DNA from: Paraflavitalea pollutisoli
GTDB lineage: Bacteria > Bacteroidota > Bacteroidia > Chitinophagales > Chitinophagaceae
Reading direction: 5' to 3'
Assembly: GCF_029360705.1 (NCBI RefSeq)
Contig: NZ_JARKMX010000003.1
Location: forward strand, 1-64,000
DNA: 64,000 nt
In this document: piece by piece, positions 1 through 64,000 of the stretch
Position numbering within the stretch: the stretch's first letter is position 1
Layout: every line of letters begins with the position of its first letter
Made by a program: the position numbers and the translations under genes
Notes under the pieces: model-generated
What the model was told of the DNA's origin: nothing
What the model saw: the letters and a program-made list of their open reading frames with translations, nothing else
Databases searched by the model: none

Positions 1-315
1 TTGAACCGTGGTTGGGTACAGTACTTCAGACTGAACGAGGCAAAGAGCGTATATGTCGAACTTGATAAGTGGGTTCGCTGCCGCCTTCGACAAAGCTACT
101 GGAAACAATGGAAGCTGCCGTCGACCCGGGTGAAAAAGCTCGTCAGTTTGGGGACGCCCGACTGGCAGGCTTATCAATGGGGCAATAGTCGTAAAGGCTA
201 TTGGCGGCTGAGTCACAGTCCTATCCTGAAACGGGCACTGAACAGCTCTTTACTCAAAAGAGAAGGGTACCTATCCCTTACGGAATTAAGTACCCTTCCA
301 ACGTTTTTACTCTGA
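1..315 (+). CDS. Group II intron reverse transcriptase/maturase, C-terminal fragment
   Basis: The reading frame is open at the left edge, so only the last 104 residues of a longer intron-encoded protein are present and the first codon here is not a real start. The segment around residues 22-38 (LDKWVRCRLRQSYWKQWK) is the typical group II maturase-specific (GIIM/domain X) motif, which binds the intron RNA during splicing. The reverse transcriptase domain would lie to the left of the window. The stop codon at 313-315 is followed directly by a folded RNA tail that matches intron domains V and VI, as expected for an ORF located in domain IV. The presence of the maturase domain is seen directly; activity cannot be judged from a fragment. 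Confidence 0.85.
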   Translation: MNRGWVQYFRLNEAKSVYVELDKWVRCRLRQSYWKQWKLPSTRVKKLVSLGTPDWQAYQWGNSRKGYWRLSHSPILKRALNSSLLKREGYLSLTELSTLPTFLL

Positions 316-390
316 TGTGCCGCCGTATACGGGTCCGTACGTACGGTGGCTGGAGGGGACGGCGCGGCAGAAACCGCGCCTCCTACTCAC
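316..390 (+). ncRNA. Group II intron 3' end: domains V and VI
   Basis: Bases 319-327 pair with 342-350 to form a nine-pair stem containing one G-U pair, with an inner hairpin at about 329-338. This is the shape of domain V, the catalytic hairpin. Bases 361-367 (GGCGCGG) pair with 374-380, and 352-355 with 380-383. This gives a domain VI hairpin with an unpaired A near 385, suitable as the lariat branch point. The 3' splice site should lie at about 388-392. The folding was worked out by eye, so the exact boundary is uncertain. Confidence 0.75.
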
Positions 391-1253
391 TTGCAGGGTT
401 GTGCGCGTTAAATGCAGTCTTCTTCATTCATCATTGTTGCTGTCGGATGAAGCGCGCAAGACTGGTAGGGCCATTGAATGTTGTTGATACATTAAGACCC
501 ACATGATAATTATACTTTCTTGTCTTGATGAGTTGTAAACTATTCTTGAATGGTGTGTTAAGGTAATTGAACATGATAAGCAGATTGACCTGGTACGGGC
601 ATGTCGCTGCTAAATGAAGCTGGGATTGAGTTGTAGCGGTTGTTGATTTACTTATCATGTAAAAAAATACTTGCGCCTGAATGTAGTAGCGAGCAGCTAA
701 AAATGTTTTCTTTAAGTCTTGTAACTGATAAAAGGAAACGGATGATGTTATAGGCAGGTTAATTTTAATGACGCTCATAAACGAATATTAACTACCTTGG
801 GCGCTCTTTTTTAACCTTGCCTTGATCTACCAACACCTATCTGGGTTGCACTGAGATGATTCACACAACGAATGCATAAGGGTCTTCGGGCTAAATCTGA
901 ATCCTGATCCTGACTATCGCAAAGACTGACTAATATATAGAAAAGGCCATTGTTTATCATTGGTATTACCAATAAAAGAACACATGAGAATGACTGGAAC
1001 ACTTTCGCATTACTACCGTTCACTTCCCGTACTGTATTATCCACAGCATTATAACGATTGTATTATCAAGCTATCTATCAAATAGCCTGACTTAATATAC
1101 CTGTAAGGGTTCCAATCCCATACCTCCGTTCTGTATTTCCTGCAGGGCTGGATGGAATGCTATTGCCTTACAACAATTTACCCTATGTATAAGTATTGTG
1201 AAATCAAACTTTAGATACCTAAACTTTTCTTTTTAACTAAAACTGAAAAAGGC
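391..1253. other. Long region without a convincing gene, upstream of susC
   Basis: About 860 bp follow the intron. The composition is more AT-rich than the neighbouring genes. Two minus-strand open frames exist (431-778, 115 codons; 811-1044, 77 codons). Neither shows a family motif, a plausible domain or the codon use of the surrounding genes, so they are not called. The last 60 bp before 1254 are A/T-rich and probably carry the susC leader, but no clean TAnnTTTG element was found. The stretch may be a decayed exon or insertion scar next to the intron. Confidence 0.5.
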
Positions 1254-4238
1254 ATGAGAAAGATTCTCGCGTTAGCGATGGTCATGTTGCTCTTTACCGG
1301 CTCTTTGTTGGCACAAAACAAAACGCTGTCCGGTAAAGTAACCGACCAGGCAGGTGCCCCGATCCCCGGCGCATCTGTGGTCCTCAAAGGAAACAATGGT
1401 GGTACATCGACGGGTAGTGATGGTAGCTACTCAATTACAGTTCCCGAAAATGCCAGGACCTTGATTGTTTCTGCTGTAGGTTTTGCTCAGCAGGAAGTGA
1501 CCATAGGTAAAAATATCCAGCTGGATATTCAACTGACAAAAAATGATCAGGGATTGGCGGAAGTCGTAGTGGTGGCTTATGGAACACAGAATAAGCGTTC
1601 GTTGACAGGCGCTGCTACTACCATCAGTACTGAAAAACTGGCGAGAGCGCCTCGTGCCAGTATCCAGGAAAGCTTCCAGGGTAACGTGGCAGGTGTGCAG
1701 GCCGTAAACGGTTCAGGTCAGCCAGGTAGTGTACCCAATATCCGCATCCGTGGCGTAGGTTCTATTAACGCTTCAAGTGCTCCGCTGTATGTAATAGACG
1801 GAGTACCTGTCGTATCTGGCGATATCACCGGCTACAACACTAATACCATTGCTGGCCTGAGCAGCAATGATGTGGAAAGCGTGACCGTATTGAAAGATGC
1901 TGCCGCAGCTTCTTTATATGGATCGAGAGCTGCGAATGGTGTGGTATTGATCACTACCAAAACCGGTAAAGCTGGTAGAACGAAATTCAGCGCTTCTGCT
2001 CAGTATGGTATCAACAAGATCACCCTCCGCGACAGCGATCTGCCATTGTCTACACCAGAGATGCTCGAATTACTGCGTGAAGGATGGGTAAATTCTGGAA
2101 AGAACCTGGCCGATTTTCCTGCTGAGGTAAAAGCCCGTGGTGTAGATAGCACTGTTAATACGGATTGGGTAGATGCATTGACCCGCAATGGTAATTTCCA
2201 ACAATACGATCTGTCTGCTTCTGGTGGTACTGACAAGACTACCTTTTATCTCTCCGGAGGTATCTATAAATCGGAAGCGGCTGTAATTGGTTCTGATTAT
2301 ACCAGAACAACGGCCAAGCTGTCGTTGACCAATAAGGCAACAGACAGGTTGAGTTTCAATGGTTCATTGTCGCTCGGCTACCAGCAGTCAAATACCTCTT
2401 CTGATGCTGGCGCTTTTGCCAATCCTATCCGTTCATTCTATCGTCTGCAACCCTGGTTGAGGATCTATAATCCGGATGGTTCTTTTGACAACAGCTACAA
2501 CAATACGTTCAATCCCGTGCAGTTGGCGGAAAAGAATTTCCGTAAGGCTAAATCGTATTCTGCATTGGGTTCGGTAGGTGCTCAATATAAGATCTATCAG
2601 GGCTTGACCTTCGAAACCAAGGCAGGTCTGGATATGAACTATGGTATGACCAACCTGTTCTGGTCACCCGGATTTGGTGATGGTCGTAACTATGGTGGCT
2701 ATGGCTCAGCTTCCAATGCATTATACCTGAACTGGATCACCACCAACCTGTTGAAATACAAAACAACTTTTGGAGAAGATCATGAATTTGATGCCCTGGT
2801 AGGGTATGAAGCGCAGAAAACAACGGTTAACAGCAGCAGCAATGCAGCCTCTAACTTCCTGCCCAACACCAATACGCTGGCCAATGCCGCCAAACCTGAG
2901 TCGTCCTCTTCTTCTATTACCGAAAACAGCATTGCTTCCGTACTGGCCAACGTTGGATACAACTATAAGCGGAAATATTACCTGACCGGTACATTCCGTC
3001 GCGATGGTTCTTCCAGGTTTGGATTCAACAAACGATATGGCAATTTCTGGTCTGTAGGCGCTTCCTGGGATATCACCAGCGAAAGTTTTATGGCCAATCT
3101 GAAAACATTGTCACAATTGAAGCTGCGCGCGAGCTACGGTCTGAATGGTAACCAGGAGATCGGAAATTTTGATTCCCGTGGTCTCTACAGCGGCAATACC
3201 GTGTATGATGGTTCCCCTGCTTACGCTCTGACGCAATACTCCAACGATAAGCTGACCTGGGAAGTCAATAAGCCGTTGAATATCGGCCTCGACTTCGGTT
3301 TCCTGAACGATCGAATCACCGGTAGCCTGGAATGGTATGAGCGTAAAACAACCGCCCTGTTGCTGACTGTTCCTATCTCTTCCATCAATGGTCTTACTGG
3401 TTACACCGATAACGTAGGTGCGATGAAGAACAGCGGTATCGAGATCAGCATCTCATCCCGCAACATCGTTAGCAGCAGTCCGGATGGTTTTAGCTGGAGC
3501 ACAGACTTCAACTTAACCACCCTGAAGAATAAGATCACTGCCTTGAACAGCCCCAGCCGGGGTACTTTCAACCGCGAAGTTGGCCTGGATTTCTACCAGT
3601 ACTACCTGATCGACTATGCAGGGGTGAATGCTGCCAATGGTGAGGCGATGTGGTATACCGATAGCGCCAGGACTAAAACAACGAATGTATTCAGTCAGGG
3701 CCTTCGCGCTAACCAGGGTTCAGCCTTGCCTGATTTCTTCGGTGGTCTTACCAACACCGTCTCTATGAAAGGATTTACCTTGAGCTTCCAGTTGTACTAC
3801 AACTTTGGTAATAAGATCTACGACGGTTGGGGATCTTTCCTCAACTCGGACGGTTCTTCAGGCTTCAGTGCAACCGGAAAGATCAATCGTTACACCTACG
3901 AGAATCGTTGGAAGAAAGCAGGCGACGTGACTGATGTTCCCCGGGTTACCTACCTCGGCTCACAGACGGGTCTTTCTTCGCAGAACTCTTCCCGCTTCCT
4001 GTATGACGGTGATTATGTTCGCTTGAGGGATGTTACGCTGTCTTACAACCTGCCCAGATCAGTGACCAGCCGTCTGAAACTGGCCAACGCAAGGTTCTAT
4101 GTTCGCGCCAACAACCTGTTTACCTGGGTGAAAGACAAACGCCTTTCTTACGATCCTGAAGTACCTGTCACAGGTGATCTCGATCAGCGTCCTCCTGTTT
4201 TCAGAACAATCGTGGGCGGTATTGACATTTCTTTCTAA
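1254..4238 (+). CDS. SusC/RagA-family TonB-linked outer membrane receptor
   Basis: A TonB-dependent channel that, with its SusD partner, imports oligosaccharides, peptides or other large nutrients across the outer membrane. Residues 1-20 are a signal peptide ending at LLA|Q. A carboxypeptidase-regulatory-like beta-sandwich follows at about 23-105. Next are a TonB-box-like stretch (LAEVVVVAYGTQNKRSLTGA) and the plug domain (about 120-240, with IRIRGVGSIN, LYVIDGVPV and SLYGSRAANGVVLITTKTGK). The remainder is a 22-strand barrel ending in aromatic GGIDISF. The length of 994 aa is normal for the family. The stop is 17 bp from the SusD start. No sigma/anti-sigma pair, glycoside hydrolase or peptidase is adjacent, so the substrate cannot be named. 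Confidence 0.97.
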   Translation: MRKILALAMVMLLFTGSLLAQNKTLSGKVTDQAGAPIPGASVVLKGNNGGTSTGSDGSYSITVPENARTLIVSAVGFAQQEVTIGKNIQLDIQLTKNDQGLAEVVVVAYGTQNKRSLTGAATTISTEKLARAPRASIQESFQGNVAGVQAVNGSGQPGSVPNIRIRGVGSINASSAPLYVIDGVPVVSGDITGYNTNTIAGLSSNDVESVTVLKDAAAASLYGSRAANGVVLITTKTGKAGRTKFSASAQYGINKITLRDSDLPLSTPEMLELLREGWVNSGKNLADFPAEVKARGVDSTVNTDWVDALTRNGNFQQYDLSASGGTDKTTFYLSGGIYKSEAAVIGSDYTRTTAKLSLTNKATDRLSFNGSLSLGYQQSNTSSDAGAFANPIRSFYRLQPWLRIYNPDGSFDNSYNNTFNPVQLAEKNFRKAKSYSALGSVGAQYKIYQGLTFETKAGLDMNYGMTNLFWSPGFGDGRNYGGYGSASNALYLNWITTNLLKYKTTFGEDHEFDALVGYEAQKTTVNSSSNAASNFLPNTNTLANAAKPESSSSSITENSIASVLANVGYNYKRKYYLTGTFRRDGSSRFGFNKRYGNFWSVGASWDITSESFMANLKTLSQLKLRASYGLNGNQEIGNFDSRGLYSGNTVYDGSPAYALTQYSNDKLTWEVNKPLNIGLDFGFLNDRITGSLEWYERKTTALLLTVPISSINGLTGYTDNVGAMKNSGIEISISSRNIVSSSPDGFSWSTDFNLTTLKNKITALNSPSRGTFNREVGLDFYQYYLIDYAGVNAANGEAMWYTDSARTKTTNVFSQGLRANQGSALPDFFGGLTNTVSMKGFTLSFQLYYNFGNKIYDGWGSFLNSDGSSGFSATGKINRYTYENRWKKAGDVTDVPRVTYLGSQTGLSSQNSSRFLYDGDYVRLRDVTLSYNLPRSVTSRLKLANARFYVRANNLFTWVKDKRLSYDPEVPVTGDLDQRPPVFRTIVGGIDISF

Positions 4239-4255
4239 ATTTTTAAGTGTTAAAT

Positions 4256-5716
4256 ATGAAACGCGTAAAATATTCAATATATATACTTGCAGCGATAGTC
4301 CTGGCGGGAACTGCCTGCAAAAAGAGTTTCCTGGAGATAGATCCGCAACAGAATACAGATGTGGCGCAAACGGTAACCGATGTGCCTAGTACCCGGGCGG
4401 CAGTAAATGGTATCTATGCCCTGTTGCAAAGCGCCAATTCGTACGGCCGTACAGCCTCCCTGATTCCAGATCTGATGTCCGATAACCTGCAGATCAGTGT
4501 CATCAATGCAAACCGTTATCAGCCGCAGGATCAATATGCGATGGCTGCCAATGACGGTATGGCTACCAATCTTTGGAACAACCTGTACCAGGTAGTTGCC
4601 AACGCCAACCTTGTCATTGAGAAGGGAGAGCCTTTGGAGGTGCCTGTGGCCGACACGGCAGAAAAAAGAAAGCTGGTTGGCCAGGCGTATGCACTGCGTG
4701 CTTTTGGTTATTTCAGCCTGGTTCGCTTCTTTGCGCAGCCTTACAACTTTTCGGCTGGTGCTACACACCTCGGTGTTCCTATCACCTTGAAAACGGCAAC
4801 CGATAAGTCGGGTGTTGTTGCCCTGGGCCGTAATAGCGTAAAGGAGAATTATGATCAGATCATCAAGGATCTCGACAGTGCGGTAAGTAAACTCAATACT
4901 GATACTGCCGCGACTTCTACCTCGTCCAAAACAAGGTTCAATTATTTTGGTGGTCTGGCTTTGTTGTCTCGTGTGTATCTCTACAAGGAAGATTACGCCA
5001 AGGCTATTGATGCGGCTAATAAAGTGATCGATCGTAAGAAATATACCTTGTTGCCTGGTGCCACGCTGGTGGCGGATTTCAGAAAGCAGAGCAATGCTGA
5101 GACCATTTTTGAAGTTGCTTTCACTGCCACCGATAACAATAGCACCGATGCGTTGGGTTATTTCTATGCGCAAGGTGGTTACGGCGATGCGATTGCCACA
5201 GATACGATGTACAAGATCTATACCGCAGCCGATGCGCGTCGTGGCTTTATAACTAGAAGCAGGCGCACCGGAACCGGAGGAGAGAATCCTGCCAACATCG
5301 TGAATAAGTACAATAACATTACGACTTACGAAGAGAACCTGAAGGTGCTTCGACTGGCGGAGGTCTACCTGAACAGGGCTGAAGCGTATGCGTATAGCAA
5401 CCAGGATAACCTGGCCCGGGCCGATCTCAATGTAATCACCACCCGTGGCGATGCAGCAGCAACCGTTCCCGGCACGCTTGCCGGTGACGACCTGAAGGCA
5501 GCCATCCTGGTGGAAAGAAGAAAAGAGTTTGCTTTTGAAGGGCACCGTCTTTTCGACCTCACCAGACGCAAGCAGACATTTACCAAAACGAGAAGGGGTA
5601 CCATTACCTTCATCGTAAATGCACCTGAGAATAAGACTATACTTCCTATACCACAGCGCGAGATGGATGCTAATCCTGCCATTAAAGGACAGCAGAATCC
5701 AGGATACGGCAACTAA
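4256..5716 (+). CDS. SusD/RagB-family nutrient-binding outer membrane lipoprotein
   Basis: Surface lipoprotein that forms the lid over the SusC channel and binds the substrate. An in-frame GTG lies upstream at 4247, but the ATG at 4256 gives a compact lipoprotein signal (KRVKYSIYILAAIVLAGTAC), with the lipobox cysteine followed by KKSFLEIDPQ. The N-terminal SusD segment (RAAVNGIYALLQSANSYGR) and the C-terminal RagB/SusD segment are both intact. The latter includes LRLAEVYLNRAEAYA, ERRKEFAFEGHRLFDL and the closing ILPIPQREMDANP. At 486 aa it is full length. It forms an operon with the preceding susC-like gene and is followed by a strong terminator. Ligand specificity is unknown. Confidence 0.96.
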   Translation: MKRVKYSIYILAAIVLAGTACKKSFLEIDPQQNTDVAQTVTDVPSTRAAVNGIYALLQSANSYGRTASLIPDLMSDNLQISVINANRYQPQDQYAMAANDGMATNLWNNLYQVVANANLVIEKGEPLEVPVADTAEKRKLVGQAYALRAFGYFSLVRFFAQPYNFSAGATHLGVPITLKTATDKSGVVALGRNSVKENYDQIIKDLDSAVSKLNTDTAATSTSSKTRFNYFGGLALLSRVYLYKEDYAKAIDAANKVIDRKKYTLLPGATLVADFRKQSNAETIFEVAFTATDNNSTDALGYFYAQGGYGDAIATDTMYKIYTAADARRGFITRSRRTGTGGENPANIVNKYNNITTYEENLKVLRLAEVYLNRAEAYAYSNQDNLARADLNVITTRGDAAATVPGTLAGDDLKAAILVERRKEFAFEGHRLFDLTRRKQTFTKTRRGTITFIVNAPENKTILPIPQREMDANPAIKGQQNPGYGN

Positions 5717-5737
5717 GTAATTCGATGGATGATATAC

Positions 5738-5770
5738 AAAAGGGTGCACCATGCGAAGTGCACCCTTTTT
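5738..5770. terminator. Bidirectional intrinsic terminator between susD and the MBL gene
   Basis: A perfect 12-bp stem, AAAAGGGTGCAC (5738-5749) pairing with GTGCACCCTTTT (5758-5769), has an 8-nt loop. The A-run on the left and T-run on the right let it end transcription from both convergent neighbours. Confidence 0.88.
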
Positions 5771-5792
5771 ATTTTGAATCAGTTTACAGTCT

Positions 5793-6551
5793 TTAATTGC
5801 CCGGATACCAATTCCTCAATCTTACTTCGATCTTCTTCCTGCCTGCATCTACCAGGTTCTTGAATTCGTTTACGTCGCTAAGACCACCCTGCCCGCGGTA
5901 GTGATACGGGTACACGATGGCTGGCTGGAAGGCCAGTACCGCATCAGCCGCTTCTTTCACATCCATGGTATAGGGCAGGTTCATACAAACGAAAGCAATA
6001 TCAATATTTTTCAGTGCCCTCATTTCCGGAATACCCTGCGTATCACCTGATATATAGAGGCGTTTACTGCCAATGGTAATTACATAACCATTTCCCCTGC
6101 CTTTGGTATGGCGGGCAGTTTCGCTTTCCGGGAGATTGTACATAGGTATAGCTTCTACCATGAGGCCACCTTGTTTGGTTTGGTCCCCGTTTTTCAGCAC
6201 AATGATATGGTCCTTGTCGAAGCCGGTTAGCTTTTCTGCTACTACCGGTGGTGCAATAATAATGGTAGAGGGTTTCTTCAGGGCGTCAATAGATTTCTGG
6301 TCATAATGATCTCCATGAATGTCGGTAATGAGAATAATATCTGCTGCAGCCATTTCCCGGAAATGATCAGCCCCGAAAGGGTCTGCGTAGATCTTTTGGG
6401 TGCCGGTTTGTACCAGCAGGCTGGCATGCTCTATAGGTTGTATACTGATCTTCCCTGTTTGTTTGTCTTCGATAATGTCCGGACTGGCCAGTTGCGCCTG
6501 CCCCTGCAACAGGCCGCAAATCAATAAGGTAGTAGTGAAAAAGGTTCTCAT
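5793..6551 (-). CDS. Secreted MBL-fold metal-dependent hydrolase, UlaG-like
   Basis: A metallo-beta-lactamase-fold protein of 252 aa. Residues 1-19 are a signal peptide (ending GQA|Q), so the enzyme acts in the periplasm or outside the cell. The metal motif is TDIHGDHYD at 76-84. The usual first histidine of THxHxDH is Asp77, while His79, Asp81 and His82 are kept. Further ligand motifs are ISGDTQG (about 168-175) and YPYHYRG near the C-terminus. Family members cleave lactones, phosphodiesters or lipids, so no substrate is claimed. The gene stands alone, diverging from the DUF2024 operon and converging on susD. Confidence 0.85.
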   Translation of the reverse strand: MRTFFTTTLLICGLLQGQAQLASPDIIEDKQTGKISIQPIEHASLLVQTGTQKIYADPFGADHFREMAAADIILITDIHGDHYDQKSIDALKKPSTIIIAPPVVAEKLTGFDKDHIIVLKNGDQTKQGGLMVEAIPMYNLPESETARHTKGRGNGYVITIGSKRLYISGDTQGIPEMRALKNIDIAFVCMNLPYTMDVKEAADAVLAFQPAIVYPYHYRGQGGLSDVNEFKNLVDAGRKKIEVRLRNWYPGN

Positions 6552-6660
6552 ACAATGGTTTTATGCGATAAATGTAGCGAATCTCCCGAAAAGCAGGGGG
6601 AAGGGATGTGGCTGACCGGAAATCGCTTTAGTAATAAATTAACGGCAGGAGGTTTTTAAG

Positions 6661-6706
6661 TGTTAGGAATCCTAACTATATTTGTATTGTCAAATCATTC
6701 CTAACA
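6661..6706 (+). promoter_or_regulatory. Promoter inside a palindromic operator, DUF2024-MarR operon
   Basis: A perfect Bacteroidetes -7 element, TATATTTG, lies at 6677-6684. It is flanked by TGTTAGGAAT (6661-6670) and its exact reverse complement ATTCCTAACA (6697-6706). The left side also forms a complete short dyad, TTAGGA-A-TCCTAA (6663-6675). This arrangement is what a dimeric winged-helix repressor would bind to block RNA polymerase, and the third gene of the operon encodes a MarR-type regulator. The repeats are seen directly; the link to that regulator is inferred. Confidence 0.75.
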
Positions 6707-6714
6707 TTTAATAG

Positions 6715-6987
6715 ATGTATATGAAAGTCTCCGTGTACGACACGTATGTCACCAAAAAGAATGGAAAGATCATGCATTTTGATATCCTGGTGCCACATCA
6801 GCTGACCGATGAAGACAAGATCCACCAGTATGGACAGTCTTATTTGCAAACCAAGGATCAGGCAGGGCAGCCGCTGTCTACCAAAGAATGCAGGTTCTGC
6901 CACATCGAAGAGGCAAGCCCGGAAGTAGTGGAAGACATCAGTCGTCAGGGCTATTCGATCATCGAAATGCAGGGCTGTTACAATTAA
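6715..6987 (+). CDS. DUF2024 family small protein
   Basis: A 90-residue protein matching the DUF2024 family by pattern: MKVSVYDTYV at the start, KIMHFDILVP, and CRFCHIEEA near residue 59. The function of the family is unknown. A CxxC pair (Cys59, Cys62) followed by His63 could bind a metal or respond to redox state, and Cys88 is a third cysteine near the end. ATG codons at 6715 and 6721 are both possible starts; the second gives MKVSVYDTYV, the usual family beginning. It is the first gene of a three-gene operon behind the dyad promoter, 14 bp ahead of the next gene. Confidence 0.85.
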   Translation: MYMKVSVYDTYVTKKNGKIMHFDILVPHQLTDEDKIHQYGQSYLQTKDQAGQPLSTKECRFCHIEEASPEVVEDISRQGYSIIEMQGCYN

Positions 6988-7001
6988 CCTAACTTTATAG
7001 C

Positions 7002-7256
7002 ATGAACAACGATACCAGAGAAACTTTACCGGCCAATGGTAGCTTCTATGAGCTGGTAATGACACGCTTTCATCAGAAACAGAAAGCCGCGCTCCTGTAT
7101 GAGGATGGTGGTGTGACGCGTGCCAACGGTTTTATTACAGCCGTTTTAGAACGGGATGGCAAGCAGTGGCTGCGGCTCGATGACAAGCTGGAAATTGCGG
7201 TCGACAGGTTGTATGCTGTAAACGGTACTTTTTCCTCAGATTATTCAGAATGCTAA
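7002..7256 (+). CDS. Small hypothetical protein, possible LSm/Rof-like beta-barrel
   Basis: An 84-residue protein between DUF2024 and the MarR regulator. The core (KAALLYEDGGVTRANGFITA, then RLDDKLEIAVDRLYAVNG) alternates short strands and turns, as in small SH3/LSm-type barrels such as Rho-binding antiterminator Rof. That resemblance is only by pattern and is weak. Its stop codon (TAA, 7254-7256) directly abuts the ATG of the regulator gene, so the two are translationally coupled. Expression together with a regulator suggests a shared stress or sensing role, but no activity can be assigned. Confidence 0.7.
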   Translation: MNNDTRETLPANGSFYELVMTRFHQKQKAALLYEDGGVTRANGFITAVLERDGKQWLRLDDKLEIAVDRLYAVNGTFSSDYSEC

Positions 7257-7874
7257 ATGAACACAACGGATACCATACCATTTAACCCGGATGATCAGAA
7301 CAATTCTAATACGGCAATGATCATTGCCGCTTTGGAACGCATTGGCGAATCGTTCAGGGTGATGTTGTGGGAGCAGGCGAAGGAACATGGATTAAGCCCG
7401 ATTCAGGTGCAATCGATCCTATTTCTGCATACGCACGATGAATCGAAAGCAACGGTTACTTATTTGTCCAAAGAGTTCAATGTAACCAAGGCTACCATGA
7501 GCGATGTGGTGAAAGTGTTGTCGGAAAAAAAGCTATTGGTAAAGAAGGATAACCCTGCCGACACCAGGGCGCAGGTGCTAAAATTGACGGCATTGGGGAA
7601 GAAGATGGCGAGCGCAACCGGTGGGTTTGCCAATAATTACCTGCGTTACCTGGAACCGCTGAGTGATCGGCAAAAAACGAGCCTCAAGACCGTGTTGCTG
7701 GACATGATCTATAACCTGTACAAAGATGGCATCATTACCATGCAACGCATGTGCTTCACCTGTGTTCATTATGCAACTGCCAACAATAAGCCTTTTTGTA
7801 ATCTCTTACAGATAACCCTGACGCCAGACCATCTACGATTGGATTGTCCCGAACATGTACAACAAGTAGGGTAG
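7257..7874 (+). CDS. MarR-family regulator with a C-terminal four-cysteine motif
   Basis: A winged-helix DNA-binding protein of 205 aa. The helix-turn-helix lies at about 66-95 (TVTYLSKEFNVTKATMSDVVKVLSEKKL), followed by the wing containing KKDNPADTRAQVLKLT, where the Asp-x-Arg pair is typical of MarR proteins. After the usual dimerisation helices an extra tail of about 40 residues carries Cys166, Cys169, Cys181 and Cys197, with His171 and His200 nearby. This is a likely metal or iron-sulfur site, though that is inferred. Ordinary MarR proteins are 140-170 aa and lack such a tail. It is the last gene of the operon and probably regulates it through the dyads at 6661-6706. Confidence 0.88.
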   Translation: MNTTDTIPFNPDDQNNSNTAMIIAALERIGESFRVMLWEQAKEHGLSPIQVQSILFLHTHDESKATVTYLSKEFNVTKATMSDVVKVLSEKKLLVKKDNPADTRAQVLKLTALGKKMASATGGFANNYLRYLEPLSDRQKTSLKTVLLDMIYNLYKDGIITMQRMCFTCVHYATANNKPFCNLLQITLTPDHLRLDCPEHVQQVG

Positions 7875-7986
7875 TAGTGAATACTACTTTACTGATTGGA
7901 TGTTGCATCGGTAGGTTTTACCGCCGGCAGAAAGGGCTATATACTAGCAGGAGGTTTCTATTGCTAACCCGAATCACTTAATTGCC

Positions 7987-8730
7987 ATGAACGATAATGC
8001 AGACCAGTTGATCATTGAACAAAACATTTCTCTGATCAGGCAGCGAATAATGGCGGCCTGCCGCAAAGCAGGCAGGGATAGCGCAGACGTGCAACTATTA
8101 TTGGCCACCAAAACGGTTCCGGCTGAAAGGATCCAGCTTGCCCTTGCAGTGGGAGAAACGTTGACGGGTGAGAACAAAGTGCAGGAGTTGAAAGAGAAGG
8201 CCGGCGTGCTGGACAGCCTGCCGGTCGAGCGGCATTTTATTGGCCATTTGCAGACGAATAAGATCAAAGAGGTGTTAAAATATGTGAACTGTATACAATC
8301 TATCGACCGGATGGAACTGGCGGAGAAGCTGGATGCGCGGTTGCAGTTTGAACAAAAGACCCTGGATATATTTGTACAGGTCAATACTTCTTTTGAGGAG
8401 AGTAAATTTGGAGCGCATCCCGATCAGGCCTTGTCGCTGATAGAGCAGCTGGGGACTTTAAAAACACTACGGATAAGAGGTTTGATGACGATCGGCTTGT
8501 TTGATGCAGACCCGGAGAAGGTACGCCCCTCGTTCAGGCTATTGCGGGAGATCAGGGATGCAGCCATAAGCGGTGGTTTGTTATCGTCAGCGCAGAATGG
8601 CTTGAGCATGGGCATGAGCGGTGATCTGGAAACAGCCATCGAGGAAGGGTCAACAATTGTTCGGGTAGGAACCGCTGTGTTTGGCAAGCGGCAATATCCG
8701 GACAGCTATTATTGGAATGAAAACAAATAA
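7987..8730 (+). CDS. yggS: PLP-binding homeostasis protein, YggS/PLPBP family
   Basis: A cytosolic protein that binds pyridoxal 5'-phosphate on a lysine and keeps vitamin B6 pools balanced; it has no known catalytic reaction. Lys42 in LLLATKTVP is the expected Schiff-base residue. Other family marks are GENKVQEL, HFIGHLQTNK, the substrate-loop-like NTSFEESKFG, and the phosphate-binding end LSMGMSGDLETAIEEGSTIVRVGTAVFG (split across the last 50 residues). At 247 aa it is slightly longer than E. coli YggS. The next gene begins 2 bp after its stop, so the two are probably cotranscribed. Confidence 0.95.
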   Translation: MNDNADQLIIEQNISLIRQRIMAACRKAGRDSADVQLLLATKTVPAERIQLALAVGETLTGENKVQELKEKAGVLDSLPVERHFIGHLQTNKIKEVLKYVNCIQSIDRMELAEKLDARLQFEQKTLDIFVQVNTSFEESKFGAHPDQALSLIEQLGTLKTLRIRGLMTIGLFDADPEKVRPSFRLLREIRDAAISGGLLSSAQNGLSMGMSGDLETAIEEGSTIVRVGTAVFGKRQYPDSYYWNENK

Positions 8731-8732
8731 AC

Positions 8733-9419
8733 ATGCGCATACATTACATACAACACGTGCCATTTGAGGGACTGGGATACATTGAGCCATGGTTGAAGGA
8801 GCGGGAGCATACCATTACTGTTACCAGGATATGGGAGCAAGCTCAATTTCCGTCGGTGGCGGATGTTGATGTCCTCATCGTTATGGGTGGGCCCATGGGG
8901 GTATACGATGATCATCTATACAAATGGTTACCTGATGAGAAGAACTTTATCTACGATGTTGTGAAGGCCGACAAAAAGGTTATTGGCATTTGTCTGGGTG
9001 CGCAACTGCTGGCTTCCGTATTGGGTGCTACCATCTTTACCAATAAGCACAAAGAGATCGGTTGGTTTCCGGTTACGTTCGACAAATCCTTCAGCGAGTG
9101 GTTGGGGGCGGAGGTGCCGGACACCATGGATGTTTTTCATTGGCACGGCGATAAATTCGATAATCCCTATGGTGGAGTCATTCAGGCAGCATCGGAAGCC
9201 TGCAATCACCAGGTTTTTACTTACGGTGAGCATCTGATAGGATTGCAGTTTCACCTGGAGGCAACGCCGGACACCATCTGTGAGATGATAAAAAATGGAA
9301 CGGAAGAATTGGTGGAAGGGCCATTTATCCAACCCGGAGAGGTCATTGCCGAATACAAGGCTTTCGGGCAACCCAATTATTTGATGGGATTGATCCTAGA
9401 AAAGATGTGTACAGCGTAG
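8733..9419 (+). CDS. Type 1 (class I) glutamine amidotransferase
   Basis: A stand-alone GATase domain of 228 aa related to the amidotransferase half of GMP synthase. The nucleophile Cys87 sits in GICLGAQLLA, and His174 and Glu176 in LQFHLEATPD complete the triad. The oxyanion segment MGGPMGVYDD is at 51-60. Such proteins hydrolyse glutamine, or act on gamma-glutamyl compounds; the acceptor cannot be told from sequence. It follows yggS after 2 bp. The family assignment is firm, but specificity is open. Confidence 0.9.
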   Translation: MRIHYIQHVPFEGLGYIEPWLKEREHTITVTRIWEQAQFPSVADVDVLIVMGGPMGVYDDHLYKWLPDEKNFIYDVVKADKKVIGICLGAQLLASVLGATIFTNKHKEIGWFPVTFDKSFSEWLGAEVPDTMDVFHWHGDKFDNPYGGVIQAASEACNHQVFTYGEHLIGLQFHLEATPDTICEMIKNGTEELVEGPFIQPGEVIAEYKAFGQPNYLMGLILEKMCTA

Positions 9420-9503
9420 CATGAAATCACCTCGCGGGCATAGAAGGATTTATCTGGACGATTCCGGGGACTTCAATAATTTCGTGCCAAATACGCAGCG
9501 CAG

Positions 9504-9716
9504 ATGGACGGTCAGTACAGAAAAGACATATTTCCGGGGCAAGAAGTGGCAATCATTCTCAAGAAGGACCAACGCAGTGGCAAATTAACCTATGGCATTG
9601 TCAAGGACCTGCTGACCTCTTCTGCCTATCACTCACGCGGCATCAAAGTGCGGTTGCAGGATGGCCAGGTAGGTCGTGTAGCCGAGATCGATGTGGTAGA
9701 TCCGGATGGAGAGTAG
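9504..9716 (+). CDS. ywbE: YwbE family protein (DUF2196)
   Basis: A 70-residue cytosolic protein matching the YwbE/DUF2196 family over its whole length: GQEVAIILKKDQRSGKLTYG, then VKDLLTSSAYHSRGIKVRLQ and DGQVGRVAEI. The function is unknown; the fold is predicted to be a small beta barrel. An alternative frame starting at 9421 gives 55 codons with no recognisable content and is rejected. A near-consensus -7 element, TAATTTCG, lies at 9477-9484. A terminator follows. Confidence 0.9.
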   Translation: MDGQYRKDIFPGQEVAIILKKDQRSGKLTYGIVKDLLTSSAYHSRGIKVRLQDGQVGRVAEIDVVDPDGE

Positions 9717-9755
9717 GTTATGAATATTTGAATGGCGACAGACAGATCTATATGC

Positions 9756-9787
9756 AAAAAGGCCTCACTTGCGTGAAGCCTTTTTTT
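9756..9787 (+). terminator. Intrinsic terminator after ywbE
   Basis: AAAAAGGC (9756-9763) plus TCAC (9765-9768) pair with GTGA (9773-9776) plus GCCTTTTT (9778-9785), leaving one mismatch. A run of seven T residues ends it directly before the tRNA gene on the other strand. The A-run may make it work in both directions. Confidence 0.8.
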
Positions 9788-9788
9788 G

Positions 9789-9862
9789 TAGCGAGGATGG
9801 GAATTGAACCCATCACCTCAGGGTTATGAATCCTGCGCTCTAACCAACTGAGCTACCTCGCC
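9789..9862 (-). tRNA. tRNA-Met (anticodon CAU)
   Basis: On the minus strand the acceptor GGCGAGG (5' end at 9862) pairs with CCTCGCT, leaving discriminator A at 9789. The D arm has AGCTCAGTTGGTTAGAGC. The anticodon loop is TTCATAA with anticodon CAT, and the T arm holds GGGTTCAATTCCC. CCA is not encoded. The D arm and acceptor suit elongator methionine, but a CAU anticodon read as Ile after lysidine modification cannot be excluded by eye. Confidence 0.92.
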
Positions 9863-9868
9863 ATATTC

Positions 9869-9950
9869 TACCCCGGGAAGGGAGTTGAACCCCTGTTGGT
9901 TCCCGTGGAGCCGACCAAAATCGAACCCCGTTTTTTCCAGTTGAAACCCA
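9869..9950 (-). other. Tandem tRNA-like 3' fragments (T-arm remnants)
   Basis: Directly 3' to nothing recognisable and 5' of tRNA-Met on the minus strand lie three T-arm-like pieces. The clearest (9869-9894) has T stem AGGGG/CCCTT around TTCAACT, then an acceptor-like CCCGGGGTA, but no matching 5' half exists. A second (9905-9929) reads GGGGTTCGATTTTGG with GTCGGCTCCA. A third (9937-9950) is only GGGTTTCAACTGG. They look like decayed tRNA copies or integration scars. Confidence 0.5.
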
Positions 9951-10144
9951 TGGGCGTCAAATGGGCTGCAAAAATAGAAAAAATCAGCGTTCGGCAAAAA
10001 CTTAATTCAAAGAAACTCAAAAAGATTCGGCGCTTCTGTGTTCCACGCGGTATATGGTGATTTTACCGCTTATTGGTTGAGCGACTACCAATTAGACTAT
10101 TGGCAGCGTCCCTTCGCACGAAGCCAGGGTTGGGGAGCTCCCCA

Positions 10145-10179
10145 CAAAAAATCCCGGACAACTACACGCTGTCCGGGAT
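10145..10179 (-). terminator. Intrinsic terminator of the aminotransferase gene
   Basis: A perfect 10-bp stem, ATCCCGGACA (10151-10160) with TGTCCGGGAT (10170-10179), is followed on the minus strand by six T residues (A-run 10145-10150). It lies 32 bp past the aminotransferase stop. Confidence 0.9.
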
Positions 10180-10210
10180 GAGCTATCGTTACCGCAGTGC
10201 GGTATAGCGT

Positions 10211-11407
10211 TTAGTTCGTCTTACCAGGATACACTTTCAATGCCGCTTCCAGGCAATCCATCGCCTTGTTCAGGTCATTCACATTGAGTACATAGGCGAG
10301 GCGTACCTCATTCAATCCCAGTCCTGGCGTGCCATAGAAACCGGTGGCAGGCGCCAGCATCACGGTCTGCTGGTCGTGGTTGAAAGATTCCAGCAACCAC
10401 TGGCAGAAAGTGTCTGCATTGTCGATCGGCAGGCGGGCAATGGCATAGAAAGCTCCACCCGGATTGGGACAGAAGACTCCCGGCATGGCATTCAGCCTTT
10501 CCACCATCACATCACGGCGCTTCTTGTATTCTGCTTTGGTAGCGTCGAAATAATCATCGGGCAGGTCTACCGCCGCTTCACCTAAAATTTGTGCAAAGGA
10601 GGGTGGGCTTAGGCGGGCCTGGGCAAATTTCATTGCCGTATCCAATACCTGCTTGTTGCGGGTGATCAGGGCGCCAATACGGCCACCACAGGCGCTGTAG
10701 CGCTTGGAAATCGTATCCATCAGTACCACATTTTCTTCAGCACCCTGCAGGTGCATCGCGCTGATGTGCTCACCTTCGTAACAGAATTCGCGGTACGCTT
10801 CATCGGCAAACAGGTAAAGATTGTGTTTGATAACGATCTGCTTCAACGTCTCCATCTCCTCTTTGCTGTAGAGATAGCCGGTAGGATTGTTGGGATTGCA
10901 GAGTACGATGGCCTTGGTTTTGGGACCAATCGCTTTCTCAAACTCACTGATCGGTGGCAGTGCAAATCCGCTTTCGATATGCGAAGTAATGGGCTTTACC
11001 TGTACGTCGGCTGCTACCGCAAACCCATTGTAGTTGGCGTAAAACGGCTCGGGGATGATCACTTCATCACCGGCATCGAGGCAGGCCATAAAACCAAACA
11101 GGATGGCTTCCGAACCGCCCGTCGTTACGATGATCTGGGTATGATCGATCTCGATACCTCTTTTCTTGTAATATTCCACGAGCTTGCGGCGGTAGCTTTC
11201 GTTACCCGCACTGTGGCTATATTCCAGTACTTTAAAATCGGCATGGCGCACCGCATCCAGCGCCGCTTGGGGCGTTTCGATATCGGGCTGACCAATATTC
11301 AAGTGGTATACTTTGACACCTTTCTTCTTGGCTGCTTCTGCAAACGGAACCAGCTTACGGATTGGAGAGGAGGGCATAGATTGCCCCCGATGACTAATTG
11401 TTAGCAT
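10211..11407 (-). CDS. PLP-dependent class I/II aminotransferase, aspartate aminotransferase-like
   Basis: A fold-type I aminotransferase of 398 aa. Lys235 in DTISKRYSACGGRIG should hold the cofactor. NPNNPTGYLYS at 171-181, ADEAYREF at 201-208 (Asp and Tyr contacting PLP) and the C-terminal NEVRLAYVLN arginine motif are all present. It probably transfers the amino group between an L-amino acid, such as aspartate or an aromatic or branched amino acid, and 2-oxoglutarate; the exact substrate is not set by these motifs. It is monocistronic. A perfect -7 element, TACTTTTG, ends only 4 nt before the ATG, which suggests a leaderless mRNA. Confidence 0.93.
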   Translation of the reverse strand: MLTISHRGQSMPSSPIRKLVPFAEAAKKKGVKVYHLNIGQPDIETPQAALDAVRHADFKVLEYSHSAGNESYRRKLVEYYKKRGIEIDHTQIIVTTGGSEAILFGFMACLDAGDEVIIPEPFYANYNGFAVAADVQVKPITSHIESGFALPPISEFEKAIGPKTKAIVLCNPNNPTGYLYSKEEMETLKQIVIKHNLYLFADEAYREFCYEGEHISAMHLQGAEENVVLMDTISKRYSACGGRIGALITRNKQVLDTAMKFAQARLSPPSFAQILGEAAVDLPDDYFDATKAEYKKRRDVMVERLNAMPGVFCPNPGGAFYAIARLPIDNADTFCQWLLESFNHDQQTVMLAPATGFYGTPGLGLNEVRLAYVLNVNDLNKAMDCLEAALKVYPGKTN

Positions 11408-11411
11408 GGCG

Positions 11412-11419
11412 CAAAAGTA
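11412..11419 (-). promoter_or_regulatory. -7 promoter element of the aminotransferase gene
   Basis: TACTTTTG on the minus strand matches TAnnTTTG exactly and is separated from the ATG (11407) by only CGCC. Transcription would begin at or very near the start codon. Confidence 0.65.
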
Positions 11420-11616
11420 AGGAGGTTCTGATAAATCCTCAACGCTCTTCCTGCTGTGACTTTGATAAACCTACCGCTGGCCGTAACCTGAAGTAATGCA
11501 CCGCGCCTTGAGCAATCCCTACTGGTGCTCCGGTCGGATAAACCCTTTTCAACATCACGCCGGTTTAACATTCGGGGTAAATAGACCCCTTCAGTATCAT
11601 CCGGACTGCCTCTGCA

Positions 11617-12117
11617 TCAAATAAACCCTTTGCAGTTCTTGGCACCACACTGGCAGGGCAGCTTTCCATCATGGTGTGTCTCGCCATAGTTACAGGTCAG
11701 CTCTTCATTCACCTTGATAGGACGCAGGGCGTAAAACTCCACCCGCCGGTGGGTTAGCCGCATATAGGTATTGGGGTCACAGCTATGGTTGATGTACCGC
11801 AGCTCATTGGGATTGACGGACGCATTCAGGGCTTCGCCGTTGTCAAACTCGACCATGGCCACCCGCTTCGTCTGGGCGGTAATGCGCCGAGCCTCCCGGA
11901 TCGTGATGATCACCCCGCCCAGGTCACCAATCTTTTTCCGGGCCGGTATTCGTTCCAGGGCATAAGCTCCCTGGCCGTCTATCTGACTTTTCGCTACTTT
12001 GATCGGGTAGAAGACCCGGTAGTCAGGTGTGGTAAGGATCTTTTTCTTCGCGTTTGCCATGGGTAGTAATTGATAGGGAGCGACAAAGCTACTATAATCG
12101 GCCATTGATGGCGCCAT
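11617..12117 (-). CDS. SET-domain protein (putative lysine methyltransferase)
   Basis: A protein of up to 166 aa made almost entirely of a SET domain, the fold of S-adenosylmethionine-dependent protein lysine methyltransferases. Core motifs are present: a DGQGAYALERIPA start, the knot-forming RYINHSCDPNT and ELTCNYGE. A post-SET-like CQCGAKNC near the C-terminus could bind zinc together with an upstream cysteine. The frame allows a start at 12117 or a shorter one at 12060 (MANAKKK); the domain begins only after the latter. A weak -7 (TAAACTTG, 12135-12142) favours the longer start. The protein target in bacteria is unknown. Confidence 0.88.
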   Translation of the reverse strand: MAPSMADYSSFVAPYQLLPMANAKKKILTTPDYRVFYPIKVAKSQIDGQGAYALERIPARKKIGDLGGVIITIREARRITAQTKRVAMVEFDNGEALNASVNPNELRYINHSCDPNTYMRLTHRRVEFYALRPIKVNEELTCNYGETHHDGKLPCQCGAKNCKGFI

Positions 12118-12315
12118 AATTCAGTAAAAGCCAGCAAGTTTAGTGACTCTCCTGGTTGGCCATTGGCAATACGGGGCTTGCTTTTCCGGGCTCACCTGTA
12201 ATGTTCAATCAGGACTATTTATTCACCTGTATAGCTATATTAGGACGAGACACCATCAGGATGGGAGAAGTAACTCTACTGGTCGCCAACACCCATGAAT
12301 CAGCCCGGTTACGCC

Positions 12316-12407
12316 ACGTTTTCAGCGTAGATACAGCGTCTCTTATAGAGGTGCTGTATCTACGCTGTATGGACGCTGTATGGGCGCTCTATCTACGCTG
12401 TATCCTC
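12316..12407. repeat. 11-nt repeat array with inverted arm, locus 1
   Basis: Five tandem 11-nt units with consensus GCTGTATNNNC run from 12353 to 12407 (one unit has GCTCTAT). To the left, two units in the opposite orientation (GTAGATACAGC at 12327-12337 and a weaker ACGTTTTCAGC at 12316-12326) mirror them across a 15-nt centre containing CTCT-TAT-AGAG. The inner arms form a long hairpin (AGCGTAGATACAGC with GCTGTATCTACGCT, 12324-12337 and 12353-12366). The 405-bp gap between the SET and DUF1573 genes holds nothing else except the terminator. Confidence 0.85.
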
Positions 12408-12470
12408 TATAATCGCATGATTATCAATAGCACGCTGCGAGCCTTTCGGAAGCAGTAGAGGCAGGAGCAA

Positions 12471-12502
12471 AAAAAATCCCCATAGCAGGCCGCTATGGGG
12501 AT
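12471..12502 (-). terminator. Intrinsic terminator of the DUF1573 pair
   Basis: ATCCCCATAGC (12476-12486) pairs perfectly with GCTATGGGGAT (12492-12502) around a 5-nt loop. On the minus strand it is followed by a T-run (A-run 12471-12476). It lies 20 bp beyond the stop of the downstream DUF1573 gene. Confidence 0.9.
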
Positions 12503-12522
12503 CAATATCAATGAGTTAAAGC

Positions 12523-12969
12523 TTATTTGCTTTTCTTGGAACCTTTCTCTTTTTCGTACTTGGCGTAGTCTACGTCATTCAACACTTCACCAGTGATCTT
12601 GATCTCCATGGGAGCGTCGATACCAGCCACCTTTACGGTGATGCTCTTGGTGAAGGTACCCAGTACACCAGCATTGAAGCCAGCTGTGATCTTGTCTTGC
12701 TTTCCTTTAGCAATGGGAGCCTCAGGCTTTACAGGAGTGGTGCAACCGCAGGAAGCAGTCGCTGATTCGATCACTACTGGTTTAGTGGCCGCATTGCTGA
12801 ACACGAAATCATAAGTTACGGGTACACCTTGCTTGATCTTACCGAAATCGTGGGTTAATTCTTTGAATTTCAGTACATCAGATGCTTTTTGACCAGCGGT
12901 TGCAGGTGCCTGCGCAAACATGGTAGCGGATAACAGAAGGGCACTTACTGCCAAAAGAAACCTTTTCAT
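12523..12969 (-). CDS. DUF1573 secreted protein
   Basis: A 148-residue exported protein. Residues 1-19 are a signal peptide (ending MFA|Q). The DUF1573 Ig-like beta-sandwich covers about 35-130, with the hallmark HDFGKIKQGVPVTYDF and the conserved ASCGCTTP cysteine pair. A basic tail (EKEKGSKKSK) closes the protein. The role of DUF1573 is unknown; the fold is related to ASPM/MSP-type domains, and the CGC motif could bind metal or form a disulfide. It is the second gene of a two-gene operon with a paralogue 12 bp upstream. Confidence 0.92.
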   Translation of the reverse strand: MKRFLLAVSALLLSATMFAQAPATAGQKASDVLKFKELTHDFGKIKQGVPVTYDFVFSNAATKPVVIESATASCGCTTPVKPEAPIAKGKQDKITAGFNAGVLGTFTKSITVKVAGIDAPMEIKITGEVLNDVDYAKYEKEKGSKKSK

Positions 12970-12981
12970 ATTGAATTGATT

Positions 12982-13428
12982 TTATGAATGTTTAAGTAAT
13001 GACAAAGACGCGTTTGCGGGAGCAGAGGTTGCCGGTGCCTTGTAGACATTTCCAGATATAACAACCTGCTTTGTCTGATTGTTGTTGTAAATAATAGTTA
13101 CTGTTTTGCTGAACGGACCTTCGCCGGCAGAATTGTACCCCACTTTGATGGTGGTAGACGCTCCCGGTTGGATCGGTTCGCGGCTCCATTCGGGCGTCGT
13201 ACAGCCACAGCTGGTTTGTACATTCTCCAAACGGATCACCTCTTTGCTGGTATTGGTGACCTCAAAAAGATGGGTTACCGGACGTCCCTGGGGAATTTTC
13301 CCAAAGTCGTAACTGGCTTCTTTCAGCGCCAGTGAAGGTGCCGGAGCTGCCTGCGCATCCGGTGTGGTCTGTGCCGTGGCCGATGCAGCCAGGCCGGTTA
13401 TCAAGAGTAGCGTAAACACTATTTTCAT
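12982..13428 (-). CDS. DUF1573 secreted protein (paralogue)
   Basis: Also 148 aa, with a signal peptide (residues 1-19, ending ATA|Q), a short Ala/Pro-rich linker, and one DUF1573 domain: YDFGKIPQGRPVTHLFEVTN, then TSCGCTTPEW and the closing VVISGNVYKAP. It is related to the next gene in the operon but clearly diverged, so the tandem is an old duplication. The first gene of the pair is preceded by a consensus -7 element. The pair diverges from the dehydrogenase gene at 13570. Confidence 0.92.
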   Translation of the reverse strand: MKIVFTLLLITGLAASATAQTTPDAQAAPAPSLALKEASYDFGKIPQGRPVTHLFEVTNTSKEVIRLENVQTSCGCTTPEWSREPIQPGASTTIKVGYNSAGEGPFSKTVTIIYNNNQTKQVVISGNVYKAPATSAPANASLSLLKHS

Positions 13429-13455
13429 ACTCTTAGGATTTGGTTAGAGATGCTC

Positions 13456-13463
13456 CAAAAATA
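13456..13463 (-). promoter_or_regulatory. -7 promoter element of the DUF1573 operon
   Basis: TATTTTTG on the minus strand is an exact TAnnTTTG match, 27 nt upstream of the ATG at 13428. Confidence 0.6.
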
Positions 13464-13569
13464 CATTTTTAACGTAGTAGCAGGTAATAATTTTTACCCC
13501 TAAAGACATTTTTTTAACATCCCCGCAAAAGGCCGCATTTCAAGGGGATTTAATCAATACTTTTACACC

Positions 13570-15957
13570 ATGGAAAACACGATTCACAACCCATTGCTGA
13601 CCAGCGAAAAGCTCTCCTTCGACAAGTTTCGGGAAGAAGTGCTGCGCGATTACCAAATGGCCTGTGAAAGCCGGGAAGTCAGTCTGTTAGGCCGAAAGGA
13701 AGTGCTGACAGGCAAGGCTAAATTCGGCATTTTCGGTGATGGCAAGGAGGTGGCGCAGATTGCGGTTGCCAAATTCTTCCGCCCCGGTGATTTTCTGTCC
13801 GGTTATTACCGCGACCAAACCCTGGCTTTTGCGACCGGCCAGGCTACCATCGAAGAGTTCTTTTCCCAGCTGTATGCGGATACCGTCAATGACCCCCACA
13901 GTGGTGGCCGGCAGATGAATTCGCACTTCGCGACTCCCAACGTAACACCTGAAGGCGAGTGGCTCGACCTCGTCAACCATAAAAATATTGCGGCCGGCAT
14001 GGCGCCCACAGCGGCCCAGCTGCCCCGCTCGCTTGGGTTTGCCCTGGCATCTAACCTGTTTCGACATTCTTCGGTATTGCAGGATATGACGAGCCTCAGC
14101 GACAACGGCAACGAAGTGTGCTTTTGTACCATCGGCGATGCCTCGACCTCCGAGGGGCATTTCTGGGAAACCATGAATGCCGCCGGCGTACTGCAGGTTC
14201 CCATGGCCGTATTTGTGTGGGATGATGGATACGGAATTTCAGTACCCCGCAAATACCAAACGACCAAAGGCTCGATCTCCGAAGCCCTGAAAGGCATGCA
14301 GAAGAAAGACCATACCAATGGGTTCGATATCTATAAACTGAAGGCTTGGGATTATGCCGGCATGTGCGAAGTATTGGAAACGGCCATCCAAAAGATCCGC
14401 GACACCCATATCCCCGCTTTGTTCCATGTAGAAGAAGTCACCCAGCCGCAGGGGCATTCTACCTCGGGTAGTCACGAGCGCTACAAAAGTCCGGAGCAAT
14501 TGGAATGGGAGCGCGAGTGGGATGCCAACAAGAAATTTCGCGAATGGGTGCTCGAAAATGAACTAGCCAGCGAAGATGAGTTGTATGATATCGAGGTTGC
14601 AGCCAAAGAGCTGGTACGTGACAGTAAGATACATGCCTGGGAAAAATTCGTGAACCCCATCAAAGAGCAGGTAGCACAATGCGTTGAGCTGATCGATAAC
14701 CTGATCCAGCAGGGCGTGGACGTACATGGTGATATTACCAAAGCCAGGCAGGAGCTGGTTAATAACCGGGAGCCGCATCGCAAGGATATTATGGTGGCCT
14801 TGCACCGGGTGATTGCCGCGGCCGGCGACTCGGTCATGGCAGAAGAAGTGAAGACGTTCTACAACACACTGAAAAAAGAAGGTTACAACTACTACAATAC
14901 TTACCTATACGATGAAAGTCCGAAGAGCCCACTGAAGGTGAAACCCGTGCCGGTGGAATATGCGCACGATTCGCCATTGGTAAATGGGTATGAGATACTG
15001 AACAGGTACTTCGATGCACTCTTTGCAGCCAATCCTAAAGTATTGGCCTTTGGGGAAGATGTGGGTAAGATCGGCGATGTGAATCAGGGCTTTGCAGGAT
15101 TGCAAGCCAAGTATGGCGAACACCGCATTTTCGATACCGCCATCCGGGAACTGACGATCATGGGGCAGGGCGTTGGTCTGGCCATGCGTGGTCTGCGCCC
15201 GATCGCAGAAATACAATACCTCGATTACTTATTATATGGCCTTCAGCCACTGAGCGATGATGCGGCCAGTCTGCACTGGCGCACCAGGGGCCGCCAAAGT
15301 TGTCCGCTGATCGTGCGTACCCGTGGCCATCGCCTGGAAGGTATCTGGCACAGCGGATCACCAATGGGTATGATGTTGCATGCACTGCGTGGATTGCATA
15401 TCTGTGTACCCCGCAACATGGTACAGGCAGCGGGTATGTACAATACCTTGCTGGAGGGCAATGACCCAGCCATCATCGTAGAGTCGCTGAATGGTTATCG
15501 CCTCAAGGAGAAATTACCCGCCAATCTGATGCAACATCGCGTGGCGCTGGGTGTTCCCGAAATTGTGCGCGAAGGGGAAGATATCACGGTAGTATCGTAT
15601 GGATCTACCCTTCGTATTGCGCAGGAAGCAGCCGTTCACCTCGAAAAAGAAGGTATTAGTTGTGAAGTGGTCGATGTGCAGACCTTACTGCCATTCGATA
15701 TTCACCACATGATCCTCGACTCGCTGAAGAAGACCAACCGCATTGTCTTTGTAGATGAAGACGTACCAGGTGGCGCTTGCGGCTTTATGTACAATGAAGT
15801 GATGGAAAAGCAGGGTGGTTACCGCTGGCTCGATGTGGCGCCGCGTACGATTACGGCACAGGCGCATCGTCCGAGTTATGGTAGCGATGGCGACTACTTC
15901 AGCAAGCCCAACCTCGAAGAGATCATCGATGTGATCCGCGAAATGATGGCTGAATAG
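13570..15957 (+). CDS. Branched-chain 2-oxoacid dehydrogenase E1, fused alpha and beta subunits
   Basis: Thiamine-diphosphate-dependent decarboxylase component of a 2-oxoacid dehydrogenase complex, probably acting on 2-oxoisovalerate and relatives from Val/Leu/Ile. The 795 residues join both E1 chains. The alpha part (about 30-370) has the TPP motif IGDASTSEGHFWETMNAAG at 188-206 and WDDGYGISVP. The beta part (about 465-795) has LAFGEDVGKIGDVNQGF, the DTAIRELTIMGQGVGLA stretch, and the C-terminal transketolase-like domain (VSYGSTL, VVDVQTLLPFD). Fusion of E1 alpha and beta is common in Bacteroidetes. E2 and E3 genes are not nearby. A TACTTTTA element ends 4 nt before the ATG. Confidence 0.93.
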   Translation: MENTIHNPLLTSEKLSFDKFREEVLRDYQMACESREVSLLGRKEVLTGKAKFGIFGDGKEVAQIAVAKFFRPGDFLSGYYRDQTLAFATGQATIEEFFSQLYADTVNDPHSGGRQMNSHFATPNVTPEGEWLDLVNHKNIAAGMAPTAAQLPRSLGFALASNLFRHSSVLQDMTSLSDNGNEVCFCTIGDASTSEGHFWETMNAAGVLQVPMAVFVWDDGYGISVPRKYQTTKGSISEALKGMQKKDHTNGFDIYKLKAWDYAGMCEVLETAIQKIRDTHIPALFHVEEVTQPQGHSTSGSHERYKSPEQLEWEREWDANKKFREWVLENELASEDELYDIEVAAKELVRDSKIHAWEKFVNPIKEQVAQCVELIDNLIQQGVDVHGDITKARQELVNNREPHRKDIMVALHRVIAAAGDSVMAEEVKTFYNTLKKEGYNYYNTYLYDESPKSPLKVKPVPVEYAHDSPLVNGYEILNRYFDALFAANPKVLAFGEDVGKIGDVNQGFAGLQAKYGEHRIFDTAIRELTIMGQGVGLAMRGLRPIAEIQYLDYLLYGLQPLSDDAASLHWRTRGRQSCPLIVRTRGHRLEGIWHSGSPMGMMLHALRGLHICVPRNMVQAAGMYNTLLEGNDPAIIVESLNGYRLKEKLPANLMQHRVALGVPEIVREGEDITVVSYGSTLRIAQEAAVHLEKEGISCEVVDVQTLLPFDIHHMILDSLKKTNRIVFVDEDVPGGACGFMYNEVMEKQGGYRWLDVAPRTITAQAHRPSYGSDGDYFSKPNLEEIIDVIREMMAE

Positions 15958-15965
15958 GAGCAGGC

Positions 15966-16586
15966 ATGGAATACAATTTCCTGAACATTATTGATATCCT
16001 GGGTACGATCGCTTTCGCGGCTTCCGGTGCTTTTTCGGCCATGGAGCGCAAGCTCGATCCCTTTGGTGTGGTGATCCTGTCATTTGTTACGGCCATTGGT
16101 GGCGGTACCTTGCGGGATATCCTGATTGGCAGTACACCGGTGGCGTGGTTGCGCAATGATATGACGGCCATCATCATTCTCGCTACTGCTTTTATCACCT
16201 TGTTCTTTGGTCGCTATGTAAAGCAGTTTCACAAAACACTGTTCTTGTTTGATGCTATGGGGCTGGGCGTGTTTACACTGATCGGACTCGAAAAAGGCTT
16301 GCAGCTGCACCTGAGTCCGGGCATTTGTATTGCGCTGGGTACCATTACGGCCTGCTTTGGCGGGGTGATACGCGATGTACTGCTCAACAATGTGCCGTTG
16401 ATCTTCCAACGGGAGATCTATGCATCGGCCTGCATCATTGGAGGCACACTATATCTATTAGTACAAAAGACAGGCATGGACGATGATGTCAATGCGATCC
16501 TGGCCATTCTCGTGATTGTTTTTGTGCGGATCATTGCCATTCGTTACAAGTTGATGTTACCCAGGGTATATGAAAACCGGATGTAA
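15966..16586 (+). CDS. TRIC-type cation channel family membrane protein (UPF0126)
   Basis: A 206-residue inner membrane protein with about seven transmembrane helices and an internal repeat. GGGTLRDILIGSTP in the first half and FGGVIRDVLLNNVP in the second are the paired signature motifs of the UPF0126/TRIC family, whose members form trimeric potassium- or cation-conducting channels in bacteria and archaea. It starts 8 bp after the E1 stop and may be cotranscribed, although no functional link is obvious. The family call is sure; ion selectivity is not known. Confidence 0.92.
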   Translation: MEYNFLNIIDILGTIAFAASGAFSAMERKLDPFGVVILSFVTAIGGGTLRDILIGSTPVAWLRNDMTAIIILATAFITLFFGRYVKQFHKTLFLFDAMGLGVFTLIGLEKGLQLHLSPGICIALGTITACFGGVIRDVLLNNVPLIFQREIYASACIIGGTLYLLVQKTGMDDDVNAILAILVIVFVRIIAIRYKLMLPRVYENRM

Positions 16587-16607
16587 TCTAATATCAAACC
16601 TTACTGT

Positions 16608-17411
16608 ATGAAATATACGCTGTACCAGGTCGATGCATTTACCGACAAATTGTTTGGCGGCAATCCGGCTGCGGTTATCCCCTTGCAGGAGTGGATTGCC
16701 GACGACCTCATGCAACAGCTCGCATTGGAAAACAACCTGAGTGAAACGGTGTTTTTTGTGCATGCGGAAACCGGTGCTGATTATGATTATCATATCCGTT
16801 GGTTCACGCCTGCCAGCGAAATCAATCTATGCGGACATGCTACCCTGGCCTCAGCCTGGGTATTGTTCAATAAGCTGGGGTTTGATCAGCCGGTGATCCG
16901 TTTTCAAAGCCTGAGCGGCTTGTTGACGGTTAGCAGGAAGGAAGAGCTCATCACCCTTGATTTTCCCGCCTGGACGCCGGAGCCGTTGAAAGACTTTCCG
17001 GCCGAACTGGCGGTAGCGCTGGGTTTTATTCCTATCAAAGCCGTATTCAAGCACCGCGATTTTTTGGTGGAGCTGGAAAGCGAAGAGGCCGTGCTGAAGT
17101 GCCAGCCCGATTTCGTACGGTTGAAGCGCATGGAACAGAAGGTGATCATCACGGCGGCTGGGAGTAATGGAACGGATTTCGTTTCCCGCTTCTTTGCGCC
17201 GGTGATAGGCATAGACGAAGACCCTGTTACCGGCTCAGCGCATTCGCAACTGATTCCATATTGGGCCGGAAAGCTGGGAAAGACTAACTTGCGGGCAAAA
17301 CAGCTGTCCAGGCGCGGGGGCGAATTATGGTGTTCTCTCCAGGGCGAGCGTGTTACGATGGCCGGTAAATGTGTGTACTTTATGAAAGGGGAGATCGAAC
17401 TGAACGGATAA
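16608..17411 (+). CDS. PhzF-family isomerase/epimerase
   Basis: A 267-residue enzyme of the PhzF family, two-domain proteins with a diaminopimelate-epimerase fold. Marks are GGNPAAVIPL at 17-26, the general-base glutamate Glu46 in ENNLSETVFF, LCGHATLASAWVLF, and the second-domain DEDPVTGSAHSQLIPYW. Outside phenazine pathways the substrates of these proteins are mostly unknown. There is no phenazine gene nearby, so a phenazine role should not be assumed. It lies 21 bp after the TRIC gene, in the same direction. Confidence 0.93.
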   Translation: MKYTLYQVDAFTDKLFGGNPAAVIPLQEWIADDLMQQLALENNLSETVFFVHAETGADYDYHIRWFTPASEINLCGHATLASAWVLFNKLGFDQPVIRFQSLSGLLTVSRKEELITLDFPAWTPEPLKDFPAELAVALGFIPIKAVFKHRDFLVELESEEAVLKCQPDFVRLKRMEQKVIITAAGSNGTDFVSRFFAPVIGIDEDPVTGSAHSQLIPYWAGKLGKTNLRAKQLSRRGGELWCSLQGERVTMAGKCVYFMKGEIELNG

Positions 17412-17492
17412 CCAGCTTGGCTGGTCGAGCGCTGGGGCCCCCTGATCATGGACCAGCATTGACCGCATCACCCATACCTAAAAACTCTGATC

Positions 17493-17786
17493 GTGTTATC
17501 ACCTAAAGAAAAGCGATTTGTAAAATATTGGGAAGAGCAGCGCACCGGCGGGCGCGTATCTTACTTTGCTTTGTATATTCCCGTTATTACGCTTATTACA
17601 GCCATTGTTTGCTCCTTTCTCTTCTCGATGATCTCCATGATCGGCTTGAGCTATTTTGTGTCTGTAGGTATTCTGAGCCTCGTATTTGGCATTGCCATTA
17701 CCGTCTACACCTGGTTGCACAATGAGCGACGGTTCAAAGGTATTATCAAGCGTGAGATCCGCGAAGGTGAGCAGCAGATTAGGTAG
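17493..17786 (+). CDS. Small hypothetical inner membrane protein
   Basis: A 97-residue protein with a charged N-terminus (LSPKEKRFVKYWEEQRTGGR), two hydrophobic helices at about 25-47 and 51-72, and a basic/acidic tail (KGIIKREIREGEQQIR). Both ends should be cytoplasmic. It is similar in layout to small membrane proteins widespread in Chitinophagaceae, but no family is recognised. The ORF begins with GTG at 17493 (protein MLSPKEK). The composition is like its neighbours and supports a real gene. Confidence 0.7.
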   Translation: MLSPKEKRFVKYWEEQRTGGRVSYFALYIPVITLITAIVCSFLFSMISMIGLSYFVSVGILSLVFGIAITVYTWLHNERRFKGIIKREIREGEQQIR

Positions 17787-17875
17787 GGTAGGTAAATGGC
17801 CCAATTGACGAGTCACTTCAGCCATCAGTACCTATAATAGAAATAAATAGCCCGATTATAGAGCCGACGAGAATG

Positions 17876-18307
17876 CTACTTCGACACCGCTGCAGCAATC
17901 TTCCGATACGCCCGTAAATACTTATTCAACCGCGCAATGTCTTTTGAAGTGACTTCGGGCATACGCCGTACGTCCATATTGTCAGTGAGGTCATTGAGCT
18001 TGACCAGGCAGGCCAGCCGGTTTTGCAAAGTGCGTTGTACAAAATGATCATAGTCTTCGCTTTCCGACTCCTTCGTTACACAACGCAACGCCGCAATGAT
18101 ATCGGGACCAAATCCTACGGAGGCCAATCGCTCGAAAGTCCAGTCGGTATCCTCCACCACATCGTGTAGCACGCCGCAGATCTTCTCTTCCTCCGTTCGA
18201 CCCATATTCATGACTCGCATGACGTGGCCAATATAAGGTGCCCCATATTTGTCTACCTGTCCCTGGTGTGCCTGGGTGGCAATATCGATGGCTTTTTCCA
18301 GCGTCAT
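17876..18307 (-). CDS. HD-domain hydrolase, short SpoT/RelA-hydrolase-like
   Basis: A 143-residue single-domain HD protein. The metal-site residues are in the usual order: AHQGQVDKYGAPYIGHVMRV, then the HD pair in GVLHDVVEDTDWT, and KLNDLTDNM. This layout matches the (p)ppGpp hydrolase domain of SpoT and small alarmone or nucleotide hydrolases (Mesh1-like). No synthetase domain is attached. It probably removes pyrophosphate or phosphate from a nucleotide; alarmone hydrolysis is a reasonable guess only. It converges with the upstream plus-strand genes. Confidence 0.88.
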   Translation of the reverse strand: MTLEKAIDIATQAHQGQVDKYGAPYIGHVMRVMNMGRTEEEKICGVLHDVVEDTDWTFERLASVGFGPDIIAALRCVTKESESEDYDHFVQRTLQNRLACLVKLNDLTDNMDVRRMPEVTSKDIARLNKYLRAYRKIAAAVSK

Positions 18308-18472
18308 TTGTTTTCAAGTAAGGTGATAGAAATGGCAGCAAGGTGCCCGTTACCAAATGTAAGCATTCCAGGGGCAACGTGCTGCAGTAGTAGCAGCGAT
18401 TTGATGGCTGGGCAGGTATTTGGCGGCCGGCGCGGTACTAACACTACCTGGTATCCTCCCTAAGGGGATAAT

Positions 18473-18504
18473 AAAAAAAGGCCGATCGCAAGATCGGCCT
18501 TTCC
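18473..18504 (-). terminator. Intrinsic terminator of the yebC-like gene
   Basis: AAAGGCCGATC (18477-18487) pairs perfectly with GATCGGCCTTT (18492-18502) around a GCAA tetraloop. On the minus strand the stem is followed by a T-run. It lies 43 bp after the stop at 18547. Confidence 0.92.
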
Positions 18505-18546
18505 TTTATTGACTACACGTCGACCAGCAACCGGTCAGTGCATACA

Positions 18547-19269
18547 TTAGGCGAGGTTGTGGAATACCTTCTGCACGTCGTCGTCCTGCTCCAGTTTGTC
18601 GACGAGCTTCAGTACTTCCTGCGCGGCTTCTTCGTCCAGTTCTACCGGTGTGCCGGGAATCCACTCTACTTCCGAGCTGATGGGGGTAAGGTTTTTCTCT
18701 TCCAGGGCTTTCTGCATATTGCCGAAATCAGTGAAACCTACCCGGATCACCAGTACGGGTTCGCCATTCTCACCGGTTCCTTCACCCAGTTCTTCCAGGC
18801 CAAAGTCGATCAGCTCCAGTTCGAGGTCTTCCGCATTCAATCCTTCGGGCTTCAGTTTGAAAACGCCCATCTTCTTGAACTGGAAGCTTACGCTGCCACT
18901 GTTGCCCAGGGTGCCATTGCCTTTGTTGAAGATCGACTTCACGTTGGCCACCGTACGCACGTGGTTGTCAGTAGCAGTCTCTACCAGGATCGCTACACCA
19001 TTGGGACCATATCCTTCGTACAGGATCTCTTCATAGTTCTCCATTTCCTTACCGGAAGCGCGTTTGATGGCGGCTTCCACCCTGTCTTTGGGCATGTTCA
19101 CGCTTTTCGCGTTCTGCATACAACGACGAAGGGCAGGATTGGTGTGGGGATCGCCGCCACCTGCCTTTACAGCAATGGCGATTTCCTTACCGATGCGGCT
19201 GAATTGTTTGGCCATGCGGTCCCAGCGGGCAAACATGGTAGACTTACGTACTTCAAATATGCGACCCAT
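18547..19269 (-). CDS. YebC/PmpR-family transcription/translation factor
   Basis: A 240-residue YebC-family protein. Family marks include [50 protein letters not shown] and [20 protein letters not shown], followed by the acidic C-terminal domain. YebC proteins were long annotated as DNA-binding regulators; more recent work on the family shows they help ribosomes through proline-rich stretches. The N-terminus reads [22 protein letters not shown] instead of the usual MAGHSKWxNIKH(R)K, a form seen in Bacteroidetes members. It is monocistronic with its own terminator. Confidence 0.93.
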
Positions 19270-19364
19270 ATATTATTAATTACGATGATTTTGATGTTCG
19301 TTGGCAGCCCAGCAAGCCCGTGGGGCCAGTACAGGCGTGCAAAAATAAAACATGCCGGTGGCAT

Positions 19365-19402
19365 AAAAAAACGTCCCGGGAAGATGTTTCCGGGACGTTT
19401 TT
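19365..19402 (-). terminator. Intrinsic terminator of the amino acid permease gene
   Basis: AAAAACGTCCCGG (19367-19379) pairs perfectly with CCGGGACGTTTTT (19390-19402). The minus-strand T-run makes it the end signal for the permease whose stop is at 19422. Confidence 0.9.
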
Positions 19403-19421
19403 CCACCTGGCGATGCCAGAT

Positions 19422-20906
19422 TTATTGGTTAAGCTTACTTCTCTTCTGGCTGTAGCCAAAATAAATGATCAAACCGATGACCATCCAGGCGAGGGCGGTC
19501 AATTGGGTTACGTGGTCGAGCGAGATGATCATCGCTCCGCACACCAGTACACCCATGGTAGACACGAAAGGCACCGCAGGGGTTTTGAACGGACGAACGA
19601 TCTCGGGGTTCGATTTACGCATGATCCATACGCCAACGCTTACCAGTACGAACGCGAACAGCGTACCGATGCTGGTGAGGTCACCCGCCAGGCGACCAGG
19701 TACGAAACCTGCAAAGGCGCCTACGAAAAGGAACAGGATCAGGTTTGATTTATAAGGAGTTCTGAACTTCGGATGCAGATCTGCGAACACCTTGGGCAGC
19801 AGGCCGTCGTTGCTCATGGAGTAGAACACACGGCTTTGACCGAGCAGCATCACCAGGATCACAGAGGAGAAACCAGCCAGGATGGCTACGGTTACCAGTG
19901 TTTCGAGCCAGGCGTGATCTGCCATATAGGTTTTGATCGCATACGCTACTGAAGCTTCACCACCCTTGTTCTGGAAGTCGGTGAAAGGAGCTACACCGGT
20001 CAGTACCCAGGAGAACAGTACATATAAGATGGTACAAACCACGAGCGAACCGAGAATCCCGATGGGCATATCGCGTTTGGGATTCTTCGCTTCCTGGGCG
20101 GCTGTCGATACCGCATCGAAACCGATGAAGGCAAAGAACACGATAGCAGCACCACGCAACACACCCATGAAACCATGGTTGAATGTAGACGCATAGGAAT
20201 AATGCGAACCGTCGGGGAGGATAGCGTCAGGCTGGTCGGCAGGGATGAAGTAGGGAACGTGGTTCTCCGGCTTCATGTATTGCCAGCCAATCGCGATAAA
20301 CACCAGTACGATAGCGACTTTTACAAATACGATGATGGCGTTTACGATCGCTGATTCTTCTGTACCCTTGATGAGCAGCAGGGACAGGAGTAACAGGATC
20401 AGCAGAGCGGGTGCATTGATGATACCGGTATGCATTACACCACTGGCGTCTATAGCAGACTCCAATGGCGAGTGGCACCATTCATATGGTATTGCCCCCC
20501 CCAACAAATTATTTAAGTATTCACTCCAGGCAATTGATACCGTAGCAGCGCCCAATGCGTACTCGAGTACGAGGGCCCAGCCGATGATCCAGGCAACGAT
20601 CTCACCCATGGTCGTGTAAGCATAGGTGTAGGCGCTACCAGCGATGGGGATCATCGAGGCAAATTCAGCATAACATAAACCTGCAAAAGCACAACCTACG
20701 GCTGCAATGATGAAAGAGATGGTTACAGCGGGTCCGGCATGTCCACCAGCGGCTGCTGCCGTACGTACAAAGAGACCGGCACCGATGATGGCACCAATAC
20801 CAAGGGCAACCAGGTTCCAGGCACCCAGCGTCCGCTTCAGTCCTTTTTCAGAGTCTGCTGCCTGTGCTAGTAAGGCAGTAAGGGATTTTTTTCTGAACAA
20901 ACTCAT
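19422..20906 (-). CDS. APC-family amino acid permease
   Basis: A 494-residue inner membrane transporter of the amino acid-polyamine-organocation superfamily, close in layout to the YfnA/cationic amino acid transporter group. About 12-13 helices are visible. The first carries the substrate-binding GIGAIIGAGLFVRTA, and later helices show FAFIGFDAVSTAAQEAKNPKRDMP, the typical APC helix 6 region. The N-terminus FRKKSLTALLAQAADSEKGL also fits this group. A run of eight G residues on the coding strand (20495-20502) lies inside codons for LLGGAIP. The gene is monocistronic; amino acid specificity is unknown. Confidence 0.92.
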   Translation of the reverse strand: MSLFRKKSLTALLAQAADSEKGLKRTLGAWNLVALGIGAIIGAGLFVRTAAAAGGHAGPAVTISFIIAAVGCAFAGLCYAEFASMIPIAGSAYTYAYTTMGEIVAWIIGWALVLEYALGAATVSIAWSEYLNNLLGGAIPYEWCHSPLESAIDASGVMHTGIINAPALLILLLLSLLLIKGTEESAIVNAIIVFVKVAIVLVFIAIGWQYMKPENHVPYFIPADQPDAILPDGSHYSYASTFNHGFMGVLRGAAIVFFAFIGFDAVSTAAQEAKNPKRDMPIGILGSLVVCTILYVLFSWVLTGVAPFTDFQNKGGEASVAYAIKTYMADHAWLETLVTVAILAGFSSVILVMLLGQSRVFYSMSNDGLLPKVFADLHPKFRTPYKSNLILFLFVGAFAGFVPGRLAGDLTSIGTLFAFVLVSVGVWIMRKSNPEIVRPFKTPAVPFVSTMGVLVCGAMIISLDHVTQLTALAWMVIGLIIYFGYSQKRSKLNQ

Positions 20907-21100
20907 ACAGTTGGTTATAGTTTATTATGTGACCAATTTGATAAATAAAGCCGGAAAGATAAGGATAAAATGATCACGACCATTTTAAAATCAACCCCTG
21001 TAACCTGTTTTGGGGTGAGTGGTAGCCCCTATAATCACAAACATGGTTTTTTCCCTTTATGCCTTATATTGCAGGCCATTACCCAACAAGAATTGCCTTC

Positions 21101-22363
21101 ATGAAGAAAAACAGGCTTACGCTCTATATTCTCCTGGCCATGGTGCTCGGATTTGTAGTTGGAGCGATCGTACACTATTCAAGCTCCCCTGAATTTATTA
21201 AAGGTTTCTCCAAGAATATTAATCTGCTCGGTAAGGTGTTCATCCGCCTCGTGCAGATGATCATCGCCCCGCTCGTATTCTCCACGCTGGTAGTGGGCAT
21301 CGCCAAACTCGGCGATATGAAGACGGTAGGTCGTGTGGGCGGCAAAGCCTTGCTCTGGTTCGTTTCTGCCTCGCTGGTGTCGTTGCTGATCGGTTTGCTC
21401 TTGGTCAACCTGCTGCAGCCAGGCCATTATATTGACCTTTCCCAGGCAGACAGTGCTGGAGTAAAGGACCTGATGACCAAGAACCAGGAGTTTTCCCTGG
21501 AGAAATTTGTGGAGCACATCATTCCGCGCAGCTTCGTGGAAGCGATGGCGACCAACGAGATCCTGCAACTGGTCGTATTCAGTATCTTTTTTGGCATCGC
21601 GATGACCGCATTGGGGGATTACGGCAAGCCGCTGATCAAAGCGCTCGATGTGGTGGCGCATGTGATCCTTAAAATGGTCGGCTATGTCATGAACTTTGCT
21701 CCGTTTGGGGTATTTGGCGCCCTGGCCGCTGTAATAGCCGTAAAAGGTCCCGAGATCTTCAAGTTCTACATTGTGTATTTCGCCTACTTCCTGATCGGCA
21801 TCGCCGTATTGTGGGTGGTATTGTTATCGGTAGGATATCTTATATTAGGTAAACGCATTGGTCACCTGCTCAAGCGCATCAGCAGTCCACTCCTGATCGC
21901 GTTCGGTACCACCAGCAGTGAAGCCGTATTTCCCAAACTGACCGAAGAGCTGGAGCGGTTTGGCTGCAAAGGCAAGATCGTGTCTTTCGTATTACCCTTG
22001 GGTTATTCTTTCAACCTCGATGGCAGTATGATGTACATGACTTTCGCGAGCCTCGCCATCGCGCAGGCTTATAAAGTTCCGCTGGACCTCGGTACACAGC
22101 TCACGATGCTGCTCGTACTGATGGTGACCAGTAAAGGCATAGCCGGGGTACCCCGGGCCTCGCTGGTGATCGTGCTGGCTACCTGCTCCATGTTCGGGAT
22201 TCCACCGGAAGGAGTAGCTTTGATCCTGCCGATCGACCATTTTTGTGATATGTTCCGTACGATGACCAATGTGGTGGGCAATGCGCTGGCCACCAGCGTC
22301 GTTAGTAAGTGGGAAGGAGAACTGGGCCCCGAGCAAACAGATACCGGGAGCCTGGCCGCCTGA
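21101..22363 (+). CDS. Dicarboxylate/amino acid:cation symporter (DAACS family)
   Basis: A 420-residue sodium- or proton-coupled symporter of the GltP/DctA type. Although the frame opens at 21059, the ATG at 21101 gives MKKNRLTLYILLAMVLGFVVG, the normal beginning with the first helix. The hairpin-loop serine-rich motif appears as FGTTSSEAVFPKL, and the substrate-binding helices carry LPLGYSFNLDGSMMYM and TSKGIAGVPRASLVI. Substrates are likely glutamate, aspartate or C4-dicarboxylates. It begins a same-strand run of five genes reaching 26598; whether all are one transcript is not clear. Confidence 0.94.
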   Translation: MKKNRLTLYILLAMVLGFVVGAIVHYSSSPEFIKGFSKNINLLGKVFIRLVQMIIAPLVFSTLVVGIAKLGDMKTVGRVGGKALLWFVSASLVSLLIGLLLVNLLQPGHYIDLSQADSAGVKDLMTKNQEFSLEKFVEHIIPRSFVEAMATNEILQLVVFSIFFGIAMTALGDYGKPLIKALDVVAHVILKMVGYVMNFAPFGVFGALAAVIAVKGPEIFKFYIVYFAYFLIGIAVLWVVLLSVGYLILGKRIGHLLKRISSPLLIAFGTTSSEAVFPKLTEELERFGCKGKIVSFVLPLGYSFNLDGSMMYMTFASLAIAQAYKVPLDLGTQLTMLLVLMVTSKGIAGVPRASLVIVLATCSMFGIPPEGVALILPIDHFCDMFRTMTNVVGNALATSVVSKWEGELGPEQTDTGSLAA

Positions 22364-22412
22364 CCGGTCGCATCACCTAAACACTAATACCTCATCTTTT
22401 TAAGCTCGTAGT

Positions 22413-23171
22413 ATGACCTTGCTGGACCTGATCTTACTGGATTTTCACTGGAAGCAGTTGCTGAACCCGCAGTTTTACATCGAAAATGGCGGATTGTGGC
22501 TCTTGCTGTTTGTGGTGTTTGCAGAAACAGGCCTGTTTGCCGGCTTTTTCCTGCCCGGTGACTCGCTGTTGTTCGTAGCCGGTATTTATGCCCATGAAGG
22601 TGAAGGGGGCAAGCCAGGCATTACCTACGAGTTGCTGAAACTGGTCGGCATGGGTGAGGTGCGCAACGAATGGCTCGACCTGATCATACTTTGGTTACTC
22701 ATTTCCCTCATGGGGATCCTCGGCAATATGGTCGGCTACTGGACGGGGCGCAAGATCGGTCCGGCCATGTATACCTGGAAAGACAATATGCTGTTCAAAA
22801 AACATTACCTGCACCAGGCCCATGAGTTTTATGAGAAAAATGGCGGTGGCGCGATCGTGATCGCCCGTTTCCTGCCCATCATCCGCACCTTTGCCCCCAT
22901 CGTAGCCGGCATTGTGCAAATGGAGAAGAAGAAGTTTACCTTTTATAATATTGTAGGATGCCTGGCCTGGGTATTCAGTATGCTTTTCGCCGGTCACTTC
23001 CTGCAGAAATGGATTCTTTCCCAATTCGGCTTCGACCTGAAACAACACCTGGAAGTGATCGTGATTGGCATCGTGCTGGTAACTACTGCACCAGTTATTA
23101 TTAAGTTGTTCTTTGGGAAGAAGAAGGCAGGAGCCGAAAAACTGCCGCCTACCAACGAAACGACTGAATAA
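22413..23171 (+). CDS. DedA-family membrane protein
   Basis: A 252-residue inner membrane protein of the DedA/VTT superfamily. Marks are FAETGLFAGFFLPGDSLLF, the GNMVGYWTGRKIG segment, the FYEKNGGGAIVIARFLPIIRTFAP re-entrant motif with its conserved arginines, and the closing helices. Family members flip polyprenyl-phosphate or phospholipids, or support membrane potential. A central hydrophilic insert (EGEGGKPGITYELLKLVGMG) is longer than in E. coli DedA. It lies 5 bp ahead of the MFS gene, so the two are likely cotranscribed. Confidence 0.92.
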   Translation: MTLLDLILLDFHWKQLLNPQFYIENGGLWLLLFVVFAETGLFAGFFLPGDSLLFVAGIYAHEGEGGKPGITYELLKLVGMGEVRNEWLDLIILWLLISLMGILGNMVGYWTGRKIGPAMYTWKDNMLFKKHYLHQAHEFYEKNGGGAIVIARFLPIIRTFAPIVAGIVQMEKKKFTFYNIVGCLAWVFSMLFAGHFLQKWILSQFGFDLKQHLEVIVIGIVLVTTAPVIIKLFFGKKKAGAEKLPPTNETTE

Positions 23172-23176
23172 CCGCC

Positions 23177-24397
23177 ATGCAACAGAAAAATGCTTCTGTT
23201 TTTAACCTTGCTGTCATAGTTGCTGCCCTTGGATATTTCGTAGACATCTACGACCTGTTGCTGTTTAGCATTATCCGGGTACCATCTTTACGATCATTAG
23301 GCCTGAACGATGCGCAAATAGCCTCCGACGGCCTTTTTATCATTAATATCCAGATGCTCGGCCTGCTCTTCGGTGGCATCTTCTGGGGTATCCTCGGTGA
23401 TAAAAAGGGACGCCTGAAAGTATTATTCGCTTCCATCATTCTCTACTCGCTGGGCAATATCGCCAACGGTTTTGTGCAAACCGTCAATCAATACGCCACG
23501 ATCCGGTTCATTACAGGTTTTGGACTGGCGGGTGAGTTGGGTGCCGGCATTACCCTCGTCAGTGAGTTACTGCCCAAGGAAAAAAGAGGCATCGGTACTT
23601 CGCTCGTGGCAGGTATTGGTCTTACCGGTGCGGTAGTAGCCTTCTTCATCAAAGAGCTATTCGAATGGCGTACCTGCTACTTTATTGGAGGCGGACTGGG
23701 CTTTGCGCTGCTGCTGCTGCGGGTAGGGGTGCTCGAGTCGGGCATGTTCAAAAGCATCCAGGATTCGCGGATTGCCCGGGGCGATATCCGCATCTTGTTC
23801 AACAATGCCCAACGTTTCCGTAAATATCTCTGTGCCATTCTCATTGGCCTGCCCACCTGGTATGTGATCGGCATCCTGGTGACCTTCTCCAAAGAGTTCA
23901 GCGAGCATATGGGCATCGACGGCAAGATCGATCCCGGCAAGGCGATCATGTTTGCGTATGCAGCTATTTCAATAGGTGACATTGTAGTGGGGCTGGTCAG
24001 CCAATGGTTCAGGAGCCGCAAAAAAGCCCTCTTTCTCTTTTACGGACTCACCGCAGTCGGTATTGGTTGGTTTTTCAGTCTCGAAGGGCAAACACCCGGG
24101 TCGCTGTATGCGGCCTGCGCCCTGCTGGGCTTTGGTACTGGTTTCTGGGCCATCTTCGTCACCATGGCGGCAGAGCAGTTTGGTACCAATATCCGCGCTA
24201 CGGTCGCTACTACCGTACCCAATATGGTACGTGGTGCGCTGACGCTGGTATCGCTATTGTTTGTGAGTCTGCAGGCCTCGCTTGGTTATGTCATGAGCGG
24301 TCTGGTGACGGGTATTATCGTGATGGTAGTGGCTATTGTGGCGGCCTTCCTGTCGGAGGAGACTTTCCACAAAGACCTCAACTATGTGGAGGAGTGA
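23177..24397 (+). CDS. MFS transporter
   Basis: A 406-residue, 12-helix major facilitator. Helix 1 begins VFNLAVIVAALGYFVDIYDLLLF, and the loop 2-3 signature GILGDKKGRLKVLF is present. It is followed by the FITGFGLAGELGAGITLVSELLPKEKRGIGTSL region resembling the metabolite:proton symporter and sugar-porter-like groups. Such proteins carry organic acids, osmolytes or sugars; the substrate cannot be set here. It is tightly linked to the DedA gene upstream and 60 bp from the glycosyltransferase downstream. Confidence 0.9.
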   Translation: MQQKNASVFNLAVIVAALGYFVDIYDLLLFSIIRVPSLRSLGLNDAQIASDGLFIINIQMLGLLFGGIFWGILGDKKGRLKVLFASIILYSLGNIANGFVQTVNQYATIRFITGFGLAGELGAGITLVSELLPKEKRGIGTSLVAGIGLTGAVVAFFIKELFEWRTCYFIGGGLGFALLLLRVGVLESGMFKSIQDSRIARGDIRILFNNAQRFRKYLCAILIGLPTWYVIGILVTFSKEFSEHMGIDGKIDPGKAIMFAYAAISIGDIVVGLVSQWFRSRKKALFLFYGLTAVGIGWFFSLEGQTPGSLYAACALLGFGTGFWAIFVTMAAEQFGTNIRATVATTVPNMVRGALTLVSLLFVSLQASLGYVMSGLVTGIIVMVVAIVAAFLSEETFHKDLNYVEE

Positions 24398-24457
24398 TCT
24401 TACCTTCGCACGAATTTGGACTGCCGCGACCTGCAGCCCATTCGATCAACTATAATT

Positions 24458-25450
24458 ATGAAATTCCTTATCATCCGTTTCTCCTCTATCGGTGATATCG
24501 TGCTGACAACACCTGTGGTGCGCTGCCTCAAAAAGCAGGTGCTGACGGCCGAAGTGCATTTCCTGACCAAACCCGGGTTCAAGACCATTGTAGAAACCAA
24601 TCCCTATATCGATAAGGTCCATTACCTGCAGGATGATTTTGACAGCATGATCGCCGCGCTCACAGCCGAAGACTTTGACTATGTGATCGATCTGCACCAC
24701 AACCTGCGTACCCTGAAAGTAAAACGGGCACTCGGCAAACAATCTTTCTCTTTCAACAAACTCAATGTAGAGAAATGGCTGCTGACCAACTTCAAGGTCA
24801 ACAAAATGCCGGCCGTACATATTGTAGACCGCTACCTGGAAACCCTGCAAACATTCGGCGTGAAGAACGACGGTGCGGGGCTCGACTACTTTATTCCCGA
24901 TGAGGACAGGATCAAAGAAAGCGATATTCCCACCTCACACCATGCCGGCTATATTGGTATCGTGATCGGGGCAGCGCTCAATACCAAACGTTACCCGATC
25001 GATAAGGTGAAAGCGTTGTGTGCAGCCATCCATCACCCCATCATCTTGTTGGGAGGGAAGGAAGATGTAGCCAATGGTGAACTGATTGCAGCGGCCGACC
25101 CCGTGAAGATCTACAATGCCTGTGGCAAATTCAACCTCAATGAATCGGCCGACCTGGTTCGCCGGTCGAAGCTGATCATCACCAACGATACCGGGCTCAT
25201 GCACATTGCTACTGCTTTTTATAAACCCATCATATCTCTGTGGGGCAATACGGTGCCGGAGTTTGGCATGTATCCCTATATGCCGGGCAAACCACAGCTA
25301 TTCGATATCCTGGAAGTAAAGGGTTTGCCGTGCCGTCCCTGTTCCAAGATCGGCTATGATAAGTGTCCGAAGAAGCATTTCAAATGTATGCAACAGATCA
25401 AGCCCGAAGACGTATTGGGCAAGGTCAATGAAAGGCTGGGCCGTGCTTAG
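24458..25450 (+). CDS. Glycosyltransferase family 9 (heptosyltransferase-like)
   Basis: A 330-residue GT-B glycosyltransferase of family 9, the heptosyltransferase family of LPS core synthesis. The ATG at 24458 gives MKFLIIRFSSIGDIVLTTPV, a classic GT9 start, so the longer frame from 24416 is rejected. The N-domain has VIDLHHNLRT, and the C-domain has the nucleotide-sugar site LIITNDTGLMHIATAF and ISLWGNTVPEFGMYPY. A cysteine-rich segment near the end (LPCRPCSKIGYDKCPKKHFKC) is common in Bacteroidetes GT9 proteins. It likely adds a sugar to lipid A core on the cytoplasmic side. A near-consensus -7 element, TACCTTCG, is at 24401-24408. Confidence 0.92.
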   Translation: MKFLIIRFSSIGDIVLTTPVVRCLKKQVLTAEVHFLTKPGFKTIVETNPYIDKVHYLQDDFDSMIAALTAEDFDYVIDLHHNLRTLKVKRALGKQSFSFNKLNVEKWLLTNFKVNKMPAVHIVDRYLETLQTFGVKNDGAGLDYFIPDEDRIKESDIPTSHHAGYIGIVIGAALNTKRYPIDKVKALCAAIHHPIILLGGKEDVANGELIAAADPVKIYNACGKFNLNESADLVRRSKLIITNDTGLMHIATAFYKPIISLWGNTVPEFGMYPYMPGKPQLFDILEVKGLPCRPCSKIGYDKCPKKHFKCMQQIKPEDVLGKVNERLGRA

Positions 25451-25518
25451 CGATAGGCAGGTACCGGTCAACGTACAGCGATCAATCATTCAATAATCTA
25501 TTATTACATACCTCGAAG

Positions 25519-26598
25519 ATGGCAGAAACGATCTATCCTTACCAGCAGTTGTTTGACTTTACGAAAGCAGTATTCCAACACATTGGTTGCTCCGAAGGGG
25601 ATGCCGATATTGCTACAAAAGTGTTGTTGTCTGCCGACCTGCGGGGTGTCGATTCGCATGGGGTGGCCCGCCTTACGGGCTACGTACGCCTGTGGGAAGC
25701 CAAACGTGCCAATACACAACCCAATGTCCGCATCATTCATGAAACGCCTTCTACGGCCGTGGTGGATGGGGATGGTGGCCTGGGCCTCGTTGTAGCGCCC
25801 TTTGCGATGCAGGTCGCGATCGATAAAGCTAAACAGGTCGGTACGGGCTGGGTAAGCGTGCAAAACAGCAATCACTTCGGCATTGCCGGTTACCATGCCA
25901 TGATGGCCCTGCAACAGGATATGATCGGCATTTCGATGACCAATGCGAGTCCGCTGGTGGCACCTACCTTCTCTGTAGAGAGGCTATTGGGCACCAACCC
26001 TATCTGCGTGGCCGTGCCTGCCGGGGAAGAACCGGCTTTTGTAGCTGACCTGGCGACGACCACGGCCGCCAATGGCAAACTCGAGATATTGCAACGTAAG
26101 AATAAGGAAACGCCTGCTGGTTGGGTCCAGGATAAGGACGGGAACCCCTCTATCAATCCCCACGAACTGAAGTCGGGGGGCGCCTTGCTGCCATTGGGAG
26201 GCGATAGGGAGCACGGTAGCCATAAAGGCTATGCCTTGGGGGCTGTGGTTGATATCTTCTCGGCTGTATTGAGTGGTGCCAACTATGGGCCCTGGGTACC
26301 GCCTTTCCCGGCTTATGTGCCCATGCCGACTGAGATGCCCGGCAAAGGGATCGGTCACTTTTTTGGCGCCATGCGCGTGGATGCGTTCCGTCCGGCCGAC
26401 GATTTCAAATTGCATATGGATAAGTGGATACGCCGTTTCCGCAGTGCAAAGCCTGTAGCAGGGCAGGAGAAAGTCCTGATCCCCGGCGATCCCGAGCGGG
26501 AGATGGAAGCGGAGCGACTGCAGGACGGGATACCGCTGCTGACTGCTGTGTCGGAAGACTTGCAATCACTGGGGGCACGTTTTGGCATCAAATTGTAA
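25519..26598 (+). CDS. Ldh-family (malate/L-sulfolactate/ureidoglycolate) dehydrogenase
   Basis: A 359-residue NAD(P)-dependent oxidoreductase of the LDH2/MDH2 family, unrelated to Rossmann-type lactate dehydrogenase. Marks are LRGVDSHGVARLTGYV, AVVDGDGGLGLV, the SVQNSNHFGIAGYHAMMAL nucleotide-site stretch, LLGTNPICVAVP, DLATTTAANGK and HGSHKGYALG. The catalytic His of the DSHG motif and the HFG motif are intact. Members oxidise malate, lactate, sulfolactate, ureidoglycolate or 2,3-diketogulonate, so only the family is claimed. It is preceded by a 68-bp gap and followed by about 195 bp of non-coding DNA. Confidence 0.92.
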   Translation: MAETIYPYQQLFDFTKAVFQHIGCSEGDADIATKVLLSADLRGVDSHGVARLTGYVRLWEAKRANTQPNVRIIHETPSTAVVDGDGGLGLVVAPFAMQVAIDKAKQVGTGWVSVQNSNHFGIAGYHAMMALQQDMIGISMTNASPLVAPTFSVERLLGTNPICVAVPAGEEPAFVADLATTTAANGKLEILQRKNKETPAGWVQDKDGNPSINPHELKSGGALLPLGGDREHGSHKGYALGAVVDIFSAVLSGANYGPWVPPFPAYVPMPTEMPGKGIGHFFGAMRVDAFRPADDFKLHMDKWIRRFRSAKPVAGQEKVLIPGDPEREMEAERLQDGIPLLTAVSEDLQSLGARFGIKL

Positions 26599-26721
26599 CA
26601 AGTCGGTTTGATTGCCCACCTTGTAGATAGACTAAAGCAAGGACGATCAAATGCTTATGCAGGAAGCTGCTGGCAAGCACCTGGAAATGCTAAATACCGG
26701 CCCTGAAAAAGCAATCTCCCT

Positions 26722-26729
26722 TATCTTTG
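26722..26729 (+). promoter_or_regulatory. -7 promoter element of the aspartate kinase gene
   Basis: TATCTTTG matches TAnnTTTG exactly, 65 nt upstream of the ATG at 26795. A small perfect dyad, TCCGCCA-G-TGGCGGA (26764-26778), lies in the leader just ahead of the Shine-Dalgarno-like AGGAGA and could affect ribosome access. Confidence 0.6.
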
Positions 26730-26794
26730 CCTGCTTTTGTATTTTTTTTACCCAATAAAACACTCCGCCAGTGGCGGACCCAGGAGAGAAAACC

Positions 26795-28117
26795 ATGAAA
26801 ATTATGAAATTCGGCGGTACCTCAGTAGGTAAGCCGGAGCGTATGCATCAGGTGGCAGAATTGATCACCAAAGATGCAGAATCCAAGATCGTCGTTTTGA
26901 GTGCCCTCAGCGGTACCACCAATGCACTGGTTTCTATCGGAGATGCGATGGCTTCCGGCGACCGCGAAGCTGCCAAACAACAGATCGATAAGCTGGAAGC
27001 GCATTACCAGGCTTTCATTCTTGATCTGGTAAAAACAGATGCTGCACGTGCCAAGGCGAAAAGCATCGTTGCCGAGCATTTCGAATTTCTCACCATCATC
27101 CTCAAGATATCATTCAGCGAAGCACTGAGCAAGGACATTCTTGCCCAGGGCGAGCTGCTTTCTACCAAGCTGTTCAGCGTGTACCTCGGTGAAAAAGGCG
27201 TAGACCATGCCTTATTGCCTGCGTTGGAATTCATGAGCATCGATATTCACGATGAGCCCCAGGTGGCGGCCATCCGTGCCAAGCTGATGCCCATTCTCGA
27301 ACAACATAAAGACAAAAAGCTGTTTATCACCCAGGGATATATCTGCCGCAACGTACGTGGCGAGGTCGACAACCTGAAGCGTGGTGGCAGTGACTATACG
27401 GCGTCACTCGTTGCGGCTGCTGTCAATGCTTCTGTGTGTGAGATCTGGACAGATATCGACGGTATGCACAACAATGACCCCCGCGTAGTGAAGAAGACAC
27501 AGCCCATTGAACAGCTGAGCTTTGAAGAAGCGGCTGAGCTGGCTTACTTCGGTGCCAAGATCCTGCACCCCACCTGTATCTGGCCTGCCCAGCAACAAAA
27601 GGTGCCGGTAAAATTGCTGAATACCATGGAGCCCCAGGCAGCTGGTACTACCATCCGCCAGGAAGCAGGTTCTGTAGGCGTTAAGGCTGTTGCCGCGAAA
27701 GATGGCATCGTCGCTATCAACATCAAGAGCAGCCGTATGTTGCTGGCTTATGGTTTCCTCCGGAAGATCTTCGAAGTATTTGAGAAATACCGTACGCCTA
27801 TCGATATGATCACCACTTCGGAGGTGGCCGTTTCTGTCACCATCGACAGCGGTACGCACCTGAAGGCAATCGTGAAAGAACTGGAACCCTTTGGAACCAT
27901 CGAAGTAGAAACAGACCATACGATCATCTCTGTGGTCGGTAACGAAATTGCGCAGACACCCAACGTGCTGAGCAAACTGTTCGAAGCACTGGTACCAGTA
28001 CCCGTAAGCATGGTGAGCTATGGCGGCAGCAAGCACAACGTATCGATCCTGGTACCTTCTGCTTATAAAACCCAGACCTTGCAGTTGTTGAACAAGGGAT
28101 TGTTCAACCTCGATTAA
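26795..28117 (+). CDS. lysC: Aspartate kinase
   Basis: Catalyses ATP-dependent phosphorylation of aspartate, the first step toward Lys, Thr, Met and diaminopimelate. Residues 1-20 hold the kinase signature KIMKFGGTSVGKPERM. ILAQGELLSTKLFSVYL, GGSDYTASLVAAAV and DIDGMHNNDPRVV follow, and two ACT-type regulatory domains fill about 300-440 (GFLRKIFEVFEKYRTPIDMI; TIISVVGNEIAQTPNVLSKL). At 440 aa it is a monofunctional kinase, with no homoserine dehydrogenase part. The start at 26795 has AGGAGA 9 nt upstream; an in-frame GTG-type extension from 26771 is less likely. It is monocistronic with a terminator. Confidence 0.95.
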   Translation: MKIMKFGGTSVGKPERMHQVAELITKDAESKIVVLSALSGTTNALVSIGDAMASGDREAAKQQIDKLEAHYQAFILDLVKTDAARAKAKSIVAEHFEFLTIILKISFSEALSKDILAQGELLSTKLFSVYLGEKGVDHALLPALEFMSIDIHDEPQVAAIRAKLMPILEQHKDKKLFITQGYICRNVRGEVDNLKRGGSDYTASLVAAAVNASVCEIWTDIDGMHNNDPRVVKKTQPIEQLSFEEAAELAYFGAKILHPTCIWPAQQQKVPVKLLNTMEPQAAGTTIRQEAGSVGVKAVAAKDGIVAINIKSSRMLLAYGFLRKIFEVFEKYRTPIDMITTSEVAVSVTIDSGTHLKAIVKELEPFGTIEVETDHTIISVVGNEIAQTPNVLSKLFEALVPVPVSMVSYGGSKHNVSILVPSAYKTQTLQLLNKGLFNLD

Positions 28118-28143
28118 TAGATTGACCGGACTTTGATCCGTCT

Positions 28144-28186
28144 AAGCGTTGAAGATAGGTGCTCGCCTGCTTCAACGCTTTTTTCT
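28144..28186 (+). terminator. Intrinsic terminator after lysC
   Basis: AAGCGTTGAAG (28144-28154) pairs perfectly with CTTCAACGCTT (28170-28180) around a 15-nt loop, followed by TTTTCTTTC. Confidence 0.9.
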
Positions 28187-28386
28187 TTCATATGGGAAAA
28201 AGCGCTAAGATCAGCGCTCGGGTCCACCGTTATATTAATTATTTTATTATAGTGGGTAGGTAATTCTACCGGGTAAATGGGTAGGGATACCATATTCTTG
28301 GGCATAAACTATATCCGGCCAAACTGTTTTATTATCTTAGCCCCGATGAAACCCGGTCACCAGCCGGCAACCAGGCCCTCACAGGC

Positions 28387-29694
28387 GTGGTGCAGCCGCA
28401 CCGGTCAATTACCTTACCTTACAACAGACCATTGAGAAACTATTTTTACATTGCCTGGGTTACCCTGTTGATCGTATGTTTTGCCCCTCACCTTGTTGCA
28501 CAGGAGCGGAACCGTATTGCAGGCACAGTGATCAATGCTTCTACCAATAGCCCGATTGCCAGTGCCAGCATTTTCATCAGCGGTACTTCCAGCGGAACAG
28601 TCACCAATGCTGCCGGCCAATTTACCATCACCAACCTGCCTCCCAAAGGTTCTTATGACCTGGTGATCTCTTCGATCGGATTCAATACCATCGTATATCC
28701 TTTTAGTACCGATTCATTGCCGCTCACCTTACGGTTGTTGATGACCGCCAAAGCGACGGAGTTGGAGACTGTAACGGTAGAGCCCTGGGACCCCAATGGC
28801 TGGGCCAACTGGGGAAGGGTGTTTACGGAAAGCTTTATCGGCACCACGGCTGCCTCGGGCCAGTGCGAGATCAAGAATAAAAGCGCCGTTCGTTTCCGCT
28901 ATTCGAGGAAGACCAATACGTTGATTGCCGTGGCCGATGAACCTCTGATCATCGAGAACCGTGCCCTGGGGTACGTGGTGCGTTATCAATTGGAAGACTT
29001 CATCTACAACATGAAGGAGCGTACCCTGCTGTATATCGGGTATACGCTGTTCGAAGATATGTCGGAGAATCGCTCCCGGGTGCCGAGGCGGTGGCTGGTC
29101 AATAGAAAACATGCTTACAATGGCTCGATCATGCATTTTATGCGGGCGCTGTACAACAACAAGGTGAAAGAAGAAGGATTTGATGTACAGCGGATGGTCA
29201 AGGAGCCGAACCTGGAGAAGGAAAGAGTTAAAAAGGAATATGCCTCCTTGCTGCGCAGGAATATTGCGCCCGGCCAGCAACGCATGATCATGCGACCAGG
29301 CAGCGAAGTAAGGATCGTCAGTGATTCGAGCGCTTATTATTCCAGCATACTTCGCCAGGATGATTTTAAAGATGTCGTGAGCCCGGGTTTGTTGACGGCG
29401 GATAGTGTCATGAGCCAGCAGGATTCCAGCATCATCCTGTCTTTTCCCAACTACCTCCATATTACCTATAAGAATGGAAAAGAAGAGCAGGGTTACCTGG
29501 ATAAATATATGGAGCGCAGAAAGCCCTGGTTCCCCCGGAGTAGCCTCGTATTGTTGCAGGGCAACCCGGTGCTGGTAGAAGCCAGCGGTACCTATTTTCC
29601 ACCCCAGGAGCTCTTCTCCCTGGGTTATTGGTCCTGGAGCGAAAAGATCGCCCACCTGCTGCCGGTTGATTATAAGCCGGAAGAATTACCTTGA
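28387..29694 (+). CDS. Secreted protein with carboxypeptidase-regulatory-like domain
   Basis: A 435-residue exported protein. The likely start is GTG at 28387, giving an n-region of about 16 residues, a hydrophobic helix (FYIAWVTLLIVCFAPHLVAQ) and cleavage after VAQ. Residues 42-125 form a CarboxypepD-regulatory-like beta-sandwich (RIAGTVINASTNSPIASASI, GTVTNAAGQFTITNLP). The remaining 300 residues have no family I recognise; similar layouts occur in Bacteroidetes surface proteins. A near-consensus -7 element, TATCTTAG, is at 28333-28340. It is not a TonB receptor, because no plug or barrel is present. Confidence 0.85.
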   Translation: MVQPHRSITLPYNRPLRNYFYIAWVTLLIVCFAPHLVAQERNRIAGTVINASTNSPIASASIFISGTSSGTVTNAAGQFTITNLPPKGSYDLVISSIGFNTIVYPFSTDSLPLTLRLLMTAKATELETVTVEPWDPNGWANWGRVFTESFIGTTAASGQCEIKNKSAVRFRYSRKTNTLIAVADEPLIIENRALGYVVRYQLEDFIYNMKERTLLYIGYTLFEDMSENRSRVPRRWLVNRKHAYNGSIMHFMRALYNNKVKEEGFDVQRMVKEPNLEKERVKKEYASLLRRNIAPGQQRMIMRPGSEVRIVSDSSAYYSSILRQDDFKDVVSPGLLTADSVMSQQDSSIILSFPNYLHITYKNGKEEQGYLDKYMERRKPWFPRSSLVLLQGNPVLVEASGTYFPPQELFSLGYWSWSEKIAHLLPVDYKPEELP

Positions 29695-29753
29695 TGTACG
29701 TTTATGTCCCGATTTTCGTTGATAGGTTTTAAGAACTCCTAAATACTGTCTGC

Positions 29754-30530
29754 ATGTCTCTATTTCGCCTCCCGATCGTGCTACTGATGGCGGCTGTCGC
29801 CTTGTGTGGATGCGCCAGCAAACGCGATGTGTTGTGCAAGGTCTGGTTTTACACGTTCGATGATACCAAGACGCATACGGGAAAAGGCGACCCGGAATTG
29901 TCGCCCGTTAACTTCCTCAACCTGCAGTTTGATGGTAAGTATACGGCCGACCTGCAGGGGTTTCAGTATGGCACGTGGACGCTGAACGATGAAGCTGTTG
30001 TATTGACCGACGCCAACAAGAAGAAGCACGCTATTGTGCTGAAAGCGATAGCGCCCAATGAGATTGCCGTAGATGTGCTGCCGGGTAACAAAGATGAATC
30101 GATGTTCAAGTTCGAGGGCTCCAACAACACCTTCCCGGAGGAAGAGAATCCCTTTTCACTGGCCAATAACCAATGGCGGGTGAAGGCTACCCATAGAGAA
30201 AATGATGCGGAGATCCTGGCTCGTGTGAAGAACCATTTGAGGTATTGGGAGAAGTATTTCGCCTGGGGGCTGGAAACCAAGAAGACGACCCTCGATGTGC
30301 GCAGCTTACCCGGACCGCTCAAGATCTATGGCAATGGGTTCGAATTGCTGCCGTTTGAGCGCTGGTCGGCCGAGTGGAACGGTCATTTCTTTGATGAAGC
30401 AGATGCCTATAAAGCCTGGGAGAAGCTGCATTATTTCTTTACCTACAAGCGTATTGCCTGGGCCAAGTCGGATAACAAGTTCAAGATGTTCATCTCCGCT
30501 TTTCAACAGATGCAAAATAAAATGGATTGA
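29754..30530 (+). CDS. Hypothetical lipoprotein
   Basis: A 258-residue protein with a lipoprotein signal: hydrophobic PIVLLMAAVALCGC with a Cys near residue 20 followed by ASKRD. The mature part begins with a segment like lipocalin-type or META-like stress lipoproteins (VWFYTFDD, LQFDGKYTADLQGFQYGTWTLNDEAVVLTD), then an Asp/Glu- and Trp-rich C-terminal half. No catalytic motif is visible. The beta-rich first half suggests a ligand-binding barrel, but this is a guess. It lies 59 bp after the previous secreted protein on the same strand. Confidence 0.8.
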   Translation: MSLFRLPIVLLMAAVALCGCASKRDVLCKVWFYTFDDTKTHTGKGDPELSPVNFLNLQFDGKYTADLQGFQYGTWTLNDEAVVLTDANKKKHAIVLKAIAPNEIAVDVLPGNKDESMFKFEGSNNTFPEEENPFSLANNQWRVKATHRENDAEILARVKNHLRYWEKYFAWGLETKKTTLDVRSLPGPLKIYGNGFELLPFERWSAEWNGHFFDEADAYKAWEKLHYFFTYKRIAWAKSDNKFKMFISAFQQMQNKMD

Positions 30531-30611
30531 CCCGCCGGTCAATCCATCCTGTTATCGTTGGGTGGCGAAAACTGGCAGCCAATGATGTTTACTGGCTACT
30601 ATTGAGTGTGC

Positions 30612-31544
30612 TTACAACCACTTGTGTTTCTTCATCCAGTCGGCCAGCAGGTCCATCCATTTCACATCACTGGTATTGTTGATCATACCGAAGCCGTGAC
30701 CTCCTTTTTCATACAGGTATAATTCCGCAGGTACTTTATGCTGTTGCAAAGCGGCGTAAAACACTTCACTGTTCTTTACTACCACCGTTTTGTCGTCTTT
30801 GGCGTGTACCAGGAAGGTAGGCGGCGTCCATTTGGTTACCTGCAGTTCATTGGAGTAAGCAGTGATCTTTTCAGGCGAGGGATTAGCGCCGATCAGGTTG
30901 GTGCGGGATCCTTTGTGCGCCAGGCTGTCGGAGAAACTGATGACCGGGTAGCCCAGTATCACGAAGTCTGGCCGCACGGGAATCTTTTTAGACAGCTTCT
31001 TATAGGGTTCATTCGTCACATAGTTGTATTGGAAATGGGTGGCTACCGTAGATACGAGGTGACCGCCGGCGGAGAAGCCCATAATGCCGACTTTCTTCGG
31101 ATCGACACCCCATTCCGTAGCCCGTTGCCGTACCACGAGGATGGCCTGCTGCGCATCTTGCAGGGGACCGTATTCTTTATTGATCATGGTGCTATCGCTG
31201 GGGAGCCGGTATTTCAATACGAATGCGGTAACCCCGAGTTCATTGAACTTACGGGCCACATCAGCCCCTTCATGGCTGGCGGCGAGTATAGCATAGCCAC
31301 CACCGGGACAAACGATCACGGCTGTTCCATTGGCCTTGTCTTTGGGTGCCTCATAAACGGTGAGGGTAGGCCGTGACACATTGCTGATGCGCAGTTTGGT
31401 ATCGTTGGGGCCTACTACCGAGCTTTCTTTATCGACCGTTGGCCGGGCGTTGGGAATGGTATCGGGATACAGGGGGAAAGTGGTTTGTGCCATGGCGAAT
31501 TGTACGAGTGCGGAAAAGGATAATAGCGCGAGCGTTCGTTTCAT
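30612..31544 (-). CDS. Secreted alpha/beta hydrolase, BD-FAE/acetylxylan-esterase-like
   Basis: A 310-residue exported serine hydrolase. The signal peptide is residues 1-19 (FAMA|Q). The oxyanion motif CPGGGYAILAASHEG is at 79-93, the nucleophile Ser158 lies in MGFSAGGHL, Asp250 or Asp251 lies in VHAKDDKTV, and His283 lies in KGGHGFGM. This layout matches the dienelactone hydrolase/esterase-lipase group that includes bifunctional feruloyl/acetyl xylan esterases, which remove ester groups from plant polysaccharide. The substrate is inferred from family only. It has its own consensus promoter. Confidence 0.9.
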   Translation of the reverse strand: MKRTLALLSFSALVQFAMAQTTFPLYPDTIPNARPTVDKESSVVGPNDTKLRISNVSRPTLTVYEAPKDKANGTAVIVCPGGGYAILAASHEGADVARKFNELGVTAFVLKYRLPSDSTMINKEYGPLQDAQQAILVVRQRATEWGVDPKKVGIMGFSAGGHLVSTVATHFQYNYVTNEPYKKLSKKIPVRPDFVILGYPVISFSDSLAHKGSRTNLIGANPSPEKITAYSNELQVTKWTPPTFLVHAKDDKTVVVKNSEVFYAALQQHKVPAELYLYEKGGHGFGMINNTSDVKWMDLLADWMKKHKWL

Positions 31545-31561
31545 ATGGTGTTGTTGATGAC

Positions 31562-31569
31562 CAAATATA
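31562..31569 (-). promoter_or_regulatory. -7 promoter element of the esterase gene
   Basis: TATATTTG on the minus strand is an exact TAnnTTTG match, 17 nt upstream of the esterase ATG. Confidence 0.62.
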
Positions 31570-31796
31570 AGGCAAAACGGGGGCTTCTGCCGAATGCAGC
31601 CATAGCTTAACTACCGGGATCGATTGCGGCTCTTTGCCGTATTGTTTTGGAGTGCCGGTAAAGTGATGTGCCTGGTAACGAAACCCGCCCCGGCATTGGC
31701 TTTTCTTTTACAGAAGGATTCGTTAAATGCCGGTTGGGGCCATTGACTCATGTAACTAATGGGTATACCTTCAGGTCATACAATAAACCAGCGTTT

Positions 31797-32258
31797 ATGA
31801 AAAAGCTTTACTCCCTTTCAACCTTGTTAGTGATGCTCCTCCTGTTTACCGGTTGTAGCAAAGATATCCTCAAGCCATACGATGACCGCATTGAAGGTGT
31901 GTGGGAACTCACCGACGTGGATAAAGTAGGCTTTGGCAGTACGAACCTCGATTTTACCGGCGGGCGGTTTACGTTCTACGGTAATGGCCGCCTGGAATAT
32001 GAAGATGGTGGTGGCGGATTTTATGAAGGCCGTTGGGATATCCGCAAACGCAATATTCCCGACTGTTATGTCGACGAGTATGGTAATTCAATGTGCGATA
32101 GTCGTTTTGTACGTACCCTGTCGATGAACGTGACAGACTTTACCAACCACGATATGCGTACCGAGTTTTTTGACGAGATCGTCTTCACCGGTACCAACCG
32201 TTTCAAGGCTTACCTGTACGATGGTAACAGAACTTATGTGTTCAGGTTCAGAAGATAA
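31797..32258 (+). CDS. Hypothetical lipoprotein, lipocalin-like
   Basis: The frame is open from 31668, but the ATG at 31797 gives a clean lipoprotein: MKKLYSLSTLLVMLLLFTGC, with lipobox LFTGC and then SKDILKPYDD. The mature protein of about 134 aa starts with IEGVWELTDVDKV and alternates strands (GGRFTFYGNGRLEYEDGGGG, FYEGRWDIRKR), ending TYVFRFRR. This is typical of the small lipocalin-like lipoproteins abundant in Bacteroidetes. Two cysteines in the middle (DCYVDEYGNSMCD) may pair. No function is assigned. It stands alone between convergent or divergent neighbours. Confidence 0.83.
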   Translation: MKKLYSLSTLLVMLLLFTGCSKDILKPYDDRIEGVWELTDVDKVGFGSTNLDFTGGRFTFYGNGRLEYEDGGGGFYEGRWDIRKRNIPDCYVDEYGNSMCDSRFVRTLSMNVTDFTNHDMRTEFFDEIVFTGTNRFKAYLYDGNRTYVFRFRR

Positions 32259-32331
32259 TAAATAAGTTTATTTCGGCTGGCATGTATACAGGGTGGGGGA
32301 GCGATCCTTCGCCCTTTTTTGTTACAACGCT

Positions 32332-33465
32332 TCAGCTATATTTCTTCAACAACCCATCATACAACCCCTCTATCTGCCGGGTCATTGTCGAGGCACTGTA
32401 AGTGCTGCTGATCGTAGCGCGGGCTTCGCGGCCCAGGCGCTGGCGTAGGGCCGGGTCAGTCAGTTGTTGTATGGTTTGTGGTAAGGTTTCATCCAGTGTT
32501 TCTACGGGCAACAACAGGCCGTTTACATCGTGCCGTATCACTTCGGACGTGCCATCGACTTTAGTACCGATGATCGCCTTGCCCATGGCCATGGCCTCGA
32601 GCAAACCAATAGGCAGTCCTTCCCACAATGAGGGCAATACGAAGATGTCTGCAGCAGCCAGCACATCGGGTACATCCTGCCGGAAAGGGGCAAAGATCAC
32701 CTGGTCGGCAATACCCAATTGTTGTACCATCTCCAGGGCTTCGGCTTTCTGGTCGCCGTCGCCCACCATCAGCAGGCGCAGGGAGGGCAATTGTTTGACT
32801 GCTTTCGCAAAAGCACTGATCAGTTTCAGGGGCTGTTTCTGGTGAATGAACCGGGCTACGAAGAGCACGAGGGTTACATCCTGGGGAATTCCCAGTTCTG
32901 CACGTACCCGGTTGAAAGTGCGCTCGGGATTGAATTTTTGCAGGTCTATACCATTATTGACTACCACCGATTCAAAGCCATTGAAATAGTTCTTACCGCT
33001 TTGCTGGTTGGAAGCCGATACCGAGATATTGATGTCCGATTTGCGGGTGAGCAGCTGCTCGCCCATGACCCTTACTTTTTTGATCAGCGGGTTCTGGTCG
33101 TCGTGGAATGACCAGCCGTGAATGGTGTACACCAGGGGCAGCCGCAGCCGCTTGGTGGCCCAGAATACGTTGCTGTTGGCACGGGTGCCATGGGCATGCA
33201 CCAACTGGATCTTATTCGTCTCTATGAACGACTTTACGCGTTTCCACTTGCTGATGTCGAAGGGCTTCTCGGTATAGATCACTTCGGTCTGTATGCCCAT
33301 CGCTTTGAGCCGGTCGACCATGGGGCCGTCGGTAAAGGAAAGGACTACGGGTTCGAAACGTGTCTTGTCGAGGTTTTCGACGAGGCTGAGGAGGTGGCTT
33401 TCACCGCCGCCGATCTGCCCCTGGCGGATCGTTTCGAGGATGCGAATTTTTGGAGTCTGGATCAT
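32332..33465 (-). CDS. Glycosyltransferase family 4
   Basis: A 377-residue GT-B transferase. The N-domain has GQIGGGESHLLSLVENLD and VHAHGTRANSNVFWATKRL. The C-domain holds LLMVGDGDQKAEALEMVQQLG, IFVLPSLWEGLPIGLLEAMAMGK (the E-x7-E donor-sugar motif) and GTKVDGTSEVI. Family 4 enzymes keep donor anomer configuration and build LPS, capsule or exopolysaccharide. The donor and acceptor are not known. A near-consensus TACTTTCG element ends 8 nt before the ATG. It is not part of the large sugar cluster at 54-63 kb. Confidence 0.93.
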   Translation of the reverse strand: MIQTPKIRILETIRQGQIGGGESHLLSLVENLDKTRFEPVVLSFTDGPMVDRLKAMGIQTEVIYTEKPFDISKWKRVKSFIETNKIQLVHAHGTRANSNVFWATKRLRLPLVYTIHGWSFHDDQNPLIKKVRVMGEQLLTRKSDINISVSASNQQSGKNYFNGFESVVVNNGIDLQKFNPERTFNRVRAELGIPQDVTLVLFVARFIHQKQPLKLISAFAKAVKQLPSLRLLMVGDGDQKAEALEMVQQLGIADQVIFAPFRQDVPDVLAAADIFVLPSLWEGLPIGLLEAMAMGKAIIGTKVDGTSEVIRHDVNGLLLPVETLDETLPQTIQQLTDPALRQRLGREARATISSTYSASTMTRQIEGLYDGLLKKYS

Positions 33466-33573
33466 ATCGGGTACGAAAGTAATACAAGGGCGCAGGAATT
33501 AAAAGCCATCGGCCGAAAAGCCTCAATTACGCTATTGTTATGTTGATCGGTGGGTGGTTGTACCGCCCATGGC

Positions 33574-33602
33574 AAAAAGAAAGGGCGCCGCAGGGCGCCC
33601 TT
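33574..33602 (-). terminator. Intrinsic terminator of queA
   Basis: AAGGGCGC (33581-33588) pairs with GCGCCCTT (33595-33602). Read on the minus strand the stem is followed by TTCTTTTTGCC, and it sits 31 bp past the queA stop. Confidence 0.8.
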
Positions 33603-33632
33603 GTATCGTAACCGGAATGGTCCGGGTGCTTT

Positions 33633-34682
33633 TTAGATAACGATCATCGCATCGCCATAGCTGAAGAAGCGGTACTTGTCCTTGATGGCCTTTTTGTAGG
33701 CTTCCATGGCCAGGTCATAACCGGCAAAAGCGCAGGTCATGATCAGCAGGCTGGTCTTGGGCAGGTGCAGGTTGGTCACCAGGGCGTCGGCAATGTTGAA
33801 CTGGTAAGGCGGGTGGATGAAAATATTGGTCCAGCCTTCGGAAGGTTTCAACAGCTTCTGCGCAGTGTAAGAAGATTCCAGTGCCCGCATGGTAGTGGTA
33901 CCTACCGAGCAGATACGGTGACCGCCTTCGATCGCCTTGTTGACGATGTTACAGGCGCTCTCTTCGATGCGATAGTATTCAGCATCCATTTTGTGTTTGC
34001 TGAGGTCTTCTACCTCGATAGGGCGGAAGGTGCCGAGGCCGGTGTGGAGGGTTACTTCCGCAAAGCGGATACCCTTAATTTCCAACCTTTTGATCAGCTC
34101 GATGCTGAAGTGCAGACCAGCAGTAGGAGCCGCTACAGCGCCTTCGTGCTTGGCATATACGGTCTGGAAGCGTTCTTTATCTTCTGCTTCCGGTTTGCGC
34201 TTGATGTACTTGGGGAGGGGCGTTTCACCCAGGAATTCCAGCATCTGGCGGAACTCATCGTCGGTGCCATCCCACAGAAAACGGATGGTGCGGCCGCGGG
34301 AAGTGGTGTTGTCGATCACTTCTGCTACCAGTTCGTCGTTCTCTCCAAAGTAAAGTTTATTGCCTACACGGATCTTACGGGCAGGATCAACGATCACATC
34401 CCATAATCTATTGGGCTTGTTCAGTTCTCTCAACAGGAATACTTCGATCTTGGCACCGGTCTTTTCCTTGCGGCCGTACATACGGGCAGGGAATACTTTG
34501 GTGTTGTTGACAACAAACACGTCTTTGTCGTCGAAGTAATCCATGATATCACGGAAATGTTTGTTCTCGATGTTGCCGGTCTTGCGATGAACCACCATCA
34601 GGCGGGCATCTTCGCGTTTCTTCGTAGGGTGTTGGGCGATTAAATTGAGTGGCAGATCAAACCTGAACTGTGACAGTTTCAT
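33633..34682 (-). CDS. queA: S-adenosylmethionine:tRNA ribosyltransferase-isomerase
   Basis: Moves the ribosyl group of S-adenosylmethionine to 7-aminomethyl-7-deazaguanine in tRNA, making epoxyqueuosine at the wobble position of Asn, Asp, His and Tyr tRNAs. [20 protein letters not shown] at the start, [45 protein letters not shown] and [13 protein letters not shown] are the QueA marks. The upstream Met at 34718 only adds [12 protein letters not shown], so the start at 34682 is chosen (349 aa, normal length). The gene is monocistronic and ends in an intrinsic terminator. Confidence 0.96.
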
Positions 34683-35037
34683 GTGAATTATAACAATTTT
34701 ATTACGGTAGGTAGCCACATGATACCAAGCTGTGAAGTAAGAGCGGGTACATCGCGAAGATTGCTCCGGACAAACCAGGTCTTACGGCACCAGGTTTGAT
34801 AGCATGTCAGGCATAATTTTCAAGCGGGCGAAGGTAGCAAATAAAGGCCATAAGAAAAAATAAAGAAAAAAGTCGCGGCATAAATGCCCCATTTCTCACA
34901 AAATGGCGTTTAACTAAAAGAAAATCAGCAAATATTTTATGCTCTCGGCCATTTTTAGCATCTTCCCTACAAACCGCCGCACCGGTTATCATGCCACCTT
35001 TTACCTGCCCGGCGCTTCTGTAAACCCATCCATTAGT
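34683..35037. other. Divergent intergenic region, queA / TraB-like gene
   Basis: About 355 bp between two divergent genes. It should hold both promoters. A 7/8 match to the -7 element (TAAAATTG on the minus strand) lies just upstream of queA; no clean match is seen for the plus-strand gene. An A-rich stretch (about 34853-34874) and a loose dyad with AAACC/GGTTT arms near 34770-34800 are the only structures noted. No ORF with family content was found. Confidence 0.45.
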
Positions 35038-38000
35038 ATGAAAGCAACGATCGTTCTCTCTGTTTTTCTTTGTATGGCTTCCGTGTCTAGCCAGGCCCGG
35101 CAAACGTCGCCCCCATCGAAAGGCAAGCGGACCACTGCCGCTAAGACGGCCGTTACAGCAACGCTGCCGCCCTTTAAAGAGGCGCCCCGCAAATATCCCA
35201 GCCTGCTTTGGGAGATCACCGGCAAAGGCATGACCAAACCGTCTTACCTGTTTGGTACGATGCATGTGAGCGATAAAATGGCCTTTCACCTCGGTGATGC
35301 TTTTTACAATGCCATCCGCAACGCCGATGTCGTAGCGCTGGAAACCAACCCCGAAACCTGGCAGGAAGACTATAGCAAATCGCCTTTCCTGGGCAACCGC
35401 GGTGGTGGCCGGGACAAATACAACGCCCGCGAACGCTGGAACAGTTTCGCTTCGCCCATGTGGATCAGCACGTTTGCGGTCGACAACTACGACGAGACGG
35501 TAAAAGCCGCACTTTCCGTAGAACCCTCCATGATCAACGGTATGCTGTACCGGACTTATGGTTCCGAGACCGAAGACTTCGAAGAAGATACTTTTCTCGA
35601 TATGTACATCTTCCAGGTCGGTAAAAAGCTGGGCAAGCGCCTGAGTGGGGTAGAGAATTTTGAAGAGAGCGAGAAACTCGTCATGGAAGCTTACATGGAT
35701 ATGGCCCGAGACGAGAAACGCAAACGCAAGAGCTACGACCGCGAGAGCAATATGACCAACCCACGCAAGCTGGAAGAGGCTTACCGCCGCGGTGACCTCG
35801 ACCTGCTCGATTCCCTCCAGGGACTCTCCGTGACCTCCGATGCCTTCCAGGAAAAATTCCTCTATAAGCGCAATGAGATACAAGCCAACTCCATCGACTC
35901 CATCATCCGTAAGCAGTCGCTGTTTGTAGGCGTGGGGGCCGCCCACCTGCCCGGTAAAAGAGGCGTGATCGAAATGTTACGGGATATGGGATATACCCTC
36001 CGTCCGGTATTCATGGACGACCGCAACAGCCTGCAAAAGGACTCCATTGAAAAGACCCGGCTGGTACATGCGATGGTCAACCAGCAGCCGGATGACGGTG
36101 CCTACCAGGTATCGATACCCGGTAAACAATTTTACCGCTTTACAGAATGGAGTGGTATGGATGTGTTGCAATATGCCGACCTGGTCAATGGGGCTTACTA
36201 CATGGTAACCCGCATCAAGACCAATAGCCTGGCCCTGGGTCACAGTGCCGAGCAGACACTATCCCGGCTCGACAGCCTGTTGTACGAGCATATCCCGGGT
36301 AAGTTGGTACGCAAAACCGCCATCAGCAAAAATGGCTACAAGGGATACGATATTGTGAACCGGACCCGTCGTGGCGACTACCAGCGCTACAACATTTACA
36401 TAACGCCCTTTGAAATGATCGTTTTCAAGATCAGTGGCAATGGCGAATATGTAACGCAGGGAACCGAAGCCGATCGCTATTTTCAGTCTATCCGCCTGAA
36501 AGAATACCCGGCCACCAACTGGCAGGCCTGGCAGCCCGCTACCGGTGGCTTTAGTGTACAGCTGCCACAGGTGCCTGTGCTGTTGCGCGATAACAATATA
36601 GGGACCAACCGCCTGGAATACAGTACCTGGGATGCGCAGGATGGCAACAGCTACCTCATCATGAAGGTCAACCTGCACAACCATGGATTCCTGGGTAAAG
36701 ACAGTTTCGAGCTGTCGATGATGGAAGAAAGCTATGCTTTTTCCGTGCACATTGATAAAGAGATCAAGAGAAAATTCACGAGTGCCGGCAAATACCCTGC
36801 GCTGGAAGTGCAATACCGGCATAAGGACGGCAGCTTCAGCACCGTGCGTTACCTGATACGGGGAGCGCAGTATTATGTGGTGATCGCCCGCTACAAGAAA
36901 GAAAATGCCAATGTGCGCCGTTTTATCGAATCATTTACCATACAACCTTACGTATATCCAGCCGCGCAATCCTACGATGACAGTACCATGTACTACCGGG
37001 TGAAAGCGTCTGTTGCACCCTATGCTGGTAAAAAGCCCGCGACTGTCGACATGGACGATCTCTACGAGATGGCCCTGGCCGACAAGGATAGCTACGAATA
37101 CCGCGACGCACATAAAGAGAAGATGTCGGTGGTCGGCAACGATAGCATTGGTGAAAAGGTGATGGTGTTTTACGAGCGCTTCTCAACCCATGCCTACTGG
37201 CGTGATACTGCTGCTTTCAAAAAGGCTTATTTCAACCATCCCTGGGATGAAGACAGTGCCTTCGTGATCAGGTACCAGCAGTCGGAAATAGTGCCGGGAG
37301 GTATCCTGCAGGGCGAAACGCATTATACCGATACCAGCAGCTCCCGTTTGTTGTTGGTGAAAACGGTCCTGAAAGACAATCACCTGTTTCAACTGGTCGC
37401 TATAACCGATACCGTTAGCGGGCCAGGTCCATTCCTGCGGGATTTCTACGCCAGCTTCCGACCCGTCGATACCTTGGCCGGAAATTCCTTGTTTACCCGT
37501 AAAACAGCCCGTTTGGTACAGGAACTCCTGGGTAAAGACTCGATCGTTGCCCGTAAAGCATCGCTGGCACTACAGGCCAAGTTGTTTGATTCGGTAGATG
37601 TTCCCCTGATCCGCCAGGCGATCGACTCCATCACCTGGAATGTTCCCAATTATATGGCGACCAAAAAATCATTGCTGCAGGACCTGGGCCGGTTCCCGGA
37701 TACGGCAGTGACCACCTACCTGGCATCCTTATATGGAAAAGTGCAGGACACGACCGAATTCCAGCAAGTGATCCTGAAGGCACTCACCCGGCAAAAGACC
37801 CGCCGGTCATTGGCCGCTTTCAAAGACCTGATGCTGGAAGAGCCACCGATCGAAGATGATGAAGAGTCGTACGATGACATATACACGAACAGAAGAAGTT
37901 GGAAGGGGGGAAGTTCCGTGACCGTGACCACGCGCCGTGCCTACCGCCCGGAGGGCAGCTGGTATGGCCTGGAAGATTCGTTGGCGCTCACCCAAACCAT

Positions 38001-38943
38001 CTTTCCGGATCTGTTGCAGCTTGTACATATCGACGATTATGAAACCAGTGTGTTGGGACTGCTGACCACCCTGGTGGATAGCGGCCTGGTGAAAGCGGCC
38101 GACTATGAACCTTATTTCAGCAAATTGTACCTCGATGGCAAGCGCATGCTGAAAAAACAGCTGGCCGGAGAAAGCCGGGCGCAGATGGAAAAAGCGGCCC
38201 GTAAGGATCAGGTCCCGGCAGGCAGGTACCGCGTGCAGGATGAAGACGAAGAGGATAACCTGGATGAAGGCAACGAAGACCTGGAGCAATATGCTACGTT
38301 ATTGTTTCCTTTCCGGGAAAAGAATGCAGGGGTGCAGACCTTCTTCAACCAGTTGATGCAAACCACCGATCGCCGCCTGCTGTACAATACCTTCATCTTC
38401 CTGCTGCGGAAGAAGCAGCCTGTACCCGATTCGCTATTCCTCAAGTATGCAGCACTCGATCAATACCGCAGTGAACTGTATGGCGACCTCGAAGTGCTGG
38501 GCTTGACCGCTCAGTTTCCCGCAAAATATAAAAACCAGCAAGACATGACCCGGAGTCTCCTGATCAACCGGTCGGAACGGCTGGAAAAAGCGGATACGCT
38601 CGTGTACCTCGATAAATTACCCGTGACAGAGGAAGGTAAAAAAGGCTGGGTACATTTTTACAAATACAAATTGATGCGGGATGATGTACACTGGCAACTG
38701 GCTGCGGTGGGTATGCAGCCGCAGCATGCTGGTGAAGTGAATGTGGATAATGATACGTTCACGACCAGCGAAGCACGTAAGCTGAATCCCGACGAGCCTA
38801 TCAAAAAGCAACTGGAGCAAATATTGAAAGAGATGGTGAACTCACGGGAGCCGATTGCGGAAGAGTTTTATGAAGCCCGCAACTACCGGCTGTCGAAGGC
38901 TTATCTCGCGGAGGCGGTAAAGCGAAGAAGATTCCGCGATTAA
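35038..38943 (+). CDS. TraB/GumN-family protein with a ~1000-residue extension
   Basis: A 1301-residue exported protein. The start at 35038 gives a signal peptide (MKATIVLSVFLCMASVSSQA); upstream codons back to 34939 add no recognisable sequence. Residues about 52-325 form a TraB/GumN domain: YLFGTMHVSDK (GTxH at 73-76), DVVALETNPETW, and the second GxxH at 300-303 in FVGVGAAHLPGKRGVIEMLRDMGY. TraB-type folds are related to Tiki proteases. The normal GumN protein is about 300 aa. Here roughly 980 further residues follow, rich in aromatic/charged repeats of strand-turn type, HEAT-like helical stretches (LLGKDSIVARKASLALQAKL) and acidic loops. No family is recognised for them. Confidence 0.85.
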   Translation: MKATIVLSVFLCMASVSSQARQTSPPSKGKRTTAAKTAVTATLPPFKEAPRKYPSLLWEITGKGMTKPSYLFGTMHVSDKMAFHLGDAFYNAIRNADVVALETNPETWQEDYSKSPFLGNRGGGRDKYNARERWNSFASPMWISTFAVDNYDETVKAALSVEPSMINGMLYRTYGSETEDFEEDTFLDMYIFQVGKKLGKRLSGVENFEESEKLVMEAYMDMARDEKRKRKSYDRESNMTNPRKLEEAYRRGDLDLLDSLQGLSVTSDAFQEKFLYKRNEIQANSIDSIIRKQSLFVGVGAAHLPGKRGVIEMLRDMGYTLRPVFMDDRNSLQKDSIEKTRLVHAMVNQQPDDGAYQVSIPGKQFYRFTEWSGMDVLQYADLVNGAYYMVTRIKTNSLALGHSAEQTLSRLDSLLYEHIPGKLVRKTAISKNGYKGYDIVNRTRRGDYQRYNIYITPFEMIVFKISGNGEYVTQGTEADRYFQSIRLKEYPATNWQAWQPATGGFSVQLPQVPVLLRDNNIGTNRLEYSTWDAQDGNSYLIMKVNLHNHGFLGKDSFELSMMEESYAFSVHIDKEIKRKFTSAGKYPALEVQYRHKDGSFSTVRYLIRGAQYYVVIARYKKENANVRRFIESFTIQPYVYPAAQSYDDSTMYYRVKASVAPYAGKKPATVDMDDLYEMALADKDSYEYRDAHKEKMSVVGNDSIGEKVMVFYERFSTHAYWRDTAAFKKAYFNHPWDEDSAFVIRYQQSEIVPGGILQGETHYTDTSSSRLLLVKTVLKDNHLFQLVAITDTVSGPGPFLRDFYASFRPVDTLAGNSLFTRKTARLVQELLGKDSIVARKASLALQAKLFDSVDVPLIRQAIDSITWNVPNYMATKKSLLQDLGRFPDTAVTTYLASLYGKVQDTTEFQQVILKALTRQKTRRSLAAFKDLMLEEPPIEDDEESYDDIYTNRRSWKGGSSVTVTTRRAYRPEGSWYGLEDSLALTQTIFPDLLQLVHIDDYETSVLGLLTTLVDSGLVKAADYEPYFSKLYLDGKRMLKKQLAGESRAQMEKAARKDQVPAGRYRVQDEDEEDNLDEGNEDLEQYATLLFPFREKNAGVQTFFNQLMQTTDRRLLYNTFIFLLRKKQPVPDSLFLKYAALDQYRSELYGDLEVLGLTAQFPAKYKNQQDMTRSLLINRSERLEKADTLVYLDKLPVTEEGKKGWVHFYKYKLMRDDVHWQLAAVGMQPQHAGEVNVDNDTFTTSEARKLNPDEPIKKQLEQILKEMVNSREPIAEEFYEARNYRLSKAYLAEAVKRRRFRD

Positions 38944-38964
38944 TGCACTGATCAATATGTTACT

Positions 38965-39001
38965 ACAAGGACTCATCGGTGACGGTGGGTCCTTGTGTCT
39001 T
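38965..39001. terminator. Terminator between convergent TraB-like and ABC genes
   Basis: ACAAGGAC (38965-38972) pairs with GTCCTTGT (38989-38996) around a 16-nt loop, with GTCTTT beyond. It is short of a full T-run but well placed after the stop at 38943. Confidence 0.6.
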
Positions 39002-39004
39002 TAA

Positions 39005-40741
39005 TCAACCCAACATGCCTTTGGGGATCGATTCGATCAGTTGCTTTGTATAGGCTTGTTGGGGATGGAAGTAGACTTCTTCTGCAGGCCCTATCTCTTC
39101 AATCTGTCCTTTGTTCATCACCATGATGCGGTCGCTGATATAACGTACGACCGACAGGTCGTGCGAAATAAAAATGACCGTAAAGCCAAATTCCTGTTTC
39201 AGGTCATTGAGCAGGTTGAGTACCTGTGCCTGTACACTGACGTCCAGGGCTGATACGGACTCATCGCATACCACAAAGTCGGGGTTGAGTGCCAGGGCGC
39301 GGGCGATCACGATGCGTTGTCGCTGGCCACCCGAAAACTCATGGGGATAGCGGTCGAAATGCTCCGCTTTGAGGTTCACCTTTTCCAACAGCTCAATTAC
39401 TTTGTCTTTTCGCTGGCGTTCGCCAGACAGGAGCTTATGAACTTTGAGCGGTTCGGCGATCGCACTGCCAACTGTGAGCCGCGGATTGAGCGACGAGTAG
39501 GGGTCCTGGAAAACGATCTGTATATCTTTGCGGAGGTCGGTGAGTTGATCTCTTTTTTTGGCAGTGAGGTCAACGCCATCGTATAGTATCCGTCCTTTGG
39601 TAGGCTCTATCAGCCGCAATACCGCGCGGCCGAGTGTCGATTTGCCGCAGCCGGATTCTCCGACAAGTCCTAGCGTCTCCCCTTTATATACTTCAAAACT
39701 GACGTCGTTGACCGCCTTGGTATACTCCAATGGTTTGCCCAGAAAGGATTTTCTGGAGGGATACCATACACTGAGGTGTTCTACTTGCAGCAGTGGTTGC
39801 CTCGTTTTGGTTGCGCTGGTGATGGCCGGGGTTATCATGGCTTCCCGGTTGCCTGCCTGTTGCAGGATACTGTCGAGCGAATCGCGACGTCCTTCCAGGA
39901 AATCACTGACTACCGGCAGGCGCTCCCCTTTGGGGTGCAAAACAGGCCGGCAGGCCAGCAACCCGCGGGTATAGGGATGTTGGGGATGGGTGAAGAGGTC
40001 GGCCACCCGTCCTTGTTCTACGATGGCGCCCTTGTACATGACCACAGCCCGGTCGGCTACTTCTGCCACTACGCTCAGGTCGTGTGTGATGAAGATGACG
40101 CCCATCTGTGCCGTTTGTTGCAGCGATTTGATCAGTTGCAGAATGGTCTTTTGTACGGTCACATCGAGTGCGGTGGTAGGCTCGTCGCAGATCAGCAGAT
40201 CCGGTTCGCAGCTCATGGCCATGGCGATCATGACGCGTTGTTTTTGCCCGCCGCTCAGCTGGTGTGGATAGCGGTGAAAGAGTTGCGCCGGGTTGGGCAG
40301 CTTGACCTGCCCGAAGAGTTCGATGGTCTTTTGCGTGCCTGCGGCCTTCGATAACTTCCGGTGCAGGCGAATGGCTTCCATGACCTGGTCGCCGCAGGTA
40401 AACACAGGATTGAGCGAGGTCATCGGCTCCTGGAAGATCATGGCGATCTGGTTGCCTCGGATAGCGCGCAACTGGTCGGGCGTTTGGTGCAGCAGGTTGA
40501 TGGGGTGTTGTCCGTCGGGAGCAAAAAGTATACTCCCCTGCGTATACCGGGCCGGTGGCGTAGGTAACAACTGCAGGATAGAAAGCGAGGTCACTGATTT
40601 GCCGGAGCCTGACTCTCCTACGATGGCCACGATCTCTCCCCGCTGTACTTCGAGGGAGATATTGTTGACGGCAGTAGTGGTGCCGATCTCGGTGACGAAA
40701 TCGACCTGCAGGTTGTTGACTTGTAACAGGGGCAATGCCAT
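39005..40741 (-). CDS. ABC transporter, two fused oligopeptide/nickel-type ATPase domains
   Basis: A 578-residue cytoplasmic protein with two ATPase units in tandem, the arrangement of YejF/GsiA, equivalent to DppD plus DppF. Unit 1 has Walker [14 protein letters not shown], signature [15 protein letters not shown] and Walker [14 protein letters not shown]. Unit 2 has [29 protein letters not shown] and [13 protein letters not shown]; its Walker B glutamate is followed by Ser instead of the usual Pro, as is frequent in this family. Each unit ends in an oligopeptide-type C-terminal extension. It energises import of peptides or similar compounds, but no permease or binding protein is adjacent. 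It lies 14 bp after the AMP nucleosidase gene, in the same operon. Confidence 0.94.
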
Positions 40742-40755
40742 GGGTACGGGCTTTA

Positions 40756-41526
40756 TCAGAATTTCAGGTGTCGGACCGTGAGGCCGTTGTTGATCAGTTG
40801 CTTTAATGAATCGATCCCAATGCGCAGGTGACGTTCTACGTACTGAGCAGTCACGGCTTTATCACTTTCTTCGGTTTTCACCCCTTCCGGTATCATGGGC
40901 GAATCGCTCACCAGCAGCAGGGCACCGGTCGGTATCTTGTTGAAGAAGCCTACGGAGAAGATCGTGGCCGTTTCCATATCGATGGCGTAGGCGCGGATGC
41001 GTTGCAGGTATTCTTTGAAATGCTCGTCATGTTCCCATACCCGCCGGTTGGTGGTATATACCGTGCCGGTCCAGTAGTCGACACCGTAATCGCGGATGGT
41101 GGTCGATACGGCTTTCTGCAGGGCAAACGCCGGCAGGGCAGGTACTTCGGGAGGGAAGTAGTCGTTGGAAGTTCCTTCTCCGCGAATGGCAGCGATGGGC
41201 AATATGAGGTCGCCGATATTGTTGCGTTTCTTCAGGCCGCCGCATTTGCCGAGAAAGAGCACCGACTCGGGCTCGATGGCTGTCAGCAAGTCCATCACCG
41301 TAGCAGCAGTGGGGCTACCCATGCCGAAATTGATGATGGTGATGTTGTCGGCAGTAGCACATTGCATGGGCCTGTCGAGCCCGATGATCGGTACGTTGTT
41401 CCATTCCGCAAACATCCTCACATAATTGCTGAAGTTGGTAAGCAGGACATACTTGCCAAAGTTCTGCAGGGCTTCGCCGGTGTACCGGGGTAGCCAGTTG
41501 TGTACGATATCTTCTTTTGTCTTCAT
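40756..41526 (-). CDS. amn: AMP nucleosidase, short form
   Basis: Cleaves AMP to adenine and ribose 5-phosphate, helping balance purine nucleotides. The 256 residues correspond to the C-terminal nucleoside-phosphorylase-like half of E. coli Amn (about 480 aa); the N-terminal domain is absent, as is usual in Bacteroidetes. Marks are [62 protein letters not shown] and [15 protein letters not shown]. It precedes the ABC ATPase gene and is probably the first gene of that operon. Confidence 0.93.
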
Positions 41527-41574
41527 ATTGAGTGTGTAATTTCGGGTTTTTTCCGATTATTTCCCCCTGCGGTG

Positions 41575-41582
41575 TAGATTTG
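41575..41582 (+). promoter_or_regulatory. -7 promoter element immediately before the HsdR-N gene
   Basis: TAGATTTG is an exact TAnnTTTG match, separated from the ATG at 41587 by only AGCC. As for the aminotransferase gene, this predicts a transcript with little or no leader. Confidence 0.62.
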
Positions 41583-41586
41583 AGCC

Positions 41587-42027
41587 ATGATCCGCATCGA
41601 GTATCCATCCTATCCATATCGCATCCGGGAAGAAGAAGGCAGGGAGTTCATCTTTGATGAGCTGCGGCGGCAATGGACCCGGCTTACCCCGGAAGAGTGG
41701 GTGCGGCAAAACTTCCTGCAATACCTGGTGCAGACCATGCAGTATCCGGCTTCGCTCATTGCCGTGGAGCGTGAACTGCGCCTGGGCGAGCTGAAGAAGC
41801 GCTTCGATATCCTCGTGTACAACCGGCAGCACCAGCCGTGGCTGATGGTGGAATGCAAGGCGATGGAGGTAGAGCTCGACAACAGTGTGCTGCAACAGGT
41901 ACTTCGGTACAATATCGCGATCCCCGTACCCTTTATGATCATTACCAACGGACACTACTGTGCCGGATTCGAAAAACAGGGTCACCAGTTGCAGCCGATC
42001 GAACAATTGCCGGTCTTCACAAATTAG
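41587..42027 (+). CDS. HsdR N-terminal-like (PD-(D/E)XK) small protein
   Basis: A 146-residue protein that resembles the N-terminal nuclease domain of type I restriction HsdR subunits (HSDR_N_2). The catalytic-type residues fit the PD-(D/E)xK plan: KKRFDILVYN supplies Asp, WLMVECKA supplies Glu-x-Lys, and IEVERE-like and QVLRYN segments complete the fold. No helicase domain, methylase or specificity subunit is nearby, so it is not part of a restriction system here. Such solitary proteins are common in Bacteroidetes and their job is unknown; nuclease activity is possible. It lies 50 bp upstream of the DUF2339 gene. Confidence 0.85.
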   Translation: MIRIEYPSYPYRIREEEGREFIFDELRRQWTRLTPEEWVRQNFLQYLVQTMQYPASLIAVERELRLGELKKRFDILVYNRQHQPWLMVECKAMEVELDNSVLQQVLRYNIAIPVPFMIITNGHYCAGFEKQGHQLQPIEQLPVFTN

Positions 42028-42077
42028 TATGCCCGCTGCCGTTTTTGTATTTACTTTATACACTCAAAACGGCTGCC

Positions 42078-44369
42078 ATGGACATTCTCCAGCAAAAAAT
42101 CGACGAACTGACACGGCACATCAATGAGCTGGCTGCACAGCAGAATCACTTGGGCAGGCAATTGCTGGCTCTGATGAATGAGCTGGACGCGTTGAAACAG
42201 CAGGTACAGCAAACCGGTGTTGTCTCAGCGGCTGTCACTACCGCCCCACCGTTGCCGGTAAAAGAAGTTCCAGGCGTGATTGCGGCCCCCTCCCGCAAGC
42301 CTGCCGCCACTACAGCACCTTTGCCAAGGCCAACAGTCCGCGCTGATCAATCCCGTTTTTCCTTCGAAGAATTTATCGGTAAGAACGTTGCCAGCAAGGT
42401 CGGCATCCTGATCACGATCGTCGGCATCTTTATCGGTGCACGGTTTGCGATCGAGCATGAGCTCATCAGCCCGGTTACCCGTATCCTGTTGGGATATTTG
42501 TGCGGAGCAGCTCTGGTAGGTGTGGCAGTCTGGCTCCGTAAAAAGTACACTGTTTATAGTTCAGTATTGATGGGTGGTGGGTTGTGTGTGCTCTACATCA
42601 TGACCTATATTGCCTGGAGTTTCTATCAATTGTTGCCGCAGCCAGTTGCCTTTGGTATGATGGTGTTGCTCAGCGGTGGTATTGTGTATGCTGCACTTTG
42701 GTACAACCAGGTGATCATCGCTTACCTGGCGCTGGTAGGCGCCTATGCCATCCCCTTTCTGCTCAGCAACAACTTGGGGCGTTTCGACCTGCTCTTTGGC
42801 TATATCCTGTTCATCAATGCGGGTATACTCGTTTTGTCTTTCTACCGTTATTGGAAATCTTTGTTCTACCTGGCGTATGTGGCTACCTGGAGCATCTTTG
42901 CGGCCTGGTTTTTCCTGGAATTCAACGAAGGAAGCCATACCACACCGGCCATGATCTTCCTGACGGCCTTTTTCCTCCTTTTCTATGCAACTTTCCTGGC
43001 GTACAAACTGATCAAAAAAGAGCAATACGATATCGGTGATATATTGCTGTTGCTATCGAATTCGTTTATATTTTTCCTACTGGGCTATGCCATCCTGAAC
43101 GTGAATACTACTACGCCGTTGTGGCCTGCTTTGTTTACGTTGACGAATGCCCTGGTACACCTGGCGGTAAGTATCGTGATCCGCCGGATGGGACTTGCCG
43201 ACAAAGCCCTGTACTATTTTGTTTTTGGTCTTTTTATCGTATTTCTTACCATCGCCATTCCCGTACAGCTCGATGGCAACTGGGTCACTATGTTGTGGGC
43301 CTGCGAAGCCCTGCTGTTGTTCATCATTGCCCGGCAGCAGCGCTCCGAAATGTACGAAAAGCTGGCAGCGGCTATGTTGCTGCTGACTATTGTGAGCATG
43401 ATTCAAGATCGCACAGAGCCAGGTCTTAACGCGGCAGAGGCCGGGCCATTCCGGAATGCCGTCTTTTATTCAGGCGTGTTTGTCAACCTGGTGATGGGCG
43501 TTATGTGCTGGATGAGCCGGCAACCCAGGTGGAAAACACTGCCGGAAAACCGATCCGGATGGACGGCCTTTTTCGACTATATGGTACCAGCCATCCTGCT
43601 GGCCTGCAGTTATAGCCTGTTCTTCGTGGAGCTGCGTGACAATTTGTGGGACCAAGATACGCACAATGACCTGCGTGTAAAAAGCATATTGTTTCTCTAT
43701 TCCCTGACTTATGCCTTCGTTGTCATGTTCCTCAACGAACGGTGGATACGCAACCGGTGGCTGGCCAGTGCTTCGTTGGTCGGCGTTCTGATATTGGCCA
43801 TCCTGTTTTGTTTCGATGCCTGGGGCGATCTGAATGAGCTGGCTGCTGGCTGGTTTCAGCATGGAGGCCATGTGGGTTATGTGCTGATGCGATATGTTGC
43901 GATTGCCTTATTTGCGTGGCTCCTGATCATGGGCCACCGGGTGGTGCGGCTGTATGTAATCGATCCTTTTATCTCCATCGCCTGGCAGCAATTGGTTTAT
44001 GCCGCTCTGTTGGCCGCCTGCAGTTACGAGTACCTTTATTGGACAACCATTGCCGGCGTGCAGGAGCGCGACAAAGTAGGGTTGAGTGTTGTGTGGGGCT
44101 TATGCGCGCTGACGCTGGTCATATTGGGCATCCGGCGCAAAGACCGCTTCATGCGGCTGGCGGCCATCGCGCTGTTCATCCTTACTACAGCCAAATTGTT
44201 TGTAAATGACCTGTCGGGTTCCGGCACCATTACCAAAACGATTTCTTTCATCGTACTGGGCGTGATCCTCCTGCTCGTTTCCTTTTTGTATAACAAGTAC
44301 AAGGAAGCGCTGTTTGGTGAGGAGAAATTGGGCGCACAACAGCAGCTGCCGACCGACAGCTCTTTATAG
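42078..44369 (+). CDS. DUF2339 multi-pass membrane protein
   Basis: A 763-residue inner membrane protein. The start at 42078 gives an N-terminal coiled coil (MDILQQKIDELTRHINELAA), a Pro/Ala-rich linker at about 55-95, and then SRFSFEEFIGKNVASKVGIL, the usual DUF2339 entry motif. About 20 or more hydrophobic helices follow. The role of DUF2339 is unknown. The frame is open from 41838 but overlaps the previous gene, so the downstream ATG is used. The C-terminus is short and polar (EEKLGAQQQLPTDSSL). Confidence 0.92.
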   Translation: MDILQQKIDELTRHINELAAQQNHLGRQLLALMNELDALKQQVQQTGVVSAAVTTAPPLPVKEVPGVIAAPSRKPAATTAPLPRPTVRADQSRFSFEEFIGKNVASKVGILITIVGIFIGARFAIEHELISPVTRILLGYLCGAALVGVAVWLRKKYTVYSSVLMGGGLCVLYIMTYIAWSFYQLLPQPVAFGMMVLLSGGIVYAALWYNQVIIAYLALVGAYAIPFLLSNNLGRFDLLFGYILFINAGILVLSFYRYWKSLFYLAYVATWSIFAAWFFLEFNEGSHTTPAMIFLTAFFLLFYATFLAYKLIKKEQYDIGDILLLLSNSFIFFLLGYAILNVNTTTPLWPALFTLTNALVHLAVSIVIRRMGLADKALYYFVFGLFIVFLTIAIPVQLDGNWVTMLWACEALLLFIIARQQRSEMYEKLAAAMLLLTIVSMIQDRTEPGLNAAEAGPFRNAVFYSGVFVNLVMGVMCWMSRQPRWKTLPENRSGWTAFFDYMVPAILLACSYSLFFVELRDNLWDQDTHNDLRVKSILFLYSLTYAFVVMFLNERWIRNRWLASASLVGVLILAILFCFDAWGDLNELAAGWFQHGGHVGYVLMRYVAIALFAWLLIMGHRVVRLYVIDPFISIAWQQLVYAALLAACSYEYLYWTTIAGVQERDKVGLSVVWGLCALTLVILGIRRKDRFMRLAAIALFILTTAKLFVNDLSGSGTITKTISFIVLGVILLLVSFLYNKYKEALFGEEKLGAQQQLPTDSSL

Positions 44370-44432
44370 GCTTGGGATTACGCGGGGGTATTCGGACTGC
44401 CACACGATTGTCGACGGGTCACTGCATGAATC

Positions 44433-44963
44433 TTAACGCAGGATCTTCCGGTCTTCCAGGTCGGTACGCACCAGCTGAAAGCCTGCCTTACGGTATATAT
44501 GCAATGCATTGGGGTGGTCCAGTTCACAGGTATTGAGCTGAACATGGTGGGGATGGTAACTCCAGGCCTGGGCGATCACCGTTTGCAGAAAATAATGTCC
44601 ATACCCTTTGCCGATGAAATCGGGCAGCAGGCCAAAATACAAGATCTCCACATAATCTTTTTCCCGTACGAATTCGGCAAAGCCGGCGGGTTGTCCGTCG
44701 ATATGCAGTACGTAGATATCGACGTTGGCGGCATTGATCTTTTCGGCCAGTACGCCGTCTTCCATCAGCATCCTGTCGAGCCAATACCATTGGCGGCCGA
44801 CACCGTAGTAGAAATTGCGGTAGGCTTCTACCGAAATGGGTTTGGGCCACAACTGAAAGTCGAGGGCAAAGGCGGCGGGTATGCTACTGATGGGCTGCTC
44901 ATGCATTTCGAGAAAATGTACCTGTACGGGACGCAGGGAGATATGGGAGTTTTCAATGGTCAT
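44433..44963 (-). CDS. GNAT-family N-acetyltransferase
   Basis: A 176-residue acetyl-CoA-dependent acyltransferase. After an N-terminal arm of about 90 residues, DIYVLHIDGQPAGFAEFV, YVEILYFGLLPDFIGKGYGHYF (the acetyl-CoA loop R/Q-x-x-G-x-G/A in the form IGKGYG) and LNTCELDHPNALHIYRKAGFQ give the GNAT core. The acceptor is unknown. The start codon overlaps the stop of the upstream GNAT gene by 4 bp (ATGA), so the two are translationally coupled. Confidence 0.9.
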   Translation of the reverse strand: MTIENSHISLRPVQVHFLEMHEQPISSIPAAFALDFQLWPKPISVEAYRNFYYGVGRQWYWLDRMLMEDGVLAEKINAANVDIYVLHIDGQPAGFAEFVREKDYVEILYFGLLPDFIGKGYGHYFLQTVIAQAWSYHPHHVQLNTCELDHPNALHIYRKAGFQLVRTDLEDRKILR

Positions 44964-45382
44964 AACAGTTTCTTTTGACAGTGAAAGCCAATGATCCGGT
45001 AACCCTGGTTGAGCCAGAACCGAATGCCTTTATCGTTGGTCACATAGCAGTTGAGTTCGGAGGCGATGCAGCCTTGTGAACGGCCATATTCGTATACCCA
45101 TTCCATCATTTGTTCGCCAACACCTTTACTCCTGTATTCGGGCAATATCATCACATTGTCGGGTTCAATGTGCTTGCCGACATAATACTTGTTGAGTATC
45201 CACAGGCCGCAAATGCCGATCAGCCGTTGCTGGTCATAGACCCCGGCGCAGACATAATTGCGTTGCTGCATATCTTCCAGCCTTTCTTGCAGGGTGCGTT
45301 CATCGATCGCATCGTTCAGGATGCGCAGGAGGGGGATGATCGTATGCAGTTGGTCCTTGGGAATAAGGCTTATCTGATACAT
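44960..45382 (-). CDS. GNAT-family N-acetyltransferase
   Basis: A 140-residue compact GNAT protein. CAGVYDQQRLIGICGLWIL, PDNVMILPEYRSKGVGEQMMEW (the acetyl-CoA-binding R-S-K-G-V-G motif) and ELNCYVTNDKGIRFWLNQGYRIIGFH mark the family. It is the first gene of a two-GNAT operon. A near-consensus TACTTTCG element lies at 45402-45409, 20 nt upstream. The substrate is unknown. Confidence 0.92.
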   Translation of the reverse strand: MYQISLIPKDQLHTIIPLLRILNDAIDERTLQERLEDMQQRNYVCAGVYDQQRLIGICGLWILNKYYVGKHIEPDNVMILPEYRSKGVGEQMMEWVYEYGRSQGCIASELNCYVTNDKGIRFWLNQGYRIIGFHCQKKLL

Positions 45383-45498
45383 GGGCTATCGCTTGTTAGC
45401 ACGAAAGTAGCACTTTTTTGAGCAGCTTGCGGCCGCTGGCCGGTTTGACTGCTGTAACGACAGCCATCAGCTCCGGGATGGCGCCTGCAGGTGCTGCG

Positions 45499-46059
45499 CT
45501 ATATCCCTTTCGCATGCAACCGCTCGCATATCTTTTTCAGGTGCTCCAATTGCTCCAGTTGTTCCAATTGCATATCGTACAGCGCTTTGATCTGTTGCTG
45601 CTGCAAAAGGTCTACTTTTTGTTGCAGGCTGCGTATCTCCAACTCGGCTTTGAGGTTGACGAGGTAATCGTTCTCGGCCCGTTTGCGGTCTTTTTCTTCC
45701 TGCCGGTTCTGGCTCATCATGATGATGGGTGCCTGAATGGCAGCTATACACGACAATACCAGGTTGAGGAGGATGAACGGGAAGGGGTCGAACTTTTCTT
45801 TGCCCGAACTGATCAGGTTAAAAATGATCCAGGCAATCAGGATCACAATAAAAGAGATGATGAATTTCCAGCTGCCGCCAAAGCGGGCGACCTTGTCGGA
45901 GAGCCGCTGTCCACGCGACAATACATCGGTGGGTGGGTGCAGCAGGTTGTTGATGATCAGTTCTTCTTCTTTGATCGACTCGGCGACGATCTCCTGCAAC
46001 TTCTTCAGCTGTGCTTCTTCCTCGGTGATCCTGTTCTTTACTGTTTCCGGCGTGGCCAT
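45499..46059 (-). CDS. DUF1003 membrane protein
   Basis: A 186-residue inner membrane protein. Two hydrophobic helices (WKFIISFIVILIAWIIFNLI and FILLNLVLSCIAAIQAPIIMM) are linked by DPFPF, the DUF1003 signature, and followed by SQNRQEEKDRKRAENDYLVN. The C-terminal 50 residues are a coiled coil (QQKVDLLQQQQIKALYDMQL). DUF1003 function is unknown. The promoter region holds a striking 12-bp inverted repeat. Confidence 0.92.
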   Translation of the reverse strand: MATPETVKNRITEEEAQLKKLQEIVAESIKEEELIINNLLHPPTDVLSRGQRLSDKVARFGGSWKFIISFIVILIAWIIFNLISSGKEKFDPFPFILLNLVLSCIAAIQAPIIMMSQNRQEEKDRKRAENDYLVNLKAELEIRSLQQKVDLLQQQQIKALYDMQLEQLEQLEHLKKICERLHAKGI

Positions 46060-46070
46060 ATCAATAGTTT

Positions 46071-46111
46071 ATTAAACGTAATCAATTCTGTTACGCCAAA
46101 TTACGTTTAAT
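46071..46111. repeat. Perfect 12-bp inverted repeat upstream of the DUF1003 gene
   Basis: ATTAAACGTAAT (46071-46082) and its exact reverse complement ATTACGTTTAAT (46100-46111) are separated by 17 nt. The left arm contains the 7/8 -7 match TACGTTTA on the minus strand, 13 nt from the DUF1003 ATG. This could be an operator for a dimeric regulator; it lacks a GC-rich stem or T-run, so it is not a terminator. Confidence 0.7.
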
Positions 46112-46151
46112 ATCGGGCATGGCCATAACCTGGTTGATTGATGGCCTTACA

Positions 46152-46550
46152 CTACAACGCTTCGGGTGCTATGGCAGCATAGATAGAAGGCTGTCCGGTA
46201 GATGGTTGCTGTTTGGAAGACGGATATAGTTTGTCGAAGGTGCTGAACACGCTGTCGATCTCCTGGCTGGTAGGTGCTACTACCGTAATGTCGGTATAAT
46301 TGTTTCGCGCGTACCTGATCTTGAACACCAGTTGGCGATAGGTCCGTTTAAGGAATGAATTGTCGTGTTCCTGCCGGTAGGCAGCGAAGTATTCTTCTTC
46401 CTGCTCAAAGCGCCAGGATTCATCACCACGGGTGAGGTAATAAAAGCTCGCTGGTTCTTCGTGTTTGGGGGCCTGTATGACTTTGTGCAGGATCTGCTCG
46501 ATCTTATCGGCCGGGAAATACGCTTGTGGGTAAAGCTTGGATTTTTCCAT
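46152..46550 (-). CDS. Hypothetical cytosolic protein
   Basis: A 132-residue soluble protein without signal or membrane segment. It is rich in aromatic and charged residues (ASFYYLTRGDESWRFEQEEE; FLKRTYRQLVFKIRYARNNY), followed by a Ser/Gln/Pro-rich tail. No family is recognised. The composition is like the flanking genes and a 7/8 match to the -7 element (TAGATTTA) lies upstream at 46574-46581, which supports a real gene. It lies 92 bp from the DUF1003 gene, on the same strand. Confidence 0.65.
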   Translation of the reverse strand: MEKSKLYPQAYFPADKIEQILHKVIQAPKHEEPASFYYLTRGDESWRFEQEEEYFAAYRQEHDNSFLKRTYRQLVFKIRYARNNYTDITVVAPTSQEIDSVFSTFDKLYPSSKQQPSTGQPSIYAAIAPEAL

Positions 46551-46707
46551 ATAGCAGCAGTTTTAAGGTTACTTAAATCTACTTTATTTTCAGGCGGCTG
46601 GCAACTAATTGTGGGCATGGGTACAAGGCGCCTGCTATCAATAAGTTAGGGGTTCAATAGCAGCATTCCCCCCGCAGGGCTGCCTGGGAGCGCTACCTGA
46701 AAATAAG

Positions 46708-46736
46708 AAAGCCATCCGCGAGCAACGGATGGCTTT
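46708..46736 (-). terminator. Intrinsic terminator of the glutamate dehydrogenase gene
   Basis: AAAGCCATCCG (46708-46718) pairs with CGGATGGCTTT (46726-46736) around a 7-nt loop. On the minus strand it is followed by CTTATTTTC, 48 bp past the stop. Confidence 0.82.
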
Positions 46737-46783
46737 GTATTCAATTTCTTGCTGCAAGCAACACAACAAGAGAAATTGGAGCA

Positions 46784-48193
46784 TTATGGGAAGATACCGA
46801 GTTCGGCGTAGCTGGTGGCCACTTTGTTGATGGCAACAAGGTAGGCAGCTGTACGCATGTCGGGTACCTGTGGATTGGCCTTCCAGGCTTCCATGATCTC
46901 GCGGGTGGCGGTGATCATCGTTTCTTCGAGACCGCTGCGCACCAGGTCAACCTCATCGGGACCATGCATGATGAATTCACGTTCTTTCTGGTCTACCGTT
47001 TTACCGGTCAGTCCTTCGATCTGGCCGAGGATATGGGTATTGAGGTTCTCTGTAAAACGTTTTTCCATACGACCGTACCGTACGTGGCTCAGGTTCTTCA
47101 ACCATTCGAAGTAAGATACGGTTACACCACCTGCGTTGAGGTACATATCGGGCACAACGAGAATACCGCGTTTGGCAAAATTCTCATCGGCTTCGGGCGT
47201 CAACGGACCGTTGGCGGCTTCACCAATGATCTTGGCTTTTACACGAGGTGCATTTTCACCGGTGATCACTGCTTCGAGCGCGGCGGGAATCAATACGTCA
47301 CACTCCATTTCCAGGGCGTCGGTATTTTTGGCGAAATTGTTGGCACCGGGGAAGTGAAGGATAGAGCCCGTCTTTTTGCGGTGCTCGAATACAGCGTCTA
47401 TATCCAGTCCTTCATCACTCCAGATAGAGCCTTCGAATTCGGCCAGGCCAACGACCTTGGCACCTGCTTCCTGGAAGAACTTGGCAGAATGGTAGCCCAC
47501 GTTACCGAGGCCCTGTACCACGATGCGCTTGCCTGCTACACCGGTAGTAAGTCCCAGCTTGTCCATCTGGTCTTTCATGCTCAATACTTCGCGCAGACCG
47601 TAGAATACACCCAGGCCGGTAGCTTCGCGGCGGCCACGTACACCACCTTGTGTAACGGGTTTACCGGTTACGCAACCCATGGCGTCGATCTCGCCGGGGC
47701 GCATGCTCTGGTAGGTATCCACGATCCAGGCCATCTCGCGTTCGCCGGTTCCGTAGTCGGGGGCCGGTACGTCGATGCCGGGGCCAATGAAGTTCTTCTT
47801 GATCAGCTCCGAAGTATAGCGACGGGTGATCTTCTCCAGCTCATACGGCGTATATTTCTTGGGGTCGATGGTGATACCACCTTTCGCACCCGCAAAGGGA
47901 ACGTTTACAATCGCACACTTGTAGGTCATCAGCGCTGCAAGGGCCATTACCTCATCGAGGTTCACGCTCATCGCAAAACGGATACCGCCTTTACAGGGCA
48001 ACTTGTGGTGCGAGTGTTGTACGCGGTATGCCTTGATCACTTCGATCTTTTCGCCGATCTTGACGGGGAAGTGCATCCGGTATACGGCATTACATTGTTT
48101 GATCTGTTCCAGGACACCCGGGTCCCATTTGGTGAACTGCGCGGCTTTATCAAAACTCTTTTCTACCGCGCCAAAAAAACTGTACTCTGACAT
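46784..48193 (-). CDS. gdhA: Glu/Leu/Phe/Val dehydrogenase (glutamate dehydrogenase)
   Basis: Interconverts glutamate and 2-oxoglutarate plus ammonia with NAD(P), linking carbon and nitrogen metabolism. The substrate-binding lysines are in [12 protein letters not shown] and [32 protein letters not shown] is the catalytic-loop segment. The Rossmann domain starts with [19 protein letters not shown], and ISAAL-like [14 protein letters not shown] and [15 protein letters not shown] follow. The 469-aa length is typical of hexameric enzymes. The sequence group fits catabolic NAD-dependent or dual-cofactor enzymes, but cofactor use cannot be fixed. The gene is monocistronic. Confidence 0.94.
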
Positions 48194-48422
48194 GATTAAG
48201 CAATTTTTATGGTGAATCGTTAAACACTGATACGATGATCGTCAATAGCACACCGTGAAAGATATCCTAGCTGAACGATGGGCCATCACGAATATTTGCC
48301 CTTACGTAACAAAAATTTTATTGTGATGTTCGTCCGTAAAAAAAGTAACCCCGAATCAGGTCGGGGGATTCATGCGATTATCAGTAAGAACTTCACTTCA
48401 ACGGTTGGGCGCTATCGGGCGA

Positions 48423-48635
48423 CTACTGACCCTTTTCAAGCCGGGTGATCTTTCGATCGAGCCGGACGATATAAATGATCAGTCCGAGCAGGATGGTGAC
48501 GGCTACTGCCAGTACCACATAGATCTTTCCATCAGCCCGTAAGCCGGTAGCTACCTGGGTGGGGGTTTCTTCGCCTTGTGCACTTGCCCATAAAACCGGC
48601 AACAGCGTAAACAGGGTAATGAGTAACTTCTTCAT
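48423..48635 (-). CDS. ccmD: CcmD-family small membrane protein
   Basis: A 70-residue protein with one signal-like hydrophobic N-terminus (LLITLFTLLPVLWASAQG) and one transmembrane helix (IYVVLAVAVTILLGLIIYIV), then a basic tail LDRKITRLEKGQ. This is the form CcmD takes in Bacteroidetes, where it helps release haem-loaded CcmE from the CcmABC complex. It lies 8 bp downstream of ccmC. The call rests mainly on position and size. Confidence 0.85.
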   Translation of the reverse strand: MKKLLITLFTLLPVLWASAQGEETPTQVATGLRADGKIYVVLAVAVTILLGLIIYIVRLDRKITRLEKGQ

Positions 48636-48642
48636 GCGAATA

Positions 48643-49314
48643 TTAATGTGCGTGTTTTTTCTCTTCCAGCAATTTGTACCGCAGATACAGGGTAGTGATC
48701 CATACGCCGAGCAGGGACCATCCGATCACTGCAGGCCAGAACACTTTACGCATGGTGGGATCCAGGTCGCCGCCATTTAATCCGGGATTTCCTTCCACGC
48801 CCTTGCCACCAGGGTGCAAAGATTCTACCAGGCGGGGCAGGATCAGGATCATGGGTATATAGATGAAATAAGCGAATATGTTATATACGCCTGCCACACG
48901 GCCCCTTTTGTCGAGGTCGGTCATGGAGTTGCGCAGTACAAAATAGGCGAGGTAGATGAGCAGGGCAATGGCAACGCCCAATTGCTTGGGGTCGTTGTTC
49001 CAGGGAGTGCCCCAGGTATAATTGGCCCAGATCATACCGGTAACGAGGCCGAGACAGCCCAATACGGTACCGGTTTGTACGTACATCAGCGCGTACAGGT
49101 CATACTGTGGTTTGGGATTGCGCAGGTACAGGATCGAATACACCAGTGATACGGTGATCAATACCAGTTGAGCAAACCACATGGGCACATGGAAGAAGAG
49201 ATTACGGATCGTTTGATAGAGGTTGCCGATCTCAGGCACTTTCACTAAAAAGCCTGCAATAAATGTGTAGAGCAGCAAGACGATACAAAGTATTTTCCAC
49301 CAGTACTGGCGCAT
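48643..49314 (-). CDS. ccmC: Cytochrome c maturation protein CcmC/CcsA
   Basis: A 223-residue inner membrane protein with six helices. The tryptophan-rich haem-handling motif is visible as WANYTWGTPWNNDPKQLG (WGxxWxxD plan). The flanking histidines are in NLFFHVPMWF and VESLHPGGKG. CcmC attaches haem to the chaperone CcmE at the periplasmic face. ccmD follows directly and ccmB precedes it by 190 bp, which carries a hairpin and a consensus internal promoter. Confidence 0.94.
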   Translation of the reverse strand: MRQYWWKILCIVLLLYTFIAGFLVKVPEIGNLYQTIRNLFFHVPMWFAQLVLITVSLVYSILYLRNPKPQYDLYALMYVQTGTVLGCLGLVTGMIWANYTWGTPWNNDPKQLGVAIALLIYLAYFVLRNSMTDLDKRGRVAGVYNIFAYFIYIPMILILPRLVESLHPGGKGVEGNPGLNGGDLDPTMRKVFWPAVIGWSLLGVWITTLYLRYKLLEEKKHAH

Positions 49315-49391
49315 ATTTCCGAGCTATTGTATGATAGATATTGGCGTTTGCAGGATCGGGGTGTGACTTGCCAACTACCTGAATTAGGGGG

Positions 49392-49399
49392 CAAAATTA
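49392..49399 (-). promoter_or_regulatory. Internal -7 promoter element upstream of ccmC
   Basis: TAATTTTG on the minus strand is an exact TAnnTTTG match, 77 nt upstream of the ccmC ATG, in the unusually long gap behind ccmB. Confidence 0.55.
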
Positions 49400-49432
49400 G
49401 GGGAAGGGGTCTTAAAACAGAAATTTACTTGG

Positions 49433-49467
49433 CCTGCCGGTATAGGCCAGATCAAGGCTACCGGCAG
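49433..49467 (-). repeat. Stable hairpin in the ccmB-ccmC gap
   Basis: CTGCCGGTA (49434-49442) pairs perfectly with TACCGGCAG (49459-49467), and inner GGCC/GGCT segments can extend the fold. No T-run follows, so it is either a weak terminator or attenuator after ccmB or an RNA-processing structure. Confidence 0.55.
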
Positions 49468-49504
49468 GGCCTGCCAAGGGTTTCGGATACCCGCAGTGCA
49501 GTTG

Positions 49505-50173
49505 TTAATCTTTCCATAAGAAAGGGAAGAGGATCACGGCCAGGGCGATTACCATGATATCGAGGCCCACGAGCATCAGCACGATGCTGGTGAGGCCGGC
49601 CTGGATCACATCGGCGAAGGCAGCGTTGGAGATGCGCATCAGCAATAATATCTGCGGAATGATGAGAGGGAAGCCCATAATGGCCATGAGGGCGGCGTTT
49701 TGCTGGGCGCGGGCAGCAATGGCGGCCAGAAAGGTGAAAACCAGGCTGAGGCTGCAACCACCCAGGCATACGATACCGATAAACTTCAAGGGGTTGTGTA
49801 CCGGGTTGCCGAGGAAAAGCTGGAACAGGAGCAGGCTGACCAGGCTCATCACCATCATCAGTACCACATTGAAGATCAGCTTGGACAATACAAAATCACG
49901 GGCGCCGGCAATGGTATAGAAATAAAGCATCCGGCCCTTGCTTTCTTGCAGAAAGCTTTTGGCCACCGCATTGATACAAATAAAGAGCTGGATCATCCAG
50001 AACAGGCCGTTCCATACTTTTTCTTCCGGACCTTCACCCATCGACATGTACAATACGAAGATGGTAGACGCCACGTACAGCAGGATGCCATAGAAGGTAT
50101 ACTGTTGCCTGATCTCGAGCAGGAAGTCCTTTTTTACCAGAGCCCAGATATGTTTTGATTGATTACCGGCCAT
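49505..50173 (-). CDS. ccmB: Haem exporter subunit CcmB
   Basis: A 222-residue inner membrane protein with six helices, the permease part of the CcmAB ATPase used in cytochrome c maturation. KKDFLLEIRQQYTFYGILLY at the start, FWMIQLFICINAVAKSF, and the FLAAIAARAQQNAALMAIMGFPLIIP stretch are CcmB features. A 7/8 match to the -7 element (TAATTTCG) lies 11 nt upstream. CcmA, the ATPase, is not in this window. Confidence 0.94.
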   Translation of the reverse strand: MAGNQSKHIWALVKKDFLLEIRQQYTFYGILLYVASTIFVLYMSMGEGPEEKVWNGLFWMIQLFICINAVAKSFLQESKGRMLYFYTIAGARDFVLSKLIFNVVLMMVMSLVSLLLFQLFLGNPVHNPLKFIGIVCLGGCSLSLVFTFLAAIAARAQQNAALMAIMGFPLIIPQILLLMRISNAAFADVIQAGLTSIVLMLVGLDIMVIALAVILFPFLWKD

Positions 50174-50294
50174 AATAGTTGCGCGAAATTAACGCGTTCG
50201 GCGCTTTTTACCCGGAATTTGCGGCAGGTTACGCCGTAAAGGTTTTAGGACGGGCCAAAGTATTTACTATTTTACAGGCCTATAACTCCTCACT

Positions 50295-51194
50295 ATGAAG
50301 CGTAACCTGCCTATTGTGCCCTCTTTGTGCTCTTTGTTGTTTTTATTGCTGTGCTGTGTGCCTGCACTGCAGGCACAGACCCTCGACCTTCGGCTGAAAC
50401 CTGCCGTGGGAGAAAAATACAGCTACTTCTTCGACTACCAATCGGAGGTTTTCACCGATCAGGGTAATCTCACCATGGAAGTTGGGATGGGGCTTAGCCT
50501 GGAAGTGACCGGTGCGGATGGCTCCAACAAGCTGATCAAAGCCACCTATAACCGGGCTGTCATGAAAATGGACATGGGTACAAACTCCATGGACATCGAT
50601 ACCGACCAGCCCAAACCTGCTTTCGATGCGGCCAACCCGATGACGGTGGTAGCCCTGCTGTTTCACGGATTGAGGGGGCAGTCCTTCACGATGACCATGA
50701 GCGAAACCGGTGAGCTCTCGAACATCGCCGGTTTTGAAAAGGTGGTGGAGAATATGATCGATTCGGCGGCTGGCGGTGGCGACGTACCAGAAGCCATGAG
50801 GCAGGGCATGCGGGATGGTATGTCGAAGCAGTTCAATGCAGAATCCATGAAAGAACAAATTCAGCAGTCTTTCAATATCTTCTCCGGTAAGCCCGTGAAA
50901 GTAGGAGACAGTTGGGTGAAAAAGCTCGAAACCCATGGCGCCAAGAACATGAAAATGACCAACACGTATACCGTTCAATCTATTACCGCGAAAGAGGTGC
51001 TGTTGTCACTGCGTTGCGTAATTGACGAGATCACGACGGAAGCCAATATGACGATGAATGGTACGCAGGAAGGAACGCTGGTAGTGGACCCGAAAACCGG
51101 CATGCTGATCCGCAGCGAGATCAACCAGGCCCTGGCGGGTGCCGGTGGTAGCGGGATGAAAATAACCGGTAAGTCGGTGACTACACGTTTATAG
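50295..51194 (+). CDS. Secreted DUF6263-type protein
   Basis: A 299-residue exported protein. The signal peptide covers residues 1-27 (ending ALQA|Q). The mature part begins LDLRLKPAVGEKYSYFFDYQ, and continues with long amphipathic strands and a mid-region Met/Gly-rich helix (PEAMRQGMRDGMSKQFNAES). It ends with a DPKTGMLIRSEINQ segment of the DUF6263 type. The function is unknown; such proteins are usually periplasmic or surface beta proteins. It is monocistronic and followed by a strong terminator. Confidence 0.82.
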   Translation: MKRNLPIVPSLCSLLFLLLCCVPALQAQTLDLRLKPAVGEKYSYFFDYQSEVFTDQGNLTMEVGMGLSLEVTGADGSNKLIKATYNRAVMKMDMGTNSMDIDTDQPKPAFDAANPMTVVALLFHGLRGQSFTMTMSETGELSNIAGFEKVVENMIDSAAGGGDVPEAMRQGMRDGMSKQFNAESMKEQIQQSFNIFSGKPVKVGDSWVKKLETHGAKNMKMTNTYTVQSITAKEVLLSLRCVIDEITTEANMTMNGTQEGTLVVDPKTGMLIRSEINQALAGAGGSGMKITGKSVTTRL

Positions 51195-51243
51195 CTCCCG
51201 ATCGAGCCCCGGAGGCCGATTACTACCTGCCCGAACTTATAGC

Positions 51244-51274
51244 TTGCCGGCCTTGTTGCCGGCAAACTTTTTTT
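51244..51274. terminator. Intrinsic terminator between convergent DUF6263 and tdk genes
   Basis: TTGCCGGC (51244-51251) pairs perfectly with GCCGGCAA (51258-51265) around a 6-nt loop, then ACTTTTTTT. It sits 50 bp past the stop of the plus-strand gene. Confidence 0.88.
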
Positions 51275-51295
51275 CAGGAGCTACCTGGCAATAAG

Positions 51296-51865
51296 CTATT
51301 GACCTTCGTAATAACATTTGCGACAGCGGGGTTCGTATACATCTTTCTCGCCCAGTAACACCTGGCCCGGGGAGGCCGATTTGCGGTAGGAGAAATTGGC
51401 GATATTACCACAGCGTACGCAAATGGCGTGCAGCTTGGTGATGAAGTCGGCTTTGGCCAGCAGGTTGGGCATGGGGCCGAAGGGTTTGCCGGTGTAATCC
51501 ATATCGAGACCGGCCACGATCACGCGCGTGCCTTTAGCAGCCAGCTGATCACATACATCGGGCAGCTGATCGTCGAAGAACTGTGCTTCATCGATGCCTA
51601 CTACATCCACCTCGCCGGCCAGCAACAGGATCACCTGCGAGTTGTCGATGGGGGTCGATTGTATAGCATTGGTATCGTGCGACACGATGTCTATCTCATG
51701 ATAGCGCACATCGATGCGTGGCTTGAAGATCTCGACCTTCAGGTTGGCGATCCGTGCCCGCTTCAGCCGGCGGATCAGTTCCTCCGTTTTACCGGAAAAC
51801 ATAGAGCCACAGATCACTTCGATAAAGCCACGCCGTTCGCCCGATATATTTGGTTCTATGAACAT
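51296..51865 (-). CDS. tdk: Thymidine kinase, type II
   Basis: Phosphorylates thymidine with ATP in the salvage pathway. Residues 15-30 hold the P-loop ([19 protein letters not shown]), the DEAQFF motif is in [13 protein letters not shown], and the lasso with [14 protein letters not shown] follows. The four zinc cysteines are in CVRCGN and CRKCYYEG. At 189 aa it has the length of bacterial type II kinases. The gene is divergent from the conserved protein at 51941; the shared region carries TAACTTTA (51894-51901), a 7/8 -7 match for that gene. Confidence 0.96.
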
Positions 51866-51940
51866 GTTAACGGAAATAGGTATAATAATTGTTAACTTTA
51901 TGGTCAGTTACTAACCCATAAAGTACCCACTCATTCTATT

Positions 51941-52651
51941 ATGGAGCGATTACAACAATTGATCGGCAAATTAAATGAACAATTCCAACAAAATGCCGAT
52001 AATAAACAACTATTAGTCACCACTCAACTCATTGAGGCGGAACTAATGCGCCTGTCCGAAGCCTCCCGTGTGGCCAAGGGCTCCTCCAAAGTAGCAGTGG
52101 TCATGCCGGCTGCACGTACGGTATACAATACGGTGACCATTGCTGCACCTGTGTTGGAAGAAAAAGAGCCCGAATTGATGACCTTACCTGTTGAGAAACA
52201 GGAAGAAAAACCGGTGAAGAATGGCAACGGTTCTCATGCTCCTGCAGCGGCTGCCCAAAATGGCTTTCAATACAATCCGCTTACAGAAATACCCACGCTG
52301 GCCCATCAGTCATCAGCCAAAGAGCTTAATGAAATGATGGCGCAGGCCCAATATTCTCTTAATGATAAGTTAAAAGAAGAGCGGGTCGAGATCGCACACC
52401 GGCTTACCGATACGCCTGTACGTGACCTCAAAAAGGCCATTGGTATCAATGATCGGTTTGTATTTATCAGTGAGCTCTTCAGGGGCGATGAAGTGATGTA
52501 TGAGCGCAGCATTAAAACCATCAATGGGTTTCGTATTTATCCCGAAGCGCAATATTGGATCGAGCGCGAGCTGAAGATCAAACTGGGCTGGGATGATTCA
52601 AAAGACATTACCCGCCATTTCTACCAATTGGTAAAAAGACGCTTCTCCTAG
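51941..52651 (+). CDS. Conserved Bacteroidetes protein of unknown function
   Basis: A 236-residue soluble protein in two parts. The N-terminal 50 residues form a helix (MERLQQLIGKLNEQFQQNAD). A Pro/Ala/Glu/Lys-rich linker spans about 55-110. The conserved C-terminal 110 residues include RLTDTPVRDLKKAIGINDRF, VFISELFRGDEVMYERSIKT and EAQYWIERELKIKLGW, ending YQLVKRRFS. I know this C-terminal pattern only as a recurring Bacteroidetes protein, with no assigned activity. It has no signal peptide or membrane helix. It sits between tdk (divergent) and kdtA (convergent, 15 bp away). Confidence 0.8.
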   Translation: MERLQQLIGKLNEQFQQNADNKQLLVTTQLIEAELMRLSEASRVAKGSSKVAVVMPAARTVYNTVTIAAPVLEEKEPELMTLPVEKQEEKPVKNGNGSHAPAAAAQNGFQYNPLTEIPTLAHQSSAKELNEMMAQAQYSLNDKLKEERVEIAHRLTDTPVRDLKKAIGINDRFVFISELFRGDEVMYERSIKTINGFRIYPEAQYWIERELKIKLGWDDSKDITRHFYQLVKRRFS

Positions 52652-52666
52652 GCTCAGGCTGTTGCC

Positions 52667-54043
52667 TCAGCGGTTGCCCAGCAACTGGTTGTCGTCAATA
52701 AATTGCAAGATCGTTTTCGTGGCACCTGCCTTCGATTGAACATAATCGCCTGCCTGTTGGCAGGCTTTTTTATATCCATCCGGATCGTTGATGAACTGAT
52801 CCAGCATCTTCTCCAGTTCGAGGGCTGTATCGATGGGAAATCCTCCTCCCTGTTCTACCAGCTCAGCTGCTTCTATGTACTTTTCATATACCGGTCCAAA
52901 CACCACGGGTTTGTGGTACACGGCTGCTTCCAGCACATTGTGTACACCGTCGTTGCCAAAGCCACCGCCTACATAAGTAATGGTGGCATATTTGTACAGG
53001 CGCGACAGCATGCCGATGTTGTCGATGATGAGTGTATTGGTAACCTGCTGCTCACGGCTTACCGTACCCGGTACCCGCTTTTGCAATACTGAATAGCGGA
53101 TGGTATGCTTGAATAATTTTTCGATCTCCTTCAGGTGCGACTCATGTATTTCGTGGGGCGCGATGATGAAGCGCATCTCCGGGTGTGTATTGGCATAGTG
53201 ATCCAGTTCTTCCTCGTCTTCGGGCCAGGTGCTGCCGGCGACCACCGTCGGGTGCGAGCTGCAGAATGCCTCAATGGCGGGAATGGGGGTGAATTTGTGC
53301 AGGATATCAGCCACCCGGTCAAAGCGGGTATCGCCATTGACGGTCACGGTCGTATTGAATCCGATGCGGGCCAGTAATTCGCGGGAGTCGGGTGTTTGTA
53401 CAAACAGGTGCGAAAAGCTCTTCAGCATCTTGCGGTGCAAGCCGCCGTACCACTTGAAAAACGGTTGATCGGGGCGGAAGATGCCAGACACGAGCAGGGT
53501 AGGGATCTGCCGTTTATGCAGGTTGGTCAGGTAGTGATACCAATACTCATATTTCACCCAAACGACCAGGTCGGGTTTTACGATGTTGATGAAACGGCGT
53601 GCATTGGAGCGGGAGTCCATCGGCAGGTAAAAGATATGGTCGGCCCCTTCATAGTTCTTTCTTACCTCATACCCCGACGGAGAGAAAAAAGTGAGCAGGA
53701 TGCGGCAACCGGGATGCTGGCTGCGCAGGGCTTCGATCACCGGCCGTCCCTGTTCAAACTCGCCGAGGGAGGCACAGTGCATCCAAATGAGTTTGGGAAG
53801 TGTGGTAGTATTGGTGGCACTGTCTGCCGTGGCCTGCTGGGCGGGGGCACCAAAAGGTCGCCGGCTTGCCGGGTTGCGCCGGTCGTCGAAGGCTGCCACC
53901 AATTGGTCAAACACGTCTTTCCTTCCGGCTATCCAGGCTTTTGCTTTCGGGTTCCACAGTGCTGCCAGGCGTATGCCCAGCAGATAAAGGCGGCAGAATA
54001 AGTTGTAAAATAACAGGTGCACAGTTTCTTCAATTAGCTGCAA
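52667..54043 (-). CDS. kdtA: 3-deoxy-D-manno-octulosonic acid (Kdo) transferase
   Basis: Transfers Kdo from CMP-Kdo to lipid A precursor at the inner face of the cytoplasmic membrane, the first step of LPS core synthesis. A membrane-associated N-terminal helix (LFYNLFCRLYLLGIRLAALW) leads into IWMHCASLGEFEQGRPVIEA (catalytic Glu region), ILLTFFSPSGYEVRKNY, and KYEYWYHYLTNLHKRQIPTLLVSG. The C-domain has VVAGSTWPEDEE, IIAPHEIHESH, YVGGGFGNDGVHNVLEAAVY and KPVVFGPVYEK. At 458 aa it carries a short Thr/Asn-rich insert (about 65-85) compared with E. coli WaaA (425 aa). Confidence 0.95.
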   Translation of the reverse strand: MQLIEETVHLLFYNLFCRLYLLGIRLAALWNPKAKAWIAGRKDVFDQLVAAFDDRRNPASRRPFGAPAQQATADSATNTTTLPKLIWMHCASLGEFEQGRPVIEALRSQHPGCRILLTFFSPSGYEVRKNYEGADHIFYLPMDSRSNARRFINIVKPDLVVWVKYEYWYHYLTNLHKRQIPTLLVSGIFRPDQPFFKWYGGLHRKMLKSFSHLFVQTPDSRELLARIGFNTTVTVNGDTRFDRVADILHKFTPIPAIEAFCSSHPTVVAGSTWPEDEEELDHYANTHPEMRFIIAPHEIHESHLKEIEKLFKHTIRYSVLQKRVPGTVSREQQVTNTLIIDNIGMLSRLYKYATITYVGGGFGNDGVHNVLEAAVYHKPVVFGPVYEKYIEAAELVEQGGGFPIDTALELEKMLDQFINDPDGYKKACQQAGDYVQSKAGATKTILQFIDDNQLLGNR

Positions 54044-54274
54044 AAGTCGGGAAAACTACCAAAAATTGATGGCGCAACCCCGGCAAAGTTTGCTGAATAG
54101 AGGATTACTAAATTGATTTTCAGCGCATAGGATAATTGGGCCGTAAACAGGCCAGCATTCGGCTGGCCCGTGAATATGCCACTAACAAGCTGTTAGGTAA
54201 TCTTTTATAGGCTATTTGTAGTTGGTGGCGCCTCGATTCCGCCTATCTGCAACCTCTCTTCCTTCGGTCCTGGT

Positions 54275-54373
54275 AGGGTTATCCTAGGGACATCTCAGGG
54301 TATTGCCAGGGTAAAAACCCTAGGATAACCCTAGGATAACCCTAGGATGACCCTGGGATGACCCTGGGATGGA
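54275..54373. repeat. 11-nt repeat array with orientation switch, locus 2
   Basis: Nine contiguous 11-nt units cover 99 bp. The first four begin AGGG (AGGGTTATCCT, then three looser copies AGGGACATCTC, AGGGTATTGCC, AGGGTAAAAAC). The next five read CCTAGGATAAC twice, CCTAGGATGAC, CCTGGGATGAC and CCTGGGATGGA. The first unit is the reverse complement of AGGATAACCCT, so the two halves are inverted relative to each other. Period and layout match locus 1, but the sequence does not. Confidence 0.85.
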
Positions 54374-54636
54374 GGGTGGTAAAGAGTAGGTAGAAGCCGG
54401 TTTCAATAGGCATACTCGGCCTTGGTGTTAAACAGATATGGATAATATTGAATATCTGCGTGTGGGCAGTCTGAAACTGTTGCTGCAAGCGGATTGCACA
54501 CCAATTGCGGGCAATTGGGTAAAATCTGCACAGTTTTTGAGTTTTCGGAACGTATTGTTACGTGAAGGCATCGAAAATCTCCGGATTTCATTGTTAACTG
54601 TACGATACGCCCATTGCACATACCAGTTTTTTGTGG

Positions 54637-54644
54637 TAGGTTTG
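54637..54644 (+). promoter_or_regulatory. -7 promoter element of the polysaccharide operon
   Basis: TAGGTTTG matches TAnnTTTG exactly, with a TTG 20 nt upstream (54614-54616) as the -33 partner, and 28 nt to the ATG of the DegT gene. Confidence 0.68.
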
Positions 54645-54672
54645 TGCCCGTTTTAAAACGAAAACGTTGAGT

Positions 54673-55809
54673 ATGCGGCCGATACAGATGGTAGATTTGA
54701 AACAGCAATATGCTAAGATTAAGAAAGATGTAGATGCAGGTATTCAGGAAGTATTGGATAGTGCAGGATTTATAAATGGAAAGGCTGTTGCAGATTTTAC
54801 GGCTGCTCTTACGAAATACCTCGGCGTAAAACACGTTATACCTTGCGCCAATGGAACAGACGCCCTTCAGATTGCCATGATGGCGCTGAATTTGCAACCG
54901 GGCGACGAAGTGATTACACCCTCGTTCACTTATATAGCCACTGTTGAAGTGGTAGCCTTGCTGAAGTTGAAACCCGTGTTTGTGGAGGTTGATCCCAAAA
55001 CGTTCTGTATCGATCCAGTTGCCATAGAAAAAGCGATCACGCCTAAAACCAAGGCGATCGTTCCGGTACACCTGTATGGACAGAGTGCCGATATGGAAGC
55101 CATCATGGACATTGCCCGCTGGCACAACCTGTATGTGATTGAAGATACGGCGCAGGCCATCGGCGGATCGATTAAGTTCAAAGATGGTTCGGTGAAAAAG
55201 GCTGGTACGATCGGTACGATCGGTGCTACTTCCTTCTTCCCGTCGAAGAACCTGGGTTGTTATGGCGATGGTGGTGCAATATTCACCGATGATGATGCGT
55301 TAGCCAGCCAGATGAAAATGATTGCCAATCATGGTCAGAGTAAGAGATATTACCATGACGTGGTTGGTTGCAATAGCCGCCTTGATTCTATCCAGGCAGC
55401 AGTGCTGAACGTCAAATTACCATTTCTGGACAGCTATATCGCTGCGCGCCGGGCTGCGGCAGATCATTACGATCAGGCATTTGCCAATCATCCAAAGATC
55501 ACCACGCCCCTTCGTGCTGCCTATTGCGACCACGTATTTCACCAGTATACCCTGTTGTTGGAAGGTGTAGACCGCGATGCCCTGCATCAGTATCTCGCAG
55601 AGAAGGGAATTCCATCAATGATTTATTATCCAGTACCCGCCCATCGTCAACAGATGTTCGAGGCTTTCGGCGGTTCTTCCTATGTGCTGGAAACTACCGA
55701 TTGGTTGACCGAAAGAGTGATCTCGCTGCCCATGCATACGGAGCTGGAAGCAGACCAACTCGAATTCATCACCAGCAATGTATTGGAATTTATAAACAAA
55801 CAATCATAA
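54673..55809 (+). CDS. DegT/DnrJ/EryC1/StrS-family aminotransferase
   Basis: A 378-residue PLP-dependent sugar aminotransferase acting on a nucleotide-linked ketosugar. MRPIQMVDLKQQYAKIKKDV is a typical start; the upstream TTG at 54667 is ignored. NGTDALQIAMMALNLQPGDE, PSFTYIATVEVVALLKLKPV, PVHLYGQSADMEAI and IEDTAQAIGG follow. The PLP lysine is in SFFPSKNLGCYGDGGAI, and HQYTLLL and MIYYPVPAHRQQMF are C-terminal marks. It resembles the WbpE/FdtB-like groups that make amino sugars for O-antigen. The product cannot be fixed; UDP-2-amino-3-keto uronate chemistry is possible given the neighbouring UDP-HexNAc dehydrogenase. Confidence 0.93.
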   Translation: MRPIQMVDLKQQYAKIKKDVDAGIQEVLDSAGFINGKAVADFTAALTKYLGVKHVIPCANGTDALQIAMMALNLQPGDEVITPSFTYIATVEVVALLKLKPVFVEVDPKTFCIDPVAIEKAITPKTKAIVPVHLYGQSADMEAIMDIARWHNLYVIEDTAQAIGGSIKFKDGSVKKAGTIGTIGATSFFPSKNLGCYGDGGAIFTDDDALASQMKMIANHGQSKRYYHDVVGCNSRLDSIQAAVLNVKLPFLDSYIAARRAAADHYDQAFANHPKITTPLRAAYCDHVFHQYTLLLEGVDRDALHQYLAEKGIPSMIYYPVPAHRQQMFEAFGGSSYVLETTDWLTERVISLPMHTELEADQLEFITSNVLEFINKQS

Positions 55810-55858
55810 ACCTTAGCCCCGATAAGGCTTTGTTGAACCCTTACAAAAATCTTTCATT

Positions 55859-57181
55859 ATGAAAATTGCTGTTGTAGGCACCGGTTACGTCGGATTGGTG
55901 ACCGGTACCTGTTTCGCTGAGACAGGAAATGATGTTACATGCGTAGACATTGACAAATCGAAAGTAGAAAAGCTCTCCAATGGTCAGATCACCATTTATG
56001 AGCCCGGTCTCGAAAAGCTCTTCCTGCGCAACCTGAAAGAAGAACGTTTGCGGTTCACTACCAGCCTGGAAGAAGGCATCAAAGATGCTGCGATCATCTT
56101 CCTGGCCCTGCCCACGCCTCCCGGCGAAGACGGTTCTGCCGATCTGAAATACATCCTGGGTGTATCGGATCACCTGGGCAAGATTCTCAAAGACTATAAA
56201 GTAATTGTCGATAAAAGCACGGTACCTGTTGGTACTGCCGAAAAGGTACATGCGGCCATTTCTAAGAATTACAAAGGAGATTTCGACGTGGTATCGAACC
56301 CCGAGTTTCTCCGTGAAGGCGTAGCTGTGGATGACTTCATGAAGCCTGATCGTGTGGTGATCGGCGCCTCTTCCGAGCGCGCCCGGAAAGTGATGGGCGA
56401 TCTGTATGCACCGTTCGTGCGTTCGGGTAACCCTGTAATCAACATGGACCTTCGCTCTGCTGAGCTGACCAAATATGCCGCCAACTCCTTCCTCGCTACC
56501 AAGATCTCTTTCATGAATGAGATCGCGCAACTGTGCGAGCGCCTCGGTGCCGACGTTGACATGGTACGCCGTGGCGTAGGCAGTGACGACCGCATTGGTA
56601 AGCGTTTCCTGTTCCCTGGTATCGGTTATGGTGGAAGCTGCTTCCCCAAAGACGTACAGGCCCTGGTGAAATCTTCTAACGAAGTGAGCTACGACTTCCA
56701 GATCCTGAACGCGGTGATGGATGTGAACGAGAAGCAGAAGCTGCACCTGATGCCCAAGGTCCAGAAATATTTCAACAACGACCTGAAAGGCAAACGCTTT
56801 GCCATGTGGGGATTGGCCTTCAAACCCAATACCGATGACATCCGTGAAGCACCAGCCTTATATATGATCGACGCCCTGACAGCTGCGGGTGCTACCCTCA
56901 GTGTATTTGATCCCGAAGCAATGCCCAATGTGAAAGGTGTGATCGGCGACAAAGTTGATTATGCCGACAACATGTACGACTGTCTCGAAGGAGCGGATGC
57001 CCTGATCATCGCCACTGAGTGGAATGAGTTCCGTACACCCAACTTCCTTAAAATGGTAACCAGCCTGAAGAACAAAGTGATCTTTGACGGTCGCAACCTG
57101 TTTGAAGGCGCAGCCGTGAAGGAATTAGGCTTTTACTATGAAAGCATAGGACGCGCAACTGCCGTTCCCGGACAAAAGTAA
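55859..57181 (+). CDS. ugd: UDP-glucose 6-dehydrogenase
   Basis: Oxidises UDP-glucose to UDP-glucuronate with two NAD. The 440 residues show the Rossmann start [57 protein letters not shown] and the central [20 protein letters not shown]. The catalytic Cys lies in [18 protein letters not shown], and the C-domain motif is [16 protein letters not shown]. The product feeds UDP-xylose synthesis in the next gene, 31 bp downstream. Confidence 0.96.
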
Positions 57182-57212
57182 AGTCACACCCCCTTCACAC
57201 AAACAACAAAAC

Positions 57213-58193
57213 ATGGCAAGAAAAAGAGTACTCATCACCGGCGCAGCAGGATTTCTCGGATCGCACCTGAGCGACCGTTTTATCAAAGAGGGTTTTCATG
57301 TGATCGGCATGGACAACTTGATTACCGGTGATCTGCGCAATATCGAACACCTGTTCAAACTCGAGCAGTTTGAATTCTATAATCACGACGTATCAACCTT
57401 CATACATGTACCGGGCAGCCTGGATTATATTCTCCATTTTGCTTCTCCGGCCAGTCCGATCGACTACCTGAAGATCCCCATTCAGACCCTGAAGGTAGGA
57501 TCGCTAGGTACGCACAACTGCCTGGGTTTGGCACGCGCCAAAGGTGCCCGTATCCTGGTGGCTTCTACTTCAGAGATCTACGGCGATCCGCTGGTGCATC
57601 CGCAAACGGAAGAGTACTGGGGTAACGTGAATCCGGTAGGACCCCGTGGTGTATACGACGAGGCCAAGCGTTTCCAGGAAGCCATGACCATGGCTTACCA
57701 TACCTTCCACGGCGTAGAGACCCGCATCGTTCGTATTTTCAATACGTACGGACCCCGTATGCGACTCAATGACGGCCGTGCCTTACCAGCATTCATCGGA
57801 CAGGCCCTGCGTGGCGAAGACCTCACCGTGTTTGGTGATGGTTCGCAAACCCGCAGCTTCTGTTACGTGGATGACCTCGTAGAAGGTATCTATCGCTTGC
57901 TGATGAGCGATTACCATATGCCGGTAAACGTGGGTAATCCCGATGAGATCTCCCTGAAGGAATTTGCCGAAGAGGTGATCAAACTGACCGGCACCAAACA
58001 GGAAATTATTTACAAGGCCCTGCCCAAAGACGATCCCAAGCAACGTAAGCCGGATATTACCCGTGCCAAAGAGATCCTGGGTTGGGAACCTAAAGTACAC
58101 CGTGCAGAAGGATTGAAAGTAACTTATGAGTACTTCAAATCCCTGAAGCCGGAGGAATGGTTCAAACAACCAAAAGAGTTCGTGAGCCGGTAA
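57213..58193 (+). CDS. UDP-glucuronate decarboxylase (UDP-xylose synthase), SDR family
   Basis: A 326-residue extended short-chain dehydrogenase/reductase that converts UDP-glucuronate to UDP-xylose. The NAD motif is [14 protein letters not shown] at 10-23, the substrate loop has [19 protein letters not shown], the catalytic YxxxK is in [13 protein letters not shown], and [21 protein letters not shown] is typical of the UXS branch. The position directly after ugd supports the pathway UDP-Glc to UDP-GlcA to UDP-Xyl. A terminator-like hairpin follows. Confidence 0.94.
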
Positions 58194-58242
58194 TGACCTG
58201 ACTGCCCCAGACCCTGATGAAACAAATACAATATCTTATTAA

Positions 58243-58276
58243 GACCTGCCAGGATGCAAGCCCTGTCAGGTTTTTA
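58243..58276 (+). terminator. Intrinsic terminator after the UDP-xylose synthase gene
   Basis: ACCTGCCAGG (58244-58253) pairs with CCTGTCAGGT (58262-58271) with one mismatch, followed by TTTTT. It may be partial, since the next gene starts only 17 bp later. Confidence 0.65.
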
Positions 58277-58292
58277 TCTTCAATCATAGCGC

Positions 58293-59573
58293 ATGTATCA
58301 GGAGTTAGTCGATCAGAAAGCCAGGTTAGCAGTTATCGGATTAGGATATGTAGGACTTCCCATAGCGTTGGAGTTTGCCCGGAAGATACCTGTAATTGGA
58401 TTTGACATCAATGCTAAGCGGGTAGAGATGATGCAGCAGGGCATCGATCCCAGTAAAGAGTTGGCATCGGAAGATTTCAAAGGTTGTAATATCACTTTTA
58501 CCGATAGTCTGGAGGTATTAAAACAAGCAAAGTTCTTTATCATAGCTGTTCCCACACCGGTCGACAAGTACAATGTACCCGATCTGAAGCCGCTCCTCAG
58601 TGCTTCCGAAACAGTGGGTAAGGTGCTGAAAAAGGGTGACTATGTGGTGTATGAATCAACCACCTATCCCGGCTGCACCGAAGAGGATTGTTTACCCGTA
58701 TTGGAATCACTGTCGGGATTGAAACTGGGCGTTGATTTCAAACTGGGCTATTCGCCCGAGCGTATCAACCCGGGCGATAAAAAGCATACGTTACGGACAG
58801 TGATCAAAGTAGTGTCGGGCAATGATGCGGAGTCGCTGGAGGAGATCGCGAAGACGTACGAGCTGGTGGTCGACGCAGGGGTGCACCGTGCCTCGACGAT
58901 CAAAGTAGCGGAGGCATCGAAGATCGTAGAGAATACACAACGTGACCTCAACATCGCTTTGATGAACGAGTTGTCGCTGATCTTTGATCGCATGGGCGTG
59001 AATACGTTTGAAGTGATCGAGGCGGCCGGCACCAAGTGGAACTTTCTGAAGTTTCAGCCAGGCCTGGTCGGTGGGCACTGTATCGGTGTAGACCCTTACT
59101 ACCTCACGTACAAAGCGGCGTCGCTTGGGTACGAATCGAAAGTGATCACTGCCAGCAGATACATCAATGACGATATGGCCAAGTATGTGGCCCGTAAGAT
59201 CATTACGCATGTGCTGCGTAATTCCAATGATCCGAAGGTGCTCGTGAAAGGCGTAACGTTCAAAGAGAATGTAAGTGATATCCGGAATTCCAAGATCGTA
59301 GACACCGTCAAGGAATTGCTGGCTTTCAATATCCACGTAGATGTGGAAGATCCTTATGCAGAAAATGATGAGGTACACGAAGAATACGGCCTTCACCTGG
59401 TGAAGCAACCAGCCACGGATTATGATGCCGTGATCGTAACGGTACCGCACAGTCCATATACCAGCCTTACAGACGCCGATTTTGTAGCCATGACACGTGA
59501 GCAAGCACTGATCGCCGACCTGAAAGGTATTTACAAGCAAACTATTACCAGCAGAAAATACTGGAGTTTATAA
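58293..59573 (+). CDS. UDP-N-acetylhexosamine 6-dehydrogenase (TviB/WbpO-like)
   Basis: A 426-residue nucleotide-sugar dehydrogenase distinct from ugd. LAVIGLGYVGLPIALEFARK, IIAVPTPVDKYNVPDLKPL, YESTTYPGCTEEDCLPVLE, GYSPERINPGDKKHTL and the catalytic Cys in GLVGGHCIGVDPYYLTYKA identify the WbpO/TviB/WecC branch. These oxidise UDP-GalNAc or UDP-GlcNAc to the uronic acid form; GalNAc or GlcNAc cannot be distinguished. Its TAA stop overlaps the rfbB ATG by one base (TAATG), so translation is coupled. Confidence 0.93.
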   Translation: MYQELVDQKARLAVIGLGYVGLPIALEFARKIPVIGFDINAKRVEMMQQGIDPSKELASEDFKGCNITFTDSLEVLKQAKFFIIAVPTPVDKYNVPDLKPLLSASETVGKVLKKGDYVVYESTTYPGCTEEDCLPVLESLSGLKLGVDFKLGYSPERINPGDKKHTLRTVIKVVSGNDAESLEEIAKTYELVVDAGVHRASTIKVAEASKIVENTQRDLNIALMNELSLIFDRMGVNTFEVIEAAGTKWNFLKFQPGLVGGHCIGVDPYYLTYKAASLGYESKVITASRYINDDMAKYVARKIITHVLRNSNDPKVLVKGVTFKENVSDIRNSKIVDTVKELLAFNIHVDVEDPYAENDEVHEEYGLHLVKQPATDYDAVIVTVPHSPYTSLTDADFVAMTREQALIADLKGIYKQTITSRKYWSL

Positions 59574-60637
59574 TGGCCAACTACACTAAAACAATCATGA
59601 TTACGGGCGGGGCCGGTTTTATCGGTTCGCATGTTGTACGGCTTTTCGTCAACAAGTATCCCGCCTACCGCATCGTTAACCTCGATGCCCTTACCTACGC
59701 CGGTAACCTCGAGAACCTCACAGACGTACAGGATAAACCAAATTACGTTTTTGAGCGAGCTGATATCAACGATGAGCAAAGGATCACTGAACTGTTTGAA
59801 CAATATCAATTCGACAGCATCATTCACCTCGCGGCGGAAAGCCATGTAGATCGTTCGATCTCCAATCCGCTGGTATTCGTGCGCACCAATGTATTGGGTA
59901 CGGTAACGTTGTTGAATATTGCCCGTCAGTTCTGGAAAAACGAGACGACTGGTAAGCTCTTTTACCATGTCTCTACCGATGAGGTGTACGGATCGCTGGG
60001 AGAATCGGGTTTCTTCACCGAGGAAACAGCTTATGACCCACGCTCTCCGTACTCTGCTTCCAAGGCAGCTTCAGATCATTTCGTGATGGCGTATCATCAT
60101 ACCTATCACCTGCCGGTGATTATGAGTAATTGTTCCAACAATTACGGCTCACACCACTTCCCCGAGAAGCTGATACCGCTCATGATCAACAATATCAAGA
60201 ACAGCAAGCCGCTGCCAGTGTACGGCAAAGGGGAAAACGTACGCGACTGGTTGTATGTAGAAGACCATGCGCGCGCGATCGATACCATTTTCCATCAGGG
60301 CAAGCACGGCGAAACGTATAATATTGGTGGTTTCAACGAGTGGAAGAACATCGACCTGGTGCACCTGTTGTGCAGCATCATGGATAAAAAACTGGGTCGC
60401 GCGGCCGGTGAGTCGGCTAAGCTGATCACCTATGTAACCGACCGGGCAGGCCATGATCTGCGCTATGCCATCGATGCCACCAAGCTCAACAAAGAGCTGG
60501 GCTGGTCACCATCCCTGCAATTTGAGGAAGGATTGGAAAAGACCGTCGATTGGTACCTGCAGCATGAAGATTGGGTAAAGCACGTAACTTCGGGCGATTA
60601 CCAGCACTATTATAACGAGCAATACACCAAACGATAA
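59573..60637 (+). CDS. rfbB: dTDP-glucose 4,6-dehydratase
   Basis: Second step of dTDP-L-rhamnose synthesis. The 354 residues have ITGGAGFIGSHVVRLFV, LDALTYAGNLENL, HLAAESHVDRSI, the catalytic STDEVYGSLGE, and YSASKAASDHFVMAYHHTY with the YxxxK pair. GVNYENRDWLY-like ENVRDWLYVEDHARAID completes the family pattern. It is followed after 9 bp by rfbC and then rfbD, in the usual order, but rfbA is missing here. Confidence 0.96.
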   Translation: MANYTKTIMITGGAGFIGSHVVRLFVNKYPAYRIVNLDALTYAGNLENLTDVQDKPNYVFERADINDEQRITELFEQYQFDSIIHLAAESHVDRSISNPLVFVRTNVLGTVTLLNIARQFWKNETTGKLFYHVSTDEVYGSLGESGFFTEETAYDPRSPYSASKAASDHFVMAYHHTYHLPVIMSNCSNNYGSHHFPEKLIPLMINNIKNSKPLPVYGKGENVRDWLYVEDHARAIDTIFHQGKHGETYNIGGFNEWKNIDLVHLLCSIMDKKLGRAAGESAKLITYVTDRAGHDLRYAIDATKLNKELGWSPSLQFEEGLEKTVDWYLQHEDWVKHVTSGDYQHYYNEQYTKR

Positions 60638-60646
60638 TATTTTACT

Positions 60647-61228
60647 ATGCCGTTTACAGAAACCGGATTGCCAGGACTAGTGGTATTTGAACCAATTGTG
60701 TTTGAGGACAGCCGTGGCTACTTCTATGAATCCTACAATGAGCAAACCTTTGCCAAACAGGGTATCAAAAGCAGGTTTGTGCAGGATAATCAATCCTCCT
60801 CCTCCTATGGTGTAATCAGGGGATTGCATTACCAGCTGAACCCGCATGGGCAAACCAAACTGGTGCGGGTACTCAGCGGTACGATCCTTGACATAGCAGT
60901 AGATATCCGGAAGGATTCTCCTACTTATGGTAAGGTGTACGGTATTGAACTGTCGGCTGAAAACAAAAAGCAGCTGTATATTCCCGTAGGCTTTGCACAT
61001 GGTTTTTCTGTACTGAGTGAAAAGGCGGAAGTGTTGTATAAATGCGATTCCTTCTACCACAAGGAAAGTGAGGGTGGCATTCTGTACAATGACCCTGCGT
61101 TGGCGATCGACTGGAAGATCCCGGCCGATAAAGCGATCGTATCTGAGAAGGATATCAAGCTGCCTACGCTCGCTGATTGTAAAAATAATTATCAATTTGA
61201 AGGAGCGCTCGCTTATGGCAAAGCCTAA
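60647..61228 (+). CDS. rfbC: dTDP-4-dehydrorhamnose 3,5-epimerase
   Basis: A 193-residue cupin epimerase. FEDSRGYFYESYNEQTFAKQ, QDNQSSSSYGVIRGLHYQ (active-site His), VAVDIRKDSPTYGK and LYIPVGFAHGFSVLSEKAEV with its conserved Tyr/Asp network are RfbC marks. It epimerises C3 and C5 of the keto-sugar made by RfbB. Its 3' end overlaps the start of rfbD by 14 bp. Confidence 0.96.
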   Translation: MPFTETGLPGLVVFEPIVFEDSRGYFYESYNEQTFAKQGIKSRFVQDNQSSSSYGVIRGLHYQLNPHGQTKLVRVLSGTILDIAVDIRKDSPTYGKVYGIELSAENKKQLYIPVGFAHGFSVLSEKAEVLYKCDSFYHKESEGGILYNDPALAIDWKIPADKAIVSEKDIKLPTLADCKNNYQFEGALAYGKA

Positions 61229-62084
61229 GGTACTGGTAACCGGAGCCAATGGTCAGGTGGGGCAATCGCTGCGCGACCTGGCTGTACAACATCCCGCATT
61301 GGATTTTGTATTCGTTACCAAAGATGAATTGCCTATACACCGGTTTGAACTGGTGGCGAACTATTTCGACATCGTAAAACCGGCATTCTGCATCAATGCG
61401 GCTGCTTATACTGCCGTAGATAAAGCCGAGACCGATAAGGAAATGGCCTACCAGGTAAACGGCGATGCGGTGGGGGTACTGGCTTCTGTATGCCGTAAAT
61501 TCGGCACCCGCTTCCTCCACATTTCTACCGACTATGTATTTGACGGCACCTCTCCGGAGCCTTATAAGGAGAATACGCCGACAAATCCTATCAATACGTA
61601 TGGCGTTTCAAAGCTGCGTGGAGAGGCCCTGGGGCTGCTGCACAATGCCGATACCGTGATCATCCGCACCGCGTGGGTGTATTGCGAGCATGGCAACAAC
61701 TTTGTCAAAACCATGCTGCGCCTGATGAAAGACCGGCCCACTATCAATGTAGTGAGTGATCAGGTAGGTGCGCCTACCTATGCAGGTGACCTGGCGCAAG
61801 CCATGATCGCTATCATCGAACGCACGGCTACCCAGGGATGGGTGCCGGGCATTTACCATTACAGCAATACCGGCCGTATCAGCTGGTATGACTTTGCCCT
61901 TGCCATCAAAGAATTATCGGGTAGCCATTGTGAAGTGCTTCCGATTCCTTCCAGTCAATATCCAACACCTGCCAAAAGACCCTCGTTTTCCCTGTTGGAC
62001 ACACAAAAGATCCAGGCTACTTATGAACTGACCATTCCCGCGTGGAAGGATAGCCTGCAGCGTTGCCTGCAACGGTTGGCATAG
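61215..62084 (+). CDS. rfbD: dTDP-4-dehydrorhamnose reductase
   Basis: A 289-residue SDR that reduces the keto-sugar to dTDP-L-rhamnose. The start at 61215 gives MAKPKVLVTGANGQVGQSLRDL; the longer frame from 61017 is only overlap with rfbC. Marks are NAAAYTAVDKAETDKEMAYQ, HISTDYVFDG, NTYGVSKLRGEALG (YxxxK) and RTAWVYCEHGNNFVKTMLRL. It overlaps rfbC by 14 bp, indicating close coupling. Confidence 0.96.
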   Translation: MAKPKVLVTGANGQVGQSLRDLAVQHPALDFVFVTKDELPIHRFELVANYFDIVKPAFCINAAAYTAVDKAETDKEMAYQVNGDAVGVLASVCRKFGTRFLHISTDYVFDGTSPEPYKENTPTNPINTYGVSKLRGEALGLLHNADTVIIRTAWVYCEHGNNFVKTMLRLMKDRPTINVVSDQVGAPTYAGDLAQAMIAIIERTATQGWVPGIYHYSNTGRISWYDFALAIKELSGSHCEVLPIPSSQYPTPAKRPSFSLLDTQKIQATYELTIPAWKDSLQRCLQRLA

Positions 62085-62145
62085 GGGCGTGGTGTGACCA
62101 GGCAGCCTGGTAAGCGCTGAATGGTAAACCCTAAAGTACGTACAC

Positions 62146-63354
62146 ATGAACCGACATTGCGATATCATCTGTTTTACCTTATCGAGATGGGACTCTGCCA
62201 TTTCCTCTCCTGCATTGGCCCTGGCCATCGAGTTTGCCAAGAACAACCGGGTATTCTTCGTGGAGCACCCATTTTCCTGGAAGGACTATGCAGGCATGCG
62301 TAAGGATCCGCAGATCGTAAAACGTAAACAGGCTTTACTGCGGGGAAAAGATATTTACAGCAACCCACCTTTCTTACCGGCCAACCTGACGGTGGTAACA
62401 CCTCAACTCACCATTCCCGTCAACTTTTTGCCGCCGGGTGCCTTGTACAACGGCCTCTCAAAGATCAATGATAACATCGTGTTGAAATCGATTCGCCGGG
62501 TGATTAAAGACTACCAGGTGAGGGAATTTGTGTACCTCAATTTCTTCGATCCTTATTTCGTGCGGTCATTGCCCGCCGATATCAAACCCATCTATTCGGT
62601 GTACCAATCGATGGATGATATTACCCAGGTTGGCTATTCCAACCGCCACGGGAGTAAATTGGAGGAGGAGATCGTGCGTAACTTCGACTTCACGTTGTGC
62701 ACTTCCAAAGAACTGACCAGGCTTAAAAGTGCCTTTTCTCCCAATACATACTTCCATCCCAACGCTGCTGATATTAGCGTATTCAACAAGGCGGCGCTGG
62801 AGGTATTACCCAGGCCGAAAGAGTTGCAGGGCATCGATAAGCCCATCATCGGTTATACGGGGAGTATCGAGTATCGTTCGGACTTTGAATTGCTGAAGAA
62901 GATCGCCGAGCAACACACCGATAAAATACTGTTTTTTGTAGGCCCTATTCAGGGCGATGAGCATAAGGCGGTGGGACTCGATAAAATGCCCAATGTGATC
63001 TTTGCAGGTCCGCGCAAGATCACCGAGCTACCCGATTACCTGCAGTACTTCGATTGTGTGATCATACCGTTCAAAAAGAATACACTGACCAGGAGCATTT
63101 ACCCGCTCAAGATCAATGAATACCTCGCCGCTGGCAAACCCGTGATCGCCACGCATTTTTCAGAAGACATTTATACCTTCCGCGATGTGGCCTATGTGGT
63201 AGATAGCCATGAGGAATTCCTGCAAACGATCGACAAGTCTATTGCCGAGAACAATGAAGAACGTAAACAGGCCCGGATGAAGGTGGCAGCTACCAATACC
63301 TGGACGGCGCGCGTAGATCAGTTCTGGCAGATCCTGGAGCGGGGTAAAAAATAG
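62146..63354 (+). CDS. Glycosyltransferase (GT-B, TuaH-like)
   Basis: A 402-residue transferase. The N-domain starts DIICFTLSRWDSAISSPALA and VFFVEHPFSWKDYAGM, while the C-domain has KPIIGYTGSIEYRSDFELLK, VFFVGP-like LFFVGPIQGDEH and ITELPDYLQYFDCVIIPFKK. The end TRSIYPLKINEYLAAGKPVIAT carries the E-A-A-G-K-P donor-site motif of family 4/1-like enzymes. The pattern resembles teichuronic acid TuaH-type transferases. It probably uses one of the nucleotide sugars made upstream. Its stop codon abuts that of the next gene, which lies on the other strand. Confidence 0.9.
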   Translation: MNRHCDIICFTLSRWDSAISSPALALAIEFAKNNRVFFVEHPFSWKDYAGMRKDPQIVKRKQALLRGKDIYSNPPFLPANLTVVTPQLTIPVNFLPPGALYNGLSKINDNIVLKSIRRVIKDYQVREFVYLNFFDPYFVRSLPADIKPIYSVYQSMDDITQVGYSNRHGSKLEEEIVRNFDFTLCTSKELTRLKSAFSPNTYFHPNAADISVFNKAALEVLPRPKELQGIDKPIIGYTGSIEYRSDFELLKKIAEQHTDKILFFVGPIQGDEHKAVGLDKMPNVIFAGPRKITELPDYLQYFDCVIIPFKKNTLTRSIYPLKINEYLAAGKPVIATHFSEDIYTFRDVAYVVDSHEEFLQTIDKSIAENNEERKQARMKVAATNTWTARVDQFWQILERGKK

Positions 63355-64000
63355 CTATCGAATGGCTGTGATGGCGGTGCCGCCCTGTTTGCTTTGTGTT
63401 TTAACCACGCCAAAACCAGGGGCAAACCATTCTGTGCCCTCTACATTGACAGGTATGCCGATACCCATGGTCTTGATGGTGATGCGGCTTTTGTAGGTGA
63501 TCCGGAAACAATCCCAGGTGCCCGCTGTGGTGGTTACCGACTCCTGACCATCTACTTTTCGTTCATTGACGATTACCTGCACGCTTTGTTTCATGCCTTT
63601 GTTGTCAATCTCCAGGTTCATGGTGGCATCTTTCAATGGGTCGCCCGTTTTCATGCTGGCGGGATATTCCATGTATATATTATCAGCTTTGGCGTCGGCG
63701 GCCGCAAATTGCTCTTGTTGAGCAGCGGGTAAGATCATCTTGATGTCGACCATCATTACACCACCTGTGCATTGGATAACGCCTTTACCCTTCGCCAGGC
63801 TCTTTCCTTTCTTATCAAACATTTCGGAATTAAGGGTCGCTGTAACGGTGTTGCCGCCGTTCTTTACGTCGGATACGGCATATACCTGTTTACCATTCTC
63901 ATCGCCTTTCTTGTTGTAGATCGACATTTCAATGGTCTTGTTGTTTTGCAGGTAATAGAAGCTTTTACAATCCTGCGAATAACCTTGGGTAGCAAATGCG
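63355..64000 (-). CDS. Secreted TapB/DUF3108-like protein, N-terminus cut by the window edge
   Basis: The frame is open to the right edge. About 214 residues are present, beginning in the tail of a probable signal peptide (AFATQG) and continuing DCKSFYYLQNNKTIEMSIYN. The mature part is beta-rich (KQVYAVSDVKNGGNTVTATL, DNKGMKQSVQVIVNERKVDG) and ends with a stretch like other TapB/DUF3108-type proteins (FRITYKSRITIKTMGIGIPV, EWFAPGFGVVKTQS). This placement is by pattern only. The function is unknown, probably in the envelope. The convergent stop codons of this gene and the glycosyltransferase touch (TAG|CTA), with no terminator between them. Confidence 0.8.
   Translation of the reverse strand, partial: AFATQGYSQDCKSFYYLQNNKTIEMSIYNKKGDENGKQVYAVSDVKNGGNTVTATLNSEMFDKKGKSLAKGKGVIQCTGGVMMVDIKMILPAAQQEQFAAADAKADNIYMEYPASMKTGDPLKDATMNLEIDNKGMKQSVQVIVNERKVDGQESVTTTAGTWDCFRITYKSRITIKTMGIGIPVNVEGTEWFAPGFGVVKTQSKQGGTAITAIR

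Follow-up and report, generated by a model that had tools for sequence, protein, structure and literature searches.

The row of nine 11-nt units at positions 54275–54373 of the window (the whole stretch of 64,000 nucleotides of Paraflavitalea pollutisoli DNA analyzed here) belongs to an intergenic repeat of approximately 190 bp. In the reading that we favor, although tentatively, it is the core of a dispersed non-coding repeat within a clade-specific class of 11-nt elements, which would enter gaps by module insertion, become homogenized and inherit their period. Dispersal, gain or loss of whole modules, concerted evolution, a constant period and sequence turnover at fixed gaps were observed in the comparisons described below. 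Sequence is the usual means of recognizing bacterial non-coding repeats. In these arrays, species have period and position in common but differ in sequence, and a search by sequence would take each array as unique. No description of 11-nt arrays in Chitinophagaceae was found among open-licence papers.

Structure of the array and its neighborhood

The nine units lie in a single unbroken register, four reversed and then five forward. As read from the sequence, the reversed units start with AGGG at 54275, 54286, 54297 and 54308, and the forward units start with CCTAGGAT or CCTGGGAT at 54319, 54330, 54341, 54352 and 54363; the register runs on through the orientation switch, all nine starts being exactly 11 nt apart. 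TRF run on the window reported 54317–54371 with a period of 11 and 95% matches. The lag-11 score of the array was 31/33, with a maximum of 21 in 20,000 mononucleotide shuffles of the segment, and no stretch of the window reached 21 in the lag-10 control. The lag score and the TRF result together indicate that the array is not due to chance, and the nine back-to-back units and their change of orientation described in the initial annotation were confirmed.

The right half consists of five near-perfect ACCCTRGGATR units, and the left half holds AGGG every 11 nt and is otherwise loose. Positions 54257–54304 and 54314–54361 form an imperfect inverted repeat (48 nt, 75% complementarity). On this basis we distinguish a less regular left arm of four reverse units (54275–54311, minus strand), a T/A-rich palindrome centre (54312–54316), the spacing of which is kept in alignments with other copies, and a right arm of five forward units, ACCCTAGGATA twice, ACCCTAGGATG once and ACCCTGGGATG twice (54317–54371, plus strand), which is the best-conserved part of the element across genomes.

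The gap that contains the array is bordered on the left by waaA, encoding a KDO transferase (52667–54043, minus strand; Pfam PF04413, E 7e-48), and on the right by a gene for a DegT/DnrJ/EryC1-type aminotransferase (54667–55809, plus strand; Pfam PF01041, E 1e-115) that opens a surface-sugar operon. Ahead of this operon, TAGGTTTG (54637–54644, plus strand), the -7 box of a promoter of the TAnnTTTG type of Bacteroidota, is conserved in an alignment of five species and begins 264 bp past 54373, in agreement with the distance of about 265 bp given initially. The window contains one other period-11 array, which is also real according to TRF and the lag score: that of family B (12339–12412, plus strand, unit GCTGTATCTAC), with a hairpin at its left end (approximately 12319–12371) and further dispersed copies elsewhere in the genome.

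Family A is a dispersed intergenic repeat

This genome (8.76 Mb, 16 contigs) contains 8 copies of family A, the element around the nine units. From the extent of mutual likeness among these copies, the whole element was placed at 54221–54411 (plus strand): counted from where the last unit ends, per-position conservation reaches background at approximately 150 nt on the upstream side and 40 nt on the downstream side, and the BLAST extent of the copies is approximately 54237–54411 in window coordinates. A position-specific order of unit variants is common to the copies, as are the flanks beyond the array, and the copies fold into long imperfect hairpins with a conserved centre spacing. Their outer ends are roughly symmetric (ACCTcTC...GaGAGGT), with flanks too diverged for a target-site duplication to be read, and no excised form of family A was seen. 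The genes next to the copies are unrelated to each other (waaA/aminotransferase, a KDO8P-synthase-type gene [kdsA], gatB, sucA, a PIG-L/bshB1-like gene, a PcrB-type gene and others; the names gatB, sucA and bshB1 come from reading the protein sequences, with profile support for some only). The tie to the polysaccharide operon that was initially drawn is therefore incidental.

Family A was present in 4 of the 4 same-genus genomes searched, and its strict pattern was absent from all 36 genomes tested from other genera. When 60 members of the family from outside the genus were searched with a profile, two of them gave weaker relatives, and in a named collection family A occurred in Niastella, Paraflavitalea, Flavihumibacter, one Chitinophaga and one Bacteroidota bin. 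The comparison loci in other genomes were picked by family A patterns and are uninformative on other families. A match in an Omnitrophica bin comprised two units only and did not have the architecture of the element. Viral contigs searched for phage carriage contained neither the family A nor the family C pattern.

The period of 11 nt is common to many unit families

In 1.6 Mb of the genome, a lag scan detected 21 period-11 arrays, and 31 at a slightly laxer cut-off. The same scan with a 33-nt window gave 0–5 arrays at the other periods from 5 to 21, with 22 as a harmonic. The 31 arrays, found in a fifth of the genome, sort into 13 unit families. Extrapolation to the genome gives roughly 170 arrays, a rough figure because the sampled stretches were partly chosen for known copies. 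Among 707 intergenic gaps with gene calls, 23 held a period-11 array, and the arrays were almost confined to the longer gaps (21 of 123 gaps of more than 400 bp, approximately 17%). Several gaps combine arrays of 2 or more 11-nt families in the space of a few hundred bases (C15:2754382–2755032, C13:98956–99250, C10:94468–94741 and C1:994526–994819). Similarity among the unit families slightly exceeds that of shuffled units (P 0.005 for nearest neighbors, 0.07 for all pairs), a weak excess that is compatible with common descent and far from proof of it.

An inverted partner within 90 nt accompanies only 11 of the 31 arrays. This indicates that the orientation switch is specific to some families and that the period is the common feature, and an early impression that most arrays are hairpins was abandoned on these counts. 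The proposal in the initial annotation of a class of elements with a fixed period and differing units is thus strongly supported, both by the 31 arrays in 13 families, which a scan for other arrays did bring to light, and by the arrays of different units in orthologous gaps; the internal orientation switch that it ascribed to the class stands for some families and not for the class as a whole.

Outside this genome, a same-genus relative (G002) had 4 period-11 arrays in 0.2 Mb, and three genomes of other genera (G076, G009 and G023) had none at the cut-off used for G002; an intergenic scan at a laxer cut-off found one in G023. A lesser excess of period-8 arrays was seen in gaps of this genome (10 arrays, as against 23 of period 11 at an equal cut-off, and 6 at the harmonic 16, counted in stretches of C11, C13, C10 and C15). 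In G076, from another Chitinophagaceae genus, 200 kb (C1:1000001–1200000) contained 37–52 tandem arrays of 7 nt instead of 11 nt. Which repeat period is preferred seems to vary between lineages.

Some orthologous gaps retain the period and replace the unit

Five gaps that hold family A here (waaA, kdsA, sucA, gatB and bshB1) were compared with those of four relatives, G001 to G004. The waaA gap of both G002 and G003 contains an inverted array of unit GTAGATAAGCC; that of G001 contains repeats of CTTACTATTCC, and that of G004 is free of arrays. In the kdsA gap the unit is GTAGATAAGCC in G002, GCATAGATACA in G004 and GGACCTTATCC in G001, and G003 has only a degenerate family B-like remnant. All four relatives have an array in the sucA gap, with units TTACAGAGAAC in G004, the related TACAGAGAACC type in G002, CTATAGAGCAC in G003 and GTTTACTTGCG in G001; the arrays of G004 and G003 lie near the same flank, TACCCTACCCAACCATAC, and most G003 units carry an A-to-C change. 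When these three gaps were scored uniformly in the four relatives, 10 of the 12 reached 25–29/33 at lag 11, and the other lags tested reached at most 19. This is far above the expectation from the base rate of approximately 17% in gaps of more than 400 bp, for three gaps that were chosen for having an array here. Retention of the spacing with loss of the sequence is what this pattern suggests.

The other two gaps behave differently in length. The gatB gap measures 570 bp here; in the relatives it has no array and measures 67–109 bp (G001, G003 and G004) or 198 bp (G002). The bshB1 gap, 469 bp here, is likewise array-free in the relatives, at 45–54 bp (G001, G002 and G004) or 200 bp (G003). Because the gaps of these relatives are short and array-free, the copies here look like insertions. 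The gap in which family B lies in the window contains a family B array in G004, another, weaker 11-nt array in G001, and no array in G002 (67 bp) or G003 (102 bp). Altogether, these comparisons indicate that a gap either holds an array-bearing module or, usually, is entirely without the extra length. Neither of the outcomes that the initial annotation had set against its own proposal, a genome without other arrays and empty sites in relatives with only random slippage of one short motif, was seen.

Copies of family A evolve in concert

To compare copies within and between species we used the right arm. Differences per 44 nt amounted to 4.8 within a genome, 6.8 between orthologs of different species and 6.8 between other copies of different species (0 of 5,000 in a label permutation, a test that takes copies as exchangeable). 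Orthology without a signal in the right arms is the signature of concerted evolution or of recent recopying. In close Niastella relatives family A is found at the same place, and in the same orientation in the pairs aligned, and the right arm has changed less than the surrounding gap sequence, a hint of selection as opposed to persistence alone. In two more distant pairs of orthologous gaps (L036/L047 and L039/L044) the regular family A arm is on opposite sides, which may reflect inversion, re-insertion or homogenization of the arms.

The course of events that we favor would be the following. Repeats of 11-nt units would occupy a minority of the long intergenic gaps, and a repeat would enter a gap within an array-carrying module of roughly 300 to 500 bp, as estimated from the empty sites. 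Since the element has no gene, it would presumably move in trans via a factor encoded elsewhere. Its units would be homogenized inside the array and between copies of the same genome, probably by recombination or by copying and slippage, and the unit sequence would drift or be replaced; changes would occur in whole-unit steps and the 11-nt period would be passed on. Old arrays in long-lived gaps may in this way retain their place and period and lose their sequence. Descent from one ancestral repeat would account for the common period, and selection for a spacing of one helical turn may have helped. Persistence in a gap despite unalignable surroundings needs continual homogenization or selection.

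The element is like MITEs in being short and non-coding, in its inverted halves, in the empty orthologous sites that relatives have at gatB and bshB1 (G001–G004), and in its presumed movement in trans. It is unlike them in that no terminal inverted repeat with a target-site duplication was demonstrated and no parental transposon was noticed among the profile-model matches, and sequence turnover at a constant period is a trait of the 11-nt arrays.

Alternative explanations for the common period

A possible but unlikely alternative is that the arrays would be operators, with head-to-tail sites one helical turn apart that may be read, for example, by a response regulator of the OmpR/PhoB type; spacing would be selected and the sequence would follow the protein. 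PHO boxes are built of 11-nt direct repeat units (PMC4415409), which shows that protein reading of a one-turn spacing exists, and the arrays resemble PHO boxes and PhoP operators in having head-to-tail 11-nt units in phase, sometimes several, in intergenic gaps. The greater conservation of the right arm relative to its gap also fits this explanation, as do the lack of arm covariation, expected for rows of sites rather than for a stem, the position of the array upstream of the promoter at kdsA and gatB, and the TAnnTTTG-like motifs near family A, approximately 31 of which point away from the element and approximately 10 in the opposite direction. A promoter within the element was also considered, and none was found; the promoter-like motifs are outside it. 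However, PHO boxes have one regulator and one unit type, whereas the arrays come in many unit types, with inverted halves, flanking sequence in common between copies, sites that are empty in relatives (at gatB and bshB1) and functionally unrelated neighbors. Furthermore, each of the unit families, at least 13 in a fifth of the genome, would call for a regulator of its own, and the unit differs within the genus at one and the same gap, upstream of the housekeeping genes kdsA, sucA and waaA. Finally, 10 of 41 family A copies in several genomes lie between convergent genes, a count based, as are all gene orientations here, on crude longest-ORF calls. For family A, the same count goes against a strict avoidance of convergent gaps, which the finding of 0 arrays in 132 convergent gaps had suggested.

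We consider it rather doubtful that a clade-wide machinery, either an array-writing enzyme or a reader of one-turn spacing, keeps the 11-nt spacing while the sequence is replaced at fixed gaps. If spacing is selected, the arrays would be a DNA architecture without sequence conservation near housekeeping promoters; if it is not, they would be a clear natural bacterial case of satellite-like concerted evolution. Bacterial genomes in general favor a periodicity of approximately 11 bp (PMC3372288), which has been tied to supercoiling. The arrays have this length scale in common with the 10–11-bp periodicity of curvature and supercoiling, which is a diffuse phasing of A-tracts, unlike the discrete, near-exact arrays described here.

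It is improbable that the palindrome acts as a structured nucleic acid, an RNA hairpin or a DNA cruciform in which 11 nt would correspond to a turn of the A-form. The long imperfect hairpin folds with their conserved centre spacing and a recurrent loop like CTCTATTAAGAG in families B and C agree with such a role. However, when arms were swapped among 48 family A copies, own arms paired no better than swapped ones (P 0.27 with GU pairs, 0.11 strict), so that selection for pairing at individual loci is not apparent, and RNAalifold on family A proposed 5 pairs with almost no covariation. A search of the window and 20 loci against Rfam returned no family at the gathering score; the sub-threshold hairpin matches were mostly to microRNA models. 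Moreover, the kdsA array is upstream of the likely transcription start, and most of the period-11 arrays have no inverted partner. Given that the arms show no covariation and that such a partner accompanies just 11 of the 31 arrays, the general feature is the 11-nt spacing and not the hairpin.

Similarly improbable is local slippage as the only process, that is, tandem duplication in place under a bias of the clade's polymerase or repair toward 11-nt steps. There are known cases of intergenic tandem repeats that are specific to a lineage and keep to one period (TAACTGA heptamers; PMC4679880), and G076, from the same family, prefers heptamers. Nevertheless, the family A unit is present at 8 unlinked loci with a position-specific order of variants, and the copies share flanks outside the array. 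Local slippage is thus largely refuted for family A and survives as a source of new unit families. The heptamer repeats (TAACTGA in Beggiatoaceae, cyanobacteria and some Bacteroidetes, and the cyanobacterial STRRs) resemble the arrays in being lineage-specific, intergenic and short, with one period, mostly few units per array and many arrays per genome, all of which is found here at period 11. They differ in having one main unit and a period of 7, as opposed to a period of 11 in at least 13 families, often inverted; one or few unit sequences were not found here, and unit replacement between species at the same gap belongs to the 11-nt arrays.

Linked genes and the comparison with REPINs

The linked-gene check proposed in the initial annotation found no linked transposase or reverse transcriptase. 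The genome has two Y1 transposase genes (C15:3228153 and C1:41966), and neither is adjoined by a family A copy or a family B array, as judged from coordinates and, for the first, from reading the sequence around it. This first, RAYT-like gene (L104, C15:3228153–3228485) adjoins an apparent 3-dehydroquinate synthase gene and has short palindromes of its own and no 11-nt array. No transposase was found beside family A at any copy examined, and no half-element beside a transposase was noticed among the profile-model matches. A link with reverse transcriptases was also rejected: RVT_1 has 1–3 matches per same-genus genome, none near family A in this genome, and occurs in G009 and G076, where no period-11 array was seen in 0.2 Mb.

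REPINs and BIMEs, as in P. fluorescens and E. coli, are like the arrays in being dispersed, intergenic, palindromic and homogenized, with several families per gap; the arrays are unlike them in having unequal arms, low copy number and 11-nt tandem units, without a recognized REP motif or an adjacent RAYT. The inverted motifs of REPINs form a hairpin, and the family A arms fold as one too, yet they are 11-nt arrays, unequally conserved and without covariation. That family A consists of REPIN-like elements mobilized by a REP-associated tyrosine transposase (RAYT) is the least probable explanation, because, despite the intergenic, palindromic, dispersed and within-genome homogenized copies and the two Y1 genes, the better-scoring RAYT-like gene has no flanking family A array, there are approximately 8 copies and not hundreds, the unit is an 11-nt tandem and not a pair of REP motifs, and the arms are unequally conserved.

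A longer dispersed element with 11-nt arrays inside

Apart from families A and B, the genome contains a longer dispersed element, family G, with 11-nt arrays inside it and an almost invariant 3' domain, GAAGTGTAATGAAAATAGCACAACTTTTCTAAATCAATCACTTACACC. Its upstream part comprises a palindrome, TGTCATGACA, and after it a promoter of the Bacteroidota type (TTGG...TACATTTGC). Sites were noted at C11:334074, C13:99198, C10:48937, C10:232507 and C10:169600, and further ones at C10:424400, C10:460250, C11:433500 and C11:228650. Family G is possibly a multicopy small RNA gene.
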